From Flavobacteriales bacterium (GTDB lineage Bacteria > Bacteroidota > Bacteroidia > Flavobacteriales > Flavobacteriaceae), in assembly GCA_027066365.1 (NCBI GenBank), contig JAMONV010000004.1, positions 1-64,000 on the forward strand: a stretch of 64,000 nt of DNA, written 5' to 3'. Position 1 is the first letter of the stretch, and each line of letters begins with the position of its first letter. The translations under genes were made by a program, and so were the position numbers. The notes below the pieces were generated by a model. That model saw only the letters and a program-made list of their open reading frames with translations, did no database searches and was not told the origin of the DNA. Shown piece after piece: positions 1-64,000 of this stretch.

Positions 1-1
1 A

Positions 2-50
2 GATTTTCATCCTCCTGCGTGGAAGGCGCCAATCGCGGGAGGGGAAAATC
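2..50. repeat. Inverted repeat / hairpin at window edge
   Basis: GATTTTC at 2-8 is complementary to GAAAATC at 44-50, and CCTCC at 11-15 pairs with GGAGG at 38-42. It lies just upstream of leader copy 1 but has no equivalent before copy 2, so it belongs to the unseen upstream locus or to a longer form of the element. It could be the terminator of a gene to the left, but no T-run follows on the + strand. Confidence 0.4.
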
Positions 51-60
51 GAAGGCTTGG

Positions 61-260
61 CCGAGCCGAAAAGCAAATGCCCGCCGGCAAAATAGAAAGC
101 CGCAGCGAGGCAAAACGACACACCGCCCCTTGGGAGGCGGAAAACAACCGGACACGCCGGGCGCGTGGAAATGCAATAACCGCTCATCGAAGCGGAAATT
201 TACCCAAAGCCGCCCGGAGAGGAGGGGTAGCAAGTATCGGAAAATTTGTTTAATTTTAAA
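61..260 (+). repeat. GC-rich hairpin-dense leader element, copy 1
   Basis: This 200-bp block aligns without gaps to 3911-4110, with about 17 mismatches counted by hand. It is far more GC-rich than its surroundings and carries short stem-loops: TGCC/GGCA at 78-89, CCGCC/GGCGG at 123-140, CACGC/GCGTG at 153-167 and CCGCT/AGCGG at 180-195. The last stem, perfect in copy 2, is degraded here (TTTACCC at 199-205 against GTATCGG at 234-240). It ends in an AT-rich stretch 20 bp before the ATG of a lipoprotein gene. It is most likely a structured 5' leader RNA or a dispersed repeat that carries the promoter. An open frame crosses it but looks non-coding. Confidence 0.75.
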
Positions 261-279
261 AAGTTAAAAAATTAAAGCC

Positions 280-1128
280 ATGAAAGTTTTAAACCTGAAA
301 GCAGTTAGCGTAATATCATTATTCATATTTGTTTTATTAGGAGTAACGCGATGTAATAAGCATCCGGAAGCTGAAATGTCTTCTTTGGAAAAATCAAAGG
401 AATCGAAAGTAGTTCATGTTTTGGAAAAACCAACTCCTTTTCTGGATCGTATTATACTGCCTGTAGGAACTCAGTGGGAAAAAATTAATGATTCGGAAAT
501 AGTTTTTACACTGCCTGACGATTTCCGATTTTTATTGGTGGATTCTAAATCTCAAACTTTTAGGATTGACAGAGTAGGAGGGTATAGATGTGATTGTTCG
601 GCAGGCGGAGGTTGTATTCCTTTTCACAATAGTGAACTTGGTTTTGGATGTCTTCACGGAAATTGCAGTGGCACTTGCGAAGGGAAACCCACAAAAGGAG
701 ATGAAAAGTATTCCATCGAGGGTATAATCTACATCCCGAACAATGAACTCGCTTCCGAAGTGCCATATAAAGCTCAACTTACTGGTCTTGGTAAAGAATG
801 GTTTTTTAATATACCGGAAGTAAAACAAGAAATTGTGAATTCTTATCAATTCTTGTTTAAGCATATACCATTTCCACATAACATGAATGTGGAACAAATT
901 ATACAAAGCCCTGATTATGATTTGGTTAAAGTTTATATGTATGGGGTGGAATTTGCAATGGTGGTTCCTCGAGACAAAAATTTTGAGAAGTATTTGGGCA
1001 GGATTGAAAAACCTACAGGTTGCGATTGTAAAAGCGGAGATAGTGGATGTGAATTCAGGAAGGCGGGAATGTTGGGTTACAAGGTTTATTACTGCACCGA
1101 AGGATGTAGCTCCTGTGAACTTAAGTGA
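280..1128 (+). CDS. Cys-rich secreted lipoprotein with two six-Cys modules
   Basis: The 282-aa product is unrecognised. It has a lipoprotein signal peptide (hydrophobic residues 9-21, lipobox ending GVTRC, Cys25) and should be a surface or periplasmic lipoprotein. The mature part holds two related modules, each starting CDC: cysteines 104, 106, 112, 124, 129, 133 and 248, 250, 257, 272, 276, 279, both ending in a C-E-x-K motif. This indicates an internal duplication and probable disulfides or metal binding. It sits 20 bp behind leader copy 1 and upstream of a beta-propeller and a CxxC lipoprotein. The frame ends at TGA 1126-1128, but recognisable coding continues in the same frame to 1215, where a terminator follows at once. 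The original gene was therefore probably 280-1215. Confidence 0.7.
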   Translation: MKVLNLKAVSVISLFIFVLLGVTRCNKHPEAEMSSLEKSKESKVVHVLEKPTPFLDRIILPVGTQWEKINDSEIVFTLPDDFRFLLVDSKSQTFRIDRVGGYRCDCSAGGGCIPFHNSELGFGCLHGNCSGTCEGKPTKGDEKYSIEGIIYIPNNELASEVPYKAQLTGLGKEWFFNIPEVKQEIVNSYQFLFKHIPFPHNMNVEQIIQSPDYDLVKVYMYGVEFAMVVPRDKNFEKYLGRIEKPTGCDCKSGDSGCEFRKAGMLGYKVYYCTEGCSSCELK

Positions 1129-1215
1129 TTATTGTATAATACCGGAAAATACGTTTTTATCTATAAAAACCAATCCGGAGACGTTGTGCGAGTATATACA
1201 TACTGGAACAGTTGA
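1126..1215 (+). other. In-frame continuation of the Cys-rich gene beyond a TGA
   Basis: After TGA 1126-1128 the same frame stays open for 28 codons to TGA 1213-1215. Its end, VFIYKNQSGDVVRVYT, resembles the C-terminus of the cassette-2 lipoprotein, YLILKDLEGNIVAVYT, in 7 of 16 positions. A hairpin follows the first stop (CCGGA 1142-1146 with TCCGG 1174-1178, and GTTTTTA 1153-1159 with TAAAAAC 1164-1170). The terminator lies 4 nt after the second stop, not the first. A nonsense mutation, a sequencing error or stop readthrough would all fit. Selenocysteine is conceivable but unsupported. Confidence 0.55.
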
Positions 1216-1218
1216 CCG

Positions 1219-1257
1219 AAAAACGTGGGGACTTAAACTCCTCACGTTTTTATTCTT
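1219..1257 (+). terminator. Rho-independent terminator after the Cys-rich gene
   Basis: AAAAACGTGGGGA (1219-1231) pairs with TCCTCACGTTTTT (1239-1251) with one G-T wobble and is followed by a T-rich tail. It separates the Cys-rich gene from the propeller gene, so the small product may be made at a higher level than the downstream genes. Confidence 0.75.
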
Positions 1258-1269
1258 TATAAAACCGAT

Positions 1270-2394
1270 ATGAGACCAATCAAATACCTTCTAATCGTCT
1301 TTCTCACATATCTTATCCAAGCTTGCCGTGAGAAAAAAAATTCTCCTCTGGCATCTTCTTTGGTAATTGAAGACAGCATTCATTTGCCTCTGCGTTTCAA
1401 ACCTTCATACAAATATATCAATGCCGCAAAAATACACGACCGGGAATATATTTGGGTTGCCGAACCCTTAACCGATAAGAAAATTTACTTCTTCGATACC
1501 CAAGGAAAGCCGGTGGACACCATACATTTGGATAGAATTATGAATATACTTGGTGGCTATAACGAAAACTTAACACTAGAGCCGGGCCAAACCATTCTTT
1601 ATACGCCCAAACAAATTATTTTTCTTGATAATGAATCAAAGGATGTACTGAAAATCTTCAATGTGGACAGTTTGTTCGGGAAACAAAACGATGTTTACAT
1701 GTTCAGTCATAAATTATTGAAAAATTTTAATAAACCTTCCACTTCATTTCTCTTGATTAATTTGTGGTGGAGAAAATTCAAACAAAGAAAAGTGCTGGAC
1801 GGAGAATATTATAAAATCCAGCATACGAAACCGATTTTTGTTATTTTAGACAAAAAAACGGGAAAAATTATTAAACGTTATGCCGTGCTCACCTGGTTTA
1901 ATCCTGAACCTTATAATGCTTTTCATACCTTTGATATGAAAGTTTGCAACGACGGTAACATCGCCGTATTTACGCGTTTTTCCGACACCATATATTTTTT
2001 GGATACGATACATTTCAACCTTTCCCGTAAGCTTCCGGTAAAAAGTAACAGGGTTTCAACAAAGGCTCCCATGCTCCCCGTGGATTACGACAAACCGATT
2101 ACCTACCACTTGGGCGTTCACGGAGGTATTATTAATCTGTTTTATTCTCCCTCAAAAAAGCTATATTACGTCATCGTCGCCGATGACTTGGAAGATCTAA
2201 AGCTGAAAAACCGTGAAAAACAAGATTTTGCCATAATGGTTTATGACACTCTATTCAGGAAGAAACAAGAATACATTGTAAATGCATCGGAATATGAAAT
2301 GTTCCATACGTTTGTAACGGACAAGGGGCTTTGGCTTATGAAAAATAACAAAAATTATGACAAAAAAGGTATTTATCTTCATCTGGTTCATTAG
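1270..2394 (+). CDS. Beta-propeller lipoprotein (DUF4221-like), cassette 1
   Basis: The 374-aa protein has a lipoprotein signal peptide (lipobox IQAC, Cys19). The body is made of repeated beta-strand stretches typical of six-bladed propeller lipoproteins of Bacteroidota; DUF4221 is the nearest family I can suggest. It is a clear paralogue of 4567-5688. Shared blocks include NPVDT/KPVDT near residue 80, the APMLP-x2-Y segment near 270 followed by an H-G-x-I motif, and a YY-V core near 305. Its last 38 nt overlap the start of the CxxC lipoprotein gene, suggesting translational coupling. Bacteroides BF3164-type propellers accompany small secreted Cys proteins (NVEALA), so a partner role for the upstream Cys-rich protein is plausible but inferred. 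Confidence 0.7.
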   Translation: MRPIKYLLIVFLTYLIQACREKKNSPLASSLVIEDSIHLPLRFKPSYKYINAAKIHDREYIWVAEPLTDKKIYFFDTQGKPVDTIHLDRIMNILGGYNENLTLEPGQTILYTPKQIIFLDNESKDVLKIFNVDSLFGKQNDVYMFSHKLLKNFNKPSTSFLLINLWWRKFKQRKVLDGEYYKIQHTKPIFVILDKKTGKIIKRYAVLTWFNPEPYNAFHTFDMKVCNDGNIAVFTRFSDTIYFLDTIHFNLSRKLPVKSNRVSTKAPMLPVDYDKPITYHLGVHGGIINLFYSPSKKLYYVIVADDLEDLKLKNREKQDFAIMVYDTLFRKKQEYIVNASEYEMFHTFVTDKGLWLMKNNKNYDKKGIYLHLVH

Positions 2395-2824
2395 TGCCGT
2401 TTTTCTTTTCGATTGCAGAAATAATAACTTGAACGATTCATCCCCTTACCGGCATTATGAACATCTGTTGACCAAAGAACTCTCTCTTTCCGATTCCGTC
2501 AAAGTCATCTATGTTTTGTCGGACACTCAATGCTATGCATGCAATATTAAATTCGCCAAATTGATTGAACAAGCGGGAAATGATGCCTCGGCACTGCTTA
2601 TTATCAATGTTCCGCAAACATTTGTGGACATCGGTCCGTTTAGGCGGTTCGATAATGTGGTATTTAACTTTCATAAAGAAGATACGTTTTTTAACCGATC
2701 CAAAATAATTTACCGGAACAAGTGCCATATTCGGCATATCATTCCGGTTGAAGCCCGAACCATTCGGCACATAGAAAGCGATTTTCCCCGAATATTCTTA
2801 CCAGGAAAACTTTCGGATTTTTAA
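2357..2824 (+). CDS. Thioredoxin-like CxxC lipoprotein, cassette 1
   Basis: The 155-aa protein has a lipoprotein signal peptide (lipobox LFDC, Cys20) and a short alpha/beta domain. A beta strand (VKVIYVL) leads into Cys59-Tyr-Ala-Cys62, the position of a thioredoxin-fold active site. It is shorter than TlpA/ResA (about 170-200 aa) and lacks an obvious cis-Pro segment, so redox activity is inferred. It is paralogous to 5651-6100, sharing FH-x-EDTFF, the SKIIY/TKIIY core and I-x-P-x5-R-T near the C-terminus. It starts 38 nt inside the propeller gene in the other frame, exactly as in cassette 2. A role in disulfide handling of the Cys-rich neighbours is a reasonable guess. Confidence 0.65.
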   Translation: MTKKVFIFIWFISAVFLFDCRNNNLNDSSPYRHYEHLLTKELSLSDSVKVIYVLSDTQCYACNIKFAKLIEQAGNDASALLIINVPQTFVDIGPFRRFDNVVFNFHKEDTFFNRSKIIYRNKCHIRHIIPVEARTIRHIESDFPRIFLPGKLSDF

Positions 2825-2849
2825 AAACAAATAAAACTAATTTTTTCGT

Positions 2850-3164
2850 TTGACTTATTTCGTGGAGCAACGAGGAAATGAAATTTACGCTTACGACTTC
2901 ATCACCGGTGAAAGCTTTCAAGGCAAAATTTCTTCCGCTCAAGCGCGTGCCGGGCAAGGACAAAATATTTCCCCGGATTTGTTATCTTTGATAAATGAAA
3001 ACCCGGATGGCACGGCGGCGAAAATAAGAGCAAAATTTCGGGGATGGAGTTGTAGTGATAATATTTATATGGTTGCACCGGGAGATTGCAGGGCTTATTG
3101 TTGCTATTATGTTATGTATGTAAAGATAGGTTGTGATAATGCACATGGAGTTGATTGCCCGTAA
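2850..3164 (+). CDS. Cys-rich small protein, start uncertain, possibly 5'-truncated
   Basis: The open frame follows the CxxC gene by 25 nt and has no early ATG. It must start at TTG 2850 or a GTG about 12 nt later, or has lost its 5' end. There is a TAA in frame only three codons before 2850, so no signal peptide is encoded. The C-terminal 40 residues carry six cysteines (68, 80, 84, 85, 95, 103) with many Tyr and Gly. This resembles in style the Cys tails of NVEALA-type exported peptides and the six-Cys modules of the first gene. I do not recognise the family. Confidence 0.45.
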   Translation: MTYFVEQRGNEIYAYDFITGESFQGKISSAQARAGQGQNISPDLLSLINENPDGTAAKIRAKFRGWSCSDNIYMVAPGDCRAYCCYYVMYVKIGCDNAHGVDCP

Positions 3165-3177
3165 AAACAATTAACAA

Positions 3178-3882
3178 ATGAAACTTATCGGACTTTTGAT
3201 TGTTTATTATATTGCTTATGAAGCTTTCTCCCAAAATGATTCCGTAAGAACTGTTCCGTTGCAGGAAGTTAAAATTACATTACATGCTAAAAAAAAAGAA
3301 AAAGTTAAATTTCTCCCATCGACACGTTATGTGGGCAGTGAGCTAATTGTTCCCGGGAACGAGATTTTAACTTGTATTTTTCCCACATCCAAAACCAAAG
3401 GAAAACGTTTGACGGAAATTTCCGTGAAAATGAAAAAAGAATTTTTCCCTTCGAAACGGACAAGACAAATTATGCAGGAATTAAAGAAAAAATATGTTGC
3501 TTTGGTTCGGGTGAGAATTTATTTAAAAAATAACGGTAAAATACTTCCGGTATTCGTTTCGGATACGCTTGAATTACATTATCCTAAAGATAGAATTATT
3601 TCTTTGGATGTTTCAAACGAGTCACTTTATTTGGACGAAGACGGGATTTGTATCGGATTGGAATTAATAGGATATCGCAATTTTCCGGATCATAGTATAA
3701 TTAAGAGGTATCCCTTAAGGGTTTCACTGACAGGAAGGAATTCACCTTTTTATCGACAGCAAACCTACATTCGTGAATCCATTAACGGAATGCCTGTACC
3801 GCTACAAAAGCATTTTTCGGATAAAAAAATTCCGAAGAAATATTCGGTGCGAAATTTGTCTGTTGCTTTTACATACCAATAG
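3178..3882 (+). CDS. Secreted protein of unknown function
   Basis: The 234-aa protein has a cleavable-type N-terminal signal (hydrophobic residues 3-18, then SQND). The rest is beta-rich and basic. A motif near residue 155 (L-D-E-D-G-I-C-I-GLELIGY) resembles the C-terminal region of Bacteroidota proteins with a carboxypeptidase-regulatory-like domain, where a similar G-L-E-W/L-I-G strand occurs. No catalytic motif is visible. It starts 13 nt after the Cys-rich ORF and ends 28 nt before leader copy 2, so it is the last gene of the first cassette block. Confidence 0.55.
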   Translation: MKLIGLLIVYYIAYEAFSQNDSVRTVPLQEVKITLHAKKKEKVKFLPSTRYVGSELIVPGNEILTCIFPTSKTKGKRLTEISVKMKKEFFPSKRTRQIMQELKKKYVALVRVRIYLKNNGKILPVFVSDTLELHYPKDRIISLDVSNESLYLDEDGICIGLELIGYRNFPDHSIIKRYPLRVSLTGRNSPFYRQQTYIRESINGMPVPLQKHFSDKKIPKKYSVRNLSVAFTYQ

Positions 3883-3910
3883 GTTCGCATATACCTTGTC
3901 AAAGGCCCGC

Positions 3911-4110
3911 CCGAACCGAAAAGCAAATGCCCGCCGGCAAAATACAGTGCCGCAGCGAGGCAAAACGACACACCGCCCCTTGGAAGGCGGGAATCACCCG
4001 GACACGCCAAGCGCGTGGAAATGCAATAACCGCTCATCGAAGCGGAAACCGACACAAAGCCGCCCGGAGAGGCGGGGTAGCAAGTGTCGGAGAATTTGTT
4101 TAATTTTAAA
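3911..4110 (+). repeat. GC-rich hairpin-dense leader element, copy 2
   Basis: This is the better-preserved copy of the element at 61-260. Stem-loops on the + strand are TGCC/GGCA 3928-3939, TGCC/GGCA 3948-3962, CCGCC/GGCGG 3973-3990, CACGC/GCGTG 4003-4017 and CCGCT/AGCGG 4030-4045. A two-part stem follows, with CCGACAC 4049-4055 pairing perfectly with GTGTCGG 4084-4090 around an inner CCGCC/GGCGG (4060-4075). Most differences from copy 1 fall in loops or linkers. It ends in the same AT-rich tail, 11 bp before the ATG of the next lipoprotein. The string of hairpins suggests a structured RNA or a dispersed repeat family. Confidence 0.75.
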
Positions 4111-4121
4111 AACAGAAAAAC

Positions 4122-4514
4122 ATGAAAAGATTAATTTGGATTATGTTTCTAACGGCTCTCTTGAATTCCTGCGCCAAGCAAGAACCTATGCCGGAAATTA
4201 AATCCGCTCCTAATACGGCGGCAAAAATCGATCCGCCCGAAAGTATGTTCAATGCAAAGTATTATGATCATGGAGGGAATGATATTGGTTGCGACCCAAA
4301 TGAAAGTGTCGATTGCGTTATTTTGGATCCCATTGAGATTACGTTGAAGGAAGACGGCGGTTTGCCTGATTTTGTGGATGATCTTTTTGTAAAAGCCTAT
4401 GAGAAAGGCGAATTGACTGCGGAAATAACCAAAAACACTCAATCGGGTTATGATTATCTTATCCTTAAAGATTTAGAAGGGAATATTGTGGCGGTTTATA
4501 CCAACCAGAAGTAA
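4122..4514 (+). CDS. Small lipoprotein, cassette 2 counterpart of the Cys-rich protein
   Basis: The 130-aa protein has a lipoprotein signal (lipobox LNSC, Cys17) and a short mature part with a GCD...VDC pair (Cys57, Cys65). Its last 20 residues resemble the sequence found beyond the TGA of the 280-1128 gene, which ties it to the same family although it lacks the two six-Cys modules. It starts directly after leader copy 2 and is followed by a terminator-like hairpin, then the propeller gene. Function is unknown; the position suggests it is the variable cargo of the cassette. Confidence 0.65.
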   Translation: MKRLIWIMFLTALLNSCAKQEPMPEIKSAPNTAAKIDPPESMFNAKYYDHGGNDIGCDPNESVDCVILDPIEITLKEDGGLPDFVDDLFVKAYEKGELTAEITKNTQSGYDYLILKDLEGNIVAVYTNQK

Positions 4515-4518
4515 GGTT

Positions 4519-4556
4519 TAAACCACGGGAAAATTCTTTTCATGTGTTTTTTTTAA
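4519..4556 (+). terminator. Probable terminator between small lipoprotein and propeller gene
   Basis: An imperfect hairpin (CAC...GAAAA, loop TTC, TTTTC...GTG, about 4523-4546) runs into a tract of eight T. It sits where cassette 1 has its stronger terminator, 4 nt after the stop codon. Confidence 0.5.
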
Positions 4557-4566
4557 TTTTCTTAAA

Positions 4567-5688
4567 ATGAGTGCGAAATATTTTAGGTTTTTTACAATAA
4601 TTATTTTGATTCTTTTTCTTTTTTCGTGTCACGATACGAAAAAGACAAAAGAAAACGGGAGGCAAGATTTTATACGTATAAAAGACAGTTTGGTATTGGA
4701 TATTCCGTTTTTACCGAGGAGTAAATACATTTACTCTACCGAATGGGACGGAAAAGAGGCGCTTTTGATCATTGAACCTATGACATTAAAAAAGATTTTG
4801 GTTTTCGATATAAATGGGAATCCGGTGGATACGGTGGACATTTCACACATGGTAAATCGTCTTAAAGGTCAATTCGAAAATATGTCTGTGTTTTCGCGCG
4901 ATAGCATTTTATTTTATACCTACGCGCAAATCATAATGTCCGACAGCCATGGCAAGGTTTTCAAGTTATTCAACCTTAAGGATATGTTTAATGATGAATG
5001 GTATTTTTTTTTGAATTATTTTATTGAACATAACCTTCAACGAACATCTTTTTTGATTTCGAACTTGGGATGGTTGGGCAAAAGAAAAGGCAAACGTGGC
5101 GACAGTATTGATTTTAAAAGATTTAAAAAACCCGATTTAGCTATTATTTCCAAGGGAGGACGAATAATCAAAATACTTTCTTATGACGAATGGTTCAGCG
5201 ATCATCCGTTTTATGAAACTAGCACCGCTAATATAAAAATTTGCAGGGACGGACACATTCTATTGTGGATACCTTATACAAATAAATTGGTATTTATGGA
5301 TACGATTAATTTTGAAATGGAAAAGAAATGGAAGATTCAATCCGAAAGTGTAAAAAGCTATGCGCCAATGCTTCCTCCGGGTTACAAAAAGAAAACAACC
5401 TACTATAGAGCTACTCACGGAGCGATCAACGACATTGAATATAATCCCAAGGAAGAAAAATATTATGTTTTGGTTCAAGATTCCGTTCCCGGTCTGGATT
5501 GGAACAGAAGAAACGAAAGAAAATATGCACTTTTAATCTACGATAAGCAAGGAAAAAAACGCGAAGAAAAAATCATTCCTGCAGGGAAATATATTCCTTA
5601 CGCGAATTTTGTCTCCGATAAAGGGTTCTGGATTTTAAGAAAATACGACTATGACAAGAAAAAACTTGTTTTTGATTTGGTGGATTAG
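4567..5688 (+). CDS. Beta-propeller lipoprotein (DUF4221-like), cassette 2
   Basis: The 373-aa protein is paralogous to 1270-2394 and almost the same length. It has a lipoprotein signal (lipobox LFSC, Cys21) followed by a Lys-rich linker and repeated beta-strand blades. The region near residue 273 (APMLP-x2-Y) and the HGAI motif after it match the paralogue, as does the YDKK motif at the C-terminus. The two sequences are otherwise strongly diverged, unlike the nearly identical leaders upstream. The end overlaps the CxxC gene by 38 nt. I see no catalytic residues; propellers of this type usually act in binding or recognition at the cell surface. Confidence 0.7.
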   Translation: MSAKYFRFFTIIILILFLFSCHDTKKTKENGRQDFIRIKDSLVLDIPFLPRSKYIYSTEWDGKEALLIIEPMTLKKILVFDINGNPVDTVDISHMVNRLKGQFENMSVFSRDSILFYTYAQIIMSDSHGKVFKLFNLKDMFNDEWYFFLNYFIEHNLQRTSFLISNLGWLGKRKGKRGDSIDFKRFKKPDLAIISKGGRIIKILSYDEWFSDHPFYETSTANIKICRDGHILLWIPYTNKLVFMDTINFEMEKKWKIQSESVKSYAPMLPPGYKKKTTYYRATHGAINDIEYNPKEEKYYVLVQDSVPGLDWNRRNERKYALLIYDKQGKKREEKIIPAGKYIPYANFVSDKGFWILRKYDYDKKKLVFDLVD

Positions 5689-6100
5689 TTGGATGGTATT
5701 GGTTGCTTGTAATCATTCGGGATCAGAATACCGGAAATACAACCGAATGCTAGGAGAAATTATAGGCGACAAGCCGGTTAAGGAAGTTTATGTTTTGACG
5801 GCAAATCATTGTTATGGATGTAATGTGATGTTTGCCCGTTGGTTGGAAGATAAAGTTCGGGACTCCGCATCGTTGATAATTATCAACGCCGAATTGAGTC
5901 ATTTGGATTTAAGTGCTTTTCTTCATCAACCCGGAGTTTATTTTAGGTTTCACCCGGAAGATACTTTTTTTCAGTCCACCAAGATTATATATTGGAAAGA
6001 CAATCATATGGAACATATTACCCCTATCAATGTCAGGACGGTTCGTTTACTGAACAAACCCGATTGGATGCGACAAAGCGGATATGAATTAGAATTTTAA
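5651..6100 (+). CDS. Thioredoxin-like CxxC lipoprotein, cassette 2
   Basis: The 149-aa paralogue of 2357-2824 has a Trp-rich signal peptide and lipobox LVAC (Cys20). The putative active site is Cys54-Tyr-Gly-Cys57, after the strand VKEVYVL. The block FHPEDTFF and the following TKIIY strand are shared with copy 1. It begins inside the propeller gene with an overlap of 38 nt, the same as in cassette 1. The CxxC at the end of a strand and start of a helix supports a thioredoxin-like fold, but the domain is small and a conserved cis-Pro is not evident. Confidence 0.65.
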   Translation: MTRKNLFLIWWISWMVLVACNHSGSEYRKYNRMLGEIIGDKPVKEVYVLTANHCYGCNVMFARWLEDKVRDSASLIIINAELSHLDLSAFLHQPGVYFRFHPEDTFFQSTKIIYWKDNHMEHITPINVRTVRLLNKPDWMRQSGYELEF

Positions 6101-6475
6101 AATTTAATGATTTTTTCTTCGAAATATACAGAGCAAGGGCTAGTGTTAACCTAAAATCCTTCAAAAATTTCATCCACCGGAAAATGCCCGGTTCACGCCT
6201 GCCCGAGCGGGGTGTGAATATGAGGAAAAATACCGGTAAATTATGTTTTTTCTGCATATTGTTTAAGCACCTGATTCAAAAAAAAAAATTTATCAACTTA
6301 ACATCATATTGCAAAATTCTTTAGCGATAATAAAATAAAAGCAGGTTTTTTAGTATCTATATTGAAAAATGTGCAATTGTCGTTTTCTAATCTTAATAAA
6401 AAAATAAAAAATTATGACAAATCTCATGTTTCAAAAAAGGTTGTATATTTGTTATCGAAATCCAATAACCGGTAT
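6101..6475 (+). promoter_or_regulatory. Intergenic region with hairpin and crp-type gene promoter
   Basis: No gene is supported here. TTCACGCC (6192-6199) pairs with GGTGTGAA (6211-6218), a GC-rich hairpin in AT-rich DNA that may end the cassette-2 transcript, though no T-run follows. TATATTTG at 6444-6451 is a perfect Bacteroidota -7 box (TAnnTTTG), 24 nt before ATG 6476. This supports that ATG over the upstream TTG at 6362. Confidence 0.5.
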
Positions 6476-7162
6476 ATGAAAAACTGTAATTTATGTTTAA
6501 TACGGCATTTGAATGCCATGAAAGAACTCTCCAAAGAAGAACTCGACCGGATTTCCGCGTATAAAAAAGTGCAACACTATCAAAAAGGCGACCAATTGCT
6601 GCGTGAAGGGCAAAATACGAACGGCATTTTTTGTATCATGTCCGGTAAAGGAAAATTGACACGTTATAATTCGTTAGGCAAAGAACAAATCGTTCGTTTC
6701 GTGAAATCGGGCAATTTGATTGGATATCGCTCTGCCATTAGCAACGAACCGGCAAGTTTAAACCTAACGGCTTTGGAAGAAATGACGGCATGTTTCATTC
6801 CCAAGGAAGCCTTCGACGAAGCTTTGGACAACCGAAAATTCGCACGCAGAATCATGGAAATGTTGAGCGAGGACTTGAAACAAGCCAATATGTTTATCGC
6901 CAATTTATCGCAACACACCGTGAAAGAACGTTTGGCGGATACCCTTTTGCATCTGGAAGATGTTTTTGGCACCGACAAAGAAGGAAATATCAATATAGCT
7001 CTTTCGCGCGAAGAATTGTCGAGCATCATCGGAACCGCCTCCGAATCGGTTATTCGCGTGTTATCGGCCTTTAAAAAGGAAGGCATTATATACACCAAAG
7101 CCAAAAAAATCAAGTTATTGGATAAAATTCGCCTGAAACAAATAGCGGAAGGTATCGAATAA
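6476..7162 (+). CDS. Crp/Fnr-family transcriptional regulator
   Basis: The 228-aa protein has an N-terminal cyclic-nucleotide-binding-like beta-roll (about residues 20-140, starting near the motif [10 protein letters not shown]) and a C-terminal winged helix-turn-helix. The recognition region contains [19 protein letters not shown]. Cys4 and Cys7 near the N-terminus recall the Cys pair of Bacteroidota Crp/Fnr proteins, but the four-Cys set of true FNR is not present. The ligand is unknown. ATG 6476 was chosen because a promoter lies just upstream and family alignment starts there. panB follows after 7 bp and is probably co-transcribed. Confidence 0.85.
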
Positions 7163-7169
7163 AACTCCC

Positions 7170-7982
7170 ATGGAAAAAAAACATTATAAAAAAATCACCA
7201 CCAAAGCCTTGTTTGACATGAAACAACAAGGCGAAAAAATCAGTATGCTAACGGCTTACGATTACACCATGGCGCGTATTTTGGACGCCGCCGGAATCGA
7301 CGTCATTTTGGTAGGTGATTCCGCTTCCAACGTTATGGCCGGGCACGAAACCACCCTGCCGATTACGCTGGATCAAATGATCTACCACGCAAGCTCGGTG
7401 GTAAGAGCCGTGGAGCGTGCTTTGGTGGTGGTTGATATGCCGTTCGGAACCTATCAGGGAAATTCCAAAAAAGCGCTGGAATCCGCCATTCGCATCATGA
7501 AAGAATCAGGCGGACACGCCGTAAAAATGGAAGGCGGTGCAGAAATTGCCGAGTCGGTGGAAAGAATTCTTTCGGCCGGCATCCCCGTTATGGGACATTT
7601 AGGCCTTACTCCGCAAAGCATCTATAAATTCGGAACCTATACCGTAAGAGCCAAAGAAGAAAAAGAAGCCAAAAAATTATTGGAAGACGCCAAACTCTTG
7701 GAAGAACTGGGCGTTTTCAGTATCGTGCTGGAAAAAATCCCGGCTCAACTGGCCAAGCAAGTTACCGAATCGGTACGGATTCCCGTTATCGGCATCGGTG
7801 CCGGACCAAATGTGGACGGTCAAGTGCTTGTTATGCATGATATGCTCGGAATGACCAAAGATTTCAGCCCGCGATTCTTGAGGCGCTATGCCGATTTGCA
7901 TTCCATCATGACCCAAGCCTTCAAACAATATATCCGCGATGTTAAAACATTGGATTTCCCCAACGAATCGGAACAATATTAA
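7170..7982 (+). CDS. panB: 3-methyl-2-oxobutanoate hydroxymethyltransferase PanB
   Basis: The 270-aa protein has the length and sequence of PanB, which transfers a hydroxymethyl group from 5,10-methylene-THF to 2-oxoisovalerate to give ketopantoate in pantothenate and CoA synthesis. Family motifs are the metal-binding GDSASNV near residue 48, DMPFGTYQ near 90, VKMEGG near 118, GHLGLTPQS near 142 and IGIGAGP near 208. It lies 7 bp after the Crp/Fnr gene and 14 bp before the pseudouridine synthase gene. No other pantothenate genes are present in the window. Confidence 0.95.
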
Positions 7983-7996
7983 GCGTATAAATTTAC

Positions 7997-8695
7997 ATGC
8001 CCGAACCGGACGTCTTGTATGAAGACAATCATTTGATTATCATTAATAAACGTCCCGGCGATATTGTGCAAGGCGACCGCACGGGGGATATGCCTTTATC
8101 GGAAACGGTCAAAGCTTATTTAAAACACAAATACAACAAACCCGGCAATGTTTTCCTTGGCGTTGTTCACCGCTTGGACCGCCCCGTTTCCGGTGCCGTG
8201 ATTTTCGCCAAAACCTCCAAAGCGCTACGTCGCTTGAATGAAATGTTACGGCGCCACGAAATCAAAAAAACATACTTGGCACTGGTGGAAGGACGTCCCG
8301 AATCCCATGAAGGAACCTACATCGATTACTTGAAAAAAAATCCGAAAACCAACAAAACGACGGTTTTCAAACGTCCCACCGAAGGCGCCAAGAAAGCAAT
8401 TCTTCATTACGTCATGCGCAAAATCGGCGATCATTATTCCTTGTTGGAAATCGATTTGAAAACAGGACGTCATCATCAAATACGCGCTCAATTGGCCAAG
8501 CACGGAACGCCCGTCAAAGGCGACTTGAAATACGGCGCGAGACGAAGTAACCCGTCCGGCGGAATCATGCTTCACGCCGCCCGGTTGGGATTTATTCATC
8601 CCGTCAAGAAAACGCCGGTTCAAATCATCGCTTCCTTTCCCGAAGAATACGGTTGGGAAATCATAGAAAAATTAAAAAATTGCCCCGGCAAATAA
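7997..8695 (+). CDS. RluA-family pseudouridine synthase
   Basis: The 232-aa RNA pseudouridine synthase has no N-terminal S4 domain. The catalytic loop is HRLDRPVSG (Asp near residue 57), followed by the conserved KTSKALRRLN segment and, near residue 155, KTGRHHQIRAQLA, which is typical of the RluA/YqcB type. The likely substrate is rRNA or tRNA, but the exact site cannot be assigned. It is the last gene of the crp-panB unit and meets the convergent asmA-like gene 8 bp downstream. Confidence 0.9.
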   Translation: MPEPDVLYEDNHLIIINKRPGDIVQGDRTGDMPLSETVKAYLKHKYNKPGNVFLGVVHRLDRPVSGAVIFAKTSKALRRLNEMLRRHEIKKTYLALVEGRPESHEGTYIDYLKKNPKTNKTTVFKRPTEGAKKAILHYVMRKIGDHYSLLEIDLKTGRHHQIRAQLAKHGTPVKGDLKYGARRSNPSGGIMLHAARLGFIHPVKKTPVQIIASFPEEYGWEIIEKLKNCPGK

Positions 8696-8703
8696 AAATT
8701 CTT

Positions 8704-11493
8704 CTATTTCAACGCATTGGCTTTTTGGCGCGCTTCCTCTATTAGTTGTTGTTTTTTTCGACGTGCTTTTTCCACCAATTGATCCGCTTTTTTGTATGCG
8801 GCTTTTTTAAGTTTATCGGCGGCTTTTTGAGCGGCGAATTTTTCTAGCGGATTACCAGCCTTTTTAATCAATTCCGCCGCTTGTTTATCCGCTTCCGATT
8901 TGATTTTTTTCGCTTGTTTTTCGGCTTCCGCAATGAGCGCATCGCCTTGCGCTTCGGCTTGTTTAATCAATTCCTCCGCTTTTTGTGACGCAACGGCTTT
9001 CACACTGTCCACCGCTTGCTTAACCTGTTCTTCCACCGCTTGCTTTACGGTTTCCTGCAAACCGGATTTTCCTGTTCCGCGACTAAACACAGGCTTTATG
9101 GTAGGACGATTAATATCGCCGGTGATTTTCAAGGTAACTTCTATATTTTCCAGCTTTTCGGCATCTATACCCCAATCCGCCATTTGATTTTTAAATTGAC
9201 CGACCCATTGTTGCGCTTTATCTCCAAGCATTTTCACCGGAATCGACAATTGCCAATTGAAATCGAGTTTGCGATCCAAAGTTACTTTCCCGCCCAAACT
9301 GCTTTGCATATTGTTAACTTTAAACTTAAAAGGCTTCACCGTCAATGTGCCGTGTTCTATTTTAAATTGTGCTTTTGCCGCCTTGATCTCGGGGCGTTCC
9401 AAGGCCTTCAATTTCAATACCGATGCCGCTTGCTTAAAGAAAGCCGCATGATCGGGGCGAATGGTTCCCGTAGCCAATTCTCCTTGCGCATCCACCGTGG
9501 AAAATACCGGCTCCATGGCTTGATTCAATTGCATGCCCGCTTTTAAATTCAAATTGAGCCATCCTTGAATTTGCTTCAATAAAGGAGCGTAGTTCTGCAT
9601 CAATGTCAACGACGTAGCCGTGCTGTCGATTCTCGCTTTATTCACCATCAATCCCAACCCCGAATAAGGATCCGGCTTGGAAGTATCATAGATGCCCGTA
9701 AGTTTTATTTCACCTCCGAAAGCCTTCATCAACACGCCCGACAATTCCGCCTTTCGATCGTGTATTTTAAGCGCTGCATCCACATCGCGCAATGTCAAAT
9801 CGTCATATAATACCTTTTGAGCCTTCGAATGTAATTCTATCGACAAGCCGCCGGGAATTCGAATCGCCTGTAACGAATCTTCTGAAACCGTTTCGTCCGG
9901 GTTATCCCCCGACAACCGGCTTAATTCATTCAAATCTATCAAGCCGGAACGGGTCAGAAAAACCGCCACCAACGACGAATCTTTTCCGGTGAACCATGCC
10001 AAATAATTATCCACATGTCCTTGAATTTCAAAATCACTATGGCCTACTTCCAATTGCCATTGATCCACCGACCATGCTGCGGGATCGACGTTCGTTTTCA
10101 AAACGGGAATTTTTACCGTAAGCGGCAAAGAATTGCTCTTGAAAAGAAAATCCTTTAAATTGAAATAACCCTTGGCTTGAATCCGATCGGTTCTTTGCTT
10201 TTCCATATCCGAAACGGATGCTTCCAATGCAAAATCCGCCTTTAATTTTCCTTGCAAATCGTGAACCGGTTGCAGAGGCAAAGCTTTTTTGAACGACCCT
10301 AAATCCAAATTCGATTTCATGGCCGTTTTCACATGCGGATCACTCATGGGACGGGAAATAAACAAGTAACCTTGCGTAGTGTTTCCCGCAATATCGAAAC
10401 GTATGTTATTCAAAGCGATTTGTGTCAAATCCAAATCCTTTCCGCCGGGAAAATCCACTTTAGTATCCACATTCAAATGTTCCACCGATTCCGGCAAATC
10501 TTTAACCTTGATACGTCCGTTATCCACCTTAAACACCACATGATAGGCCGGGTATTGCTTGTCGTTTAAAACGCCATTAACCTTCACTTCCAAAGCCGCC
10601 TTACCCGATGTTTTCACCTGCGAAAAATCAGGCATATAAGCGGAAGGAATCAAACTTAAATATGAAGCCAAATCACTTTGTGCGCCCTCAATATCGATTT
10701 TCATCGCCATATCACCGTTCTCCCTCAAATCAAACAACAATTTTCCTTTCAATCCCAAACGATTGATTTTTCCTTTCAAAAACGGAATGTCATATCGCGA
10801 AAAATCATTGGAAATCAGTAATTTATGTTCAAAATCCGCGTTTGTGTTATTCAAGTAATGAACGCCGTCAAACCAAACATCCAATGTATCCAATCTTAAA
10901 TTTCCTTCCACCGAATAATGATTGTTCTCAATATGCACCTTGCCCTCATAATCCGCTCCGGCCATATATTTTTTCAATCCCAATGAAGCATCATCGTAGA
11001 TCAATCGCATATTTTCTATCCTGATTTTGTCCAAATGCATCTCTAACGGCGATTCCGCTTCCTCCGGCTTCTCAATGCCTTCGTTCGATTTGACAATAGC
11101 ATAATTGGCTCGTCCGTTCTTCATAACTTTCACGTAAAAATCTCCGTCTATCACATCGATTTCGTTTATCGTCTTAGAACCTTTAAACAACTTAACCAAA
11201 TCAAGGCGCAAGCCAAACCGGCCGATGCGCATCAACGGAATATCGGCAAACGTATCTTTTCCCGTTATGCGCACGTTTTTCATCTCAAAGTATAAATCCG
11301 GAAAAGTACTTAACAAGCTCAAATCCACATCGTCGAAATCAAAATCGGCATTCAGATTTTTATTCGCTTCGGTCTTGATCGCCTCTACGATTTTATCCTT
11401 GAATAAATAAGGCGCCGCAAACAATATTCCTATCAATAAAACCAATAGAACCAATATAATGATGAGGATTTTTTTGAGCATTTTCATGGACAT
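8704..11493 (-). CDS. AsmA-family envelope protein with long helical tail
   Basis: The protein is about 929 aa. One N-terminal transmembrane helix (about residues 6-28) is followed by a long beta-rich periplasmic body typical of AsmA-like proteins, which link inner and outer membrane and are implicated in lipid transport or outer-membrane homeostasis. The last 125 or so residues, after Lys820, are Ala/Lys/Glu/Gln-rich with no Pro after the first part, and are predicted to form long helices. Such a tail is not part of the usual AsmA core. Start choice is ambiguous among ATGs at 11493, 11487 and 11481. It is convergent with the pseudouridine synthase. Confidence 0.85.
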   Translation of the reverse strand: MSMKMLKKILIIILVLLVLLIGILFAAPYLFKDKIVEAIKTEANKNLNADFDFDDVDLSLLSTFPDLYFEMKNVRITGKDTFADIPLMRIGRFGLRLDLVKLFKGSKTINEIDVIDGDFYVKVMKNGRANYAIVKSNEGIEKPEEAESPLEMHLDKIRIENMRLIYDDASLGLKKYMAGADYEGKVHIENNHYSVEGNLRLDTLDVWFDGVHYLNNTNADFEHKLLISNDFSRYDIPFLKGKINRLGLKGKLLFDLRENGDMAMKIDIEGAQSDLASYLSLIPSAYMPDFSQVKTSGKAALEVKVNGVLNDKQYPAYHVVFKVDNGRIKVKDLPESVEHLNVDTKVDFPGGKDLDLTQIALNNIRFDIAGNTTQGYLFISRPMSDPHVKTAMKSNLDLGSFKKALPLQPVHDLQGKLKADFALEASVSDMEKQRTDRIQAKGYFNLKDFLFKSNSLPLTVKIPVLKTNVDPAAWSVDQWQLEVGHSDFEIQGHVDNYLAWFTGKDSSLVAVFLTRSGLIDLNELSRLSGDNPDETVSEDSLQAIRIPGGLSIELHSKAQKVLYDDLTLRDVDAALKIHDRKAELSGVLMKAFGGEIKLTGIYDTSKPDPYSGLGLMVNKARIDSTATSLTLMQNYAPLLKQIQGWLNLNLKAGMQLNQAMEPVFSTVDAQGELATGTIRPDHAAFFKQAASVLKLKALERPEIKAAKAQFKIEHGTLTVKPFKFKVNNMQSSLGGKVTLDRKLDFNWQLSIPVKMLGDKAQQWVGQFKNQMADWGIDAEKLENIEVTLKITGDINRPTIKPVFSRGTGKSGLQETVKQAVEEQVKQAVDSVKAVASQKAEELIKQAEAQGDALIAEAEKQAKKIKSEADKQAAELIKKAGNPLEKFAAQKAADKLKKAAYKKADQLVEKARRKKQQLIEEARQKANALK

Positions 11494-11635
11494 TAAATTT
11501 TGCAATAAAGTTAATGGATTTTAGCGAAAAATCAGTCGAAAATCCGAATCTTTCAACCCCCTTGGATTATGACTTTCCCTTATCCTGACGCACAGGCGGA
11601 TTCTTTTCCGTTTTTCTTTTTAACGACAAACACCG

Positions 11636-11643
11636 TAACTTTG
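11636..11643 (+). promoter_or_regulatory. -7 promoter box
   Basis: TAACTTTG matches the Bacteroidota TAnnTTTG box, 23 nt before ATG 11667. No clear TTG at the -33 position is seen. Confidence 0.5.
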
Positions 11644-11666
11644 TTCATTCATATCCCGGTATAACA

Positions 11667-12188
11667 ATGAAAAAATGGTGGATTTCCCTGTCGATCGTTT
11701 TATTGGCGTTGATCGTTATCAATCTAAAACTCGGTTCATCCCTTAAAAAGAAATCCTGCGACCTGTCGCATTATCAAGCTCTGTATTTTAAAACTTATGA
11801 TAGTCTTAAAGTGTTGAAAGACAGCATTGTACGCTTGCAAGACTCCCTTAATAACCTTTCCGGATTCAGCCTCTCGAATAATGCCGAAGCACTGGATTAT
11901 CTGGACGAATATTACGGCGAAAACCTGCATTGGAACGAACAAATCCGAAATAAAATTCTTGAAACCAATAACGGACAAGGCGATAATACGCTCATTCCCT
12001 TTAACGGTATGTACGGGCCAATGAAAATCAATTCCGTTAAAATCCTTAATCACAAATGGCTCATCACCGATTTCACCGACGGAAAAGTGTGGGGGGAAAT
12101 GCTGGTGGAATATGAACCTGTCAAAAACCATCCCGATAGTATACGGTTCAAAACCTTCAAATCGGTGTTGTATCCGTTCAATCCGTGA
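11667..12188 (+). CDS. Conserved flavobacterial protein with N-terminal membrane anchor
   Basis: The 173-aa protein has an N-terminal transmembrane helix (residues 4-22) and then a short helical, Leu/Ser/Asp-rich segment (about 38-65, coiled-coil-like). The C-terminal domain has the motifs NTLIPFNGMYGPMKIN and LNHKWLITDFTDGKVWGE. This pattern is common in Flavobacteriia proteins of unknown function. It is followed after 12 bp by the DUF486 membrane protein and probably shares its transcript. Confidence 0.7.
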   Translation: MKKWWISLSIVLLALIVINLKLGSSLKKKSCDLSHYQALYFKTYDSLKVLKDSIVRLQDSLNNLSGFSLSNNAEALDYLDEYYGENLHWNEQIRNKILETNNGQGDNTLIPFNGMYGPMKINSVKILNHKWLITDFTDGKVWGEMLVEYEPVKNHPDSIRFKTFKSVLYPFNP

Positions 12189-12200
12189 AATCCATTTAAA

Positions 12201-12572
12201 ATGAAAGCTTTATATACCATTCTGCTCTTGATTTTGTCCAATACATTCATGACCATCGCTTGGTATGGACACCTCAAATGGGAACAATGGCCCAAATTAA
12301 AAAAAACCGGTCTTCTGACCATTATTTTAATAAGCTGGGGAATCGCTTTGTTTGAATATTTATTTCAAGTGCCTGCCAACCGGATGGGATACAAAGGAAA
12401 CGGCGGCCCTTTTACGCTGGTGCAACTTAAAGTAATCCAAGAAGTTATAACCCTTTCGGTTTTTACGGCATTTACGTTAATCGTATTCCGGGACGAACAT
12501 TTTCGCTGGAATCATATCGTGGGCTTCGTTTTTCTGGTGCTTGCCGTATTTTTCGTATTCAAACACCGGTAA
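12201..12572 (+). CDS. DMT-family (DUF486) small membrane protein
   Basis: The 123-aa hydrophobic protein has four predicted transmembrane helices and the DUF486 signature: NTFMTIAWYGHLK near residue 14, LFEYLFQVPANRMGY near residue 50, and a final FLVLAVFFVFK helix. DUF486 proteins are half-size relatives of the drug/metabolite transporter superfamily with unknown substrate. It ends 2 bp before the convergent nucleoside phosphorylase gene. Confidence 0.85.
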   Translation: MKALYTILLLILSNTFMTIAWYGHLKWEQWPKLKKTGLLTIILISWGIALFEYLFQVPANRMGYKGNGGPFTLVQLKVIQEVITLSVFTAFTLIVFRDEHFRWNHIVGFVFLVLAVFFVFKHR

Positions 12573-12574
12573 AA

Positions 12575-13450
12575 TCAAGCCGTTAATTTATTCAAGACAT
12601 AAACAATGAGTGCATCAATCACCTTATAGGGATCTTTGGTGAAAGTCAAACTCTCGCGGTTGGCAATAATGGCATTCATCGAACACGCATGGTGCCCTAA
12701 TAATTTGGACAAGCCGTAAATCGCCGCCGTTTCCATTTCAAAATTGGTGATACGCATTCCGTTGTAGTGAAATTTGTCCATTTTGGGATTCATCTCCGGA
12801 TCGGCCAAAGGAATACGCAAAACCCGGCCTTGCGGCCCGTAAAAACCGCCGGCCGTTGCCGTAATTCCTTTAAACACATTTTCTCCTTCCAATTTACTTT
12901 CCAATTCCTTGGAATTTTCCACAAAATACGGGCGTGCCGCATCCCGGTTCCATTGTGTTTGTTCGATAAAAGCATCTTCCATAGCCAAATTGCGCACATG
13001 CTCCGAATCATAATAATGTAACAAACCGTCCAATCCCAAACCGTATTGTCCCAAAACAAAACTGTCAACGGGAATGCCGGCATGCAACGACCCCGAAGTG
13101 CCAATGCGAACGATATTCAAGGAAGTGTGTACTTCTTTCTCAACACGGTTTTGCAGATCGATATTCACCAAAGCATCCAGTTCGTTCAAAACAATATCGA
13201 TATTATCCGGTCCTATTCCGGTGGAAATTACCGTTAACCTATGGCCGTTATAATATCCCGTGACAGTATGGAACTCGCGCTTTTGCGTCTCGAATTCGAC
13301 GATTTCAAAATGCTTGGCAATACGATCCACTCTTTTCGGATCGCCTACGGTTATGATATCCCTTGCAATATTTTCAGGCTTCAGATTCAAATGATACACA
13401 CTGCCGTCGGGATTTAAAACCAATTCCGAATCTCCTATTTTTCGTTTCAT
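12575..13450 (-). CDS. Nucleoside phosphorylase (uridine phosphorylase-like)
   Basis: The 291-aa member of the PNP/UDP phosphorylase family cleaves a nucleoside with phosphate. Visible motifs are the phosphate-binding ITVGDPKRVDRIA near the N-terminus, STGIGPDNIDIVL, VRIGTSGSL, and the nucleoside-binding NFEMETAAIYGLS near residue 230. ATG 13450 (MKRKIGDSE) was preferred to upstream codons because the family begins here. Whether it prefers uridine or purines cannot be read from the sequence. The adjacent, divergent gene is thrC. Confidence 0.85.
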   Translation of the reverse strand: MKRKIGDSELVLNPDGSVYHLNLKPENIARDIITVGDPKRVDRIAKHFEIVEFETQKREFHTVTGYYNGHRLTVISTGIGPDNIDIVLNELDALVNIDLQNRVEKEVHTSLNIVRIGTSGSLHAGIPVDSFVLGQYGLGLDGLLHYYDSEHVRNLAMEDAFIEQTQWNRDAARPYFVENSKELESKLEGENVFKGITATAGGFYGPQGRVLRIPLADPEMNPKMDKFHYNGMRITNFEMETAAIYGLSKLLGHHACSMNAIIANRESLTFTKDPYKVIDALIVYVLNKLTA

Positions 13451-13528
13451 TTTTTCGGCTTTTATACATGAAAAGCTAAATTTAGAAAAAATATCCCGAA
13501 CTTCGGCATGCACAAATCATTTTCCCGG

Positions 13529-13557
13529 TTGTATTCCTTCAAAAATTAGTATCTTTA
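13529..13557 (+). promoter_or_regulatory. thrC promoter
   Basis: TTG at 13529-13531 and TATCTTTA at 13550-13557 are 18 nt apart, a near match to TTG-N(17-23)-TAnnTTTG, 23 nt before ATG 13581. Confidence 0.5.
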
Positions 13558-13580
13558 CGCATTCTTTAACCGTATTGATT

Positions 13581-14900
13581 ATGGGAAAAAAATTTCACTT
13601 CGTATGCCAAGATTGTGACCATGAAATAGATAATTTCGACGAATGGTTTGGCAACGGACAACAATGTCCTTCCTGCGGCGGCAAACATATCCGGACGGTT
13701 TACCATACCGACAAAAGCCGCTTGGCCGAATTGGTGCGCGGCGGACAACGTTTGGAAAGCATGTGGCACTATTTCGATTTCCTCCCGCTCAACAAAGCCG
13801 AAAACATCATCTCCGACGGCGAAGGGGTATCGCCCATGCGAAGATGGAAATTCCTAGAAGACTATGCACGCGACCGCTACGGAAAAATCCTCGAAGTGTA
13901 TGTCAACCGGAATGATTATAGCCCGGCTACCGGTACCTTTAAAGATAAAGGCGGTTCTCTGGCCGCCAGCGTGCTCAAAGAACACGGCATCAAATCGTAT
14001 GTGGTGGCAAGCACCGGAAATACCGCTAACGCATTTGCACAATATTTGGCCAAAGCAGGCATTTCCGCTTCCGTTTTCGTTCCACAAGATTCGCTACGCG
14101 AAAACTTTGTGCATATCGGTGCACTCGGACAAAAAGTTTATGTCGTGAAAGGTGATTATGCTTATGCTAAAAAACTCGCCGCCGATTATGCCAAAAAACA
14201 CAATATCCTGATTTCCACCGGCAACCTCGACCCGCTCCGGCTCGAAGCCAAAAAAACTACCGCGTTTGAAATGAAACGCCAATTGGGGCGTATGCCTGAC
14301 GTTTACATTCAAGCCATTAGCGGCGGTACTTCACCTTTGGCCCTTGAAAAAGCTTTCGACGATTTCAAAGACACCGGTATCCTCGGTAAAATGCCACGCA
14401 TGATTTTCATTCAAGGCGATCGTTGCGACCCCCAAGTGCAAGCATGGAACAAAGCCAAAGCTAGCGGCTTCCCCGACGGCTGGGAAAACGATTATCCCGT
14501 GATCGAGAATCCCATCACGTTGGTGCCTACACTCGCCACCGGAAATCCCGTTTTATACCCGCTCCTCGCTAAACTGGTCAAAAAAACCGGCGGCGAATAT
14601 TTCAGCGTTAAAGAAGAAATGGCCGTGGATATGGCCCGGTTGGTCGCTTATGAAGTAGCCGTCAAAATAGGTCCGGCCTCTGCAGTGGGATTACTCGGTT
14701 TCTTCGAAGCGCTCAAACACAATGCCATCCAAGACGGCGAAATGGTGTTCATCAACATCGGCGAAGGCGTACGACGCGCCGTCACTTTCGTGGAAGAAGT
14801 CTCCTACACCACCGAACAAATCACCGATTTGGACGATACCGAACGCTTCGACCGCAAAAAATATCGCTCATTCGTATGGAAACCTTTTGAAAATTATTGA
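13581..14900 (+). CDS. thrC: Threonine synthase with N-terminal zinc ribbon
   Basis: The 439-aa PLP enzyme of fold type II converts O-phosphohomoserine to threonine. An N-terminal zinc-ribbon-like segment (CQDC near residue 9, CPSC near 31) precedes the catalytic domain, as in archaeal-type threonine synthases. The PLP lysine is in TGTFKDKGG (near residue 118), followed by VASTGNTANAFAQ. The phosphate-binding SGGTSP motif is near residue 247. The frame is also open from TTG 13575, but ATG 13581 follows the promoter with ordinary spacing. A related PLP enzyme such as cysteate synthase is a less likely alternative. Confidence 0.8.
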   Translation: MGKKFHFVCQDCDHEIDNFDEWFGNGQQCPSCGGKHIRTVYHTDKSRLAELVRGGQRLESMWHYFDFLPLNKAENIISDGEGVSPMRRWKFLEDYARDRYGKILEVYVNRNDYSPATGTFKDKGGSLAASVLKEHGIKSYVVASTGNTANAFAQYLAKAGISASVFVPQDSLRENFVHIGALGQKVYVVKGDYAYAKKLAADYAKKHNILISTGNLDPLRLEAKKTTAFEMKRQLGRMPDVYIQAISGGTSPLALEKAFDDFKDTGILGKMPRMIFIQGDRCDPQVQAWNKAKASGFPDGWENDYPVIENPITLVPTLATGNPVLYPLLAKLVKKTGGEYFSVKEEMAVDMARLVAYEVAVKIGPASAVGLLGFFEALKHNAIQDGEMVFINIGEGVRRAVTFVEEVSYTTEQITDLDDTERFDRKKYRSFVWKPFENY

Positions 14901-14902
14901 AC

Positions 14903-15457
14903 ATGAAAAAATTACTCTTGCCTGCAATTGTCTTTTTTTTCTTTTCCGCCCATGCCCGGCAACCGGCATTTTCAAATATGCTTTTGACACATCTTTCCGG
15001 TGGATCGAAACCGTCCCAAAAAAGATCTGCCGGAACACGTTGGCAATGGTATGGAGGATTCGGCATGTATTGGTCTAACTATTCTTTCTATTTGGAACTG
15101 CAGCCCGGCATTCTCTATAAATTGAGCGATCGTATACATCTAGGTGCCAATGCCTCTCTCATCTACAGTTCCGATGTCAATTTCGGTACACGGCGGCGTA
15201 CCTATATCTACGGATGGGATTTAATAGGGATTTACATACCGGAACGCCACCTGGAAATCTCCATGGATTGGCAACGCCTCTTTGCCCATATCTATCAAGG
15301 CGGGAATCATTTGCAAAACAATTATAACGCCCTTTTTGCCGGTGCAGGATACCGCACTTCGCATGTCGTTATCGGTGTCAAATACGATTTACTTTACTAT
15401 AAAGGAAAAAATTTCTATCAATCACCCTGGATGCCTTTCATTAGGATTTATTTCTAA
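14903..15457 (+). CDS. Predicted outer-membrane or secreted beta-barrel-like protein
   Basis: The 184-aa protein has a signal peptide (residues 1-18, cleavage after AHA). The mature part is rich in Tyr, Trp, Gly and alternating hydrophobics (YGGFGMYWSNYSFYLEL, GAGYRTSHVVIGVKYDLLYY) and ends in an aromatic residue (RIYF). This fits an eight-stranded outer-membrane barrel. It starts 2 nt after the thrC stop codon, so it may be read from the same mRNA. The family is not recognised. Confidence 0.6.
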   Translation: MKKLLLPAIVFFFFSAHARQPAFSNMLLTHLSGGSKPSQKRSAGTRWQWYGGFGMYWSNYSFYLELQPGILYKLSDRIHLGANASLIYSSDVNFGTRRRTYIYGWDLIGIYIPERHLEISMDWQRLFAHIYQGGNHLQNNYNALFAGAGYRTSHVVIGVKYDLLYYKGKNFYQSPWMPFIRIYF

Positions 15458-15570
15458 ACCTCAATGAAGCAGGTTAAGTAAAAAATAAAACTTCGTTTCA
15501 ATATCGTTTTTTTACGGCTTATTGCCGGAAATGTCTAATTATATTTTACGAAAGTAAGCAAAATTTTCGA

Positions 15571-15792
15571 TTATGATTGAAGCAATACAACCGGGGAAAA
15601 CCCGAAAAGCCCGATTTTAACCCCTTGTTTTTCGCTACGCCATGGAAGAGTCCCGTGTTGTCCGATATCGTCATATCCGCCCATTAAATTAATATGTATG
15701 GCATTATTGAGCAAAATATCCAAGCCCGTCATAAGTTTGTAATTTATGTAATTAACACCTTGGCTCCACCAAATGACGGTCCATTGGATTCA
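15571..15792 (-). pseudogene. Possible remnant of an outer-membrane protein gene
   Basis: The 445-bp gap between 15457 and 15903 has no complete gene. On the minus strand a frame of about 73 codons ends at 15571 and begins just after a TGA, with no ATG before mid-frame. It is protein-like, with aromatic and Gly-rich stretches such as VIWWSQGVNYINYKL and INLMGGYDDIG and a C-terminus GLFGFSPVVLLQS typical of a barrel end. I read it as the 3' remnant of a decayed gene. The rest of the gap shows only TATATTTC (15881-15888), a weak -7 box for the next gene. Confidence 0.4.
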
Positions 15793-15902
15793 AAATCCGA
15801 AAAAAACAGCAAACTTTAAAAATTTTCACTTTCCGCCGTAGGAAAAATAAAACCGAAAAATCGAAATCCGGCGGCTGAACTATATTTCTTAATATTGTAA
15901 TC

Positions 15903-18900
15903 ATGAAAAAAGGATTTTTTATCTTTTTTACGGCTATAACCGTTTTTTTGTTCGCTCAAACGGACACTTTGACACCGGTTACCAAAAAAATCCTCATCCA
16001 CGACAACATCACCCGTTTCGATACCGTTTCCGTATGGCCATTTCAGATCCGTTTATTGAAAGGAACAAAACCCGTAGCCGACAGCCTTTGGCAAGTTAAT
16101 GCCGTGCAAGCTTTCATTGTGTGGAAGCAAAAAAAATACCCCCGAGACAGTCTCACGATTTTCTATTGGCGCTATCCCGAAGCTTGGTATCAAGCCATTG
16201 CTACTTATCCCGAAGTAAAGGTTTTAAAGAAAAACCGTCCGAATCCGGTTTTAGTCCGGCAAACCGGATTTTTTGAAGGATTGGAAGCGGAGGGTTTTTG
16301 GGAAAAAGGCGCAATGAGCGGTAATCGCATGAATACATCTTCGCAGGGAATTTTAGCTCTCCGGCTCAAAGGCGAAATGGCGCCCGGAGTGCGTTTGACC
16401 GCTCACATTCGCGATGATAATTTGCCCTACGGTTATCAAGGTATCTCCACTCCCGTTAAAGACATCAATCGTATTTTTTTATCCGTAGTATCGGAACATT
16501 GGCATGTTTCCGGTGGTGACAGTTTGTGGCAGTTCAAATCGCCATTGGTGGCTTTTGAACGCGACAACAAAGGCATTGGCTTCGGACTGAAAAACGACCG
16601 GCAATCTTTGGATATAAATGTCGCTTTGGTGAAAGGTAAATTCGGACGTAATGTTTTCACTTTGCAAACCGCTCAATACGGTCCTTTCAAACTGCATACC
16701 GGAACAAACGATTATATTTACATTCTTCACGGCACCGAAAAAGTTTATCTCAACGGCATAAAACTCGACAAAAAACAATACACCATTGACTATGGCACCG
16801 GCGAAGTGCGCCTTAACCCTTCCTTGGATATCAAAGCTTATGACCGGATGGTGGTAGAATATCAATACGCCAATACATTCTACCGGCGTTGGACGACTTT
16901 TAGCGTCTGGCAAAAAAATACCCGGCGCAACCGGATTCGCTTTTTTTCGTTTAATGAAACCGACATGCCTCGTCAAAACATGTTTTTTAGCCCTGACAGC
17001 GCTACGGTGGAAACACTGCAACAAATTCCCGACCCGCAAAACATGCGCTTTCTCGCTGCCAAACCTTCCGGTTGGGATGATAACAAAATTCTTTATACTA
17101 AAGAAGTCAACGGCAATCGAGTTATCTTCCGTTATGCCTCCGAACCCGGAAACCTACAACTCTATGAAGTCCGCTTTCGTTATGTAGGAAAACAAAAAGG
17201 AGATTATGTTGTGGAACAAATCACCGGCAAAGGTAAAATCATGCGGTATGCCGGAAACGGAAACGGAGACTACACGCCCAGCTTCCCACTGAATGCGCCC
17301 GAAAACAATTGGCTAACCGGCGTGGAATGGAATTATTCCGACAGCCTTATTCGTTCGGATAATCAATTGGTGTTCAATAAATTTAATCCGAATATGTTTT
17401 ATTTATCCAAATCCAATATTCAATACACCTTGGCTTTTCATTCCAAAACCGACCGTACTATTTACACCCGAAACGGAGCGCAGCATACACTTGGTTATGA
17501 AATTCGACAACTTCCTTCGCGATATCATCCCGGCGACCGTCTCTTTGAGCCCGATTTTGAAAATGATTGGGATCTGAATAACGCACAAGGGAAACACCGG
17601 TTTTACGCTTTGAATTGGAGCTATTCAAACGACAAAAATCAAATCATCTGGCAACCTGCATTTCTGCAATTAAGAGACAGTATCAAACTTTTTCATATGT
17701 CCCTCCACAATGATTTAGGACACAAATTCTGGCATTGGCACGGCAAACACTTCTGGTTAAAGGGTCAAAAAAATCCAGGCGATAAGACTTTGTATTTCGG
17801 AAGTGTAAATCGCTTGTCGTATCATCGCGGACATTGGACGCCTGCCATTCAAGTCGATTTCAGAAAACGCAACGATAAAATTTCCGGATGGGCGGACTCC
17901 CTAAATTATGCTTACGTGCGCATCGAACCTTCCATCGGTTATAAAACTCCGAGAAATAGTTTTAAACTTCAAACCGGACAAACCCGTGTCGATAGCATCC
18001 GTCAAGGTCGTTTTACCCGTGTTTCCAATCAACGGCAAGTGCGCTTTCAGGCTTTGCACAAACAAAAAAATTTCAATACATCTTTGACAATCGGCTACCT
18101 CACCGATGCTTATCACCGGGGAAACAATCAATGGTTGGTCATCACTTCCGTCGAATGGAACGATCGCAATAATATAACCCCGCTACGCATTTCTTTATCC
18201 CGTTATGCCGACAAAACCTCCGTTCGTGAAGTAGTCTATACACGTGTTCCCGACGGACAAGGACAATACCGGTGGATTGATTATAACGGAAACGGTATTG
18301 AGGACCCGGACGAATTCGAACCCGCCTACTACAGCGATCAAGCCGATTATATTCGCGTGTTGCTTCCTTCCAATCGTTTTATAAATACTTACCGTTCTCA
18401 AGCAAAAATCGAATGGATTCTACAACCTTCACAAACAGGCAAACGGCCTCGCCGGTTTAATTGGCAAAACCGCTTGGATATCGACATAGACTTTCAGCAT
18501 ACCGGAAATTCGTTGGAGATACTTTTATCGCCCGTTCGAAATCTCTTAAACGGTCATCAACGAATCAACAATACGTGGAATTGGCAATTCAAACCCGGAT
18601 GGCAAATCGAGTATCAATTCGCTTTACAACAAAATAGCGAAAATTTGTATTACGGATTAAAACGAAATTTTATGCGTATCCATCAATGGCGTTTAAGCAA
18701 AACCTTTGCCCGCTTTTGGAAAGCCGCTATCCGCTTGACCAAAACAACACACACACACTTTGAAGAAGAATTTCCGCTTAAAAATTATCATTTGGAGAAA
18801 ACCGAATACGGTTTTCCCTTAAGTTTCAAAAACAAGGATTTTTCTTTCGTTTTACAATGGCAAAAAGACAATGCAGTTTCGATACATTCCGTGGAAAATC

Positions 18901-19184
18901 TTCAAAGCGTTCAATGGAAAGTCCGCTTGCAATATCACCGGAAAAAAAGCCGTTGGGATTTGGATGCCGCCTATATTCGTAATCATTTCCAAGGAAATTT
19001 CCGTTCACCCGCCGCTTATATCATGCTTCGAGGACTGCACCCCGGGAAAAACTATACACAGTCGATAAGTTGGCAATATCGTCTGGGGAAAAACACACAC
19101 TTAATTTTGCAATATCACTGGCGTGTATCCGAAAATAATCCGCCCGTGCACACCGGACAAATCAAAATCAGAATGGATTTTTAA
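15903..19184 (+). CDS. Large predicted outer-membrane beta-barrel protein
   Basis: The 1093-aa protein has a signal peptide (residues 1-18, FAQ). The N-terminal third is a beta-rich exported domain. At about residues 283-320 is a strand set with the motif YTIDYGTGEVRLNP followed by VEYQYANTF. That pattern also occurs in SprA-like translocon proteins and related large Bacteroidota barrels. The remainder alternates aromatic and polar residues and ends HTGQIKIRMDF, a typical barrel terminus. A Ca-binding-like loop, DYNGNGIEDPDEFEP, lies near residue 797. It is half the size of SprA, so I do not call it SprA. It is transcribed alone, with a convergent DUF1599 gene after it. Confidence 0.65.
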   Translation: MKKGFFIFFTAITVFLFAQTDTLTPVTKKILIHDNITRFDTVSVWPFQIRLLKGTKPVADSLWQVNAVQAFIVWKQKKYPRDSLTIFYWRYPEAWYQAIATYPEVKVLKKNRPNPVLVRQTGFFEGLEAEGFWEKGAMSGNRMNTSSQGILALRLKGEMAPGVRLTAHIRDDNLPYGYQGISTPVKDINRIFLSVVSEHWHVSGGDSLWQFKSPLVAFERDNKGIGFGLKNDRQSLDINVALVKGKFGRNVFTLQTAQYGPFKLHTGTNDYIYILHGTEKVYLNGIKLDKKQYTIDYGTGEVRLNPSLDIKAYDRMVVEYQYANTFYRRWTTFSVWQKNTRRNRIRFFSFNETDMPRQNMFFSPDSATVETLQQIPDPQNMRFLAAKPSGWDDNKILYTKEVNGNRVIFRYASEPGNLQLYEVRFRYVGKQKGDYVVEQITGKGKIMRYAGNGNGDYTPSFPLNAPENNWLTGVEWNYSDSLIRSDNQLVFNKFNPNMFYLSKSNIQYTLAFHSKTDRTIYTRNGAQHTLGYEIRQLPSRYHPGDRLFEPDFENDWDLNNAQGKHRFYALNWSYSNDKNQIIWQPAFLQLRDSIKLFHMSLHNDLGHKFWHWHGKHFWLKGQKNPGDKTLYFGSVNRLSYHRGHWTPAIQVDFRKRNDKISGWADSLNYAYVRIEPSIGYKTPRNSFKLQTGQTRVDSIRQGRFTRVSNQRQVRFQALHKQKNFNTSLTIGYLTDAYHRGNNQWLVITSVEWNDRNNITPLRISLSRYADKTSVREVVYTRVPDGQGQYRWIDYNGNGIEDPDEFEPAYYSDQADYIRVLLPSNRFINTYRSQAKIEWILQPSQTGKRPRRFNWQNRLDIDIDFQHTGNSLEILLSPVRNLLNGHQRINNTWNWQFKPGWQIEYQFALQQNSENLYYGLKRNFMRIHQWRLSKTFARFWKAAIRLTKTTHTHFEEEFPLKNYHLEKTEYGFPLSFKNKDFSFVLQWQKDNAVSIHSVENLQSVQWKVRLQYHRKKSRWDLDAAYIRNHFQGNFRSPAAYIMLRGLHPGKNYTQSISWQYRLGKNTHLILQYHWRVSENNPPVHTGQIKIRMDF

Positions 19185-19203
19185 TGCCAAAGCAACTCCA
19201 ATC

Positions 19204-19758
19204 CTAGTTCATTTCCCTTCCTTCCAATTCCGATAAAATCAAAGCGAAAACAGCATAATTCAAAATATCGCGATAATTTCCTTCCACCCCTTCCGACACT
19301 TTGGTTTTTCCCCGGTTTTCTTCGATTTGTTTAATACGCAGTAGCTTTTGCAATATCAAATCGGTCATGGATGATATGCGCATTTCTCGCCAAGCTTCAT
19401 CGTAATCATGGGTTTTGCGGAGCATTAATTGTTTGGATTTGTTCACTTCTTCGTCATATAATTTTTCCGCTTCTTCGGGGGATAAATCCGGCTCATCGAC
19501 AACGCCCTTTCGCCATTGAATCAAAGCCATGGCGGCATAATTAATCAAGGCATAAAAAGCATCCTCCGGTTGTTCGTTGACCATCATTTTTCCGGTCTGT
19601 TGGATTTGGCGCAATCGTTTGGCTTTGATATACATTTGATCGGTCAAGGAAGGCAATCGTAAAATACGCCATGACACACCGTAATCGTCCATTTTGTTTT
19701 TAAATATCGTTCGTGCTTTCCGGATTATTTGATCATATTGTTCCGAGGTATTTTTCAT
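19204..19758 (-). CDS. DUF1599 domain protein
   Basis: The 184-aa protein is made of two similar halves. Each has a KSK/RKA-type helix, a DYG-x-SWR or DYDEAWR motif, a DQMYIKAKRL or DLILQKLLRI helix and a final ALINYAAMALI or DILNYAVFALI helix. This is the DUF1599 duplication seen across Bacteroidota; the domain is often called a nucleotide-modification or MazG-like helical family, but no activity is established that I can cite. It overlaps the next gene (19755-20081) by 4 nt, in one operon with rocD. Confidence 0.85.
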   Translation of the reverse strand: MKNTSEQYDQIIRKARTIFKNKMDDYGVSWRILRLPSLTDQMYIKAKRLRQIQQTGKMMVNEQPEDAFYALINYAAMALIQWRKGVVDEPDLSPEEAEKLYDEEVNKSKQLMLRKTHDYDEAWREMRISSMTDLILQKLLRIKQIEENRGKTKVSEGVEGNYRDILNYAVFALILSELEGREMN

Positions 19759-20081
19759 GGCATTTTATCGTTGGTTTTATTCTTTAATCGTTCGCTCATT
19801 TCTTCCAATGAAGGAATATGCACATCTTTGATTTCGGGTCTTTCGGTTTCTTCTTCATCATTTTCGCCCGGTGGGGGTTTGGGGTTGTCATAGGCCCAAT
19901 TTTGTGTGGCTTTATAAAAACTTGTCAACATTATTCCGAACATTAATAATAAAAACCATAATTGCTCTTGCGTATCCGGTTTCGATTTTTCATAAGCCAA
20001 AGCGATTCCGGCAATAAAAATCAAAACATAATATAAAGCTTGAATATTTTTTGGCCGGTTATGAATTTTCTTAACCCCCAT
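19755..20081 (-). CDS. Small membrane protein of unknown function
   Basis: The 108-aa protein has two predicted transmembrane helices (about residues 14-30 and 41-57) followed by an acidic, Pro-rich cytosolic tail containing [10 protein letters not shown]. It overlaps rocD by 11 nt upstream and the DUF1599 gene by 4 nt downstream, so the three are translated as a unit. The family is not recognised. Confidence 0.65.
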
Positions 20082-21312
20082 AATTTCGAATTACCGAAGC
20101 GATAATGTCAACCGCTTCGTTGATTTGATCGTCCGTAATCACCAAGGGCGGTGCAAAACGTATGATGTTGCCGTGTGTTGGTTTGGCCAGCAATCCTTTA
20201 TCCGCCAATTGCAAGCAGATATTCCAAGCCGTGTCGCTTTCGGGTGTATCGTTAATAACCATGGCATTAAGCAAGCCTTTTCCGCGGATTTGTTTCACCA
20301 ACGGGATATTTTCGGTTTTTTTTCGCAATTCCGACCGGAAAATTTCTCCCGTGCGAGCGGCATTTTCGGCTAAATGTTCGTCCTTCACCACTTGTAATGC
20401 TTCCACCGCCACGGCAGCCGCAATGGGATTTCCGCCGAAGGTGGAACCGTGTTGGCCGGGTTTGATGCTCAACATAATGTCGTCGTCGGCCAAGACTGCT
20501 GATATGGGATACACTCCGCCCGACAAGGCTTTGCCCAGGATTAACACGTCGGGGCGAACGTTTTCGTGCTGCGAAGCCAATAATTTTCCGGTGCGCGCAA
20601 TGCCGGTTTGAATTTCATCGGCAATCAGGAGGCAGCCGTATTGTTCGCAAAGTTTTTTGGCACCGGCCAAATAGCCTTTGTCGGGAACGTTTACGCCCGC
20701 TTCGCCCTGAATGGGTTCCACAAGGAAAGCCACCGTACCGGGATTTTGGTGCAAGGTTTGTTCCAAGGCATCCAAATTATTATAAGGAACGGTCAGAAAA
20801 CCCGGCGTATAAGGACCGAAACCTTCTTTGGCTTCGGGGTCTGTTGAGAAAGAAACAATGGTAACGGTACGTCCGTGGAAATTACCTTCCGCCGTGATGA
20901 TTTTGGCCTCGTAGGGTTTGATTCCTTTTTTTTCGTAGGCCCATTTTCGCACCAATTTGATGGCGGTTTCCACGCCTTCGGCGCCGGTGTTCATCGGCAG
21001 CACCTTATCGTAGCCGAAATATCCGGTAATGAATTTTTCGTAAGGACCGAGCTTGTCGTTATAAAAAGCACGCGAGGTGAGCGCCAAGCGCTGCGCTTGC
21101 TCTTGCAACACTTTTACGATTCGCGGATGTCCATGCCCTTGATTCACCGCCGAATATGCCGACAGAAAATCGTAATAACGTTTACCTTCCACATCCCAAA
21201 CAAACACTCCCCGGCCTTTGGTTAAAACTACCGGCAAGGGATGATAATTATGTGCACCGTAGCGATCTTCAAGTTCGATGTAATATTGCGAATGATTTAG
21301 GGTTTCCGTCAT
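20071..21312 (-). CDS. rocD: Ornithine aminotransferase
   Basis: The 413-aa class III PLP aminotransferase converts ornithine and 2-oxoglutarate to glutamate semialdehyde and glutamate. Motifs are [16 protein letters not shown] near residue 48, [14 protein letters not shown] near 104, [14 protein letters not shown] near 196, [12 protein letters not shown] near 230 and the PLP lysine in [16 protein letters not shown] near 259. All agree closely with RocD/OAT rather than acetylornithine aminotransferase. It is first in a three-gene unit with the small membrane protein and DUF1599. Role: arginine/ornithine catabolism or proline supply. Confidence 0.95.
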
Positions 21313-21372
21313 ATTATTTTTCCGGTTTAAATTTTATGGTGTAAAAATAATGAATATTTTTTGTAAGCCCTA

Positions 21373-21407
21373 CAAAAAAAAAGACCGGCAAATTTCGCCG
21401 GTCTTTC
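21373..21407 (-). terminator. Terminator of the giant repeat-protein gene
   Basis: AAAGACCGGC (21380-21389) pairs with GCCGGTCTTT (21397-21406). On the minus strand it is followed by a run of nine T (the A-run at 21374-21382), so it ends transcripts from 21427-26958, 20 bp after the stop codon. Confidence 0.85.
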
Positions 21408-21426
21408 AATTCTAATGGAAAGAAGT

Positions 21427-24400
21427 TTATTCTTTAACAAACTTGAATGTAGCAACATCATCTCTCGAATAGAATTTAATCAAATAAACTGCGGATTTAA
21501 GCTTTCCGATATACAGTTTGTTTTCTTTGGGTTTTGATTGGTCTATTAATACTTGACCGGATAAATCGATTACTTGAATACGGTCGATTGTTCTATCGGT
21601 AGACCAATGAATGCTGTTTGTGGCGGGATTAGGAAAGATACCGAAGAATCCGGCAAACATTTCTTGAACGGTTACATTAGGCGAATATGCACACACACCT
21701 ATGTCTCCGAAGTTATTGTTGCCGAAATCCCAAAGTCTGATATAATAGGTGGTATTGGCGGGAATATTGGAAACGGTAACTTTGGCCATCAAATCACCAT
21801 TTGCTATGTCGGCATCGTCTGTGCAGGAAATCAAATTCAGATTATTGCAATTGCCGGTGTAAACAGCCATTGCCGGGTTTTTAAAATCACTTCCGCTAAT
21901 ATATGTTGTTTCAATATGAAGCGTATCCAATCCCGAAGGCACATATACCGAATACCAAATATCACCACCTTGATAATTTCCACAGCTTGGTGCGGGAACA
22001 TTGGAATCCGTTGCGCCCAAATTGGTGCCGGTAGTGGGTGAGCAAGAGGAATAGATAATCAAATCTTCGGCATTGACACATTCGTCATTAGCAGGCGGGG
22101 CGGGATATTCTTCAATCGCCACCGTATATGGACCGAGGAAATAATATCCTTCGTCTTGCCATGTTTTTAGGATATACGCCTGCCCCGGAGTAAGTCCCTC
22201 GATGATTTTGACCGGTTCATTATACCAACATGCAATTTCATTTCCACCGCAGGTATCATAGATAGCGGATCTTACCCAATTTCCTTCCGGTCCTCCGTAA
22301 AGTATTCTTATTTTTCCGCTGGCCGGGGCGGTAAAACTGAAGAATGCATCCAAGTCGTTGTTTATGTTAGGATCACAGGATGATTGTATTCCACTTGAGG
22401 TTAAATAAATGGAATATACTTCCGTTTCATTTCCTGCACTTTGACCGTAAGGATAAACGGAAAGAGCTTGTGCGGTGGCACATTCATTGAAAGCGGGAGG
22501 TACGGGTGTTTCTTCCAATAATACCGTAAAATCCCCCGCTCTATTATCCCTTGTCCATAGTTGAAGAATGTAATTTTGTCCGGGGGTTAAACCCGTTACC
22601 AATTCTGTTCCGTAAATATGTCCTATACATTCTACCGGTAATGTACCGCAAGATTCGTATACGGCACCTTCTACCCAATATCCGCTATTTCCGTTAACCA
22701 AGATATTGACTTCCCCATTGGCCGGGGCCGTAAATTCATAGAAAAGATCCAAGTTCGTGGAAGATGATGATGCACAGGGAGGATTGGAATAAGGGCCGGG
22801 AGTAGCATTGCGTGTAGTCGCATGGGTTTCATGTCCCGCTCCTTGACCGGACGGATAAACGGTCAAGTATTCGGGGGTGCTGCAATTATCATTGGCGGGA
22901 ACGGGAGGATTTTCTTCCAAATAGAAGAAGAATTCTCGAGTTGTATACTCATAGGTCCACATTTGTAAAACATAGGTTTGTCCCGGAGTAAGTCCAGTAA
23001 TATGATGCAATCGATATTCTTGCCCCCAAGTCCCCCAAGCGCGACAATACACTTCATTACCGTTACATGTATCATAAACGGTTACACCGGTAAATAAGTG
23101 AGGAAAGTAATTATCTGATGTATATAACCACACTTCGCCATCCGCCGGGGCAGTAAAAGTATAGAATAAATCGTTGTAACTTCCGTAACTACAAGAGGGA
23201 TCCAATCCACTTGCCGAAGCTTCCAATGTATTGGCATAAGTTACATTTGCTTGCCCCGAGCCGGCGGGATATACATTGACAGGAATGGCATTGGAGCAAT
23301 CGTTATTGGGAGCTAATTGAGGCGCTGTCTCTTCTAACACAAAATTATATTCGCCCGGGTAGCTGTCTGGAGTGGATAGTTGGAGAATATAATTTTGCCC
23401 CGGAGTCAGCCCGGTTATTAAACTTTGGTAATCAGCTAAGTCACAATATACTTCCTGACCTCCGCAAGAATTATAAATCGTGGCATAGATTCTCCATGTA
23501 GGGGAACCAAGGGTTTTAATCCACATTTGGCCGTTGGAAGGTGCAGTAAAGGAGTAAAAAACATCCAAATTGGGTGAAAAAAAGGTACAGGAAGTCTGTC
23601 CGTATTGACTTTCCGAAGCGCCCCAAGTATTGAAAGTGGTTTCATTTCCGTCTCCCATACCGAAAGGATATACATTAACGGGTAATGCATTGGAGCAATC
23701 GTCATTCGCGGGATGAGTATCGGGTGTTTCTTCCAATGCTAATGTATAAACACCCGTATCGGAAAAATAATGGGAATACCAGGTTTGTAAAATATAGGTT
23801 TGTCCCGGTGTCAATCCCGTAACCAGTCTTGCCGGGCCACCGTTATCACAATAAACTTCCTGTCCGCCGCAAGTATCATAGATTGCTACATGTGCATATG
23901 GTGAATTGGATAAAATCCATACTTTTCCGTTGTCAGGAGCCGTAAAGGAATAGAACATATCGGGTTTGGTACTCAAATTGTCACATGAAAGACTGGTATA
24001 TTGGCTTACAGTGCCATGCGCCGTATTGACTGTGATTTCGTGTCCGTTGCTTGCTCCGTGAGGATAAACCGTTAAGGGCATGGCGCCCGAACATTCATCA
24101 TGTGCGGGTGGGGTACCCAGAACCACATTATATTCGCCGGCAATATAATCGTCGGTCCAAAGTTGCAATACATAATTTTGACCGGGATTTAACCCCGTTA
24201 AGGTTAAAGGACGGGTATCCCCTGGTTGCGAACAAGCCACTTCCGATCCCCCGCAACTTACATACACGGCAATACCTACTACTCTGTCAGTATGAATTAT
24301 AACATTTCCGGTAGAAGGTGCCGTGAAAGTATAAAATACATCCAAATTATCGCCGTAAGGATCACAACTCGTTTGGGCATATTGACTGGACGAGGCACCC

Positions 24401-26958
24401 AAGGTATTAAATACGGTTTCGTTCCCGGTCATTTGATCGGCGGGATAAACCGTTAAGGTATCCGCTGAAGAACATCCGTCATTAGACGGAGCCGGCGGCA
24501 CTTCTTCGAGTAATACGGTGAAATCACCCGCATAAGCATCCGAAGTGGATAACTGTAATACATAATTTTGCCCCGGTGTAAGGCCCATAACGAGTTTTTG
24601 ACCGTTGGTATAATCACATGCCACTTGGTTTCCGCCACAACTTTCATAAATGGTAGCTATTACTCCCCATCCTGCATGTCCGCCGGTTTTTATCCATACT
24701 TTCCCATTGGAAGGAGCGGTAAAGGTATAAAACAGATCCAAAAGAGGTGCATATCCCGACCTTACACAAGAGGGAAAATATTGACTTTCCGTGGCACCCC
24801 AAGTGCTGGCGGCCGTTTCGTTACCCGCTCCTTGTCCGCTGGGATAAACCGTCAAATTAACGGGGTTGGAACAACCGTCATTGGCAGGAGCGGGTGGCAC
24901 TTCTTCCAAAGCAATAGAAAAACTTCCCGCATAAGCCGCGTCGGTCCATACTTGCAAATAATAGGTTTGTCCGGGCGTTAATCCTTTATACAATTTGCTT
25001 CTGCCTACAAATCCCATATCCCTGCTGTCACAATCTATTGCCGAACCACCGCAAGAATCATACAGGGCATATTCCACCCGGTAATTACCGGTTGAACCGC
25101 TGGAGATTAAAAGCCAAACTTTCCCGTTGGAGGGCGCTACAAAGGAATAAAACAAATCCAAATTATCGCCGTCATTATCACAGGATGTATTGGCATAAGG
25201 GCTGGAAAACGCGTTTCCGGTATTTACCAAAGTTTCATGACCGCCACTTTGACCGAAAGGGTAAACGGTTAAAGGATATGCGGTTTCGCACAAATTATTT
25301 TCTATATCCTCCAATACTATGCTAAATTCCCCGGCATTAAAACTGTCATGCCATACTTGTAAAATGTAATCGTTGCCCGGTGTAAGACCGGTTATGGTTT
25401 TAACCGGACCGTGACCGAAACAGTCTATTTCCGTTCCGCCACAGGCATCCAGAACGGCGGCTTCAATGAGAGAACCGTTATTTCCACCGGTTATAATTTT
25501 AATACCTCCCGATGCAGGAGCGGTGAAGCTATAAAACAGATCATAGTTGGTTCCGTAAGAATCACAAGAAGTGTGTGAATATTGGCTTGCCGTTGCGTTA
25601 ATTGTGGATTGCTGAATTTCGTTTCCGTTGCCTTGATTAAAGGGATATACCGGAAGATGCATGGCATTGCTGCAATCATCATTGGAAGGAGGTGTAAATT
25701 CTTCAAGAACAATGGAAAAACTTCCGACATCCGCCTCATCATGCCAAACCTGTAGAATATAATCTTGTCCGGGGGTTAAATTTTTAACTTTACGAATATT
25801 AGTCGTCTGGAAAAAACAAGCTATATTGTTTCCACCGCATTGATCATAAATGGCTATTTTGGAATATTGCCCATGTGTTCCCCCTGTTATTATTTTAACA
25901 GAACCGTTCGACGGCGCGGTAAAATGGTAAAACAAATCGTAATTGGGGCCTGTCGAGTCACAAGATGTCAGTGAATAAGCACTTGATGTGGCATACCGCG
26001 TATTTTGAACTATTTCATTACCGGATCCGGCATTTTCCGGATATACCGTCAATTGACGACTGTAATCGCAATTATTATTACAATAATAAGTAATGGAATC
26101 TCTTGATTGTAGGTTAGGGTTTTGATCGTTGACCACGGTAAATTGAACAACCGTTCCTTCATTATAAGGACCGAAAGTTAACGTGTCGGGAGTAGTAATT
26201 TGCCGGGATGTGCTTCCTTGGTCGTCGGAAATAGTGACGGAGTTGGCTCCCCCCAAATCGGTGACGGCTATTTGAACATTGAACCGGCTATTACTACAAT
26301 CTCCCGATGTGCTTAAGTCAAATACGGGTAGATTTACCGGCCATGCAATACATGAAACGGTATTGGAAATAGCGGTATTGAAAGAATATTCATAATATTC
26401 CGTATTACTTACTTTAATTCCTATTGTTGCCGAGGCACCGTAGTCGAATTGCGCATCGCCGAAATCCAAATCGGCATAACGGAATTCCACCGTATTACTT
26501 CCTTCAAACAACACCAGCTCAAATGTAGCATCGCCCACATTATTGTAATGCGGACGATGATCCCATTGAATAATAACGTAACGATTGGGCGCCGTTCCTT
26601 TTACTTCCCAATAAACATTTCCCGTATCATCATCTATATCGTCCCAAAAAGGATAAAATCCGGGAAGGGCGGAATTGTCACTTAAATTTTGATTTGAATA
26701 GCCGATATCACTTCCTGTATCATTAAAAAAAACCGCGCCGTTATTTCCAACCCTTAAATCGGATGAAGTTACCGCCCCTAATGTAAAGGAAAAGGGAATT
26801 TGTATGTTAGATTCACCGTCATCGGATAAATTTAAGGCGGTCCCCGTAGAAGAGATATCCTCGAATGCCGAGGTGCATTGATCGCTAAATCCCTGTGCAA
26901 AAACAGTCTTTGTCACTAATACCAGTAATACCGAAAGGGAGATGATATTTCTTTTCAT
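21427..26958 (-). CDS. Giant T9SS-secreted surface protein with ten tandem repeats
   Basis: The protein is about 1843 aa. It has a signal peptide (MKRNIISLSVLLV..FAQG) and an N-terminal beta domain to about residue 290. Ten tandem copies follow of a unit of about 125-135 aa whose hallmarks are ND-x-CS, L-T-V-YP, GNET, T-S-C-D, LFYSFTAP, CGG and LTPGQNYILQLW; an eleventh unit is divergent. The repeats resemble pre-peptidase C-terminal (PPC)-like beta sandwiches. The last 75 residues form a type A sorting domain (FGIFPNPA near its start, KFVKE at the end). It is probably exported by T9SS and fixed to the surface, perhaps for adhesion. Conserved Cys pairs per unit suggest disulfides. ATG 26958 lies just after the promoter. 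Confidence 0.85.
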   Translation of the reverse strand: MKRNIISLSVLLVLVTKTVFAQGFSDQCTSAFEDISSTGTALNLSDDGESNIQIPFSFTLGAVTSSDLRVGNNGAVFFNDTGSDIGYSNQNLSDNSALPGFYPFWDDIDDDTGNVYWEVKGTAPNRYVIIQWDHRPHYNNVGDATFELVLFEGSNTVEFRYADLDFGDAQFDYGASATIGIKVSNTEYYEYSFNTAISNTVSCIAWPVNLPVFDLSTSGDCSNSRFNVQIAVTDLGGANSVTISDDQGSTSRQITTPDTLTFGPYNEGTVVQFTVVNDQNPNLQSRDSITYYCNNNCDYSRQLTVYPENAGSGNEIVQNTRYATSSAYSLTSCDSTGPNYDLFYHFTAPSNGSVKIITGGTHGQYSKIAIYDQCGGNNIACFFQTTNIRKVKNLTPGQDYILQVWHDEADVGSFSIVLEEFTPPSNDDCSNAMHLPVYPFNQGNGNEIQQSTINATASQYSHTSCDSYGTNYDLFYSFTAPASGGIKIITGGNNGSLIEAAVLDACGGTEIDCFGHGPVKTITGLTPGNDYILQVWHDSFNAGEFSIVLEDIENNLCETAYPLTVYPFGQSGGHETLVNTGNAFSSPYANTSCDNDGDNLDLFYSFVAPSNGKVWLLISSGSTGNYRVEYALYDSCGGSAIDCDSRDMGFVGRSKLYKGLTPGQTYYLQVWTDAAYAGSFSIALEEVPPAPANDGCSNPVNLTVYPSGQGAGNETAASTWGATESQYFPSCVRSGYAPLLDLFYTFTAPSNGKVWIKTGGHAGWGVIATIYESCGGNQVACDYTNGQKLVMGLTPGQNYVLQLSTSDAYAGDFTVLLEEVPPAPSNDGCSSADTLTVYPADQMTGNETVFNTLGASSSQYAQTSCDPYGDNLDVFYTFTAPSTGNVIIHTDRVVGIAVYVSCGGSEVACSQPGDTRPLTLTGLNPGQNYVLQLWTDDYIAGEYNVVLGTPPAHDECSGAMPLTVYPHGASNGHEITVNTAHGTVSQYTSLSCDNLSTKPDMFYSFTAPDNGKVWILSNSPYAHVAIYDTCGGQEVYCDNGGPARLVTGLTPGQTYILQTWYSHYFSDTGVYTLALEETPDTHPANDDCSNALPVNVYPFGMGDGNETTFNTWGASESQYGQTSCTFFSPNLDVFYSFTAPSNGQMWIKTLGSPTWRIYATIYNSCGGQEVYCDLADYQSLITGLTPGQNYILQLSTPDSYPGEYNFVLEETAPQLAPNNDCSNAIPVNVYPAGSGQANVTYANTLEASASGLDPSCSYGSYNDLFYTFTAPADGEVWLYTSDNYFPHLFTGVTVYDTCNGNEVYCRAWGTWGQEYRLHHITGLTPGQTYVLQMWTYEYTTREFFFYLEENPPVPANDNCSTPEYLTVYPSGQGAGHETHATTRNATPGPYSNPPCASSSSTNLDLFYEFTAPANGEVNILVNGNSGYWVEGAVYESCGTLPVECIGHIYGTELVTGLTPGQNYILQLWTRDNRAGDFTVLLEETPVPPAFNECATAQALSVYPYGQSAGNETEVYSIYLTSSGIQSSCDPNINNDLDAFFSFTAPASGKIRILYGGPEGNWVRSAIYDTCGGNEIACWYNEPVKIIEGLTPGQAYILKTWQDEGYYFLGPYTVAIEEYPAPPANDECVNAEDLIIYSSCSPTTGTNLGATDSNVPAPSCGNYQGGDIWYSVYVPSGLDTLHIETTYISGSDFKNPAMAVYTGNCNNLNLISCTDDADIANGDLMAKVTVSNIPANTTYYIRLWDFGNNNFGDIGVCAYSPNVTVQEMFAGFFGIFPNPATNSIHWSTDRTIDRIQVIDLSGQVLIDQSKPKENKLYIGKLKSAVYLIKFYSRDDVATFKFVKE

Positions 26959-26982
26959 AAGAATTGAAATTTGATATGCCCC

Positions 26983-26990
26983 CAAAGATA
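26983..26990 (-). promoter_or_regulatory. -7 promoter box of the giant surface protein
   Basis: CAAAGATA on the plus strand reads TATCTTTG on the minus strand, a perfect TAnnTTTG box, 24 nt before ATG 26958. It overlaps the first codon of the longest frame, which argues for the internal ATG. Confidence 0.5.
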
Positions 26991-27093
26991 TCGATATAGC
27001 ACTCGGCTAGAAAAATTTAATGAAAAACTTGCAAATTTTGATGGTAAATAAGAAATCAAAACATTATTACAAAAAAATATTAAAAATAAATGT

Positions 27094-27125
27094 TTGCAAA
27101 ATAATTATTTTATTTTGTAACTTCG
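27094..27125 (+). promoter_or_regulatory. tatA promoter
   Basis: TTG at 27094-27096 and TAACTTCG at 27118-27125 are separated by 21 nt, one mismatch from the Bacteroidota consensus, 25 nt before the tatA ATG. Confidence 0.5.
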
Positions 27126-27150
27126 CAATATGAAATAAAAATTTCGAGAA

Positions 27151-27330
27151 ATGATTATACCTTTAGGCATGTTCGGAACGCAAGAGATTATCGTAATTGC
27201 CATTATTGTTTTGCTTCTGTTCGGCGGGCGTAAAATTCCCGAACTCATGCGTGGCTTGGGAACGGGAATCAAAGAGTTTAAGAAAGCAACCAAAGACGAA
27301 CCCACAACGGATAAAAATACCGAAAACTGA
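27151..27330 (+). CDS. tatA: Sec-independent protein translocase TatA/TatE
   Basis: The 59-aa protein is encoded by an ORF of 180 bp. It has the TatA layout: a short periplasmic N-terminus (FGTQEI), a transmembrane helix (about residues 12-24, IVIAIIVLLLFGG), the FGGRKIPEL hinge, an amphipathic helix (MRGLGTGIKEFKKA) and a short charged tail. It forms the pore of the twin-arginine export system. No tatC is nearby. It stands between the divergent giant surface protein and the convergent DUF4837 gene, 6 bp apart from the latter. Confidence 0.92.
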   Translation: MIIPLGMFGTQEIIVIAIIVLLLFGGRKIPELMRGLGTGIKEFKKATKDEPTTDKNTEN

Positions 27331-27336
27331 AAATCC

Positions 27337-28302
27337 TTAATCCGTCAAGCGGGCGGTTTGCAAAATAGCTTCCAATTCCGTTAGCATATTTCGCTTGAAA
27401 TCGGCCGGAAGGTAAATAAATCCTTCAATGATGACGGCTCGGTTGTGTTTTTTGTCGGGAATAAGATAGTTCACATACGGACCTCCCATGAAATCGTTTT
27501 TCACTTCCCACAAACCCCGGCTTTCGATGCCTTCCGTTCCGGCTATTTTCACTTTCTTCTGAACCGGTGAGAAGCCTTGTTCCGTAATCATCCATGTATT
27601 CGGTAAAGGACCGGGAATATAACGTTTCCCGATGCTATCTCTGATTCGGGGGATTTCCGCTGCCAAACTATCCGAATTTTTTAACGGAATAGAATATAGC
27701 AAAATATTCTTGCTGCCGTCTCGCAAATCGTGACGATACCAGAAAAATCCGTCTTTAGCTACAATTTTTTTGTAAGTATTTGGAATTTTAATGTCGATAT
27801 GTAATTGTTGTTTGATAGAATCCGTAGCTATAAAATCATTTTTTTTAAATCCCGATAAAATGAGCGCTTTTTCCATGGTCTTGAGCGAATCGATTATTTG
27901 TTCGGCATATTGCGCAATCAATTTTCTCCAGTCGGAAGGACTTTTTCCTGCAACCGTAACCACCAATTGCGGCGTGGCGAAAACATTGTGGCGAAAAGTT
28001 ACTTTGCCCGTTTTTTCCTTTCGAAATTCCAAAACATTTCGTTGAATGAAGAAATTTTTATCGAAGATCGAGGGATCGATTTGATAAATGGAAAACAAAG
28101 GTTCGCTTTGGGGCAAAACATCCACTTCGCGGGCAAAATATTTCCGGATGGTATCACCCGTTTTTCCTTTCCATTCACTATCGGGGATAACCACCAACAA
28201 TTGATTGATTTTTCCGACCGAACCGGGCTTGACGGGTTCTCCTTTTTGACAAGCATTCAATCCCAGCACGAGAACAAGCAAAAACAACACGGGTTTTTTC
28301 AT
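27337..28302 (-). CDS. DUF4837 family lipoprotein
   Basis: The 321-aa protein has a lipoprotein signal (lipobox LNAC, Cys18). The mature part fits DUF4837 of Bacteroidota: an opening INQLLVVIPDSEWKG strand, a repeated two-domain alpha/beta layout, a motif FFWYRHDLRDGSKNILLYSIP near residue 195 and YLPADFKRNMLTELEAI near the end. Function is unknown. It overlaps the upstream lytic transglycosylase gene by 4 nt and is the last gene of the pgk-mltD unit. Confidence 0.85.
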   Translation of the reverse strand: MKKPVLFLLVLVLGLNACQKGEPVKPGSVGKINQLLVVIPDSEWKGKTGDTIRKYFAREVDVLPQSEPLFSIYQIDPSIFDKNFFIQRNVLEFRKEKTGKVTFRHNVFATPQLVVTVAGKSPSDWRKLIAQYAEQIIDSLKTMEKALILSGFKKNDFIATDSIKQQLHIDIKIPNTYKKIVAKDGFFWYRHDLRDGSKNILLYSIPLKNSDSLAAEIPRIRDSIGKRYIPGPLPNTWMITEQGFSPVQKKVKIAGTEGIESRGLWEVKNDFMGGPYVNYLIPDKKHNRAVIIEGFIYLPADFKRNMLTELEAILQTARLTD

Positions 28303-29810
28303 GTTTTCAAAATTTTCAATTTTTTCCCGGGCTTAAGTTGATGGGATTTAAGCCCGTTCCAACGCATCAAATTTCGTACCGAAACCTTATATTTCCTTGC
28401 AATTGTCCATAAAGTGTCTCCCTGCTTTACCGTGTGATACAGAATATTGCGATTCGGTTTTGTTTTTCGAGCGGTATTACGATTTCGGGATGCATAAACG
28501 GGGCTTCTCGTATAGATTTTTAATTTCTGTCCCACTCGCAATCGTGTGCTGCGCATATGGTTCCATCGCATAATTTTTCGCACGCTTGTATGATAGCGTA
28601 TGGCTATTTTCCCCAAATAATCTCCGGGTTTCACTCGATAAATTACATAAGTAGGCAAAGTGTAAAACTTAGGCAAAGGCTTTTCCCGTTTTTCCCATTG
28701 TTCCTTGATGTATGCATAAATGGTCTCTTCATGGGCGGCAAACAAGGCGGCCGCTTTATAAGGCAATCGAACGCCATATTGTTTATCCTCGGCATAAGGT
28801 ATCATATTAAGCCTGTATTCGGGATTAAGAAACTCCAACTCTTCTTCCGTCACCGGCAATAATTCTGTCAATTGTTTGAAGGAAACCGTCGATTGAACCA
28901 AAATCGTATCGGTTTTAATAAATTCGAAGGCAGGCTTTTGCGGTTTGATACCATAGAAATCTTTAAATTCATATAAAAGCCAAACGGCTTGAAATTGAGG
29001 TATATAACCCGCCGTTTCCCGGGGTAAAAACGCCCTTAAATTCCAATAGTTTTTATAGCCTCCCGATCGACGAATGGCTTTAGTAACATTTCCCGGTCCC
29101 GAATTGTAGGCCGCCAATGCCAAATTCCAATCCCCGAATAAATCGTATAAATCGTTAAGGTGTCGTGCCGCCGCATCGGTTTCCAGCACGGGTGACATGC
29201 GTTCGTCCAAATACGAAGTCATTTCTAGCCCGTATTTTTTTCCCGTGAAATACATAAATTGCCACAATCCCACAGCCCCCATACGCGATTGTGCCTTCGG
29301 GTTTAATGCCGATTCAACAATAGCCAAATGCTTCAATTCATAAGGAATGCCGTAACGGTCAAATATTTCCTCAAACATGGGATAATAATAAGCTTCGGCC
29401 AAACCGAATAATTTCTCCAGATATTTTTTTCGTTTCTTCAGGTAGTATTCAACGGTTCGCACCAATGCCGGGTGATACACAATCTCCAAAGGCGACCGGG
29501 CGTTGAGTTGTTTTATTTGCAATTTTAAAACCGTTGTATCCAATCTTCTTTCAAACGGCAAACTATCCGGCACTTGTAACATGCTTCCGTCTTCGCCCGG
29601 AAAATAATAAGCGTTAACCCATAAACTATCGATTTTACGCAAACTGTCCGTATCCGTTAAATTTAATTGAATACCGGTTTTCCGTGATGCCCGGATTTCT
29701 TGCTTTATCAATGTATCTTGTATCAATGTATCTTGCTGTCCCCGCAAAAAATTGATTGAAATTAAGATCCAAATAAATCCTGCTAATCGTTTCATAAACA
29801 TCATAAGCAT
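28299..29810 (-). CDS. mltD: Membrane-bound lytic transglycosylase with LysM domains (MltD-like)
   Basis: The product is about 503 aa. It has a signal peptide and then a lysozyme-like SLT domain in which the catalytic Glu is in AIVESALNP, followed by GAVGLWQFM and AAYNSGPGNV. Two C-terminal LysM domains are evident (VIYRVKPGDYLGKIA... and TVKQGDTLWTIARKY...) that bind peptidoglycan. It cleaves the glycan strand between MurNAc and GlcNAc. In-frame ATGs at 29810, 29804 and 29795 all give a plausible signal peptide. The gene lies between pgk and the DUF4837 gene in one operon. Confidence 0.9.
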   Translation of the reverse strand: MLMMFMKRLAGFIWILISINFLRGQQDTLIQDTLIKQEIRASRKTGIQLNLTDTDSLRKIDSLWVNAYYFPGEDGSMLQVPDSLPFERRLDTTVLKLQIKQLNARSPLEIVYHPALVRTVEYYLKKRKKYLEKLFGLAEAYYYPMFEEIFDRYGIPYELKHLAIVESALNPKAQSRMGAVGLWQFMYFTGKKYGLEMTSYLDERMSPVLETDAAARHLNDLYDLFGDWNLALAAYNSGPGNVTKAIRRSGGYKNYWNLRAFLPRETAGYIPQFQAVWLLYEFKDFYGIKPQKPAFEFIKTDTILVQSTVSFKQLTELLPVTEEELEFLNPEYRLNMIPYAEDKQYGVRLPYKAAALFAAHEETIYAYIKEQWEKREKPLPKFYTLPTYVIYRVKPGDYLGKIAIRYHTSVRKIMRWNHMRSTRLRVGQKLKIYTRSPVYASRNRNTARKTKPNRNILYHTVKQGDTLWTIARKYKVSVRNLMRWNGLKSHQLKPGKKLKILKT

Positions 29811-29847
29811 CTTTGGCTTTAATATAATAACGATTTCGATCTCACTA

Positions 29848-31032
29848 TCATTGTTCGAGCGCAACAATGCCGGGCAAACTTTTCCCTTCCAGCATTTCGA
29901 TCATGGCGCCGCCTCCCGTGGAAATATAACTGATTTTGTCTTCCAAACCGGCTTTTTTCACTGCAGAAACACTATCGCCGCCACCCACAATGGAATATGA
30001 TCCTCGAGCTGTAGCTTCGGCTACGGCTTCACCGATAGCATTGGTCCCTTGTGCGAATTTATCCCATTCAAATACTCCTGCAGGTCCGTTCCAAATGATA
30101 GTTTTGGAATTCAAAATTACATCCCTGATTTTTCGGATGGTTTCCGGCCCGATATCCAAACCTTGCCAACCGGCCGGTATTTGATCAATACTTACGATCC
30201 GTATGTTGGCATCTGGCGAAAAGCGATCGGCAATGACAATATCCAGGGGCAAAATAACATTCACGCCCTTTTCGCGTGCTTTGTCCAGGATTTGCTTTGC
30301 TTTTGGAATCATCTCCTCTTCGGCAATGGAATCTGCGGTTTCATAACCTAACGCGCGTAAAAAAGTATAGGCCATTCCACCGACAATAATCAAATTGTCC
30401 ACTTTATCCAACAAATTTTCCAAAACTCCGATTTTGGATGAAACTTTGGCGCCGCCGATAATGGCCGTTACGGGATGTTCGCCTTCCTTTAGCGCCCTTC
30501 CTATTTGCTTCACTTCATTTGCCAATAAATATCCCGCCGCTTTTTTTTGGGGGAAAAACTTGCCGATAACGGCCGTGCTGGCATGTGCGCGATGCGCCGT
30601 CCCGAAGGCATCATTCACATAAAAGTCGCCCAAGGAAGCCAATTCTTTTGCAAAGTCTTCGTTACCTTTTTTCTCGCGCGGATCATAACGGAGGTTTTCC
30701 AAAAGCAAAACTTGACCGGGTTTTAAATGAGCGACTTTTTTTTGAACTTCCGCACCGGTAATTCCCGAAACAAAAGAAACTTTGTGTCCCAATAGTTGCT
30801 CCAAGACTGGAACGATTTGCTTTAAGCTGAATTGCGGCTCTTTATCCTTGGGACGTCCCAAATGTGACATTAAAATCAAACTGCCGCCATCATTTAAAAT
30901 TTTTTTTAACGTGGGTAAAGCACGACGAATGCGTGTATCGTCCGTCACGCAATTGTCCTTGACGGGAACATTAAAATCTACCCTTACCAAAACTTTTTTC
31001 CCCTTAAAATTGAAATCATCTACGGTTTTCAT
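29848..31032 (-). CDS. pgk: Phosphoglycerate kinase
   Basis: The 394-aa glycolytic enzyme converts 1,3-bisphosphoglycerate and ADP to 3-phosphoglycerate and ATP. Motifs are VLVRVDFNVP near residue 15, LMSHLGRPK near 55, VNDAFGTAHRAHAS near 140, AIIGGAKVSSK near 190, NGPAGVFEWDKFA near 318 and the nucleotide-binding GGGDSVSAV near 350. Length and domain order are those of bacterial Pgk. It is first in a unit with mltD and the DUF4837 gene, downstream of the OmpA operon terminator. Confidence 0.97.
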   Translation of the reverse strand: MKTVDDFNFKGKKVLVRVDFNVPVKDNCVTDDTRIRRALPTLKKILNDGGSLILMSHLGRPKDKEPQFSLKQIVPVLEQLLGHKVSFVSGITGAEVQKKVAHLKPGQVLLLENLRYDPREKKGNEDFAKELASLGDFYVNDAFGTAHRAHASTAVIGKFFPQKKAAGYLLANEVKQIGRALKEGEHPVTAIIGGAKVSSKIGVLENLLDKVDNLIIVGGMAYTFLRALGYETADSIAEEEMIPKAKQILDKAREKGVNVILPLDIVIADRFSPDANIRIVSIDQIPAGWQGLDIGPETIRKIRDVILNSKTIIWNGPAGVFEWDKFAQGTNAIGEAVAEATARGSYSIVGGGDSVSAVKKAGLEDKISYISTGGGAMIEMLEGKSLPGIVALEQ

Positions 31033-31045
31033 TCGATTATCATAT

Positions 31046-31090
31046 TAAAAAAAAGACAGGTAAATTTACGAAAACTTACCTGTCTTTTTC
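31046..31090 (-). terminator. Terminator of the CHU_C-PorP-OmpA operon
   Basis: AAAAAGACAGGTAA (about 31050-31063) pairs with TTACCTGTCTTTTT (31076-31089). The A-run on its left gives a T-run on the minus strand. It lies between ompA (end 31114) and pgk. Confidence 0.8.
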
Positions 31091-31113
31091 AAATAATCGA
31101 TTAAATTTCCGTC

Positions 31114-33054
31114 CTATTCGTCTTGTCCCGTCGATTGTTCTTTGTTTTCTTTATCTTCATTGACAATGATAAAATCGGAACGGCGATTTTCTTGATGTTG
31201 CTCTTTAGTGCAGCTACCGCAAGATTTACATTCCACTTTGGGTTCTGTTTCTCCTTTGCCTTCCCATGTCAAACGCGATTCATCAATACCTTTGGAAATG
31301 ATATATTGAACGGTTGCTTTGGCGCGTTTTTCGGATAATTTTTGGTTATAGGCTTTAGGACCGCGACAATCGGTGTGGGAAACAACGTGGATTTTCAGCT
31401 CGGGATGTTTTTTCATGGCTTCCACTACGTTGTCCAATTCAAAGGCGGCATCACGGCGAATATTCCATTTATCGAAGTCGAAATAAATGGGTTTAATATC
31501 AAGTTGTTCCGCGGTGATAATTTTTTCGATGGGATTAAGAACGATATCTACGTCCACTCCCTCGTCGTAAGTGCCGGCTACTTTGACTTTGGCATTTTCG
31601 TAATCGTTGGCACGACCTTCGAGGATTACGTCCTTGCCACCTTCGATCAGGAAGTTCACTTCGCCATCTTCGTTAGCGGTTTTGGTCCCCATCGGATTGC
31701 CTGCATTGTCGGTTAGAACGACCACGGCGTTGGGAACCGGTTTGCCCGTTTTGGCATCTTTCACCAATACGTTGATTAAAACATCGAATACGGGTTTGAC
31801 GGCTTGCACTTCGTAAATATTAAAGTCTCCGTAGTTTTTGGAATCCCGGTTGCTGGCCATAAAACCTTTTTTTATCTTAGGATAGTAAATAAAGGTGATA
31901 TCGTCTTTTCCGCTGTTGACGGGCACGCCGAGATTCCGTGCGCGGGAGAATTTGCCGTCAACAAATTTGGAAGCAAAGATATCGCGTCCGCCTAGGCCCA
32001 TCCAGCCGTCGGATGAGAAATAGAGTGTATTATCGGTAAAATAAGGATAATCTTCACGCCCTTCGGTGTTGATTTCCGGGCCTAAATGAACGGGGTCGCC
32101 ATAGGTTCCGTCGTCGTGAATATCGACATACCAGATATCGGATTGTCCGTATGTTCCGGGACGGTCGGATGAGAAATATAATCGTTTGCCGTCGGGCGAA
32201 ACTGCCGGGAATGCGCTATCGAAATGGTCGCTGTTAAACGGCAGTTCGGTTACTTCCGTCCATTCCTTACCGTTCCATTTGGCACTGTATATTTTCAGAC
32301 GGCTGATACCCAAGCTGTCTTCTCCCACTTTTCCGGAATAGTTGTTTCGTGTAAAGTAAACGGTTAATCCGTCGGGTGAAAAAGCGAAAGGTCCTTCGTG
32401 ATATTTGGTGTTGACATCGCCCGGAAGTTGTTCCAAGTTGGAAACAACCCCTTCGATATAATCGGCTACGAAGATATCACCGAAAGGTTGCCCGTCCCAC
32501 TTATGTTTTTTTGCCAAAACGCGATGCGATACGAAATAAAATTTATCATCTTTGATTTTAGCTCCGTAATCGGCGTATTCGGAATTGACGTTAGGCATTT
32601 CGTTTACAACGAATTTTTTACGGGTTTTGTCCAGAATTTTCACCAGATATCCCGGATTTTCTCTGTAGGCGATTGCGCGATGATCCGAAGGACGCATTTG
32701 AGCGAATTTTTCCAGCCAGGGTTTACTTTCTTCGTATTTACCGTTTGCTTTTAACATTTGTGCATAACGATAATATACTTCGGGGTCATCGGTTTTATTG
32801 ATGATTTTGGCATACAATTTTTCGGCTTTTTTGGCATCAAAAAGGTGGTAATAGGAATCGGCCGCTTTACGAATAACGTATTCACTGTTATCGCCTTTGG
32901 AAATGGCTTTTTCATAAAGTTCCGCCGCTTTTAGGTATTCCAGCCGGTTAAAATATTTATCCGCTTTTCTGACTAGCGCACTTTTCTTTTCTTGGGCCTG
33001 CATAAAAGCCATTCCGGCTATCAAAAGGAAAATGCTGAGGTATATTTTTTTCAT
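31114..33054 (-). CDS. OmpA-family protein with TPR and WD40-like (PD40) repeats
   Basis: The 646-aa protein has a signal peptide (AQA cleavage near residue 21) and TPR-like helices (residues 25-130). WD40-like beta-propeller repeats follow, with SPDG-x-x-YF motifs (FSPDGLTVYFTR, VSPDGKRLYFSSDRPG), then a carboxypeptidase-regulatory-like domain (AKTGKPVPNAVVVL, near 445). The C-terminal OmpA peptidoglycan-binding domain starts at IYFDFDKWNIRRDA. This architecture is that of PorE/Bacteroidota OmpA proteins encoded after PorP/SprF. It probably anchors a PorP-type complex to peptidoglycan. Confidence 0.85.
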   Translation of the reverse strand: MKKIYLSIFLLIAGMAFMQAQEKKSALVRKADKYFNRLEYLKAAELYEKAISKGDNSEYVIRKAADSYYHLFDAKKAEKLYAKIINKTDDPEVYYRYAQMLKANGKYEESKPWLEKFAQMRPSDHRAIAYRENPGYLVKILDKTRKKFVVNEMPNVNSEYADYGAKIKDDKFYFVSHRVLAKKHKWDGQPFGDIFVADYIEGVVSNLEQLPGDVNTKYHEGPFAFSPDGLTVYFTRNNYSGKVGEDSLGISRLKIYSAKWNGKEWTEVTELPFNSDHFDSAFPAVSPDGKRLYFSSDRPGTYGQSDIWYVDIHDDGTYGDPVHLGPEINTEGREDYPYFTDNTLYFSSDGWMGLGGRDIFASKFVDGKFSRARNLGVPVNSGKDDITFIYYPKIKKGFMASNRDSKNYGDFNIYEVQAVKPVFDVLINVLVKDAKTGKPVPNAVVVLTDNAGNPMGTKTANEDGEVNFLIEGGKDVILEGRANDYENAKVKVAGTYDEGVDVDIVLNPIEKIITAEQLDIKPIYFDFDKWNIRRDAAFELDNVVEAMKKHPELKIHVVSHTDCRGPKAYNQKLSEKRAKATVQYIISKGIDESRLTWEGKGETEPKVECKSCGSCTKEQHQENRRSDFIIVNEDKENKEQSTGQDE

Positions 33055-33074
33055 AATTTTCTGTTTTTTCGGGA

Positions 33075-33992
33075 TTAGAAATACAACGGTGACATGAATG
33101 CTCGTTTTTTATAGGGTATCACGTAATTCAAGAACACTTCATGCGAATTGGGACCGAATAGTTTCATGTTGGAAACAGTCCGGTCGTAAGCATATCCGAT
33201 ACGTAAGTTTTCCGATACGGCATAATTAATCAATCCGCTGAAGGAATCGTTCAAGCGATAGGACACGCCCAATTCCAGTTTGTCATACATAAATAAATTG
33301 GCGTTCAAGCTCAATGCAAAAGGAGCTCCGATAGCTTGGTATGCCATAAAATGAGGCTTTAATTTGAAATTTTTATTTAAATCAAATACATATCCTCCTG
33401 TTATAAAATAGTGAATGGCATTTCCTTGATTCCAGTTGGTGCCTTCGTAGGCGTAATCTTTGGTATTGAGCATGGGCGCCGATACACCTATATAATATTT
33501 ATCGGAATAAAAGAACAAACCTACACCGTAATTGAATAGATAGGTATTGATATTTTTGGTTAATAAAGGATCCCCGGGATCCACAGCTTGAAGCCGGGTC
33601 AAATCAACGCCCACTTTGTAAATTCCCGCATTGATTCCCATGGCCAGTTGATTGTTTGCTCCCACGGCTATTGTATAGGAATAATTTAAATTGGCACTCA
33701 ATTGATCGGTGTAGCCGTATTGATCTTTGAAGGCATTCAAACCGACTCCCATAGCATCGCCTACGCGAGAATGAACATTAAAAGCATAAGTTTCGGGATG
33801 TCCGTCGAAACCAATCCATTGTGTCCGATATAGAAAACCCAGAGCCAATCCGTTCTTGATTCCGGTATAGGCCGGATTCACCATGTTCATATTATACATG
33901 AATTGGGTATAATGCGGTGCCTGTTGAGCCGCTAAGCTGCCCGAAAATATAACCGCTAAAAGTAAGATTAATTGCTGTTGATATCTTTTCAT
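33075..33992 (-). CDS. PorP/SprF family type IX secretion outer-membrane protein
   Basis: The 305-aa protein has a signal peptide (LAAQQ) and the family start APHYTQFMYNMNMVNPAYTG, then a 14-strand-type barrel with repeated Y/G-rich strands and the end FGPNSHEVFLNYVIPYKK. PorP/SprF proteins help to attach T9SS substrates with CHU_C (type B) C-termini to the surface. It lies between the CHU_C protein and the OmpA protein, in the standard gene order. Confidence 0.92.
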   Translation of the reverse strand: MKRYQQQLILLLAVIFSGSLAAQQAPHYTQFMYNMNMVNPAYTGIKNGLALGFLYRTQWIGFDGHPETYAFNVHSRVGDAMGVGLNAFKDQYGYTDQLSANLNYSYTIAVGANNQLAMGINAGIYKVGVDLTRLQAVDPGDPLLTKNINTYLFNYGVGLFFYSDKYYIGVSAPMLNTKDYAYEGTNWNQGNAIHYFITGGYVFDLNKNFKLKPHFMAYQAIGAPFALSLNANLFMYDKLELGVSYRLNDSFSGLINYAVSENLRIGYAYDRTVSNMKLFGPNSHEVFLNYVIPYKKRAFMSPLYF

Positions 33993-34004
33993 AATGAGTT
34001 TTTT

Positions 34005-35558
34005 TTAACGTATTATGTGAATCATTCCTTTCTTGGTTTTGCCGTCTTTCAATTCAATGACGTAGAAATAGGTAGCTGCCGGCAAGTCGTTTCCGTTTTT
34101 GTTTTGCCCGTGCCATTCGTCGGTATATCCGTCGGTTTTGGAATATACTTCGGAACCCCAACGATTAAAGATTTGAATTTTGGAAATACCTTCTTTCTCG
34201 TTCAAGTAATCCAAAACCAAAGCATCGTTTTTTCCGTCGTCGCCCGGGGTAATCACTTCGGGTATAATACATGCACTATTTTGGTAGTTTTCAATGGTTA
34301 CTTCCGCTTCGGAAGAGCAATTTCCGCTGCTCACCACCACCGAATAAACGCCCGGTTCGGTTACTTCCAATTGAGGAGATGTGGCGCCGGTAATTACGGA
34401 TCCGTCTTTAGACCACTGATAATTTAAGGTAACATTTTGAAAACTATCAATATTTTCCGGGGTGGCATCAAGGGTAATGGTTTCATTGGAACAGCGTTTT
34501 TGAACGGGTTCTCCCAAATTCAAAACCGGGGTGGGAACCACCACCACTTCCCCTTCGGCATATTCGGTAATATTGTTTCCATGACAATCATAAAAAGTAA
34601 CTTCACACGTATAAGGCCCCAAATCACCGTTGGTGGCAACAACCAAAGAATCCGCATGTGCTCCCGGAACGGGGTTGCGGTTCGAATCATACCAAGTGAT
34701 ACTTAAATTGCCAATCGTATTGGCCGGCTTGAAAATCCAAGCTTCCGGATTGACCAAACTGTCAATTGTCCAAACACTCGTATTGCGGTTAACCAAAACA
34801 CTTCCGGCCGTAGTTCCGTCGCCGGGATAATATCCGCACGAGGCATCTGCATTTTGAATCCCTAATGTTGCCAAACCGTTATTCCAATTGGAGCAAACGG
34901 GTTTATGACGCATGTGCACCTCTATGCTGTAATCGCTTTCGTTCAAAACAATTTGTTGGCTTGTTAATAAATCGGTACAACTGAATTGAGGCATTTCATA
35001 ATAAGTAATAATAAATTTACGGTTGGGCGCCGTGCCTCTTAATTCGTATTTCATTTCGGATAAACCTTGAATTCGCCTGCCGGCATGAATATCATGATAA
35101 GCTCCCATAATAGAACCGTAAGAAATGCCATTAGCGTAATAAGGAAGTTCGATATTAGGAATCAATTGATAGGAATACAAGGGCCACGAGTCGTATTGCC
35201 CGGCCAGTGAAGGTTCGAAAATGATATCTCCGTTTGAACCTACTACAAGCTGCGTATACGGTTCTCCGAAGAAATAAAACGTAAATCCAATGTCTATGGC
35301 ATCCGAAAATTCATCGTCAATCGCCAAAGGAACGCCGCCTTGCAGAACATCATTGGCATTGGTGAAATTAGTGTCAAAATTATACGTAAGACTATCGGTG
35401 ACATATGCGCTTGTCAGCAACGACTGAATGTTTGTCCTCAAAACACCGTAATCCTCCGTATCACATACGGTATCATTTATCACTGTAACATGCTGCGCCC
35501 TCAAAATCAAGGGGTTCCATATAAACAGCACAAGTAATAGGGTTAAGATTCTTTTCAT
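34005..35558 (-). CDS. T9SS type B (CHU_C / gliding motility-associated C-terminal domain) protein
   Basis: The 517-aa secreted protein has a signal peptide (ILRAQ). An N-terminal beta domain contains SNGDIIFEPS and a TAPNRKFIITYYEMPQF stretch also seen in the giant surface protein. Ig/PKD-like segments follow (YQWSKDGSVITGATSPQLEV). The C-terminal CHU_C domain has VITPGDDGKNDALVLDYL, IQIFNRWGSEVY and the closing TYFYVIELKDGK. Type B domains are exported by T9SS and depend on a PorP/SprF partner, encoded directly downstream. Confidence 0.9.
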   Translation of the reverse strand: MKRILTLLLVLFIWNPLILRAQHVTVINDTVCDTEDYGVLRTNIQSLLTSAYVTDSLTYNFDTNFTNANDVLQGGVPLAIDDEFSDAIDIGFTFYFFGEPYTQLVVGSNGDIIFEPSLAGQYDSWPLYSYQLIPNIELPYYANGISYGSIMGAYHDIHAGRRIQGLSEMKYELRGTAPNRKFIITYYEMPQFSCTDLLTSQQIVLNESDYSIEVHMRHKPVCSNWNNGLATLGIQNADASCGYYPGDGTTAGSVLVNRNTSVWTIDSLVNPEAWIFKPANTIGNLSITWYDSNRNPVPGAHADSLVVATNGDLGPYTCEVTFYDCHGNNITEYAEGEVVVVPTPVLNLGEPVQKRCSNETITLDATPENIDSFQNVTLNYQWSKDGSVITGATSPQLEVTEPGVYSVVVSSGNCSSEAEVTIENYQNSACIIPEVITPGDDGKNDALVLDYLNEKEGISKIQIFNRWGSEVYSKTDGYTDEWHGQNKNGNDLPAATYFYVIELKDGKTKKGMIHIIR

Positions 35559-35581
35559 AATGTGTCTTTTTTATTTAAAAA

Positions 35582-35611
35582 CAAAATTATACAATTTTTT
35601 ATTTAATACAA
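35582..35611 (-). promoter_or_regulatory. Promoter of the CHU_C-PorP-OmpA operon
   Basis: On the minus strand TTG (35611-35609) and TAATTTTG (35589-35582) are separated by 19 nt, a perfect fit to TTG-N(17-23)-TAnnTTTG, 24 nt upstream of ATG 35558. The remaining DNA to the mraZ promoter is AT-rich and without further features. Confidence 0.65.
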
Positions 35612-35828
35612 ATATAAATCATTTTAATTTTTTTTGCCAAGCTTATGCGGCATTTTTGATTTTTAAATTAGAACATTATTCCGTAATCCAAAAATGACTT
35701 TTGTCACAAAAAATACAAAATAATCCTCTTTCAACCTCAATAACATAGCCGGAACATACGAAGTGAGTGGAAAATAACATTCTGATATTCAATGCTATAC
35801 AAAGTTTTCAACAACTGAAGGTAATAAT

Positions 35829-35860
35829 TTGGGAAAATATGGGAAAATATGGTAATTTTG
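35829..35860 (+). promoter_or_regulatory. mraZ promoter with three MraZ boxes
   Basis: Three direct 10-bp repeats, TGGGAAAATA (35830, 35840) and TGGTAATTTT (35850), match MraZ boxes (TGGG plus 5-6 nt spacer). They fill the space between a TTG (35829-35831) and a TAATTTTG -7 box (35853-35860), 21 nt apart, and overlap the -7 box. MraZ bound here would block the promoter, fitting autorepression of the dcw operon. Confidence 0.75.
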
Positions 35861-35886
35861 AAATCCGGAATGGTAACTTCCTGACG

Positions 35887-36348
35887 GTGAAAATTTTAAT
35901 CGGCACATATAATGTTAAAATTGATGCGCATGGGCGAATTTTATTGCCGAAAGGACTGCGTGTGCAACTGAAAGAATTCGAAGACGACGGTTTTGTGATT
36001 CGACGCGCCACTTTTTTTGATAATCTTGAATTGTATCCCAAGCGAGAGTGGGAACGTTGGATGCAACAAATTTTGCAAATCAAAAAAACATCCCGCGAAA
36101 AAGTCAAACTTATTTCCCTGATGAATGCGGGTGCACGTCTTATTATGCTGGATTCGCACGGGCGTTTGCAAATTCCGAAAGATCTCATTCAATTGATGCG
36201 ATTTAAAAAAGAACTGGTTATCGCTTCCGAGGGAAATATACTGCAAATATGGGACAAAGAGACCTACGAGCGTTTCTGGGAAGAAAACAAAGACGATTTC
36301 GCCGCTTTAATGGAAAAATTACTTGACGAAGAGCCAAAGCATGACTAG
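35887..36348 (+). CDS. mraZ: Transcriptional regulator MraZ
   Basis: The 153-aa AbrB-like DNA-binding protein has two swapped-hairpin halves, each with the DNA-contacting D-x-x-GR motif (DAHGRILLP near residue 11, DSHGRLQIP near residue 94). It represses its own promoter and the division cluster. The start is taken as GTG 35887: the family begins KILIGTYNVKID, and the longer frame would put ATG codons inside the promoter and MraZ boxes. It overlaps rsmH by 8 nt. Confidence 0.92.
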   Translation: MKILIGTYNVKIDAHGRILLPKGLRVQLKEFEDDGFVIRRATFFDNLELYPKREWERWMQQILQIKKTSREKVKLISLMNAGARLIMLDSHGRLQIPKDLIQLMRFKKELVIASEGNILQIWDKETYERFWEENKDDFAALMEKLLDEEPKHD

Positions 36349-37252
36349 GACAGGACACACATATCACAAACCCGTTTTGGCGCGGGAAGCCGTGGATGCC
36401 TTGATAAACGACCCGGCCGGTGTTTATGCGGATGTTACTTTCGGCGGGGGCGGACATAGCCGGTTGATTCTGGAACGCCTCAATGAAAACGGTCGCCTTT
36501 TTGCCTTTGACAAAGATGCGGATGCCTTGAAAAACCGTTTGAATGATAAACGGTTCATATTAATCCGTTCCGATTTCCGGTTCTTAAAAAACCAATTGCG
36601 ATTTTATGGAATTAAAGAATTAGACGGAGTTTTGGCCGATTTAGGTATTTCGTCACATCAAATTGATGAGGCGCAGAGGGGTTTCAGTTATCGAACCGAT
36701 GCCCCCTTGGACATGCGTATGAACCGCGAAGCGGAAATTTCCGCCTATGAAGTTCTGAATAATTATTCCGCGGAAAAATTGACGGAAATCCTAAGACTTT
36801 ACGGCGAATTGAAAAACCCCAAACGCATTGCCGGGGCCATTGTCAATTACCGTAAAAACAAACCGATAAAAACCACGGGGCAATTGATTGAAGCCGTTCG
36901 AAAGTTTACCCCAAAACATCAACCTGCCAAGTTTCTTTCAAAACTGTTTCAAGCCTTTCGCATCGAAGTCAACGGCGAATTGGAAGCACTCAAAGAACTC
37001 TTACAACAAAGCGCCGGATTGATCAAACCCGGCGGAAAGCTTGTGATCATCACTTATCATTCCCTTGAAGACCGCTTGGTGAAGCACTTTATCCGAAGCG
37101 GCAATTTCGAAGATAATCCCGTGAAGGATTTTTATGGAAATATTACTAAACCATTCGATAAGGTGGGAAAAGTCATCATCCCCGGCGAAGCGGAAATCGA
37201 AGAAAATCCGCGTGCGAGAAGTGCCAAAATGAGAATTGCCGTTAAACGTTAA
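36341..37252 (+). CDS. rsmH: 16S rRNA (cytosine-1402-N4)-methyltransferase RsmH
   Basis: The 303-aa SAM-dependent methyltransferase modifies C1402 of 16S rRNA. Motifs are YHKPVLAREAVDAL at the N-terminus, the SAM site DVTFGGGGHS, DGVLADLGISSHQID near residue 95, GFSYRTDAPLDMRM, and LVIITYHSLEDRLVKHF near 235. ATG 36341 overlaps the end of mraZ; the upstream in-frame ATG 36323 lies deeper in mraZ and adds no family sequence. Confidence 0.95.
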   Translation: MTRTGHTYHKPVLAREAVDALINDPAGVYADVTFGGGGHSRLILERLNENGRLFAFDKDADALKNRLNDKRFILIRSDFRFLKNQLRFYGIKELDGVLADLGISSHQIDEAQRGFSYRTDAPLDMRMNREAEISAYEVLNNYSAEKLTEILRLYGELKNPKRIAGAIVNYRKNKPIKTTGQLIEAVRKFTPKHQPAKFLSKLFQAFRIEVNGELEALKELLQQSAGLIKPGGKLVIITYHSLEDRLVKHFIRSGNFEDNPVKDFYGNITKPFDKVGKVIIPGEAEIEENPRARSAKMRIAVKR

Positions 37253-37265
37253 AATCCTTTTTCCG

Positions 37266-37589
37266 ATGAATTACACACAATTCATATATAAACTTATCCG
37301 ATTCGATTTCCTCACCAGCGGCAACGTGCTGAAAAAATGGTTTATGATCTTGGGAATTCTCATTTACACTTTGGCCAGCACATGGTTAAGCCATCTTTCG
37401 GAGGAAAAAGCCAAGCGAATATACCGGTTGAATTTGGAAAACCGCCGTTTACGCTCCGAATATGTTATGCTGAAAGCCCGCTGGATGAAAAAAAGACAAC
37501 GCACCGCCGTTTATGATGCCGTCAAAAATCGAGGCTTCGTGATTCCCAAACGACAACCCGTTAAAATCATTGCCGGACATGAAAAGTAA
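37266..37589 (+). CDS. ftsL: FtsL-like cell division protein
   Basis: The 107-aa bitopic membrane protein has a short cytoplasmic part, a single transmembrane helix (about residues 25-43, WFMILGILIYTLASTW) and a basic coiled-coil-like segment (EEKAKRIYRLNLENRRLR). This is the layout of Bacteroidota FtsL. Sequence is poorly conserved in the family, so the call rests on topology and position between rsmH and ftsI. It overlaps ftsI by 11 nt. Confidence 0.8.
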   Translation: MNYTQFIYKLIRFDFLTSGNVLKKWFMILGILIYTLASTWLSHLSEEKAKRIYRLNLENRRLRSEYVMLKARWMKKRQRTAVYDAVKNRGFVIPKRQPVKIIAGHEK

Positions 37590-39339
37590 AATCAATATTC
37601 ATTTCAGGATTTATTTGTTGATTTTATTTCCGGCCTTGTTGGGAGCGGGTTTGATTTTCTTTCAATTATTCAAACTCGTCACCGTTCAATCCGCCTATTA
37701 TCGTCAATTCGCACATCAATACAGCATCAAACGATTCAAAGTGAATCCCGAACGTGGTAAAATCTTCAGTGCCGACGGAAAGTTATTGGCTATTAATGTT
37801 CCCAAATACAATGTTTGGTTTGACCCCATGGTTGTAAAATCGGATAAAGATTATTATGCACATGTTCCCCCACTGGCACGCGGGCTGGCAAAATATGTAG
37901 GAAAAACACCGGCTTACTGGGAGAAAAAACTGAAAGAACGCCGAAAACAACGAAGACGGTATTTGTTCATCGGCGAAAATATTGATTTTCAAACCTTCAA
38001 TCAAATCAAAAAATTACCTTTATTCAAACGCGGACGATTCAAAGGCGGTTTTGTTTACGAGTCCATTCATGCGCGGGAATATCCTTTTGGCGACATACTT
38101 AGAAGAACCATCGGGCGTTCCGATGAAAAAATCAAATACGGTATTGAAGGTGCTTACGACAAAATTTTGAGCGGAAAACCGGGTTGGCAACTCAAACACA
38201 AAATCAATTCCAAATACTGGAAACCCGTTAACGATTTTAACGAAGTTGACCCCGTTGACGGAAAAGATCTCGTGCTTTCCGTCGACATGCAATTTCAGGA
38301 TATCGCCTATCAAACACTCTTGAAACAACTCCAAAAATACAACGCCGATCATGGTTGCGTAGTGATTATGGAAGCACAAACGGGTTTTATTAAAGCCATT
38401 GTAAACCTGGGACAAAAAACCGACGGAGCATATCATGAAATACGCAATTATGCAGTGGGAGAAAATTATGAACCCGGATCGGTATTCAAACCTTTTACTT
38501 TCCTCGCTTTGCTAGAAGACAATAAAGTTGATACCAACACCGTCTTTACTATTGAAAATAACGTATATCAATATTACGATTTAAAAATTCGGGATGCGCA
38601 TCATTATGAGACACCCTTAAAAATGACCGTTAGTGAAGCTTTGGCTAAAAGTTCCAATATCGTTACGGTTATGATGACCGATAAATTCTACCGCCAAAAC
38701 CCCGTAGCCTTTGTCAATCGTATCAGCGACGGATTCGGGCTGGGGAGAAAATTGGGTGTCGATATCAAAGGTGAAGCGCAACCTGTTATTCCTCACCCCG
38801 ACGATAAAGAAAACTGGAAGGTCTATAAACTCGGTATGATGGCCTACGGTTATACCGTAAAATTGACACCCCTACAAATTTTGGCCTATTATAATGCTTT
38901 TGCCAATGGCGGTATTGTTTTGAAACCGCAATTCGTTGAAAAAATCCTCCATAACGGTAAAGAAACGCGGATCAAACCCGTAGTGATCAACCGTCAACTT
39001 GCCGGTAAAGAAAATCTTAACAAATTAGCTTTTATGCTCAGGAAAGTAGTCACTGAAGGCACGGCTACCAATCTCAATTCGCCTTATGTTGCTATTGCCG
39101 GCAAAACCGGAACCACACAAACGGAATATTGGACCGGAAACACCCAATATATCGCGTCATTCGCCGGATGGTTTCCCTACGAAAAACCACAATATTCCAT
39201 GATAGTGGTCATTCATAAGCCCGATAAAAACATCGGATACTACGGAAATGCCGTTGCCGGCACCGTATTTCGCGAAATCGCCGAACAAATCCAAGGATTA
39301 ACCCCCGACACCATATATGTAGCTTTAAAAAACAACTGA
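37579..39339 (+). CDS. ftsI: Division transpeptidase FtsI (PBP3)
   Basis: The 586-aa class B penicillin-binding protein cross-links septal peptidoglycan. It has an N-terminal transmembrane helix (residues 10-30) and a pedestal domain starting RFKVNPERGKIFSADGKLLA. The transpeptidase domain carries the active-site motif SVFK (GSVFKPFTFLAL, near residue 303), the SSN motif (AKSSNIVTVMM) and KTG (IAGKTGTTQ, near 512). It ends at about residue 586 with no clear PASTA domain, while many Bacteroidota FtsI proteins are longer. It is followed by murE after 5 bp. Confidence 0.95.
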   Translation: MKSKINIHFRIYLLILFPALLGAGLIFFQLFKLVTVQSAYYRQFAHQYSIKRFKVNPERGKIFSADGKLLAINVPKYNVWFDPMVVKSDKDYYAHVPPLARGLAKYVGKTPAYWEKKLKERRKQRRRYLFIGENIDFQTFNQIKKLPLFKRGRFKGGFVYESIHAREYPFGDILRRTIGRSDEKIKYGIEGAYDKILSGKPGWQLKHKINSKYWKPVNDFNEVDPVDGKDLVLSVDMQFQDIAYQTLLKQLQKYNADHGCVVIMEAQTGFIKAIVNLGQKTDGAYHEIRNYAVGENYEPGSVFKPFTFLALLEDNKVDTNTVFTIENNVYQYYDLKIRDAHHYETPLKMTVSEALAKSSNIVTVMMTDKFYRQNPVAFVNRISDGFGLGRKLGVDIKGEAQPVIPHPDDKENWKVYKLGMMAYGYTVKLTPLQILAYYNAFANGGIVLKPQFVEKILHNGKETRIKPVVINRQLAGKENLNKLAFMLRKVVTEGTATNLNSPYVAIAGKTGTTQTEYWTGNTQYIASFAGWFPYEKPQYSMIVVIHKPDKNIGYYGNAVAGTVFREIAEQIQGLTPDTIYVALKNN

Positions 39340-39344
39340 AACAC

Positions 39345-40799
39345 ATGTCAAAACTGCAACGATATATCATTGACGCATGGGAACCTTTGGAAATCAAAGG
39401 AAATTTACCGGTTGATATTATGCATGTTACGGATAATTCACGCGAAGTTCAGCCCGGCTCGTTATTCGTTGCCGTTAAAGGATTGACAATCGACGGGCAC
39501 CGTTACATCCCTCAAGCCGTGGAAAACGGCGCAACAGTGATTATTACCGAAGAAAAAACCGAACTTCCGGAAAATATCGTTCAAATTGTCGTTCCATCCA
39601 CCCGGAAATTATTACCGCGCTTGGCACAATGGTTCTATGGCAATCCCTCGAAAGAACTCAAGCTGATTGGTGTCACGGGAACTAATGGCAAAACTTCGGT
39701 TGTAACCATGTTGCATCGTTTGTTTTCCGCTACGGGACGTAAAGCGGGAAAAATTTCCACCATTGATATCCAAACCCCCGAAAAAAAATTTCCGGCAAAA
39801 CAAACCACGCCCGGATTGCTTCAACTTTTTGCACTGCTACGACAAATGAAAAACGAAGGAGCCGAATTTGTTTTCATGGAAGTAAGCTCACACGGCATCG
39901 ATCAAAACCGTATTGCTGGATTGGATTTCGCAGGAGCGGTATTTACCAACCTCACCCGCGATCACTTGGATTATCACGGGGATTTCACCCGTTATCGCGA
40001 TACCAAGAAAAAATTCTTCGACCGGCTTTCACCGAATGCATTCGCGTTGGTCAATAAAGACGATAAAAACGGGCTCTTCATGCTTCAAAACACCCGTGCC
40101 AAGCGCTATACCTACGGCATTATGAATCCCGCCGATTTCAAAACCGAAATTTTGGAAATGGATTTCGCAGGAATGAAACTCCATATTAACGGAAAAGAAT
40201 TATGGACACCCCTCACGGGGAAATTCAACGCCTACAACTTGACCGCCGTATACGGAACCGCTATCTTGGCCGGACTTGACGAAGAAGAAACAGCCCTTCA
40301 TTTAAGCCGGGAAACCGGAGCACCCGGCCGTTTTGAAAGATTCGTTTCATCCGAAGGAATCGTGGCGATAGTGGATTATGCTCACACCCCCGACGCTTTG
40401 GAAAACGTGTTGAAAACCGTTAATGAAATAAGAAAATCAGGGCGGCAAATTATCACCGTCTTCGGTGCGGGTGGCAATCGTGATAAAGGCAAACGACCGC
40501 TCATGGGAAAGATAGCCGTAAAATACAGCGACCGCATTATCGTTACATCCGACAATCCGCGCACCGAAGATCCCCGCCAAATCATCGAGGATATTCTCGG
40601 CGGACTGGATTCAACGGAAAAATTACGAACACTCATCATCCCCGACCGCAGCGAAGCCATCAAAGCCGCTATTGCTATGGCCGGACCGGGCGATGTCGTA
40701 TTGGTGGCCGGAAAAGGTCATGAAAATTACCAAATCATCGGAACGAAAAAAAAACATTTCGACGATAAGGAAGAAATTCTCAAAATCTTCAACCACTAA
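39345..40799 (+). CDS. murE: UDP-MurNAc-tripeptide synthetase MurE
   Basis: The 484-aa Mur ligase adds the third residue to UDP-MurNAc-L-Ala-D-Glu. The ATP loop is GVTGTNGKTS near residue 107; MEVSSHGIDQNRI and NLTRDHLDYHGDF lie in the central domain. The C-terminal motif DNPRTEDP is the form associated with meso-diaminopimelate rather than lysine, so the peptidoglycan is probably DAP-type. It is flanked by ftsI and mraY. Unlike the murD-position gene in this cluster, MurE is complete. Confidence 0.95.
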   Translation: MSKLQRYIIDAWEPLEIKGNLPVDIMHVTDNSREVQPGSLFVAVKGLTIDGHRYIPQAVENGATVIITEEKTELPENIVQIVVPSTRKLLPRLAQWFYGNPSKELKLIGVTGTNGKTSVVTMLHRLFSATGRKAGKISTIDIQTPEKKFPAKQTTPGLLQLFALLRQMKNEGAEFVFMEVSSHGIDQNRIAGLDFAGAVFTNLTRDHLDYHGDFTRYRDTKKKFFDRLSPNAFALVNKDDKNGLFMLQNTRAKRYTYGIMNPADFKTEILEMDFAGMKLHINGKELWTPLTGKFNAYNLTAVYGTAILAGLDEEETALHLSRETGAPGRFERFVSSEGIVAIVDYAHTPDALENVLKTVNEIRKSGRQIITVFGAGGNRDKGKRPLMGKIAVKYSDRIIVTSDNPRTEDPRQIIEDILGGLDSTEKLRTLIIPDRSEAIKAAIAMAGPGDVVLVAGKGHENYQIIGTKKKHFDDKEEILKIFNH

Positions 40800-40810
40800 A
40801 TTAAAAAAAT

Positions 40811-42031
40811 ATGCTCTACCATTTCTTCGAATACATCAATGCCCACTACGACATTCCCGGATCGGGATTGTTTCGCTATATCAGTTTCCGCGCCGCCGTG
40901 TCATTTGCAACGGCTTTGCTTATCAGTTGGCTTTTCGGGAAAAAATTAATTCGTATTCTTCGCCGTAAACAAATCGGGGAAACGGTGCGCGATCTCGGAT
41001 TGGCAGGTCAAAAACAAAAAGAAGGCACCCCCACCATGGGCGGCTTATTAATCATCATTGCCACACTCATTCCGGTTTTATTATTTAACGATTTGACCAA
41101 TATTTATATTCAATTGCTCGTTATTACATTATTGTGGATAGGTGCGGTGGGACTATTGGACGACTACATCAAAGTTATCAAGAAAAATAAAGAAGGTTTA
41201 GCCGGAAAATACAAACTTCTGGCCCAAGGACTATTGGGCGTAGTCATAGGCATTGCGGTATTTTTTCATCCCGACATTGTCATTCGCACCAAAATTTATC
41301 CTAACACAGCCGAAATTACCGAACACAAAACCGGTTTTCATCCCCCCGAAAAAAGTCTTAAAACCACTTTACCTTTCTTAAAACATAACGAAGTAAATTA
41401 TGCATGGCTATTGCCTCAATCGCTCAGGCAAAATAAACTGTTGCTGTCGTTCATTTTCGTATTTATTGTAACCTTTATCATAGCCGCAGTATCCAACGGC
41501 GTAAATCTTACGGACGGATTGGACGGACTGGCGGCAGGGACTTCGGCAATAAGTGTGGGGGCTTTGGCCGTACTTGCTTGGATTTCGGGCAATATGATTT
41601 TCAGTAATTACCTGAATATCATGTATATCCCCGGTGTGGGAGAAATATCCGTTTTTTTGAGTGCTTTCATGGGTTCGCTCGTAGGGTTTTTATGGTATAA
41701 CACTTATCCCGCTTATGTCTTTATGGGCGATACCGGAAGTTTGACTATTGGAGCGGTGATTGCTGTCATTGCCGTTTTTATCAGAAAAGAACTGTTACTT
41801 CCCGTTTTAGGAGGTATTTATTTGGCCGAAACTTTATCGGTCATTATCCAAACGCGTTATTTCAAATACACCAAACGCAAATACGGGGAAGGTCGACGAA
41901 TTTTCAAAATGGCCCCCTTGCATCATCACTTTCAGAAATCGGGATTACACGAAAATAAAATCGTTGTTCGGTTTTGGATTGTCGCCATCTTGCTGGCCGT
42001 CATCAGCATTGTATCCTTAAAAGCGAAATAA
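40811..42031 (+). CDS. mraY: Phospho-MurNAc-pentapeptide transferase MraY
   Basis: The 406-aa polytopic membrane enzyme makes lipid I from UDP-MurNAc-pentapeptide and undecaprenyl phosphate. Motifs are GTPTMGGLLII near residue 75, the catalytic LLDDYIKV, NLTDGLDGLA near 234, MGDTGSLTIGA near 305 and MAPLHHHFQ near 370. A soluble insertion of about 60 residues (after FFHPDIVIRTK) separates two helices, as in other Bacteroidota MraY proteins. It ends 1 bp before the MurD-like gene. Confidence 0.95.
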   Translation: MLYHFFEYINAHYDIPGSGLFRYISFRAAVSFATALLISWLFGKKLIRILRRKQIGETVRDLGLAGQKQKEGTPTMGGLLIIIATLIPVLLFNDLTNIYIQLLVITLLWIGAVGLLDDYIKVIKKNKEGLAGKYKLLAQGLLGVVIGIAVFFHPDIVIRTKIYPNTAEITEHKTGFHPPEKSLKTTLPFLKHNEVNYAWLLPQSLRQNKLLLSFIFVFIVTFIIAAVSNGVNLTDGLDGLAAGTSAISVGALAVLAWISGNMIFSNYLNIMYIPGVGEISVFLSAFMGSLVGFLWYNTYPAYVFMGDTGSLTIGAVIAVIAVFIRKELLLPVLGGIYLAETLSVIIQTRYFKYTKRKYGEGRRIFKMAPLHHHFQKSGLHENKIVVRFWIVAILLAVISIVSLKAK

Positions 42032-42032
42032 C

Positions 42033-42569
42033 ATGAGAATGATACCGGAAAATCACAAGTACTACAGACGCAAGCAAAAGGCAAGTATCTCATTGGCACA
42101 CAATCTTTTGCATCGTATCAAAACGAATAAGCCGCCTGCCTTCACCCAAGCCGAGAGCCGTCTGAAAACCGTACTGTTGCACCGGGGAATACGTTTCATT
42201 GACGACTGCGGATCGGCCAATGTGGACGCCGCCTATTTTACCCTGACGCGCACCATGAGAGATACCGTTTGGATTTTGTGGAACGACCATCCCGAAATCG
42301 CATTGGAGCATTTCGCTATGGATACCTTACCGCATTTGAAAGCCGTCATTGTGGCGGGACGTGCATTGGTCAAAACCGAAGTCTTGCTGGGAGAAAAAAC
42401 GAAAGTTCTGGCGGCAAAATCCATGCGACAGGCTGTCAAGATTGCCTTGTCCGTATTGGATAGTGAAGGTGATGTAATTTTGTCGCCTGCTACGAAAAAT
42501 ATTTGGCTCTACGAAGACCAAAACGCTTTGTCGGTTGCTTTTAAAAACATGGCATACAGACTGTTGTAA
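42033..42569 (+). CDS. Stand-alone, degenerate MurD C-terminal domain
   Basis: The 178-aa protein aligns only with domain 3 of MurD. It lacks the UDP-MurNAc-binding and ATPase domains of the about 450-aa enzyme, including any GKT loop. The usual DSKATN motif is DCGSAN (residues 58-63), the GGKDKG loop is replaced by WNDHPE (residues 83-88), and LSPACAS is LSPATKN (150-156). Lys, Thr and aromatic residues of the D-Glu site are therefore lost. It sits exactly in the murD slot between mraY and ftsW, 1-2 bp from each, with an intact frame. It cannot act as a ligase alone. It may be a retained partner or scaffold, or a remnant; an intact MurD must be encoded elsewhere if the pathway is complete. 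Confidence 0.8.
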   Translation: MRMIPENHKYYRRKQKASISLAHNLLHRIKTNKPPAFTQAESRLKTVLLHRGIRFIDDCGSANVDAAYFTLTRTMRDTVWILWNDHPEIALEHFAMDTLPHLKAVIVAGRALVKTEVLLGEKTKVLAAKSMRQAVKIALSVLDSEGDVILSPATKNIWLYEDQNALSVAFKNMAYRLL

Positions 42570-42571
42570 AA

Positions 42572-43702
42572 ATGAAAATAAAAGAAAGCTTGAATATCGA
42601 TTTATCCCTCAACGGCGATCGTGTTTTGCTCGTTATTGCCGGATTATTGATTGTTATTTCCTTTGCGGCGGCATTCAGCACAAGCAGTAACATGGTCAAC
42701 CTTTATCACCGTCATGATAATTTCTTTTATTTATTCAAACACACCGTATTGATCATCCTGGGATTGATGATTTTTATTGTAACCGTCAACATCGATACCG
42801 GGCGCTATAAAATTTGGGCAAAACCTTTGTTACTTATTACCATCGGATTATTGATTTATACCTTCTTTTTCGGTGTTGATCCTAACGGAACCGGTGCAAG
42901 ACGCTGGATTAAGATACCCTTTGCCACCATTCAACCCTCTTTGATTGCATTACCCGTATTTATGCTTTACACTAGCGTTTTTCTGGATAAGATTAGAAGC
43001 CGGGATCACGATTTTCAATATGATTTCAAACAATTCTGGATATACTTTTTCGTAGTTCTCATGTTTATTGTTCCGCATAATATTTCTACGGGAAGTATTC
43101 TGGGACTGATGACGATCATTATCCTGACCATCGGCGGTTATCCGTTCAAAAGATTGTTGCTTATCGGTGCACTAATCTTAGGGCTGGGCGGGATTTATTT
43201 TTTGGCGGCTAAAGCTTTTCCCGTCACGATTCCCAACCGGTTCGAAACCTTGATCAATCGAATCGAACGTTTTTCAAAAGGCGAAGAGGTTTTGCAAACC
43301 AAATACGCTAAAGCGGCCATTGCCACAGGGGGTATTATTCGATTTGCTCCGGGGAAAAGCGTTCAAAAAAACCTTTTGTCTCAATCTTCATCCGATTTTG
43401 TTTATGCCATTTTAGCGGAAGAATACGGTGTTGCCGGAGCGGTTTTCATTTTGATTTTATACCTGGTGCTACTGGTGACCGTTATAGCCATTGCCATCAA
43501 ACAGAAAGAATTTTTTCCGAAAGTGCTTACCATTGCCTTGGGTACGCCCATGATTTTGCAAGCATATTTGAACATGTCCGTCGGGACGGGACTAATTCCC
43601 GTGACGGGGCAACCTTTGCCGCTTATTAGCACCGGCGGAACCACTATTTTTATGACCGGTTGGATTCTCGGAGTTATTTTTAAAATCAGTATGAAAAAGT
43701 AA
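42572..43702 (+). CDS. ftsW: Lipid II polymerase / division protein FtsW
   Basis: The 376-aa SEDS-family membrane protein has about ten transmembrane helices and polymerises lipid II at the septum together with FtsI. Recognisable parts are GTGARRWIKIPFATIQPS near residue 106, a large periplasmic loop with the ILAEEYGVAGAVF motif near 283, and the C-terminal GLIPVTGQPLPLISTGG near 342. It follows the murD-position gene by 2 bp and precedes murG by 5 bp. Confidence 0.93.
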   Translation: MKIKESLNIDLSLNGDRVLLVIAGLLIVISFAAAFSTSSNMVNLYHRHDNFFYLFKHTVLIILGLMIFIVTVNIDTGRYKIWAKPLLLITIGLLIYTFFFGVDPNGTGARRWIKIPFATIQPSLIALPVFMLYTSVFLDKIRSRDHDFQYDFKQFWIYFFVVLMFIVPHNISTGSILGLMTIIILTIGGYPFKRLLLIGALILGLGGIYFLAAKAFPVTIPNRFETLINRIERFSKGEEVLQTKYAKAAIATGGIIRFAPGKSVQKNLLSQSSSDFVYAILAEEYGVAGAVFILILYLVLLVTVIAIAIKQKEFFPKVLTIALGTPMILQAYLNMSVGTGLIPVTGQPLPLISTGGTTIFMTGWILGVIFKISMKK

Positions 43703-43707
43703 CGGAC

Positions 43708-44808
43708 ATGAGCGAAAAGAAAATGACATATAAATTTATTCTTAGCGGTGGCGGCACCGGAGGACATATTTATCCCGCACTCAGTATTGCCAAAGCACTG
43801 CAAGAACAACTTCCGGGCAGTGAAATACTGTTTGTAGGCGCACAAGGGCGTATGGAAATGCAAAAAGTTCCGCAAGCAGGTTTCAAAATCGAAGGATTGC
43901 CCATAACGGGCCTGCAACGGAAATTCACAATGAAAAATCTGGTTTTACCGCTTAAAATAATAAAAAGTTTATCCAAAGCACTACAAATCATTTCGAATTT
44001 TAAACCGGATGCGGTGATCGGAACCGGTGGTTATGCTTCGGCGCCGGTGGTTTGGGCCGCTCAATTCAAAGGAATCCCTACATTTATCCAAGAACAAAAT
44101 TCTTATCCCGGCATCACGAATCGTTTTTTGGGCAAAAAAGCCCAACGTATTTTTACGGCTTATCCCGAAGCCGCCCGGTATTTTCCGGAAAAACGTATCA
44201 TGCTAACGGGAAATCCCGTGCGTCGGGAAATCATACGGCGCCCCGACACGGAAGCGGCTAAAAAATCTTTCGGGTTACCGGAGCGTTTACCCGTAGTTTT
44301 AATCCTGGGCGGAAGTTTGGGCGCAGCCGCCATCAATCGCGCAACGGCACAATGGATCGAAACGGAGCAACGAAACGATTTCGCCGTTCTGTGGCAAACG
44401 GGAAAACGGTATTACGAACAATATAAAAATCATGAGAACGCCCACATCAAACCCGTTGCTTTCATCGACGAGATGAGTGCGGCTTATGCCGCAGCGAATA
44501 TCATCGTTTCGAGAGCAGGTGCGGGAACCGTTTCGGAATTGGCAATTGTAGGCAAACCCGTTATTCTTATTCCTTCGCCCAACGTGGCTGAAGACCACCA
44601 AACCCGAAATGCCTTATCGTTAAGCCAACGAAATGCCGCCGTTTTGCTACCGGAAAATCAAGTGGAAAAATTGGGAAAAATCATTCGAACCTTACTCGAA
44701 AATCCCGAAAAGGCGCAAAAACTCGCCGAAAACCTGAAAGCAATTGCTCGTCCTGATGCTACGGAACGTATAGCCGAAACCATCATCAAAACCGTTCAAA
44801 AACAATGA
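43708..44808 (+). CDS. murG: UDP-GlcNAc transferase MurG
   Basis: The 366-aa GT28 glycosyltransferase converts lipid I to lipid II on the inner face of the membrane. The N-terminal glycine-rich loop is SGGGTGGHIYPAL; GTGGYASAPVV and QEQNSYPGITN lie in the acceptor domain; ILGGSLGA and RAGAGTVSELA form the UDP-GlcNAc site. In other Bacteroidota murC usually follows, but here the stop overlaps the ftsQ start by 4 nt. Confidence 0.95.
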   Translation: MSEKKMTYKFILSGGGTGGHIYPALSIAKALQEQLPGSEILFVGAQGRMEMQKVPQAGFKIEGLPITGLQRKFTMKNLVLPLKIIKSLSKALQIISNFKPDAVIGTGGYASAPVVWAAQFKGIPTFIQEQNSYPGITNRFLGKKAQRIFTAYPEAARYFPEKRIMLTGNPVRREIIRRPDTEAAKKSFGLPERLPVVLILGGSLGAAAINRATAQWIETEQRNDFAVLWQTGKRYYEQYKNHENAHIKPVAFIDEMSAAYAAANIIVSRAGAGTVSELAIVGKPVILIPSPNVAEDHQTRNALSLSQRNAAVLLPENQVEKLGKIIRTLLENPEKAQKLAENLKAIARPDATERIAETIIKTVQKQ

Positions 44809-45527
44809 AACCTTACGTGCGACATATAACATTATGGTTCGTTTGGGCTTTATTAGCCGCATCCATGTTCATTTGGGCACGAATTGCTGTGAATCGGTTC
44901 GAGCGTTTTGCCAATCGAACCTTTGAAATTCGGATTCAACCTTCGAAACCGAAATTTATCGTCGAGAAAGAAATCCTTGATATATTAAAAAATCATATGC
45001 CGGATAAGGGCGAAAATCCCCGGACGAAAATCAAGGAAGCCGAAGCGGCATTGGAAGCCAATCCGTTTGTGGAAAATGCCGAAGTTTATTTCGGCCCCGA
45101 CGGAATTTTACATGCCCGGATCGAACAAATCATTCCTATTGCCAAACTGGTTTACCGGGACGGATACGGTTATCTGGACCGGCACGGAAAACGCATCCCC
45201 GCATCGAAACATGCCGAAGTCAATTTACCGCAAATCGAACTAAGTCGCCACCAAAACCCTTCAACTTATTTCGTTTTGGCAAAAGCCGTTTACGAAGACG
45301 AAACTTTACGCAACAAAGTAAGAAAAATCAAACCGTCGCTCGACGGTATTCACCTAAAACTCTACGGATTTTATCCCGACATTTTGTTGGGAGACACCTC
45401 TAATGTCAAGGCGGGCTTGTATAAACTCAAGCTCATACAAGCCGCTTTGAAGCGAAACGGAAAAGCACATTTTTATAAACAAATCGATTTACATTACAAA
45501 GGTCAAGCCATTTGCAAAAAAAACTAA
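44805..45527 (+). CDS. ftsQ: Cell division protein FtsQ
   Basis: The 240-aa bitopic membrane protein has a transmembrane helix at residues 9-26, then a POTRA-like domain (KFIVEKEILDILKN ... ALEANPFVENAEVYFGPDGILHARIEQ) and a beta domain (IAKLVYRDGYGYLDRHGKRIP). This is the FtsQ/DivIB layout; it links FtsL/FtsB to the septal synthase. The ATG overlaps the murG stop, so murG and ftsQ are directly adjacent with no murC between them. Confidence 0.88.
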   Translation: MKPYVRHITLWFVWALLAASMFIWARIAVNRFERFANRTFEIRIQPSKPKFIVEKEILDILKNHMPDKGENPRTKIKEAEAALEANPFVENAEVYFGPDGILHARIEQIIPIAKLVYRDGYGYLDRHGKRIPASKHAEVNLPQIELSRHQNPSTYFVLAKAVYEDETLRNKVRKIKPSLDGIHLKLYGFYPDILLGDTSNVKAGLYKLKLIQAALKRNGKAHFYKQIDLHYKGQAICKKN

Positions 45528-45531
45528 GGTC

Positions 45532-46956
45532 ATGGAGCAACACAAAAACACGCCTGAAGCGAATCGCCTCAATCCCAGCCAAATCGTTGTGGCGCTGGAC
45601 ATAGGAACCACCAAGGTAACCGCCATAGCGGGAAAATTGAATCAATTCGGTCAAATCGAAGTAATCGGATTTTCCAATGTTTTTAACGTCGGGGTGCAGC
45701 AAGGAGAAATTTTCAATTTGTTGCAAACGAGGGAAACGGTCAAGCAAGCCATTCAGGATTTGGAGAAAAAAATAGGAATGAAAGTGTTGAGGGTGGTTTC
45801 GGGACTCTCGGGCAAACATATTCGCACTTATAAAACCCACGAAAACATCATTCGCGAAAATGCCGACGAAATGATTTTGGAAAAAGACGTGGAGCGCTTG
45901 CATAACCGAGCCAAAGAAGCTATTGCTTTGGAAGAGAACGAAGAAGTTATCGGGATTTTTCCGCAATATTACAAGGTGGATACTCATGGCAAAGTGAAAA
46001 ATCCCGTGGGTATGATAGGCAAACGCCTCGAAGGTGACTTTTTGGTAGTTATTGCCAATAAGAAAAAAATCGCACTACTTTATAAAAGCATGTTGGAAGC
46101 GGGCATCGAACCCGTTGATTTGTTCTTGCAGTCCATGGCTTCGGCGGAAGCCACCCTCACCGATGCGCACAAGGAAGCAGGTGTGGTGTTGGTGGATATT
46201 GGCGGCGGAACCACCGACATTTTAATATACAAGGAAGGGCGGGTGCGATATACCGGTGTCATTCCCTACGGCGGAGATACCATTACCGAAGAAATCAGAA
46301 ATACCTTTCAGTTATTACCCAAAGCGGCTGAAAAACTCAAAATTAAAGAAGGGCATGCCTATGCGGATACCGTTAGCGAACAAATTTCCATACAACTGGA
46401 AATGGAATGGGACAAAAGTGTTCGCCATATCAAAGCCAAAACCTTAGCCTATGTTATCCAAAATAAAATGGAGCTCATCGCATCCAAAATCATGGAAGCC
46501 ATCACTGAATATAAACAAAATTTTCCGGGCGAAACCATTAATGCCGGATTGGTGGTGACGGGAGGCGGTTCACAAATGGGAAGCCTTAGGCAATTCTTGG
46601 AATACAAAACCGGGTTAACAACCAATATCCAAGGACCTTCAAAGCACATTACCACCATGAAAGGATTGGGAAAAATGATTGACCAACCTAAGTTTTCCAC
46701 CTTGGTGGGATTGTTAATATTGGGATTGAAAGACCTCCAAGCCAACGGGTCGCGCTTCCAATATTTGGCTTATCCAGAAGAAATAAAAAATAATGCTATG
46801 GAAACGGAACCCGGAAATGCCGTTCAATCCGAAACCGTAAATGAACCGGAACCCGGATTTGAAAGCGAAATGAAAAATGCCAACGACGAACATGCGCCAA
46901 AACGTTTAGGCGGATTTTTTGAAAAATTAGATAGCTTCTTCAAAAAATTGGGATAA
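45532..46956 (+). CDS. ftsA: Cell division protein FtsA
   Basis: The 474-aa actin-like ATPase tethers FtsZ to the membrane. The phosphate-1 motif is ALDIGTTKVTAI near residue 18, followed by the inserted 1C domain with VSGLSGKHIRT, the phosphate-2 motif LVDIGGGTTDI near 221, and the adenosine motif GLVVTGGGSQMGSL near 342. An acidic linker of about 45 residues leads to a C-terminal amphipathic helix (GGFFEKLDSFFKKLG), the membrane-targeting sequence. Confidence 0.95.
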   Translation: MEQHKNTPEANRLNPSQIVVALDIGTTKVTAIAGKLNQFGQIEVIGFSNVFNVGVQQGEIFNLLQTRETVKQAIQDLEKKIGMKVLRVVSGLSGKHIRTYKTHENIIRENADEMILEKDVERLHNRAKEAIALEENEEVIGIFPQYYKVDTHGKVKNPVGMIGKRLEGDFLVVIANKKKIALLYKSMLEAGIEPVDLFLQSMASAEATLTDAHKEAGVVLVDIGGGTTDILIYKEGRVRYTGVIPYGGDTITEEIRNTFQLLPKAAEKLKIKEGHAYADTVSEQISIQLEMEWDKSVRHIKAKTLAYVIQNKMELIASKIMEAITEYKQNFPGETINAGLVVTGGGSQMGSLRQFLEYKTGLTTNIQGPSKHITTMKGLGKMIDQPKFSTLVGLLILGLKDLQANGSRFQYLAYPEEIKNNAMETEPGNAVQSETVNEPEPGFESEMKNANDEHAPKRLGGFFEKLDSFFKKLG

Positions 46957-47037
46957 AAAGCAAAATTAAACGAAGAAGTAATAAAGGGAATTAAAGAAAA
47001 TCGAATTGAATTGAAACGACCTACAAAAACCGTAGCC

Positions 47038-48723
47038 ATGAAAAACGGACAATCTTTCGTAGAATTGGAAATCGAGCGCCAAATCGAGCAATTAATCAAA
47101 GTTATCGGCGTGGGCGGTGCCGGAAGCAATGCCGTCAATTATATGTATAGGCACAATAAATTGGATAACGTCAATTATATTGTCTGCAACACTGACAGCC
47201 AAGCCTTGGCGGCGAGTCCCGTTCCCGTAAAAATTCAAATCGGAAAAGAATTGACCGGCGGATTGGGAGCCGGCTCCAAGAAGGAAACGGGACAAAAAGC
47301 GGCGTTGGAGAATTTGGAAGATATTCGTCAAGCCTTGGGAACCAAAACCAAAATGCTCTTCATCACCGCCGGTATGGGAGGTGGAACGGGCACCGGTGCC
47401 GCCCCCGAAATAGCCAAATTGGCCAAAGAATCCGGCATTTTGACGCTTGGTATTGTTACCATGCCTTTTTTGTATGAAGGCGAAAAACGGAGAAAACAAG
47501 CGCTGGAAGGCATTCGTTCCTTACGCCAATATGTCGATTCGCTTATTGTGGTGGAAAACGAAAAATTGGTGGAACTATACGGCGACTTGGGATTTACCGA
47601 AGCTTTTGCCAAATCCAATGAAGTCTTGTCCAATGCCGTCAGAAGTGTTATCACCGTTATCACCAAAAATTATCTTATTAATTTGGATTTCAACGACGTG
47701 GAAACCATTTTGAAAGACAGCGGAACGGCACTGTTCGGTTTGGCGGAAGCCGCCGGCGAGGACCGTGCCCAAAAAGTGGCGGCGAAAACATTGGAATCTC
47801 CTCTGTTAAACAATAACAATATACGCGGTGCCAAAAAAATCCTCCTTTTGATTCGCTCGGGACGGAAAACCGCTACCGTAGGTGAAATTTCCTATATCAA
47901 TCATTTTGTTCGTCAAGCTGCCGGAAATGACGTGGAACTGTTCATGGGATTAGGCGTGGATAATGAATTGGGCGACAAAATATCCGTCACCGTAATCGCT
48001 ACCGGATTCCCCGAAAATGTTCAACAAGGACATATTACCGACGAAGTTCCCATTATCAAGCATTTAATTACCGACCACGAAGCCGGCGTCCGTAATGAAA
48101 CGGTAAATGCCGACCGATTGTTTGACCTGCCGGAGACGGAACCGAAAATAATCCCGGAGGAAGCCAATTCCGAACCCGAAGTAGACGAATTTGATCAAGA
48201 ATGGGCTCATTATAAGCAATACATAGAGGAAAAGGAAAAACAAAACCGGCCGAAAAAACCGGAAAAATCAAAACAGAAAACCGGGCAAAATAAACCCGGA
48301 CCGGACGAACCGACACTATTCGATATCCATCCCGAAGAGCCGGAAAATAATAGCAACGTAGCAACGGAAATCAAAACGGTGAACCAACCAACCTATCAAT
48401 CGACCGATGGCGAAGAACATCATATCGTCAGAATTTTTGACCGCGAAGAAGACGATATGAATGTGGAACGCTACGACGCACTCTATCGTGAACAACAAAA
48501 CCAATCGGTTGATGGTTTGGAGCGGAATGCTAACAAAAAACAAAGCTTTACGTTGGAAGAAATCCAAACCAAACCTGACTGGGGATTTTTAAGCCGATAT
48601 AATTACCGGTTCCGTAACGTTAAACCCGGCGAATTGAAAAAAGAATTTTTTATTCGGATCAATAACAACGGAACTGTTGATTTAAACGATAGCCATAGTT
48701 ATATCAACCGGAAATTGGACTGA
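47038..48723 (+). CDS. ftsZ: Cell division GTPase FtsZ
   Basis: The 561-aa tubulin homologue forms the Z ring. The nucleotide-binding half has GVGGAGSNAVNYMY, the tubulin signature GGGTGTGAAPEIAK near residue 118 and the T7 loop NLDFNDVETI near 217. The core ends near residue 330. A long, charged, disordered tail of about 230 residues follows (Glu/Lys/Pro/Gln-rich, with a DRPKKPEK-like stretch), ending SHSYINRKLD. The tail is longer than the usual FtsZ linker. ATG 47038 was chosen over a TTG at 47011. It is the last gene of the cluster, with a terminator directly after it. Confidence 0.95.
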   Translation: MKNGQSFVELEIERQIEQLIKVIGVGGAGSNAVNYMYRHNKLDNVNYIVCNTDSQALAASPVPVKIQIGKELTGGLGAGSKKETGQKAALENLEDIRQALGTKTKMLFITAGMGGGTGTGAAPEIAKLAKESGILTLGIVTMPFLYEGEKRRKQALEGIRSLRQYVDSLIVVENEKLVELYGDLGFTEAFAKSNEVLSNAVRSVITVITKNYLINLDFNDVETILKDSGTALFGLAEAAGEDRAQKVAAKTLESPLLNNNNIRGAKKILLLIRSGRKTATVGEISYINHFVRQAAGNDVELFMGLGVDNELGDKISVTVIATGFPENVQQGHITDEVPIIKHLITDHEAGVRNETVNADRLFDLPETEPKIIPEEANSEPEVDEFDQEWAHYKQYIEEKEKQNRPKKPEKSKQKTGQNKPGPDEPTLFDIHPEEPENNSNVATEIKTVNQPTYQSTDGEEHHIVRIFDREEDDMNVERYDALYREQQNQSVDGLERNANKKQSFTLEEIQTKPDWGFLSRYNYRFRNVKPGELKKEFFIRINNNGTVDLNDSHSYINRKLD

Positions 48724-48733
48724 AAACCATACA

Positions 48734-48765
48734 AAAAACCGCTCTTTACCGGAGCGGTTTTTTTA
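48734..48765 (+). terminator. Terminator of the dcw operon
   Basis: AAACCGCTC (48737-48745) pairs with GAGCGGTTT (48752-48760), followed by a T-run; it lies 11 bp after the ftsZ stop. Confidence 0.88.
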
Positions 48766-48786
48766 TTGAGATATTTTGTATAATCA

Positions 48787-49254
48787 TTATTCCGCCGGCG
48801 GAATACGCAACACCTGACCGGGGTATATCAAATCGGGATCTTTCAGCATAGGCTTGTTGGCTTCGAAAATAACGGGATATTTCATGGCATTGCCATAAAA
48901 TTCCTTTGCGATTTTGCTCAATGTGTCACCTTTTTTCACCGTGTAAAATTGAGCTTCCGGCTCCGGTTTAATTACATCCATACGGTCGTCCACTTCCGCA
49001 ATTCCTTCGGTATTACCCACAACCAAAATGATTTTTTCTTTAGTGGCTTGATCGGGCACTTCACCGAATACCAAGGCACGATCCTCCACAATAACCACAT
49101 TCAACTTTTCAACGGGCAGGTTTTGCGAACGAATGTATTCCATCAATTTTTGCGCCTTTTCAAAGTTTATTTCTTCAATGGATTTTTCCGGCGCTTTTTC
49201 GTGTGAACCGAAGAGTTTTTCACCGGCATCTTTGATAAATGAAAAAATTCCCAT
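48787..49254 (-). CDS. kbp: BON-LysM protein Kbp-like (K+-binding protein family)
   Basis: The 155-aa protein matches Kbp/YgaU along its length: N-terminal MGIFSFIKDAGEKLFG, a BON domain (about 30-95, ending GNTEGIAEVDDRMDV) and a LysM domain (FYTVKKGDTLSKIAKEFYGNA ... LIYPGQVLRIPPAE). The E. coli homologue is a cytoplasmic K+ sensor despite its LysM domain, and no signal peptide is seen here either. The promoter TTG (49311-49309) and TAAATTTG (49288-49281) lie upstream on the same strand with a 20-nt gap. Confidence 0.9.
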   Translation of the reverse strand: MGIFSFIKDAGEKLFGSHEKAPEKSIEEINFEKAQKLMEYIRSQNLPVEKLNVVIVEDRALVFGEVPDQATKEKIILVVGNTEGIAEVDDRMDVIKPEPEAQFYTVKKGDTLSKIAKEFYGNAMKYPVIFEANKPMLKDPDLIYPGQVLRIPPAE

Positions 49255-49280
49255 AATCTTTAAATTTTGAAGTTAGGCTC

Positions 49281-49311
49281 CAAATTTACAATTTTTTGCC
49301 GTTTGATACAA
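49281..49311 (-). promoter_or_regulatory. kbp promoter
   Basis: Minus-strand TTG (49311-49309), a 20-nt gap, then TAAATTTG (49288-49281), 27 nt before ATG 49254; a full match to the Bacteroidota consensus. Confidence 0.55.
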
Positions 49312-49320
49312 TATAAGCCA

Positions 49321-51468
49321 TTAGAACCGGATTTTGGCTTTTTTGTTTCCTTCCCGGTCATAAAAAATCCATTTTCCGCGCTTACGGTTTTGCTTATAAT
49401 GCCCTTCGATTTTTATGCTTCCGTCGGGATAGTAGAAATAGGCTTTGCCGTTTTTCTTACCTTTTTTGTAGTAGCATTGGGCTTTTTTGACGCCGTTGGG
49501 ACGGTATTCGATACATTTCCCGTCGGGGCGCCCGTCATTAAAAGTTACTTTCAGTTGTGGAACCGGTTTTTCCTTGTTATAATAAACAATCACTTCGCCA
49601 TCGATTATTCCGTTCTCAAAAGGAACACTCATACGAATATTTCCCGACGAAAAATAAAAACGCCACAACCCTTGGGGTTTTCCGTTGTGGGCCATGCCTT
49701 CGGCCAAAAGATTTCCTTCCTTATCCCTCAAGCTAATTTTACCTTCGTCAAACCGATTGCCCGATGTCGGTAAAGTCTGAGATAAATTTTCTATGGTGGC
49801 ATAATATAAGGTTTCGTCATCCGTATTACTTTCGCGCAATAGCTGATAACGAAGAAAAGCCGTCGAGTCGTGTTCCGCATTCAGGTAAGTATCGAAATAC
49901 TGTCCGTTTGATTTGAATTTTAATTCGGCTTGGCTTAAACTACGCCATAATTTTTCATACCGGTTCAGTGTCTTTGCTTTGGTTTCGGTCAGCATGTTTT
50001 GCAATAGCGGGTAAAAGTAAGTCATATTGATATAGAGAGAAAAATTATGTTCCTCCGGTGAAAAGTTAAGAAAATTCGCTTCCGTTTCCGATTTTTCGAC
50101 GGTGCGCGCCTCCGTATATGCATCTATCATTTGTTTTAAAATAGCATCCGATGCGGCGAAAACTACATAATTATCAATCATCGTAAAATAAGGTTCTTTG
50201 ATGTTTTTCAGCATATCGCCCAGAAGAAATTTGAAGAAGTTTTTTTGGTGCAAATAATTGATTTTGAAGTTTTTGTATTTGTATGACTTGAATTTGAAAG
50301 GCGTTTTTTTCCGGATTTGTTCCGCCATATATTCCAATCGAGCCATGGCTTTGGAAGGATTATTCGTGTGAAGCAGTAAAACATAGTTATCACGGTAGCG
50401 CGCATCAAAAGCCGCCACGGCTATTTCATGTCCGATCCATCCGTATAAATCTCTGTCCAAATCGATTTTGAGCAATCGTTTTAATTGTTGTTCTTGCGAT
50501 TTTAACGTCCGGCGCATATCCGGCTTCGATTTGAAATACACATTGCGAACGGATGACATGAAATCATAAAAATCATCAAAACCGAATGAAACGTAATACG
50601 CCGTTTGTTCGGGCAAAACCGATAATGCATTTTGTTTGCCGGGATCAATTTTCAAAAATGCTTTAAAATAGGAAGGTATGGTGTCCACCGTAGTGATCCC
50701 CTTTGCCAATAAATATTTTCCGTCTCGTTTCAATCCCAACCCGGTAAAACTCAACCGTTCCGTCCAACGAAAAGTCGATAATGCCCGGTTGTTAAAATAC
50801 AAAGCAAGGAAACGCGGCCATTCCGAATAATTCAAAAAAACTCTCAATACACGGGAAGGTGTTTTCTCATAAACCAAATCAAATGATAGCCGGTGTTTGA
50901 TCCCTTGATTTCTGTCCAAGAGGGATTGTCGCAAAATCTGATAGGAAAAAGAAAAAACCACCAAATTTTTCTCTGAATACAAATAAAGATTTTGGTTTGG
51001 TCCTGTGGGAATTTTCCAATAATTTTTCCCGTTTAAGCTGTGGCGTTTATACCTGAAACCTTTTCCGGCGAGTTTCAATAAATCCTCGATATTGACAGCA
51101 TGTTTTAAATCAATCACAAACAAAAAATCCCAGTCGTTTCCCGCCGTGATATGTGCCGACATGAGCATAGGCAACCCTTCCACCAAAGATGTATAGGTTT
51201 TATTTTTAAAAAAATCGTCAATATTCATTTGCAAAGACTGATAATCTTCAAATCCGGGTGTTTGCAACAAGGCTTTCCAAAACGGATTATCGCGGATTTG
51301 CTCCCAAGCTTCCACCGGCTCATCCGTTTCCACCAAAAAAACCGCCCCGGGCGGAATTAAATCCGTCATTTCCGAAAGATTTTCCGGCGAATTTGTAAAA
51401 AAATGCCAAAAAATAATTCCAATCGTCAAAACGATAAAAACCGATAGAACCCAAACGGTTTTTTTCAT
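49321..51468 (-). CDS. Membrane-anchored DUF3352-like protein with C-terminal MORN repeats
   Basis: The 715-aa protein has an N-terminal transmembrane helix or signal anchor (residues 4-24). A long alpha/beta exported domain (about 30-560) begins LIPPGAVFLVETDEPVEAW, resembling DUF3352-type proteins. Residues 590-715 form about six MORN_2-like repeats (for example NGKPQGLWRFYFSSG, DGRPDGKCIEYRPNG, KGKKNGKAYFYYPDG, NRKRGKWIFYDREG). MORN_2 repeats are common in secreted Bacteroidota proteins, but joining them to this domain is unusual to me. Function unknown. It stands alone with its own promoter. Confidence 0.65.
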   Translation of the reverse strand: MKKTVWVLSVFIVLTIGIIFWHFFTNSPENLSEMTDLIPPGAVFLVETDEPVEAWEQIRDNPFWKALLQTPGFEDYQSLQMNIDDFFKNKTYTSLVEGLPMLMSAHITAGNDWDFLFVIDLKHAVNIEDLLKLAGKGFRYKRHSLNGKNYWKIPTGPNQNLYLYSEKNLVVFSFSYQILRQSLLDRNQGIKHRLSFDLVYEKTPSRVLRVFLNYSEWPRFLALYFNNRALSTFRWTERLSFTGLGLKRDGKYLLAKGITTVDTIPSYFKAFLKIDPGKQNALSVLPEQTAYYVSFGFDDFYDFMSSVRNVYFKSKPDMRRTLKSQEQQLKRLLKIDLDRDLYGWIGHEIAVAAFDARYRDNYVLLLHTNNPSKAMARLEYMAEQIRKKTPFKFKSYKYKNFKINYLHQKNFFKFLLGDMLKNIKEPYFTMIDNYVVFAASDAILKQMIDAYTEARTVEKSETEANFLNFSPEEHNFSLYINMTYFYPLLQNMLTETKAKTLNRYEKLWRSLSQAELKFKSNGQYFDTYLNAEHDSTAFLRYQLLRESNTDDETLYYATIENLSQTLPTSGNRFDEGKISLRDKEGNLLAEGMAHNGKPQGLWRFYFSSGNIRMSVPFENGIIDGEVIVYYNKEKPVPQLKVTFNDGRPDGKCIEYRPNGVKKAQCYYKKGKKNGKAYFYYPDGSIKIEGHYKQNRKRGKWIFYDREGNKKAKIRF

Positions 51469-51469
51469 A

Positions 51470-51877
51470 AAATTTTATTTTGTCAAATGTAACGAATTTC
51501 TCTATCCACTCAAAGTATTTTGGGGTAAACCGTTGAATCGTTAAACCGTGGAATCGTGGAATCGTTAAATCGAATATTGGATTTGCCGCTTTGTCTCGTT
51601 TTCCGTTTACCAAAACACTTTAATCTTTTCTCTTTTACCTATATGCACTCCTTCACTCCACTAAATCCCTCAAAGGAACTGTTTATTGTTCATTAGAAAA
51701 TATTGACCGAGTGGAGTAGGTTAGATGAAGTTTCTTAAAATTGAAGAATTCTTTAGGTTTTCGAATAAGGATAAATTCCCAATCTAAAGATCCGGCGAAA
51801 TGAATACCGAAATTCTACTTGGAAAATAAAAAAATAATTTGTTACTTTGCAATCCGAAATTTTGAAAAGCAAGCACC
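51470..51877. other. Intergenic region with promoters and a micro-repeat
   Basis: There is no gene in these 400 bp. On the minus strand, TTG (51513-51511) and TACATTTG (51491-51484), 19 nt apart, form a promoter for 49321-51468. At 51531-51573 the short words GAATCGTTAAA and GTGGAATC recur in tandem. On the plus strand, TTG 51819-51821 and TTACTTTG 51842-51849 (20-nt gap, one mismatch) form the rpmB promoter. The middle is AT-rich and unremarkable. Confidence 0.5.
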
Positions 51878-52123
51878 ATGTCACAAATATGTGAAATCAC
51901 CGGAAAAAAGCCCATGAGCGGGCATAATGTTTCGCATGCGCATAATAAAACGAAGCGTAAGTTTCATGTAAATTTGTTTAAGAAACGTTTTTACATTCCC
52001 GAAGAAGATCGTTGGGTAACGTTGAAAGTGAGCAAAGCCGGTTTGAAATTAATCGACAAAATCGGTATTCAAGCGGCTATCAAGCAAGCAAAAGAAAAGG
52101 GTTATTTAACACGTAAAATCTAA
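51878..52123 (+). CDS. rpmB: 50S ribosomal protein L28
   Basis: The 81-aa protein has the L28 start [20 protein letters not shown] and the basic core [19 protein letters not shown]. It ends [12 protein letters not shown]-like. It is a structural protein of the large subunit, first in rpmB-rpmG-DUF4295, the standard Bacteroidota order. Confidence 0.96.
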
Positions 52124-52128
52124 AGACC

Positions 52129-52317
52129 ATGGCCAAGAAGAAAAAAGGAAATCGCGTTCAAGTGATTTTGGAATGTACCGAGCATAAAAACAGCGGATTG
52201 CCCGGAACGTCCCGGTATATCACTACGAAGAACAAAAAAAATACACCGGGGCGATTGGAATTGAGGAAATATAATCCTATTTTGAAACGTCATACCATAC
52301 ACAAAGAAATCAAATAA
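52129..52317 (+). CDS. rpmG: 50S ribosomal protein L33 (C-minus form)
   Basis: The 62-aa protein has the motif [10 protein letters not shown], where the usual CxxC zinc pair is reduced to a single Cys; the C-terminal pair is also absent. It ends [16 protein letters not shown]. This C-minus form does not bind zinc and is normal in Flavobacteriia. It lies 5 bp after rpmB. Confidence 0.96.
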
Positions 52318-52329
52318 AAACGTAAAGTC

Positions 52330-52479
52330 ATGGCAAAGAAAGTAGTTGCATCGTTGCAAGATAAATCCAAACGATATACAAAAGTCATTCGCGCCGTTAA
52401 GAATCCGAAAACCGGTGCTTACACTTTCGAGGAAAAAATTTTGAACGCTTCCGATGCCAAAGAATTTTTTAAGAAGTAA
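52330..52479 (+). CDS. DUF4295 family small basic protein
   Basis: The 49-aa protein, MAKKVVASLQDKSKRYTKVI at its start and KEFFKK at its end, is too short for many gene callers. It belongs to DUF4295, found next to rpmG in Bacteroidota and considered ribosome-associated; some Bacteroidota ribosome structures show an extra small protein here, but I cannot confirm identity from sequence. A terminator follows. Confidence 0.9.
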   Translation: MAKKVVASLQDKSKRYTKVIRAVKNPKTGAYTFEEKILNASDAKEFFKK

Positions 52480-52505
52480 GCGGTGATTTAAGCCAGTCAA
52501 AAAAG

Positions 52506-52540
52506 CGGCCTTCCTCCGGCGGGAAGGCTTTTTCTTTTTT
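52506..52540 (+). terminator. Terminator of the rpmB-rpmG-DUF4295 operon
   Basis: GCCTTCC (52508-52514) pairs with GGAAGGC (52522-52528), then a T-rich run to 52540. Confidence 0.85.
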
Positions 52541-52566
52541 ATTTCCTATTATGGTGCAGAAAATGA

Positions 52567-52574
52567 TATATTTG
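52567..52574 (+). promoter_or_regulatory. aspS -7 promoter box
   Basis: TATATTTG is a perfect TAnnTTTG box, 20 nt before the aspS ATG; no TTG is seen at the usual upstream distance. Confidence 0.5.
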
Positions 52575-52594
52575 CAATTTAAAATATTGGTTTT

Positions 52595-54358
52595 ATGACT
52601 TACCGGACACACACTTGCGGTGAATTGCGATTAGTCGATGCCGGAAAAAGAGTGGTTTTGAGCGGTTGGGTTCGCAGACTAAGGGATTTGGGTTCAATGA
52701 TTTTTATTGATTTGCGTGACCGGTATGGAATCACTCAGCTTGCTTTTGATGAATCCCGTTCCGAACTGATGGATGCGGCACGGAAGCTCGGGCGTGAATT
52801 TGTTATCAGGATAGAGGGGGAAGTAGTAGAAAGGGCAAGTAAAAACCCACAGTTGCCGACGGGTGATATTGAGGTTAAGGTGGAAAGTTTGGAGGTCTTG
52901 AATGTTTCTGAAATTCCGCCGTTTTTGATAGAAGATGAGACAGACGGAGGCGAAGAATTGCGCATGAAATACCGTTATTTGGATATTCGTCGCAATCCGG
53001 TTAAAAACAATTTGATTTTCAGGTCGAAAGTGACGCAAGCGGTTCGGAATTATTTAATCGATCGGGGGTTTGTGGATATTGAAACGCCGTATTTGATTAA
53101 GTCGACGCCGGAGGGAGCGCGGGATTTTGTAGTGCCGTCACGATTACATCCCGGGCAATTTTATGCCCTTCCGCAATCTCCCCAGACGTTTAAGCAACTA
53201 TTGATGGTGGGGGGGATGGATAAATACATGCAAATCGTAAAATGTTTTCGTGACGAGGATTTGCGCGCCGATCGTCAACCGGAGTTTACGCAAATCGATT
53301 GTGAAATGTCCTTTGTTACGCGGGAAGACGTTTTGCGGACATTTGAAGGGCTGCTACGGCATTTGTTGATACAATTTCATGATTTCGATCCGGGACCTTT
53401 TCCGCGTCTTTCTTATGAAGAAGCGATGGAACGATATGGTAGTGACAAGCCGGATATACGTTTCGGGATGGAATTGGCGGATATTACCGCCGTGGCTCAA
53501 ACGCGTGATTTCGGGGTTTTTAATCAAGCGGAATATGTAGGCGCCATTTCGGTTTCCGGAGCGGCCGGATATTCGCGAAAGCAATTAAATGAAATCACCG
53601 ATTGGGTCAAACGGCCGCAAGTGGGTGCCAAGGGTTTGGTTTGGGTGAAATATCGGGAAGACGGAAGTTTTAAATCCACCGTGGACAAGTTCTTTACAAT
53701 GGATGATTATCAAAAATGGGCCGAAAAAGCAGATGCCAAACCGGGTGATTTAATCTTGATTTTATCGGGCGACAAGGATAAAACACGTCGGCAGTTGGGT
53801 TTGTTGCGCATGGAAATGGCCGAACGCTTGGGATTACGAAAGCCGGATATATTTGCGCCTTTGTGGATTTTGGATTTTCCATTGCTGGAATGGGACGAAG
53901 AAACAGGGCGTTATCATGCCATGCACCATCCGTTCACTTCGCCTAAGCCCGAGGATATACATTTGCTCGATTCAACCCCTGAAAAAGTTCGCGCCAATGC
54001 CTATGATTTGGTTTTGAACGGAAATGAAATTGCCGGTGGTTCCATTCGAATTCATGACCGGAAATTACAGGAAAAGATGTTTGAATTGCTTGGTTTTAGC
54101 CGAGAAGAGGCGGAGCGGCAATTCGGATTTTTGATGAATGCTTTTCAGTACGGTGCACCGCCGCACGGAGGAATCGCATGGGGCTTGGATCGTTTGGTGG
54201 CGATTTTGGCCGGTAAAGAAAGTATCAGAGATTTTATTGCATTTCCCAAGAATAATGCCGGTCGTGATGTGATGATCGACGCACCGGATTATATTTCTCC
54301 CGAACAACTCAAAGAGCTTCACTTGGAAGTAAAATCCCCAAGTAAAATCAATAATTGA
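52595..54358 (+). CDS. aspS: Aspartyl-tRNA synthetase
   Basis: The 587-aa class IIb synthetase has the bacterial length, including the GAD insertion domain. An OB-fold anticodon domain (residues 1-110, [16 protein letters not shown]) is followed by motif 2 ([20 protein letters not shown], near residue 212), the bacterial insertion, and motif 3 ([17 protein letters not shown], near 525). Whether it is strictly Asp-specific cannot be told. It is a single gene with its own promoter. Confidence 0.97.
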
Positions 54359-54397
54359 TAAAGATTTTGTTTAATTTGAGAATAAAATATATTAATC

Positions 54398-54428
54398 TTG
54401 ATATATTGTTTTAAATCTTTTATTTTTG
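54398..54428 (+). promoter_or_regulatory. Acylphosphatase gene promoter
   Basis: TTG (54398-54400) and TATTTTTG (54421-54428), 20 nt apart, match the Bacteroidota promoter; the ATG is at 54459. Confidence 0.55.
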
Positions 54429-54458
54429 CATGGTTTTTAACCGGATAGATTGCGTATT

Positions 54459-54728
54459 ATGAAAAAGAGTATTGAGGCCAAGATTACGGGCAAGGTTCAA
54501 GGCGTATGGTTTAGGAAATATACCAAAGAAAAGGCCGATGAATTGGGAATTAAGGGATTTGTGAGAAATGAACCGGACGGGAGTGTTTATCTGGAAGCCG
54601 AAGGCGATCCGTATGCCATGCGGATTTTTAAAGAATGGCTTTTTGTAGGTTCGCCCAAATCCATAGTGGAAGGTGTTCAAATAAAAGAAGTACCCGTTAA
54701 GAATTTTAAGGACTTTAAGATTTTTTGA
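54459..54728 (+). CDS. acyP: Acylphosphatase
   Basis: The 89-aa enzyme hydrolyses acyl phosphates. The catalytic loop KVQGVWFRKYT contains the phosphate-binding Arg, and GFVRNEPDGSVYLEAEG contains the catalytic Asn. Length is standard. ATG 54459 was chosen over TTG 54450, which adds only three residues. Confidence 0.92.
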   Translation: MKKSIEAKITGKVQGVWFRKYTKEKADELGIKGFVRNEPDGSVYLEAEGDPYAMRIFKEWLFVGSPKSIVEGVQIKEVPVKNFKDFKIF

Positions 54729-54858
54729 GGTATAAATAATTGTTTTTCAATTTATTGGAAAGAGCCTGCCGGTGGGTTAGGAGGATTTTTTTGATAGTAG
54801 TCAGTTCTTTTCCAAGCAAAAAATTCTATTTTATGCGCGTAATAAAAACGGAAAAGGA

Positions 54859-55788
54859 ATGCTTATACCCGATAAATTTCAAATTTTCGATGAAGTTTCG
54901 CCATTGAAAGCGGTTATTTTGGGCCGTGCCGACAGCCCCGGACCTGTTCCGAAACCGGAAGAATGCTACGATCCCAAGTCGCTTCAACACGTTTTGCAAG
55001 GCTCTTATCCGAAGGAGGAAGACATGATTGAAGAAATGGAAGCCTTTGCAAGGATATTGCGAAAACACGATGTGACGGTTTTTCGTCCCGAACCCTTGGA
55101 AAATGTGAATCAAATTTTTACGCGCGATATCGGTTTTGTGGTGGATAACATGTTTTTCAAATCCAATATTTTACCGGATCGTGTAAAGGAGTTTCAGGCG
55201 ATTATTCCTATTTTGGAAAAAATCGATCCGCTTAGTATTTATTACTTGCCGGAAGATGTGCATGTGGAAGGTGGCGACGTGATGCCGTGGAATGACTTTT
55301 TGTTTATCGGTACTTATCGCTATCCGGATTATCCGGATTATATTACGGCACGTACCAATGCGGCGGCCGTGGATTTTTTCCGGCAAATTTTTCCCAGGAA
55401 AAAGGTAGTGGCATTTGATTTGAAAAAATCCAATACCGATCCCTATGAAAATGCTTTGCACTTGGACTGTGTTTTTCAGCCGGTGGGTCACGGGAAGGCA
55501 ATCATTTACAAGGAAGGATTTTTGGTGGAAGATCAATATGCGTTTTTGGTGAAATTGTTCGGTGAAGAAAATCTTTTTCATATCACCAAGCAGGAAATGT
55601 ATGATATGACGGCCAACGTGTTTTCCATTAGCCCCGGTGTGGTGGTTTCGGATTGGCATTTCGAGCGTTTGAACCGTTGGCTTGAAGAAAACGGTATACA
55701 AGTAGAAAAATTATCCTACAGAGAGATAGCCAAGCAGGAAGGATTATTGCGTTGTTCTACGTTACCGTTATACCGGGAAAGGATGTGA
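54859..55788 (+). CDS. Amidinotransferase / dimethylarginine dimethylaminohydrolase-family protein
   Basis: The 309-aa protein has the five-bladed alpha/beta propeller fold of the guanidine-modifying superfamily. Likely catalytic residues are the Glu/Asp of HVEGGDVMPW (near residue 137), the His of LHLDCVFQPVGHG (near 197) and the Cys of LLRCSTLPLYR near the C-terminus. Substrate is unclear: hydrolysis or amidino transfer of arginine-like compounds. Bacteroidota homologues are usually annotated DDAH family. It is a single gene downstream of acylphosphatase. Confidence 0.8.
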   Translation: MLIPDKFQIFDEVSPLKAVILGRADSPGPVPKPEECYDPKSLQHVLQGSYPKEEDMIEEMEAFARILRKHDVTVFRPEPLENVNQIFTRDIGFVVDNMFFKSNILPDRVKEFQAIIPILEKIDPLSIYYLPEDVHVEGGDVMPWNDFLFIGTYRYPDYPDYITARTNAAAVDFFRQIFPRKKVVAFDLKKSNTDPYENALHLDCVFQPVGHGKAIIYKEGFLVEDQYAFLVKLFGEENLFHITKQEMYDMTANVFSISPGVVVSDWHFERLNRWLEENGIQVEKLSYREIAKQEGLLRCSTLPLYRERM

Positions 55789-55870
55789 TCTTCATAAACC
55801 GGAAATTATTTTAACAATAAAAAATATCATTTGTCGGAATTTTTGTATATTAGTTGCAAAAAAAAGCGCT

Positions 55871-56797
55871 ATGAAACTTCCCAAAAAAATTTTTCATTTG
55901 AAATTTTTTGTTTTTTTGACAGTATTTTTGGGATTGACCTCATGTGTTAAGAAAGTCGATATCAAGGCAATAGACGAATATGATCCGAAGCCCGTAATGG
56001 CGGGTTTTATCAGCAATAATGAAGGGTCGGAAGTTTTTTTATCCCGCTCGATGAAGGTTTATTCGCCCGTATCTCAAAATAATACAATGGATAGTGCTTC
56101 GGTTTATATTAAGGATGGCCAAACGGTTTTGTCGCTATTACAATGGGATGACGGCCGTTATGTATCTTCTTTTAACGGACAACCGGGAGAGGTTTATACG
56201 GTAGAGGCGGAGTTTGAAAACGGAGAAACGGTGAAGGCTCGTGTGGATATGCCGGAAATTCCTTTGTTAAGTGCTGAACAGATGCGGCTTGTACCGTTCA
56301 GAACGCAAGAAGATGTCGATGAGCTGTCGGATACGGTTTTGATCAAGGTACACTTCCGGTTGCAAGACCCTCCCGGACAGCATAATTATTATCAAATCAT
56401 CGCAACAGGTCCCTATGGCGAATCAGTTTGCCCCGCCCTGAGCATAGATTATCATCATTTGGAACCGGGTCCGGCGGATCGTTCGGGTTTTTATTATCAA
56501 GGAACCTATTTTTTTTCGGATAAAGATATAGACGGACAAGAAGTTTATTTTAATGTTTATTTTGATCATCGTTACGTTTCATCATCATCCGATTATATGT
56601 ATTTTCAAATCAGGCAGTTGAACGAGGATTTATACCGGTATTATTCCTCTTTGGTCAGGTCGGGGCAGTTGAGCGGTGTTGTTTTGAGCGGCACTTCCTC
56701 TTTTTCGGGCGAGAATATCTATTCCAATGTTGAAGGTGGACTTGGGACGGTTGGTGCCTACTCGCAGCGTAAGGACAGTTTGGAATGGGTAAATTAG
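55871..56797 (+). CDS. DUF4249 domain lipoprotein
   Basis: The 308-aa protein has a lipoprotein signal (lipobox LTSC, Cys25) and the DUF4249 features: KPVMAGFISNNEGSEVFLSRS near residue 38, DSASVYIKDG, GEVYTVEAEFENG near 115 and a C-terminal GAYSQRKDSLEWVN. DUF4249 proteins pair with TonB-dependent receptors; here the receptor gene follows 33 bp later. It is probably an outer-membrane accessory lipoprotein of that uptake system. Confidence 0.88.
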   Translation: MKLPKKIFHLKFFVFLTVFLGLTSCVKKVDIKAIDEYDPKPVMAGFISNNEGSEVFLSRSMKVYSPVSQNNTMDSASVYIKDGQTVLSLLQWDDGRYVSSFNGQPGEVYTVEAEFENGETVKARVDMPEIPLLSAEQMRLVPFRTQEDVDELSDTVLIKVHFRLQDPPGQHNYYQIIATGPYGESVCPALSIDYHHLEPGPADRSGFYYQGTYFFSDKDIDGQEVYFNVYFDHRYVSSSSDYMYFQIRQLNEDLYRYYSSLVRSGQLSGVVLSGTSSFSGENIYSNVEGGLGTVGAYSQRKDSLEWVN

Positions 56798-56830
56798 AGT
56801 ATGTGTTAAACTCTTCGGTTAAATTATAGC

Positions 56831-59161
56831 ATGGAAAATATGAGAAAATACGGGTTTTTAGCGGCCTTTTTTTTGGTACAGATGCTTTGGGCACAGCGTA
56901 TGCATGTGGCCGGCTATGTTTCCGATGCCCGAAGCGGGGAAAAATTGTTAGGAGCTCAGGTTTGCGAGGCCAATACGGGAATATGTGTGATAACGAACGA
57001 ATACGGTTATTTTCATTTGAACTTGCCTATTCGCGACAGTATCCGGATAGGGGTGAGTTATTTGGGGTATCGTGATTGGGAAAAAAAGTTACCGGGGCAT
57101 GTAAAAATCGATTTGGATGTACGGATGACGCCGGGAGAAAAGTTGGGGCAAGTGATTTTGGAGGTGAAAAGCAATAAGGCGCGGCCCGAACGGAGAACCG
57201 AAATGAGTCATGTCAGTTTGCGACCGGCAACGATAGAAACCATGCCCGTTATTTTGGCCGAACCGGACTTGATTAAGGCCATGCAAAAGATGCCCGGCGT
57301 GCAATCCGGGAGCGAATTGTTCGGTGGGATGTATGTGCGTGGCGGTAGTAATGATCAGAATTTATATTTGATGGATGATGTTCCGTTATATTACATCAAT
57401 CATTTGGGCGGATTTTTGTCCGTTTTCAATACGTATGCCATCCAAAGAGCCGATTTATACAAGGGTGATTTTCCGGCCCGTTACGGAGGTCGACTTTCTT
57501 CGGTGCTGGATGTTCGCATGCGCGACGGAAATAAAGAAGAACATCACGGTGAGTTTTCCATCGGATTGCTTTCATGGAAATATAGCCGCGAAGGCCCTCT
57601 GGTGAAGGGTAAAAGTTCTTATTTCGTTTCGGGCAGAAGATTTATGTATGATTTGCTCACTCGTTTTATCGGAAAAATTACCTCGGGTGTGGCAGCCGGG
57701 TATACTTTTTATGATTTTAATGTCAAACTTAACCATGAATTGGATTCCCAAAATAAATTGTTTTTTTCCTGGTATTACGGCGACGATGCCTTCAGTATTC
57801 ATTCCAAAGACGAAGATGAAAAGGAACGATTTCGAAGCGGGTGGGGTAATCATATGTTGTCTTTTCGTTGGAATCACCATTTGTCTAACGGCTTGTTTTC
57901 GAATAACACCCTTTATTATACACGCTATCGTTTTATGACCAAATTACTCTATAAAAATCGAAACGATAAGGACGAATTCAGATTTTATTCCGGTATTCGC
58001 GATATCGGTTTAAAGAGTGATTGGAGATGGAACTCATCCCTAAACGGGCGGTTTGATTTTGGTGCCGGAGCCGTTTGGCATCATTTTATCCCCGGAAAAT
58101 CCCGTTTCAAAAGCACTATCGATAATATTGACACCACGTTGATTACTTATCATTTTTCGTCGGGTGAGATGTATACATATGCGCAATGGGAAAAGCGTTT
58201 CCTCGAGCGCCTGTCCGTTCGGCTAGGGCTGCGGTTATCCGGTCATTTAGTGCCGGAAAAAAGTTTTTTATCGTTGGAACCGCGCCTTTCGCTAAACTAC
58301 CGTTTGTCGGAACATTTTTCTTTGAAAGCTTCGTATTCCGAGATGCAGCAACCTGTGCATTTGCTGATTTCCACCGGATTGGATTTTCCGGTGAGTCTGT
58401 GGATGCCGTCCACAACGAAAATTCCACCGGGCAGGTCAAGCATCGGATTAATTGGTGTGGCGGGGTCTAATCCTGACAATACTTGGGATTATACCGTTGA
58501 AACTTATTATAAGAAAACAAAAGGGTTGATTCATTACAAGCAAAATACCGGTTACCTTACGCTTTCATTCGACAAATGGGATAATTTGGTTTATCATGAC
58601 GGAACGGGAAAAGCCTACGGAGTAGAATTTCTCATTCGCAAGAAAAAAGGAAAAATCACAGGCTGGTTCGCTTATAGCTATTCGCGTAGTTTTTGGAAAT
58701 TTGACAGTATCAACCAAGGAAAACCGTTCAATTATTACTACAACCGGAATCATAACATCGATTTGGTATTTAACTATCAGCTCAAGCCGGGTGTAACTCT
58801 ATCGGCCGCATGGAATTTCGGAAGCGGATTGCCCGTATCGTTGCCCTTGGGCAAGTATTATCTGCCGGTCGGGCCGGTCAATATGTTCAATCATGAAATA
58901 TTAGCATATGAATTTTCGGGGAAGAATAATTTTTATATGAAACCGTATCACAGACTCGATCTTTCGGCCGTATTTGTCAAAAAGAAAAAACACGGCGAAC
59001 GCATTTGGACAATCAGTATTTATAATGTCTACAACCGAAAGAATCCGTTTATGTATTTCGAATCCGATTTAAATCCCGATACGGGCAAAGAAGACCCCGG
59101 AATTTACCAGATGAGTTTATTCCCTATTATTCCTTCGGTTTCTTACACATATAAATTTTAA
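56831..59161 (+). CDS. TonB-dependent receptor with carboxypeptidase-regulatory-like domain
   Basis: The 776-aa protein has a signal peptide (LLWAQ-like, ending near residue 22). A carboxypeptidase-regulatory-like domain (about 25-105, SGEKLLGAQVCEANTGIC) is followed by a plug domain (PGVQSGSELFGGMYVRGGS, LYLMDDVPLYYINHLGG, GDFPARYGGRLSSVLDV) and a 22-strand barrel ending SVSYTYKF. It is an outer-membrane transporter working with the DUF4249 lipoprotein upstream. Substrate unknown; no SusD partner is present, so it is not a SusC/D pair. Confidence 0.9.
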   Translation: MENMRKYGFLAAFFLVQMLWAQRMHVAGYVSDARSGEKLLGAQVCEANTGICVITNEYGYFHLNLPIRDSIRIGVSYLGYRDWEKKLPGHVKIDLDVRMTPGEKLGQVILEVKSNKARPERRTEMSHVSLRPATIETMPVILAEPDLIKAMQKMPGVQSGSELFGGMYVRGGSNDQNLYLMDDVPLYYINHLGGFLSVFNTYAIQRADLYKGDFPARYGGRLSSVLDVRMRDGNKEEHHGEFSIGLLSWKYSREGPLVKGKSSYFVSGRRFMYDLLTRFIGKITSGVAAGYTFYDFNVKLNHELDSQNKLFFSWYYGDDAFSIHSKDEDEKERFRSGWGNHMLSFRWNHHLSNGLFSNNTLYYTRYRFMTKLLYKNRNDKDEFRFYSGIRDIGLKSDWRWNSSLNGRFDFGAGAVWHHFIPGKSRFKSTIDNIDTTLITYHFSSGEMYTYAQWEKRFLERLSVRLGLRLSGHLVPEKSFLSLEPRLSLNYRLSEHFSLKASYSEMQQPVHLLISTGLDFPVSLWMPSTTKIPPGRSSIGLIGVAGSNPDNTWDYTVETYYKKTKGLIHYKQNTGYLTLSFDKWDNLVYHDGTGKAYGVEFLIRKKKGKITGWFAYSYSRSFWKFDSINQGKPFNYYYNRNHNIDLVFNYQLKPGVTLSAAWNFGSGLPVSLPLGKYYLPVGPVNMFNHEILAYEFSGKNNFYMKPYHRLDLSAVFVKKKKHGERIWTISIYNVYNRKNPFMYFESDLNPDTGKEDPGIYQMSLFPIIPSVSYTYKF

Positions 59162-59179
59162 GAAACGACGGATATTTTC

Positions 59180-59187
59180 TAACTTTG
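59180..59187 (+). promoter_or_regulatory. -7 promoter box
   Basis: TAACTTTG, a perfect TAnnTTTG match, 15 nt before the ATG of the 41-aa membrane protein. Confidence 0.45.
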
Positions 59188-59201
59188 GAAAAAATTTTTT
59201 C

Positions 59202-59327
59202 ATGAGCTTGGCAACCATTCTGTTCATTATCGTGATGTTGCATTTGGTGGCCGGATTCGGTTATGCCTTTTATAAAATCGAATTCGGTGGCAAGAAAAAA
59301 CAAAACCCTGAACCGGCGGATGAATAA
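59202..59327 (+). CDS. 41-aa single-pass membrane protein
   Basis: A short ORF encodes one transmembrane helix (LATILFIIVMLHLVAGFGYA, residues 3-22) and a basic then acidic cytosolic tail (KKKQNPEPADE). A -7 promoter box lies 15 nt upstream, and the stop overlaps the ATG (59320) of the M28-like gene, which suggests a real, coupled small gene. Similar tiny membrane ORFs occur before such genes in Bacteroidota, but the function is unknown. Confidence 0.65.
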   Translation: MSLATILFIIVMLHLVAGFGYAFYKIEFGGKKKQNPEPADE

Positions 59328-60870
59328 TCGAAAAAGAAGGGAGAAGCTATATAGTGCAATGCCTGTAATATTGCTGGCAATTGTTTTTTTTTCGGTATTG
59401 CGATCGGCTTTTCCGGTGGACGATACGGAATATTTGTCTTTGGATTATGCTTTGAAAATCCAAGTTGACAGTTTGGCGGCTCATGTGGAAGTGTTGGCTT
59501 CCGATTCCTTGGAAGGGCGCGAAACCGGCACCGAGGGAGAGTTGAAAGCGGCTTATTATTTGGCGCGGAAAATGCTGGAAGGAAACCTCGAATCTCCTTA
59601 TGACGCCTTTATGCAAACTTTCGATATCGTGTTGCCCGATAAACCCGATGTAACCATTTCAACTGATTTTGAAACTTATTCCTTGGGGCACGATTTTTTC
59701 AGTTTTTTTCCGCATGACAGTATAGCATTTCATGCCGATGAAATTATTTACGTAGGCTATGGAATCGACGATCCCAAGTGGAACGATTATTTCTATCGTG
59801 ATGTACGCGGAAAAGTGGTTTTGGTGAAAGCGGGCGAGCCGCGCGATCATTTCGGAAATTCCATTTTGACCGGCTTGCTTTATAAATCGGAGTGGGCGGC
59901 CGATCCTGTTCATGCCTACATTCTTAAGCGGAATGCCGCTTTGAAATACGGCGCCAAAGCCATGCTTTATTATGATCCGGACAACTTCTTGTTATTCAAG
60001 GAAATTTTCGATAAAATCTATAAGTCCAAAAAACAAGTAAGGAACATTCAAGTGGATTCGTTGTATGATTTTATTATCGGCACGAAGATGATGCAAGATA
60101 TCAGCGGATACGAGAAGTTAGATTCGGTTTATTATGAAAACCGCCGCGATCGACATTGGAAAGTGCCTTTGGATATTCGATATAATACGCACGACGAAAT
60201 TCTCAGTTCACAAAACATAGTGGCATATATTGAAGGCTCAGAAAACCCCACTCAATACGTTTTGGTTTGTGCCAATTTTGATCATTTGGGCAAAGCCGGT
60301 GAAAAAATTTTTCACGGCGCAAACAATAATGCTACCGGCGCTTCGGCCGTTGTGGAAATGGCCAGGGTTTTTCAAGAAGCCGCCGATGACGGTTATCCGC
60401 CCAAAAATTCCTTGTTGTTTGTTTTGTTTTCGGGGAGGGAAAAGAACCATATCGGCGCCAAGTATTTTTTGAAGCATCCGCCTTATCCGTTGACCAAAAT
60501 GCTAGGTGTGGTGGATGTGGGAATGATCGGTTATGTGGATACACTCACGCGCAACCCCAATGATATTTATGTGGCTTTTGACGAACGGTTTAAGGATTTG
60601 ATAAAAGATCTGAATCCGGTTAACAAAAGTCATAAGGGGCCCAATTTGACAGTGAAAATCAACGGAATAGAAAAGAAATTTTCCAATCCGGGTAAAGCCA
60701 CCGATGGTGTGGTGTTTTATAAGAAGAAATTTCCGGTAATGAGTTTCTCCAATTGGTTATATCCCTTTAACAGGAAACCCGAAGATACACCCGATAAAAT
60801 CACTTGGGATATTTACACGGCAAGAACACGCTATGTTTTTTTGGCGACATGGAGTTTGGCAAATCAATAA
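59320..60870 (+). CDS. M28-family peptidase homologue lacking the metal ligands
   Basis: The 516-aa protein has an N-terminal membrane anchor (residues 13-30) and a fold like M28 Zn-aminopeptidases with an inserted PA-like domain (SDSLEGRETGTEGE near residue 68). At the active site, the canonical H-x-D is NFDHLG, GADDN is GANNN, the catalytic E-E is R-E in SGREK, and the final S-D-H is ATDGVVF. The ligating His, Asp, Glu and His are therefore missing, and it is probably a pseudopeptidase. ATG 59320 was chosen over 59263, which would run through the small membrane gene. Confidence 0.75.
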   Translation: MNNRKRREKLYSAMPVILLAIVFFSVLRSAFPVDDTEYLSLDYALKIQVDSLAAHVEVLASDSLEGRETGTEGELKAAYYLARKMLEGNLESPYDAFMQTFDIVLPDKPDVTISTDFETYSLGHDFFSFFPHDSIAFHADEIIYVGYGIDDPKWNDYFYRDVRGKVVLVKAGEPRDHFGNSILTGLLYKSEWAADPVHAYILKRNAALKYGAKAMLYYDPDNFLLFKEIFDKIYKSKKQVRNIQVDSLYDFIIGTKMMQDISGYEKLDSVYYENRRDRHWKVPLDIRYNTHDEILSSQNIVAYIEGSENPTQYVLVCANFDHLGKAGEKIFHGANNNATGASAVVEMARVFQEAADDGYPPKNSLLFVLFSGREKNHIGAKYFLKHPPYPLTKMLGVVDVGMIGYVDTLTRNPNDIYVAFDERFKDLIKDLNPVNKSHKGPNLTVKINGIEKKFSNPGKATDGVVFYKKKFPVMSFSNWLYPFNRKPEDTPDKITWDIYTARTRYVFLATWSLANQ

Positions 60871-60884
60871 AAAAACTTTTTAAA

Positions 60885-62609
60885 ATGAATAAACAAGATA
60901 TTTTAAATCGAGCTTTGGAATGGACAAAACCTCCTTTCGACGAAGAAACCCGTCAAAAGGTGCGTCGAATGATTGAAGAAAACCCGGAGGAATTAGTCGA
61001 AAGTTTTTATAAGGATTTGGCATTTGGCACCGGTGGTATGCGCGGCATTATGGGTGTGGGCACAAACAGGATGAATAAATACACCATAGGCAAAAACACG
61101 CAAGGCTTGGCCGATTACTTAAAAAAATCTTTTCCCGGCAAGGAACTGTCCGTAGCGGTAAATTATGATGTGCGCCATCATAGCGACATTTTTGCCAAGA
61201 TCGTGGCGGATGTATTGACGGCCAATGGAATTAGGGTTTTTTTATTTAAGCAATTTCGTCCCACTCCGGAACTTTCGTTTGCCGTGCGCTATCTGAAAAC
61301 CGATGCCGGAATTGTATTGACCGCTTCGCATAATCCGCCGGAATATAACGGATACAAAGTTTATTGGAACGACGGAGCGCAAGTGGTTCCTCCTCAAGAT
61401 AAGGAAATCGTTGAGGCTATTGCTAAAGTGGATTTTTCGACCATTCGTTTTGACGGTGACGACCATTTACTTACTTATTTGGACGACGAGATAGACAGGG
61501 CTTTTATAGAAGCGGCGGTGAAACACGCCACCTTTGGCGAACGCGATCGAAGCAATGTGAAGATATTATTTACCTCACTGCACGGGACATCCATTACCAC
61601 CATGCCTAAAGCCATGGAGGCAGCCGGATTTAAGGACTTTCACATCGTGGAAGAACAAGCCAATCCCGATGGCGATTTTCCTACGGTGGATTCTCCAAAT
61701 CCCGAAGAACCCGAAGCTTTTTCGATGGCATTGAAAAAAGCCGACGAAATCGATGCGGATGTAATATTGGCTACCGATCCCGATGCCGACCGTATTGCGG
61801 TGGCTGTTCGTGACCTTGCCGGCAAAATGCGGTTACTCAATGGAAACCAAACCATGGCTGTGATGGATGAATTTTTGATTAACCGTTGGCGCGAAGCAGG
61901 AAAGTTGCACGGAAAAGAATTTATTGCTTCCACTATTGTTTCGAGTGATCTTATCCTGAAAATCGGCAATGCGGAAGGAGTGCAGGTGAAACGCAGCCTG
62001 ACCGGTTTTAAATGGATTGCTCAATTGATTCGCGAAAATGAGGGAAAACTGAAATTTATCGGTGGCGGCGAAGAAAGTTTCGGTTATATGGTGGGCGACT
62101 TTGTACGCGACAAAGACAGTATTACTTCCGGTTTACTGGCTGCTGAAATAGCGTCATACACCAAGGCGCAAGGTTCGTCGTTCTATGATTTTTTGACCGG
62201 AATTTATTTGAAACACGGATTTTACAAGGAAAAATTGGTCGCTTTGGTCAAAAAAGGCCTGGAAGGCAAAGCCGAAATAGACCGGATGATGGTGGAATTC
62301 AGAGAAAACCCGCCGGTTTATATAGACGGGAACAGGGTAATTAGAATCGAAGATTATTTAAAATCAGAAATTAAACATCTCGAAACAGGGGCAATAGAAA
62401 AAATCCAAGATATTCCCAAGTCAAACGTTTTGATATTTTATGCCGAAGATCGTACCAAAGTGGCATTGCGGCCGAGTGGAACGGAACCGAAAATCAAATT
62501 CTATATAAGCGTTCGCTTTCCTATGACGAATAAATCCGAATTGCCCGCCGTGGAGGTGCAAGCGGATAGGAAAATCGACAGAATAATTCAAGAACTTAAA
62601 ATCGGATGA
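60885..62609 (+). CDS. Phosphohexomutase (phosphoglucomutase/phosphomannomutase family)
   Basis: The 574-aa enzyme transfers phosphate between C1 and C6 of a hexose. The active-site serine is in LTASHNPPEYNGYKVYW, the Mg site is ATDPDADRIAVAV, the sugar-binding loop is GGGEESFGYMVGD and the phosphate-binding loop is RPSGTEPKIKFY. Length about 575 is typical of the Bacteroidota phospho-sugar mutase. ATG 60885 was chosen because the in-frame extension to 60804 lies inside the previous gene. It overlaps the ABC transporter gene by 4 nt. Confidence 0.93.
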   Translation: MNKQDILNRALEWTKPPFDEETRQKVRRMIEENPEELVESFYKDLAFGTGGMRGIMGVGTNRMNKYTIGKNTQGLADYLKKSFPGKELSVAVNYDVRHHSDIFAKIVADVLTANGIRVFLFKQFRPTPELSFAVRYLKTDAGIVLTASHNPPEYNGYKVYWNDGAQVVPPQDKEIVEAIAKVDFSTIRFDGDDHLLTYLDDEIDRAFIEAAVKHATFGERDRSNVKILFTSLHGTSITTMPKAMEAAGFKDFHIVEEQANPDGDFPTVDSPNPEEPEAFSMALKKADEIDADVILATDPDADRIAVAVRDLAGKMRLLNGNQTMAVMDEFLINRWREAGKLHGKEFIASTIVSSDLILKIGNAEGVQVKRSLTGFKWIAQLIRENEGKLKFIGGGEESFGYMVGDFVRDKDSITSGLLAAEIASYTKAQGSSFYDFLTGIYLKHGFYKEKLVALVKKGLEGKAEIDRMMVEFRENPPVYIDGNRVIRIEDYLKSEIKHLETGAIEKIQDIPKSNVLIFYAEDRTKVALRPSGTEPKIKFYISVRFPMTNKSELPAVEVQADRKIDRIIQELKIG

Positions 62610-64000
62610 TGGATCCGCAATTGAAACGTTTGTTGGGCTATACGAAGCCTTATAAATGGTATGTTTTCTTGAATGTTTTCAACAATGCCCTGTATTCGTT
62701 TTTCGGCATGTTGACATTTTTGGTTTTAAAACCCATGTTGGATGTATTATTCGGCGCTACCGTGCCTGGGGACGTTAAAAAACCGGTTTGGGAAGGTTTG
62801 AAGCATATCAAAACCTATTTATCCGATTGGATGACTTATTATTGGAGCGGATATTTGCAAAGCCATACGGCGGGTGATGCGTTAAAATTGGTGATAATAA
62901 CGGTAATCGGATTGGTTTTTTTGAAGAATTTTTTCGGATATACAGGTTTGTTTTTCGGCACCTTGCTTCGCAATGGAATGTTGCGGGATTTGCGTTTGGA
63001 ATTATATCAAAAAATAGAACATTTGCCGGTGGGCTTTTTTACGGACCGGCGCAAGGGAGACATTTTGACCCGGATCACGGGAGATGTGAATCAAGTGAAA
63101 AACGCGGCATTGGTGATTTTGGAAATGTTAGTGCGCGATCCGTTAACGATTGTGTTCACTTTGGGCGCCATGTGGTTTTTGAATACTCAATTAACGATAT
63201 TTATTTTGATTTTTGTTCCTGTGAGCGGAGCGGTTATTTCTTTGATAGGGAAAAAATTGAAGCAACAAAATATTGAGCAACAGCGTTTGGCTTCGGAATT
63301 TTTGAGTCATACGGAAGAAACCCTCACGGGAATCAAGGTGATAAAAAGTTTTAATGCCGAAGATTTGTTTTATACGAAATTTAAAAACATTATGCAAAGG
63401 CTTTATCGTTCGATGAACCGTTTGGCAAACCGTCAGAATTTGGCATCGCCGTTGAGTGAGTTACTGGGCGTGATGGTTATAGCCGGAATTATCGGTTATG
63501 GTGGTCATTTGGTGTTGATCAAACATTCGTTGTCGGCTTCGGCGTTTGTGACTTTTATAGGATTGGCTTATAATATTCTGACGCCTGCCAAAAATATCGC
63601 CCGGGCGGGTTATGCGGTTCGCCGGGGAATGGGTTCGGCACAGCGGGTTTTTGAAATATTGGACATGCCGGTTTCGATTAAAGACAAACCGAATGCGGTT
63701 TCCAAGAAATCATTCGACAGTGAAGTGAAGTTTGAAAGGGTCTATTTCAAATATGAAGCGGATGAAGTGTTGAAAGATGTTTCGTTTACTATTCCCAAGG
63801 GTTCCACGGTGGCATTAGTGGGGCAATCGGGAAGCGGGAAGACGACTTTGGCCAATTTGCTGATAAGATTTTATGATGTGACGGGCGGTAGTATTAAGAT
63901 GGACGGAATGGATATTCGCGATATAAAAATCAAAGATTTGCGAAGTTTGATGGCAATTGTCACGCAAGAGTCCCTTTTATTTAATGATACGGTCCGGAAT
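62606..64000 (+). CDS. MsbA-like ABC exporter, truncated by the window end
   Basis: 465 codons are visible. An N-terminal six-helix exporter domain (about residues 20-325, with GDILTRITGDVNQVK near 150) is followed by an ATPase domain starting VKFERVYFKYEADEVLKDVS, with Walker A VGQSGSGKTTLANLL and Q-loop TQESLLFNDTVRN at the edge. The family exports lipids (MsbA) or drugs. The first of two ATG codons in tandem is taken, overlapping the mutase stop. The signature and Walker B motifs lie outside the window. Confidence 0.9.
   Translation, partial: MMDPQLKRLLGYTKPYKWYVFLNVFNNALYSFFGMLTFLVLKPMLDVLFGATVPGDVKKPVWEGLKHIKTYLSDWMTYYWSGYLQSHTAGDALKLVIITVIGLVFLKNFFGYTGLFFGTLLRNGMLRDLRLELYQKIEHLPVGFFTDRRKGDILTRITGDVNQVKNAALVILEMLVRDPLTIVFTLGAMWFLNTQLTIFILIFVPVSGAVISLIGKKLKQQNIEQQRLASEFLSHTEETLTGIKVIKSFNAEDLFYTKFKNIMQRLYRSMNRLANRQNLASPLSELLGVMVIAGIIGYGGHLVLIKHSLSASAFVTFIGLAYNILTPAKNIARAGYAVRRGMGSAQRVFEILDMPVSIKDKPNAVSKKSFDSEVKFERVYFKYEADEVLKDVSFTIPKGSTVALVGQSGSGKTTLANLLIRFYDVTGGSIKMDGMDIRDIKIKDLRSLMAIVTQESLLFNDTVRN

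What the first reader, a model, noticed from the sequence alone, without database searches (positions are those of the whole stretch)
61..6100. Duplicated four-part cassette: structured leader, small Cys-bearing lipoprotein, propeller lipoprotein, CxxC lipoprotein
Seen: two copies in the same order (61-2824 and 3911-6100), each with a hairpin-dense leader, a short lipoprotein, a terminator-like hairpin, a propeller lipoprotein and a thioredoxin-like CxxC lipoprotein. The small lipoproteins share only a C-terminal stretch, as expected for a variable cargo, while the propeller and CxxC proteins are clear paralogues. Known: in Bacteroides, small Cys-rich NVEALA proteins lie next to BF3164-type propeller lipoproteins. 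Inference: this may be an analogous surface cargo-plus-partner system with its own redox lipoprotein. Its function (signalling, toxin/immunity, attachment) is open.
Basis: partly seen in the sequence, partly recalled or inferred. Interest (0 to 1): 0.8.

Follow-up and report, generated by a model that had tools for sequence, protein, structure and literature searches.

The report
Leader-driven exported-peptide and partner cassettes
A bacterium related to Flavobacterium places one and the same structured RNA leader in front of many unrelated small exported proteins, each followed by its own envelope partner genes, and the window shows two such cassettes plus a decayed third, a modular and nearly unstudied way to make swappable secreted peptides.

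Summary
The duplicated cassette is real, with corrections. The propellers (35% identical) and CxxC lipoproteins (39%) are paralogues with identical 38-nt overlaps. The first 'small' lipoprotein is 282 aa; the stretch it was said to share with the second lies beyond its stop codon, a likely remnant. A third, 5'-truncated cassette at 2850-3882 was missed. The leader is the main discovery: 6 copies in this genome, 17 counted in the genus, 15 of 17 ending 8-24 nt before the ATG of an exported-looking protein. Partners differ: DUF4221-type propeller with or without CxxC, GLPGLI plus CarboxypepD_reg, putative small barrel, 2-TM mini-protein. Two hairpins fold alike in a diverged species. Cargo and partner are often separated by a terminator-like hairpin (12 of 17 against 1 of 20 control gaps). 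The propeller is a divergent DUF4221 (PDB 3s9j, Z 21.1). Cargo 2 carries a Cys-pair/P[IV] motif that, in the loci examined, otherwise occurs only in small exported peptides encoded upstream of DUF4221-type propellers. I infer exchangeable exported peptides made in excess of a cognate surface partner. An antagonistic role is possible but unproven.

The parts
2..262 (+). structured 5' leader, copy 1 (hairpins 1 and 2 at 2-67; 3' part 146-262); the contig begins at base 1, so its promoter is not in the window
   Evidence: 6 copies in the genome; models R1 and R2; alignments
280..1128 (+). cargo 1: 282-aa lipoprotein with two similar Cys-rich segments (halves chosen by hand; score 43, reached by 45 of 5000 shuffles)
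   Evidence: no Pfam or NCBIfam family; lipobox read by eye
1129..1215 (+). in-frame sequence after the stop of cargo 1 that resembles the C-terminus of cargo 2 (likely remnant)
   Evidence: score 37; 8 of 5000 shuffles
1219..1251 (+). terminator-like hairpin between cargo 1 and propeller 1
   Evidence: -15.5 kcal/mol, T run
1270..2394 (+). propeller lipoprotein 1 (374 aa), divergent DUF4221
2357..2824 (+). CxxC (CYAC) lipoprotein 1, 155 aa, overlaps the propeller gene by 38 nt
2850..3164 (+). 5'-truncated third cargo gene (no leader or signal peptide), Cys-rich C-terminus
   Evidence: 56% identity over 55 aa (E 2e-19) to the leader-borne 201-aa cargo of G004
3178..3882 (+). 234-aa gene after the third cargo
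   Evidence: 33% identity, E 2e-35, to the gene after that cargo in G004; no Pfam family above cut-off
3899..4112 (+). leader copy 2, following the 234-aa gene directly: lacks promoter-like region and hairpin 1
4122..4514 (+). cargo 2: 130-aa lipoprotein with Cys-pair/PIEI motif
   Evidence: no Pfam family
4524..4554 (+). weak hairpin plus T8 between cargo 2 and propeller 2
   Evidence: -3.7 kcal/mol
4567..5688 (+). propeller lipoprotein 2 (373 aa), divergent DUF4221
5651..6100 (+). CxxC (CYGC) lipoprotein 2, 149 aa, overlaps the propeller gene by 38 nt

Best explanation
The window holds two intact cassettes and one decayed member of a modular family seen so far only in this genus. Read from sequence: a shared regulatory module (promoter-like TTGACT, a T run, TATAGATTT; then a ~260-nt hairpin-rich leader) precedes a gene for an exported-looking protein, often with paired cysteines. 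A terminator-like hairpin usually follows. The next genes encode an envelope partner that differs by cassette: DUF4221-type propeller plus CxxC lipoprotein here; GLPGLI plus CarboxypepD_reg protein, or a putative small barrel, elsewhere. Inferred: the cargo is made in excess of its partner through partial read-through of the hairpin. The leader acts in the RNA (stability or translation) and also gives homology through which cargo modules are exchanged. The CxxC lipoprotein sets or repairs cargo disulfides. The propeller binds its own cargo at the outer membrane for release, display or self-protection. The likeliest use is competition with related cells by exchangeable exported peptides; this last step is the weakest.
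For: Leader: 6 copies here at 85-95% identity, 17 counted in the genus (the one in G005 weak, E 0.084); 15 of 17 end 8-24 nt before the ATG of an exported-looking protein and one more before a non-ATG start. All 3 GLPGLI genes found in this genome at E <= 0.01 and both propeller-CxxC pairs lie in leader cassettes. Structure: hairpins 1 and 2 fold to the same plan in G004 leaders that are 51-67% identical to the others. Terminator: hairpin plus T run in 12 of 17 cargo-partner gaps against 1 of 20 control gaps, Fisher p 3.5e-5 (two controls hold terminators my T-window missed, so 3 of 20 is fairer). Propeller: DUF4221 by profile (98.3%, E 1.8e-14) and fold (3s9j Z 21.1 over 293 residues, next 14.0). 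Motif C-x5-8-C-x1-7-P[ITVL][IVE][IVE]: 5 of 1982 ORFs in 31 sources, each in an exported-looking protein whose next gene is a propeller lipoprotein. Exchange: W2 and contig C41 share the tail of the 234-aa gene and the leader, then nothing from the cargo on; remnants at 1129-1215 and 2850-3164. Competition: two leader cargos (C45a here, C4 of G004) end in a hydrophobic Gly/Ala-rich stretch and are followed within about 30 nt by a 53-57-aa two-TM-like ORF.
Against: No expression, localisation or activity data. The CxxC fold is not confirmed (model pLDDT 50.5; no fold match at E <= 0.001; best profile hit a Dsb protein at E 0.16). Four of 17 leader cargos have no Cys past residue 25. Five of 17 gaps fail the terminator criterion. 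Hairpin strength alone gave 13 of 17 against 9 of 20, p 0.053. The two bacteriocin-like cargos are not demonstrably homologous (249 of 3000 shuffles), nor are their 2-TM ORFs (1214 of 3000); the pattern is in 2 of 17 cassettes, not the window's. Small upstream genes are not general for GLPGLI: 8 of 30 best-scoring family clusters, all with 2-20 nt gaps that leave no room for a terminator. Pair counts for the leader barely beat shuffles (covariation 28 of 500; pairs changed on both sides 145 of 500). The motif was defined on the sequences it is counted in and was loosened once. Contigs break at the repeat, so copy 1's promoter is unseen and the W2/C41 junction needs a closed genome, although the copies differ by base changes.
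Confidence: 0.45

Rival explanations
1. Surface signalling or attachment: the cargo is a ligand or adhesin shown on the surface by its propeller or receptor partner, with no antagonism.
For: Partners belong to families usually placed in the envelope: propeller lipoproteins, CarboxypepD_reg protein, a putative barrel below Pfam cut-off. Some cargos are conserved between species rather than polymorphic, e.g. G001 C316 and G004 C13b (score 593).
Against: The 2-TM ORFs after two cargos look like immunity proteins; most cargos of one genome show no resemblance to each other (read by eye).
Confidence: 0.25
2. An envelope housekeeping or redox-stress regulon: one leader co-regulates surface lipoproteins, and the CxxC protein serves general disulfide repair.
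For: One common leader on all these cassettes suggests a common signal; a CxxC lipoprotein accompanies the propeller.
Against: CxxC relatives occur only in the two window cassettes of this genome, so 4 of 6 leader cassettes here lack one.
Confidence: 0.15
3. The leader is a REP/MITE-like dispersed repeat that happens to lie before genes and has no role of its own.
For: GC 59-62% against 42% for the window; near-identical copies; other dispersed repeats lie just upstream at C3 and C45.
Against: 15 of 17 copies at 8-24 nt before an ATG in the same orientation; the two models gave no further copies at E <= 0.1 in 9 genus genomes; fold plan kept at 51-67% identity.
Confidence: 0.07
4. The cargos are precursors of modified peptides (RiPP-lipoprotein hybrids as reported for Dyadobacter).
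For: Some are lipoproteins with C-terminal Cys motifs; that class exists in Bacteroidota (PMC12636315, passages seen).
Against: No modifying enzyme among the cassette genes scanned (wider neighbours were not scanned); the CPxCGxG motif was not seen by eye.
Confidence: 0.05

Closest known systems
DUF4221 propeller lipoproteins (PF13970; PDB 3s9j, BVU_1028)
   Same: Fold and full-length alignment; small exported-looking Cys peptide encoded upstream in G293 (two), G149 and G001
   Different: Window propellers are not detected by the Pfam model; they carry an overlapping CxxC lipoprotein gene and a leader; their cargos are 130 and 282 aa
NVEALA peptides with BF3164-type propellers of Bacteroides (from the finding and recall)
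   Same: Layout: small exported Cys peptide next to a propeller lipoprotein
   Different: No Pfam match to NVEALA for the Cys-pair peptides; no paper in the library holds the word NVEALA
GLPGLI / Porph_ging (PF09697) plus CarboxypepD_reg gene pairs
   Same: Three of the six leader cassettes of this genome use this partner pair
   Different: In 30 best-scoring family clusters, 22 have no small exported-like gene upstream; 8 do, 113-135 aa and 2-20 nt away, without leader or terminator gap
RiPP-lipoprotein hybrids (Dyadobacter DybA; PMC12636315, passages only)
   Same: Small Cys-bearing lipoproteins in Bacteroidota
   Different: No modifying enzyme recognised among the genes scanned; different motifs
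Bacteroides BamI, a six-bladed propeller lipoprotein of the BAM complex (PMC12578637, passages only)
   Same: Propeller lipoprotein at the cell surface
   Different: BamI has an extra N-terminal domain and is part of the BAM complex; the passages seen mention no cargo gene

Membership tests
DUF4221 (PF13970) | Match to the Pfam model over its cut-off | tested here: not met
   No PF13970 match for either window propeller or elsewhere in this genome
DUF4221 (PF13970) | Full-length profile similarity and same propeller fold as the solved member | tested here: met
   hhalign 98.3%, E 1.8e-14, 345 columns, against five relatives of which four pass the Pfam model; 3s9j top, Foldseek E 2.8e-13, Z 21.1, rmsd 4.0 over 293 residues; model pLDDT 61.6
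NVEALA peptides | Match to the Pfam model | tested here: inconclusive
   No NVEALA match at E <= 10 for cargo 2 and four Cys-pair peptides; HMMER filters drop weak matches and short peptides are hard to score
Thioredoxin/Dsb-like oxidoreductases | CxxC at the start of a helix after a strand, in a thioredoxin fold | tested here: inconclusive
   CxxC kept in both copies and in G317; predicted strand 45-49, CxxC 54-57, helix 55-68, but pLDDT 50.5, no fold match, Dsb hit E 0.16
Known structured RNAs (Rfam 15) | Match above gathering score | tested here: not met
   One match up to E 5 in window 1-7000 (E 4.8, far below its gathering score, outside the leader)
Bacteriocin with immunity gene | Adjacent small membrane protein giving self-protection | tested here: inconclusive
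   53-57-aa two-TM-like ORFs follow 2 of 17 leader cargos, not the window's; protection untested
RiPP-lipoprotein hybrids | Modifying enzyme (MNIO) in the cluster | tested here: inconclusive
   None among the eight window ORFs or the cassette genes scanned elsewhere; wider neighbours not scanned
Phase-variable genes | Repeat-length change in a population switches expression | not testable with these tools
   T run of 6-16 in 9 of 10 promoter stretches read, interrupted (longest 5) in one; no reads available

The most novel reading that the evidence does not exclude
A phase-variable arsenal: one promoter-leader module, with a slippery poly-T in its promoter, governs many exchangeable exported peptides, each with its own matched partner, so a cell can switch or swap its secreted weapon or surface ligand by leader recombination.
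Probability: 0.25. Interest if true: 0.85.

Novelty: new variant of a known kind. Interest (0 to 1): 0.62.

Why it matters
It gives sequence handles (the leader, the terminator and a Cys-pair/P[IV] motif) for finding exported-peptide systems in Flavobacteriaceae, and makes a concrete testable claim about what DUF4221 propellers do: bind a cognate small exported peptide. The library searches found no paper holding the words DUF4221 or NVEALA and three holding GLPGLI, so these families are close to unstudied in that open library.

Tried and rejected
Rfam for the leader: nothing. Pfam and NCBIfam for eight window ORFs: nothing above cut-off. Leader in 60 relatives by BLAST: 4 of 60 positive, all same genus. 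Not counted among the 17 copies: a 26-base match in G006 (E 9.5e-4) and a leader remnant in G004 (C13:1806-1833). Model R1 in 199 family genomes: this genome only (stricter filters). CxxC profile in 299 family genomes: 3 positive; I reject the G104 hit (E 7.9e-4), which lies among unrelated genes. CxxC fold search: no match at E <= 0.001. Homology of the second genes of G001 C87 and G173 to the CxxC proteins is weak: W2-G001 201, W2-G173 38, G317-G001 73, G317-G173 1558 of 2000 shuffles.

A GLPGLI-cargo rule for the whole family was rejected. A first look used loci with little upstream DNA (13 of 30 under about 200 nt) and is superseded; with 0.8-4 kb upstream, 8 of 30 clusters have a small exported-like gene at 2-20 nt. 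In the genus, 9 of 14 GLPGLI genes have a small exported-looking gene next upstream; the others are G002 C1, G004 C5, G004 C13 (none seen), G007 C97 (contig starts inside the gene) and a fragment at G002 C158:495.

A first terminator scan used even window lengths only and missed hairpins (9 of 17 against 2 of 9 controls at -10 kcal/mol, Mann-Whitney p 0.083); I redid it with all lengths and more controls. The 17 gaps are 13 leader cassettes and 4 leaderless ones; four leader copies with no clear partner gene (C45a, G001 C354, G001 C239, G004 C4) were left out. The motif was first tried with a shorter spacer (4 hits) and loosened to include the G001 peptide (5 hits). Leader homogenisation within genomes: G004 copies are 93.5% alike and 51-67% to the others, but between this genome and G001 the picture is mixed, so it is not claimed as shown. 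Paper searches on phase variation and bacteriocins gave nothing relevant; two searches on small peptides and propellers gave the two papers cited in passages.


Full report
Observation. The two cassettes are present as described in order and kind. The leader repeat is 222 nt at 49-270 and 3899-4120, 89% identical. The propellers are 35% identical and the CxxC proteins 39%, and each pair overlaps by exactly 38 nt. Three points were wrong or missing. The first cargo is a 282-aa protein ending at 1128. The 'shared C-terminal stretch' is not part of it: codons 1129-1215, in frame after its TGA, resemble the end of cargo 2 (score 37, 8 of 5000 shuffles), while the 282-aa protein itself does not (1728 of 2000). 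Between the cassettes, ORF 2850-3164 and gene 3178-3882 are a third cassette without a 5' end. In G004 (same genus) the intact version reads leader, 201-aa Cys-rich lipoprotein, 242-aa gene; identities to the window are 56% over 55 aa (E 2e-19) and 33% (E 2e-35).

The organism. G317, in the same family, has the contig length of Patiriisocius marinus, a member of Flavobacteriaceae, so the window is from Flavobacteriaceae by that inference.

The leader. In this genome it occurs six times, at C4 (twice, in the window), C41, C3 and C45 (twice), at 85-95% identity. In the nine held genomes of the genus I count 17: this genome 6, G001 5, G004 4 and G002 1, G005 1 (weak, E 0.084). It was not found outside the genus in 60 relatives by BLAST or in 199 family genomes by model R1. 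Fifteen of the 17 copies end 8-24 nt before the ATG of a protein with a signal-like N-terminus, judged by eye; no signal predictor was run. Leader ends are those of the BLAST or model match, except G004 C13b, where I guessed it. Of the other two, G004 C4 is followed by a lipoprotein with a non-ATG start and G004 C13b by a relative of the G001 C316 cargo that seems to have lost its 5' end. Thirteen of 17 cargos have at least two Cys past residue 25; four have none.

Promoter and structure. Nine copies show CTTGACT or CTTGATT, a T run and TATAGATTT or a near variant upstream; a tenth (G004 C4, at a contig end) shows the T run and what follows. T runs are 6-16 long in 9 of 10 and interrupted (longest 5) in one. 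Copies W2 and C41 lack this stretch and hairpin 1 and follow the tail of a 234-aa gene directly, so in the window the second leader is probably inside an operon and works in RNA. Hairpins 1 and 2 fold to the same plan in G004 leaders, which are only 51-67% identical to the others. Formal pair counts on alignment A7 give 90.8% pairing against 42-61% for slid controls, but the covariation measures hardly exceed shuffles.

Partners. The genes after the cargo differ: propeller plus CxxC (this genome, twice); DUF4221 propeller (G001 C280, E 4.3e-14); GLPGLI plus CarboxypepD_reg-type gene (C3, C41, C45b; G001 C253, whose GLPGLI score is below the cut-off; G002 C158; G005 C25). After the G001 C316 cargo comes a putative small barrel protein (PF13505, below cut-off), with a look-alike after the G004 C13b cargo (by eye); the 444-aa gene after the G004 C1 cargo has no Pfam match. 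All three GLPGLI genes found in this genome lie in leader cassettes. Leaderless relatives occur too: three GLPGLI genes of G005 and G006 are preceded by 91-133-aa exported-looking Cys proteins without a detected leader. In all, 9 of 14 GLPGLI genes of the genus have such a gene next upstream. In the wider family 8 of 30 best-scoring clusters have a small exported-like gene, always 2-20 nt away, so without the terminator gap.

The hairpin between cargo and partner. A hairpin of -9 kcal/mol or better with a T run lies in 12 of 17 cargo-partner gaps against 1 of 20 control gaps (Fisher p 3.5e-5; 3 of 20 if two control terminators that my T-window missed are counted). Hairpin strength alone separates them less (13 of 17 against 9 of 20, p 0.053).

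Propeller and its peptide. The window propellers fail the Pfam DUF4221 model but align end to end with five relatives, four of which pass it (98.3%, E 1.8e-14). The predicted structure (pLDDT 61.6) matches the solved DUF4221 protein 3s9j best by far (Z 21.1 over 293 residues; next 14.0). Upstream of the relatives found, G149 and G293 encode 64- and 61-aa exported-looking peptides and G317 a short broken lipoprotein start; G173 and G306 do not. Cargo 2, the G001 peptide, two G293 peptides and the G149 peptide share a motif, C-x5-8-C-x1-7-P[ITVL][IVE][IVE], found in 5 of 1982 six-frame ORFs of at least 40 aa in 31 sources; in all five the next gene is a propeller lipoprotein. The motif was defined on these sequences and loosened once, so it is a lead, not an independent test.

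The CxxC protein. It is conserved next to the propeller in Patiriisocius marinus (G317; 35-nt overlap; E 1.6e-19 and 3.1e-17). G001 C87 has a DUF4221 C-terminus followed, with 4 nt overlap, by a 150-aa lipoprotein with a CxxC, whose homology is not proven. A thioredoxin-like role is plausible from the CxxC position but the fold is not confirmed.

Exchange. Contig C41 and window copy 2 share the tail of the 234-aa gene and the leader and then show no further match from the cargo onward. They differ by base changes, so they are separate copies rather than one sequence assembled twice, but a closed genome is needed. Together with the two remnants in the window (1129-1215, 2850-3164) and a leader remnant with a broken peptide start in G004 (L033 1800-1833), this points to replacement of cargo modules at the leader.

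Function. Two leader cargos, in this genome (C45a) and in G004 (C4), end in a hydrophobic Gly/Ala-rich stretch and are followed within about 30 nt by 53-57-aa two-TM-like ORFs, the plan of a bacteriocin with its immunity protein. This is the only direct hint of antagonism, in 2 of 17 cassettes and not in the window's own. I therefore commit to exported, exchangeable peptides made in excess of a cognate surface partner, with competition as the likeliest but unproven use.

Literature. No paper in the library holds the words NVEALA or DUF4221; three hold GLPGLI, one of which I saw in passages, where GLPGLI genes appear among PhoP-regulated genes of Riemerella anatipestifer (PMC9603813).

Noticed in passing
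L025:4694-4867 (-) and L034:7233-7394 (-): 53-57-aa two-TM-like ORFs directly after lipoprotein cargos with hydrophobic Gly/Ala-rich C-termini, like bacteriocin-immunity pairs; not demonstrably homologous to each other.
   Followed up: partly
upstream of leaders at L026 about 8200-8500 (-) and L025 about 4360-4660 and 5810-6110 (-): A further ~240-nt block conserved upstream of the promoter-like stretch (81-93% identical), preceded by dispersed ATTCGTGTAATTCGTGG-type repeats.
   Followed up: partly
L048:5142-5321, 5359-5529 and 3262-3435 (-): G293 encodes further 56-59-aa exported-looking Cys peptides near propeller lipoproteins, with different Cys patterns.
   Followed up: no
L045 about 7290-7452 (+): The small lipoprotein start before the Patiriisocius propeller-CxxC pair runs into a GAT repeat and is out of frame, possibly a decayed or slippage-switched cargo.
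   Followed up: no
L136, L142, L143, L150, L151, L153, L156, L157 (first GLPGLI gene of each): In 8 of 30 family GLPGLI clusters a 113-135-aa exported-like gene lies 2-20 nt upstream; several look related to each other (by eye), unlike the variable cargos of this genus.
   Followed up: no
L026:2971-3921 (-): A transposase-like ORF (read by eye) lies just downstream of the C3 leader cassette.
   Followed up: no
window 6362-7162 (+): A Crp/FNR-like regulator (read by eye) follows cassette 2; no link to the leader tested.
   Followed up: no
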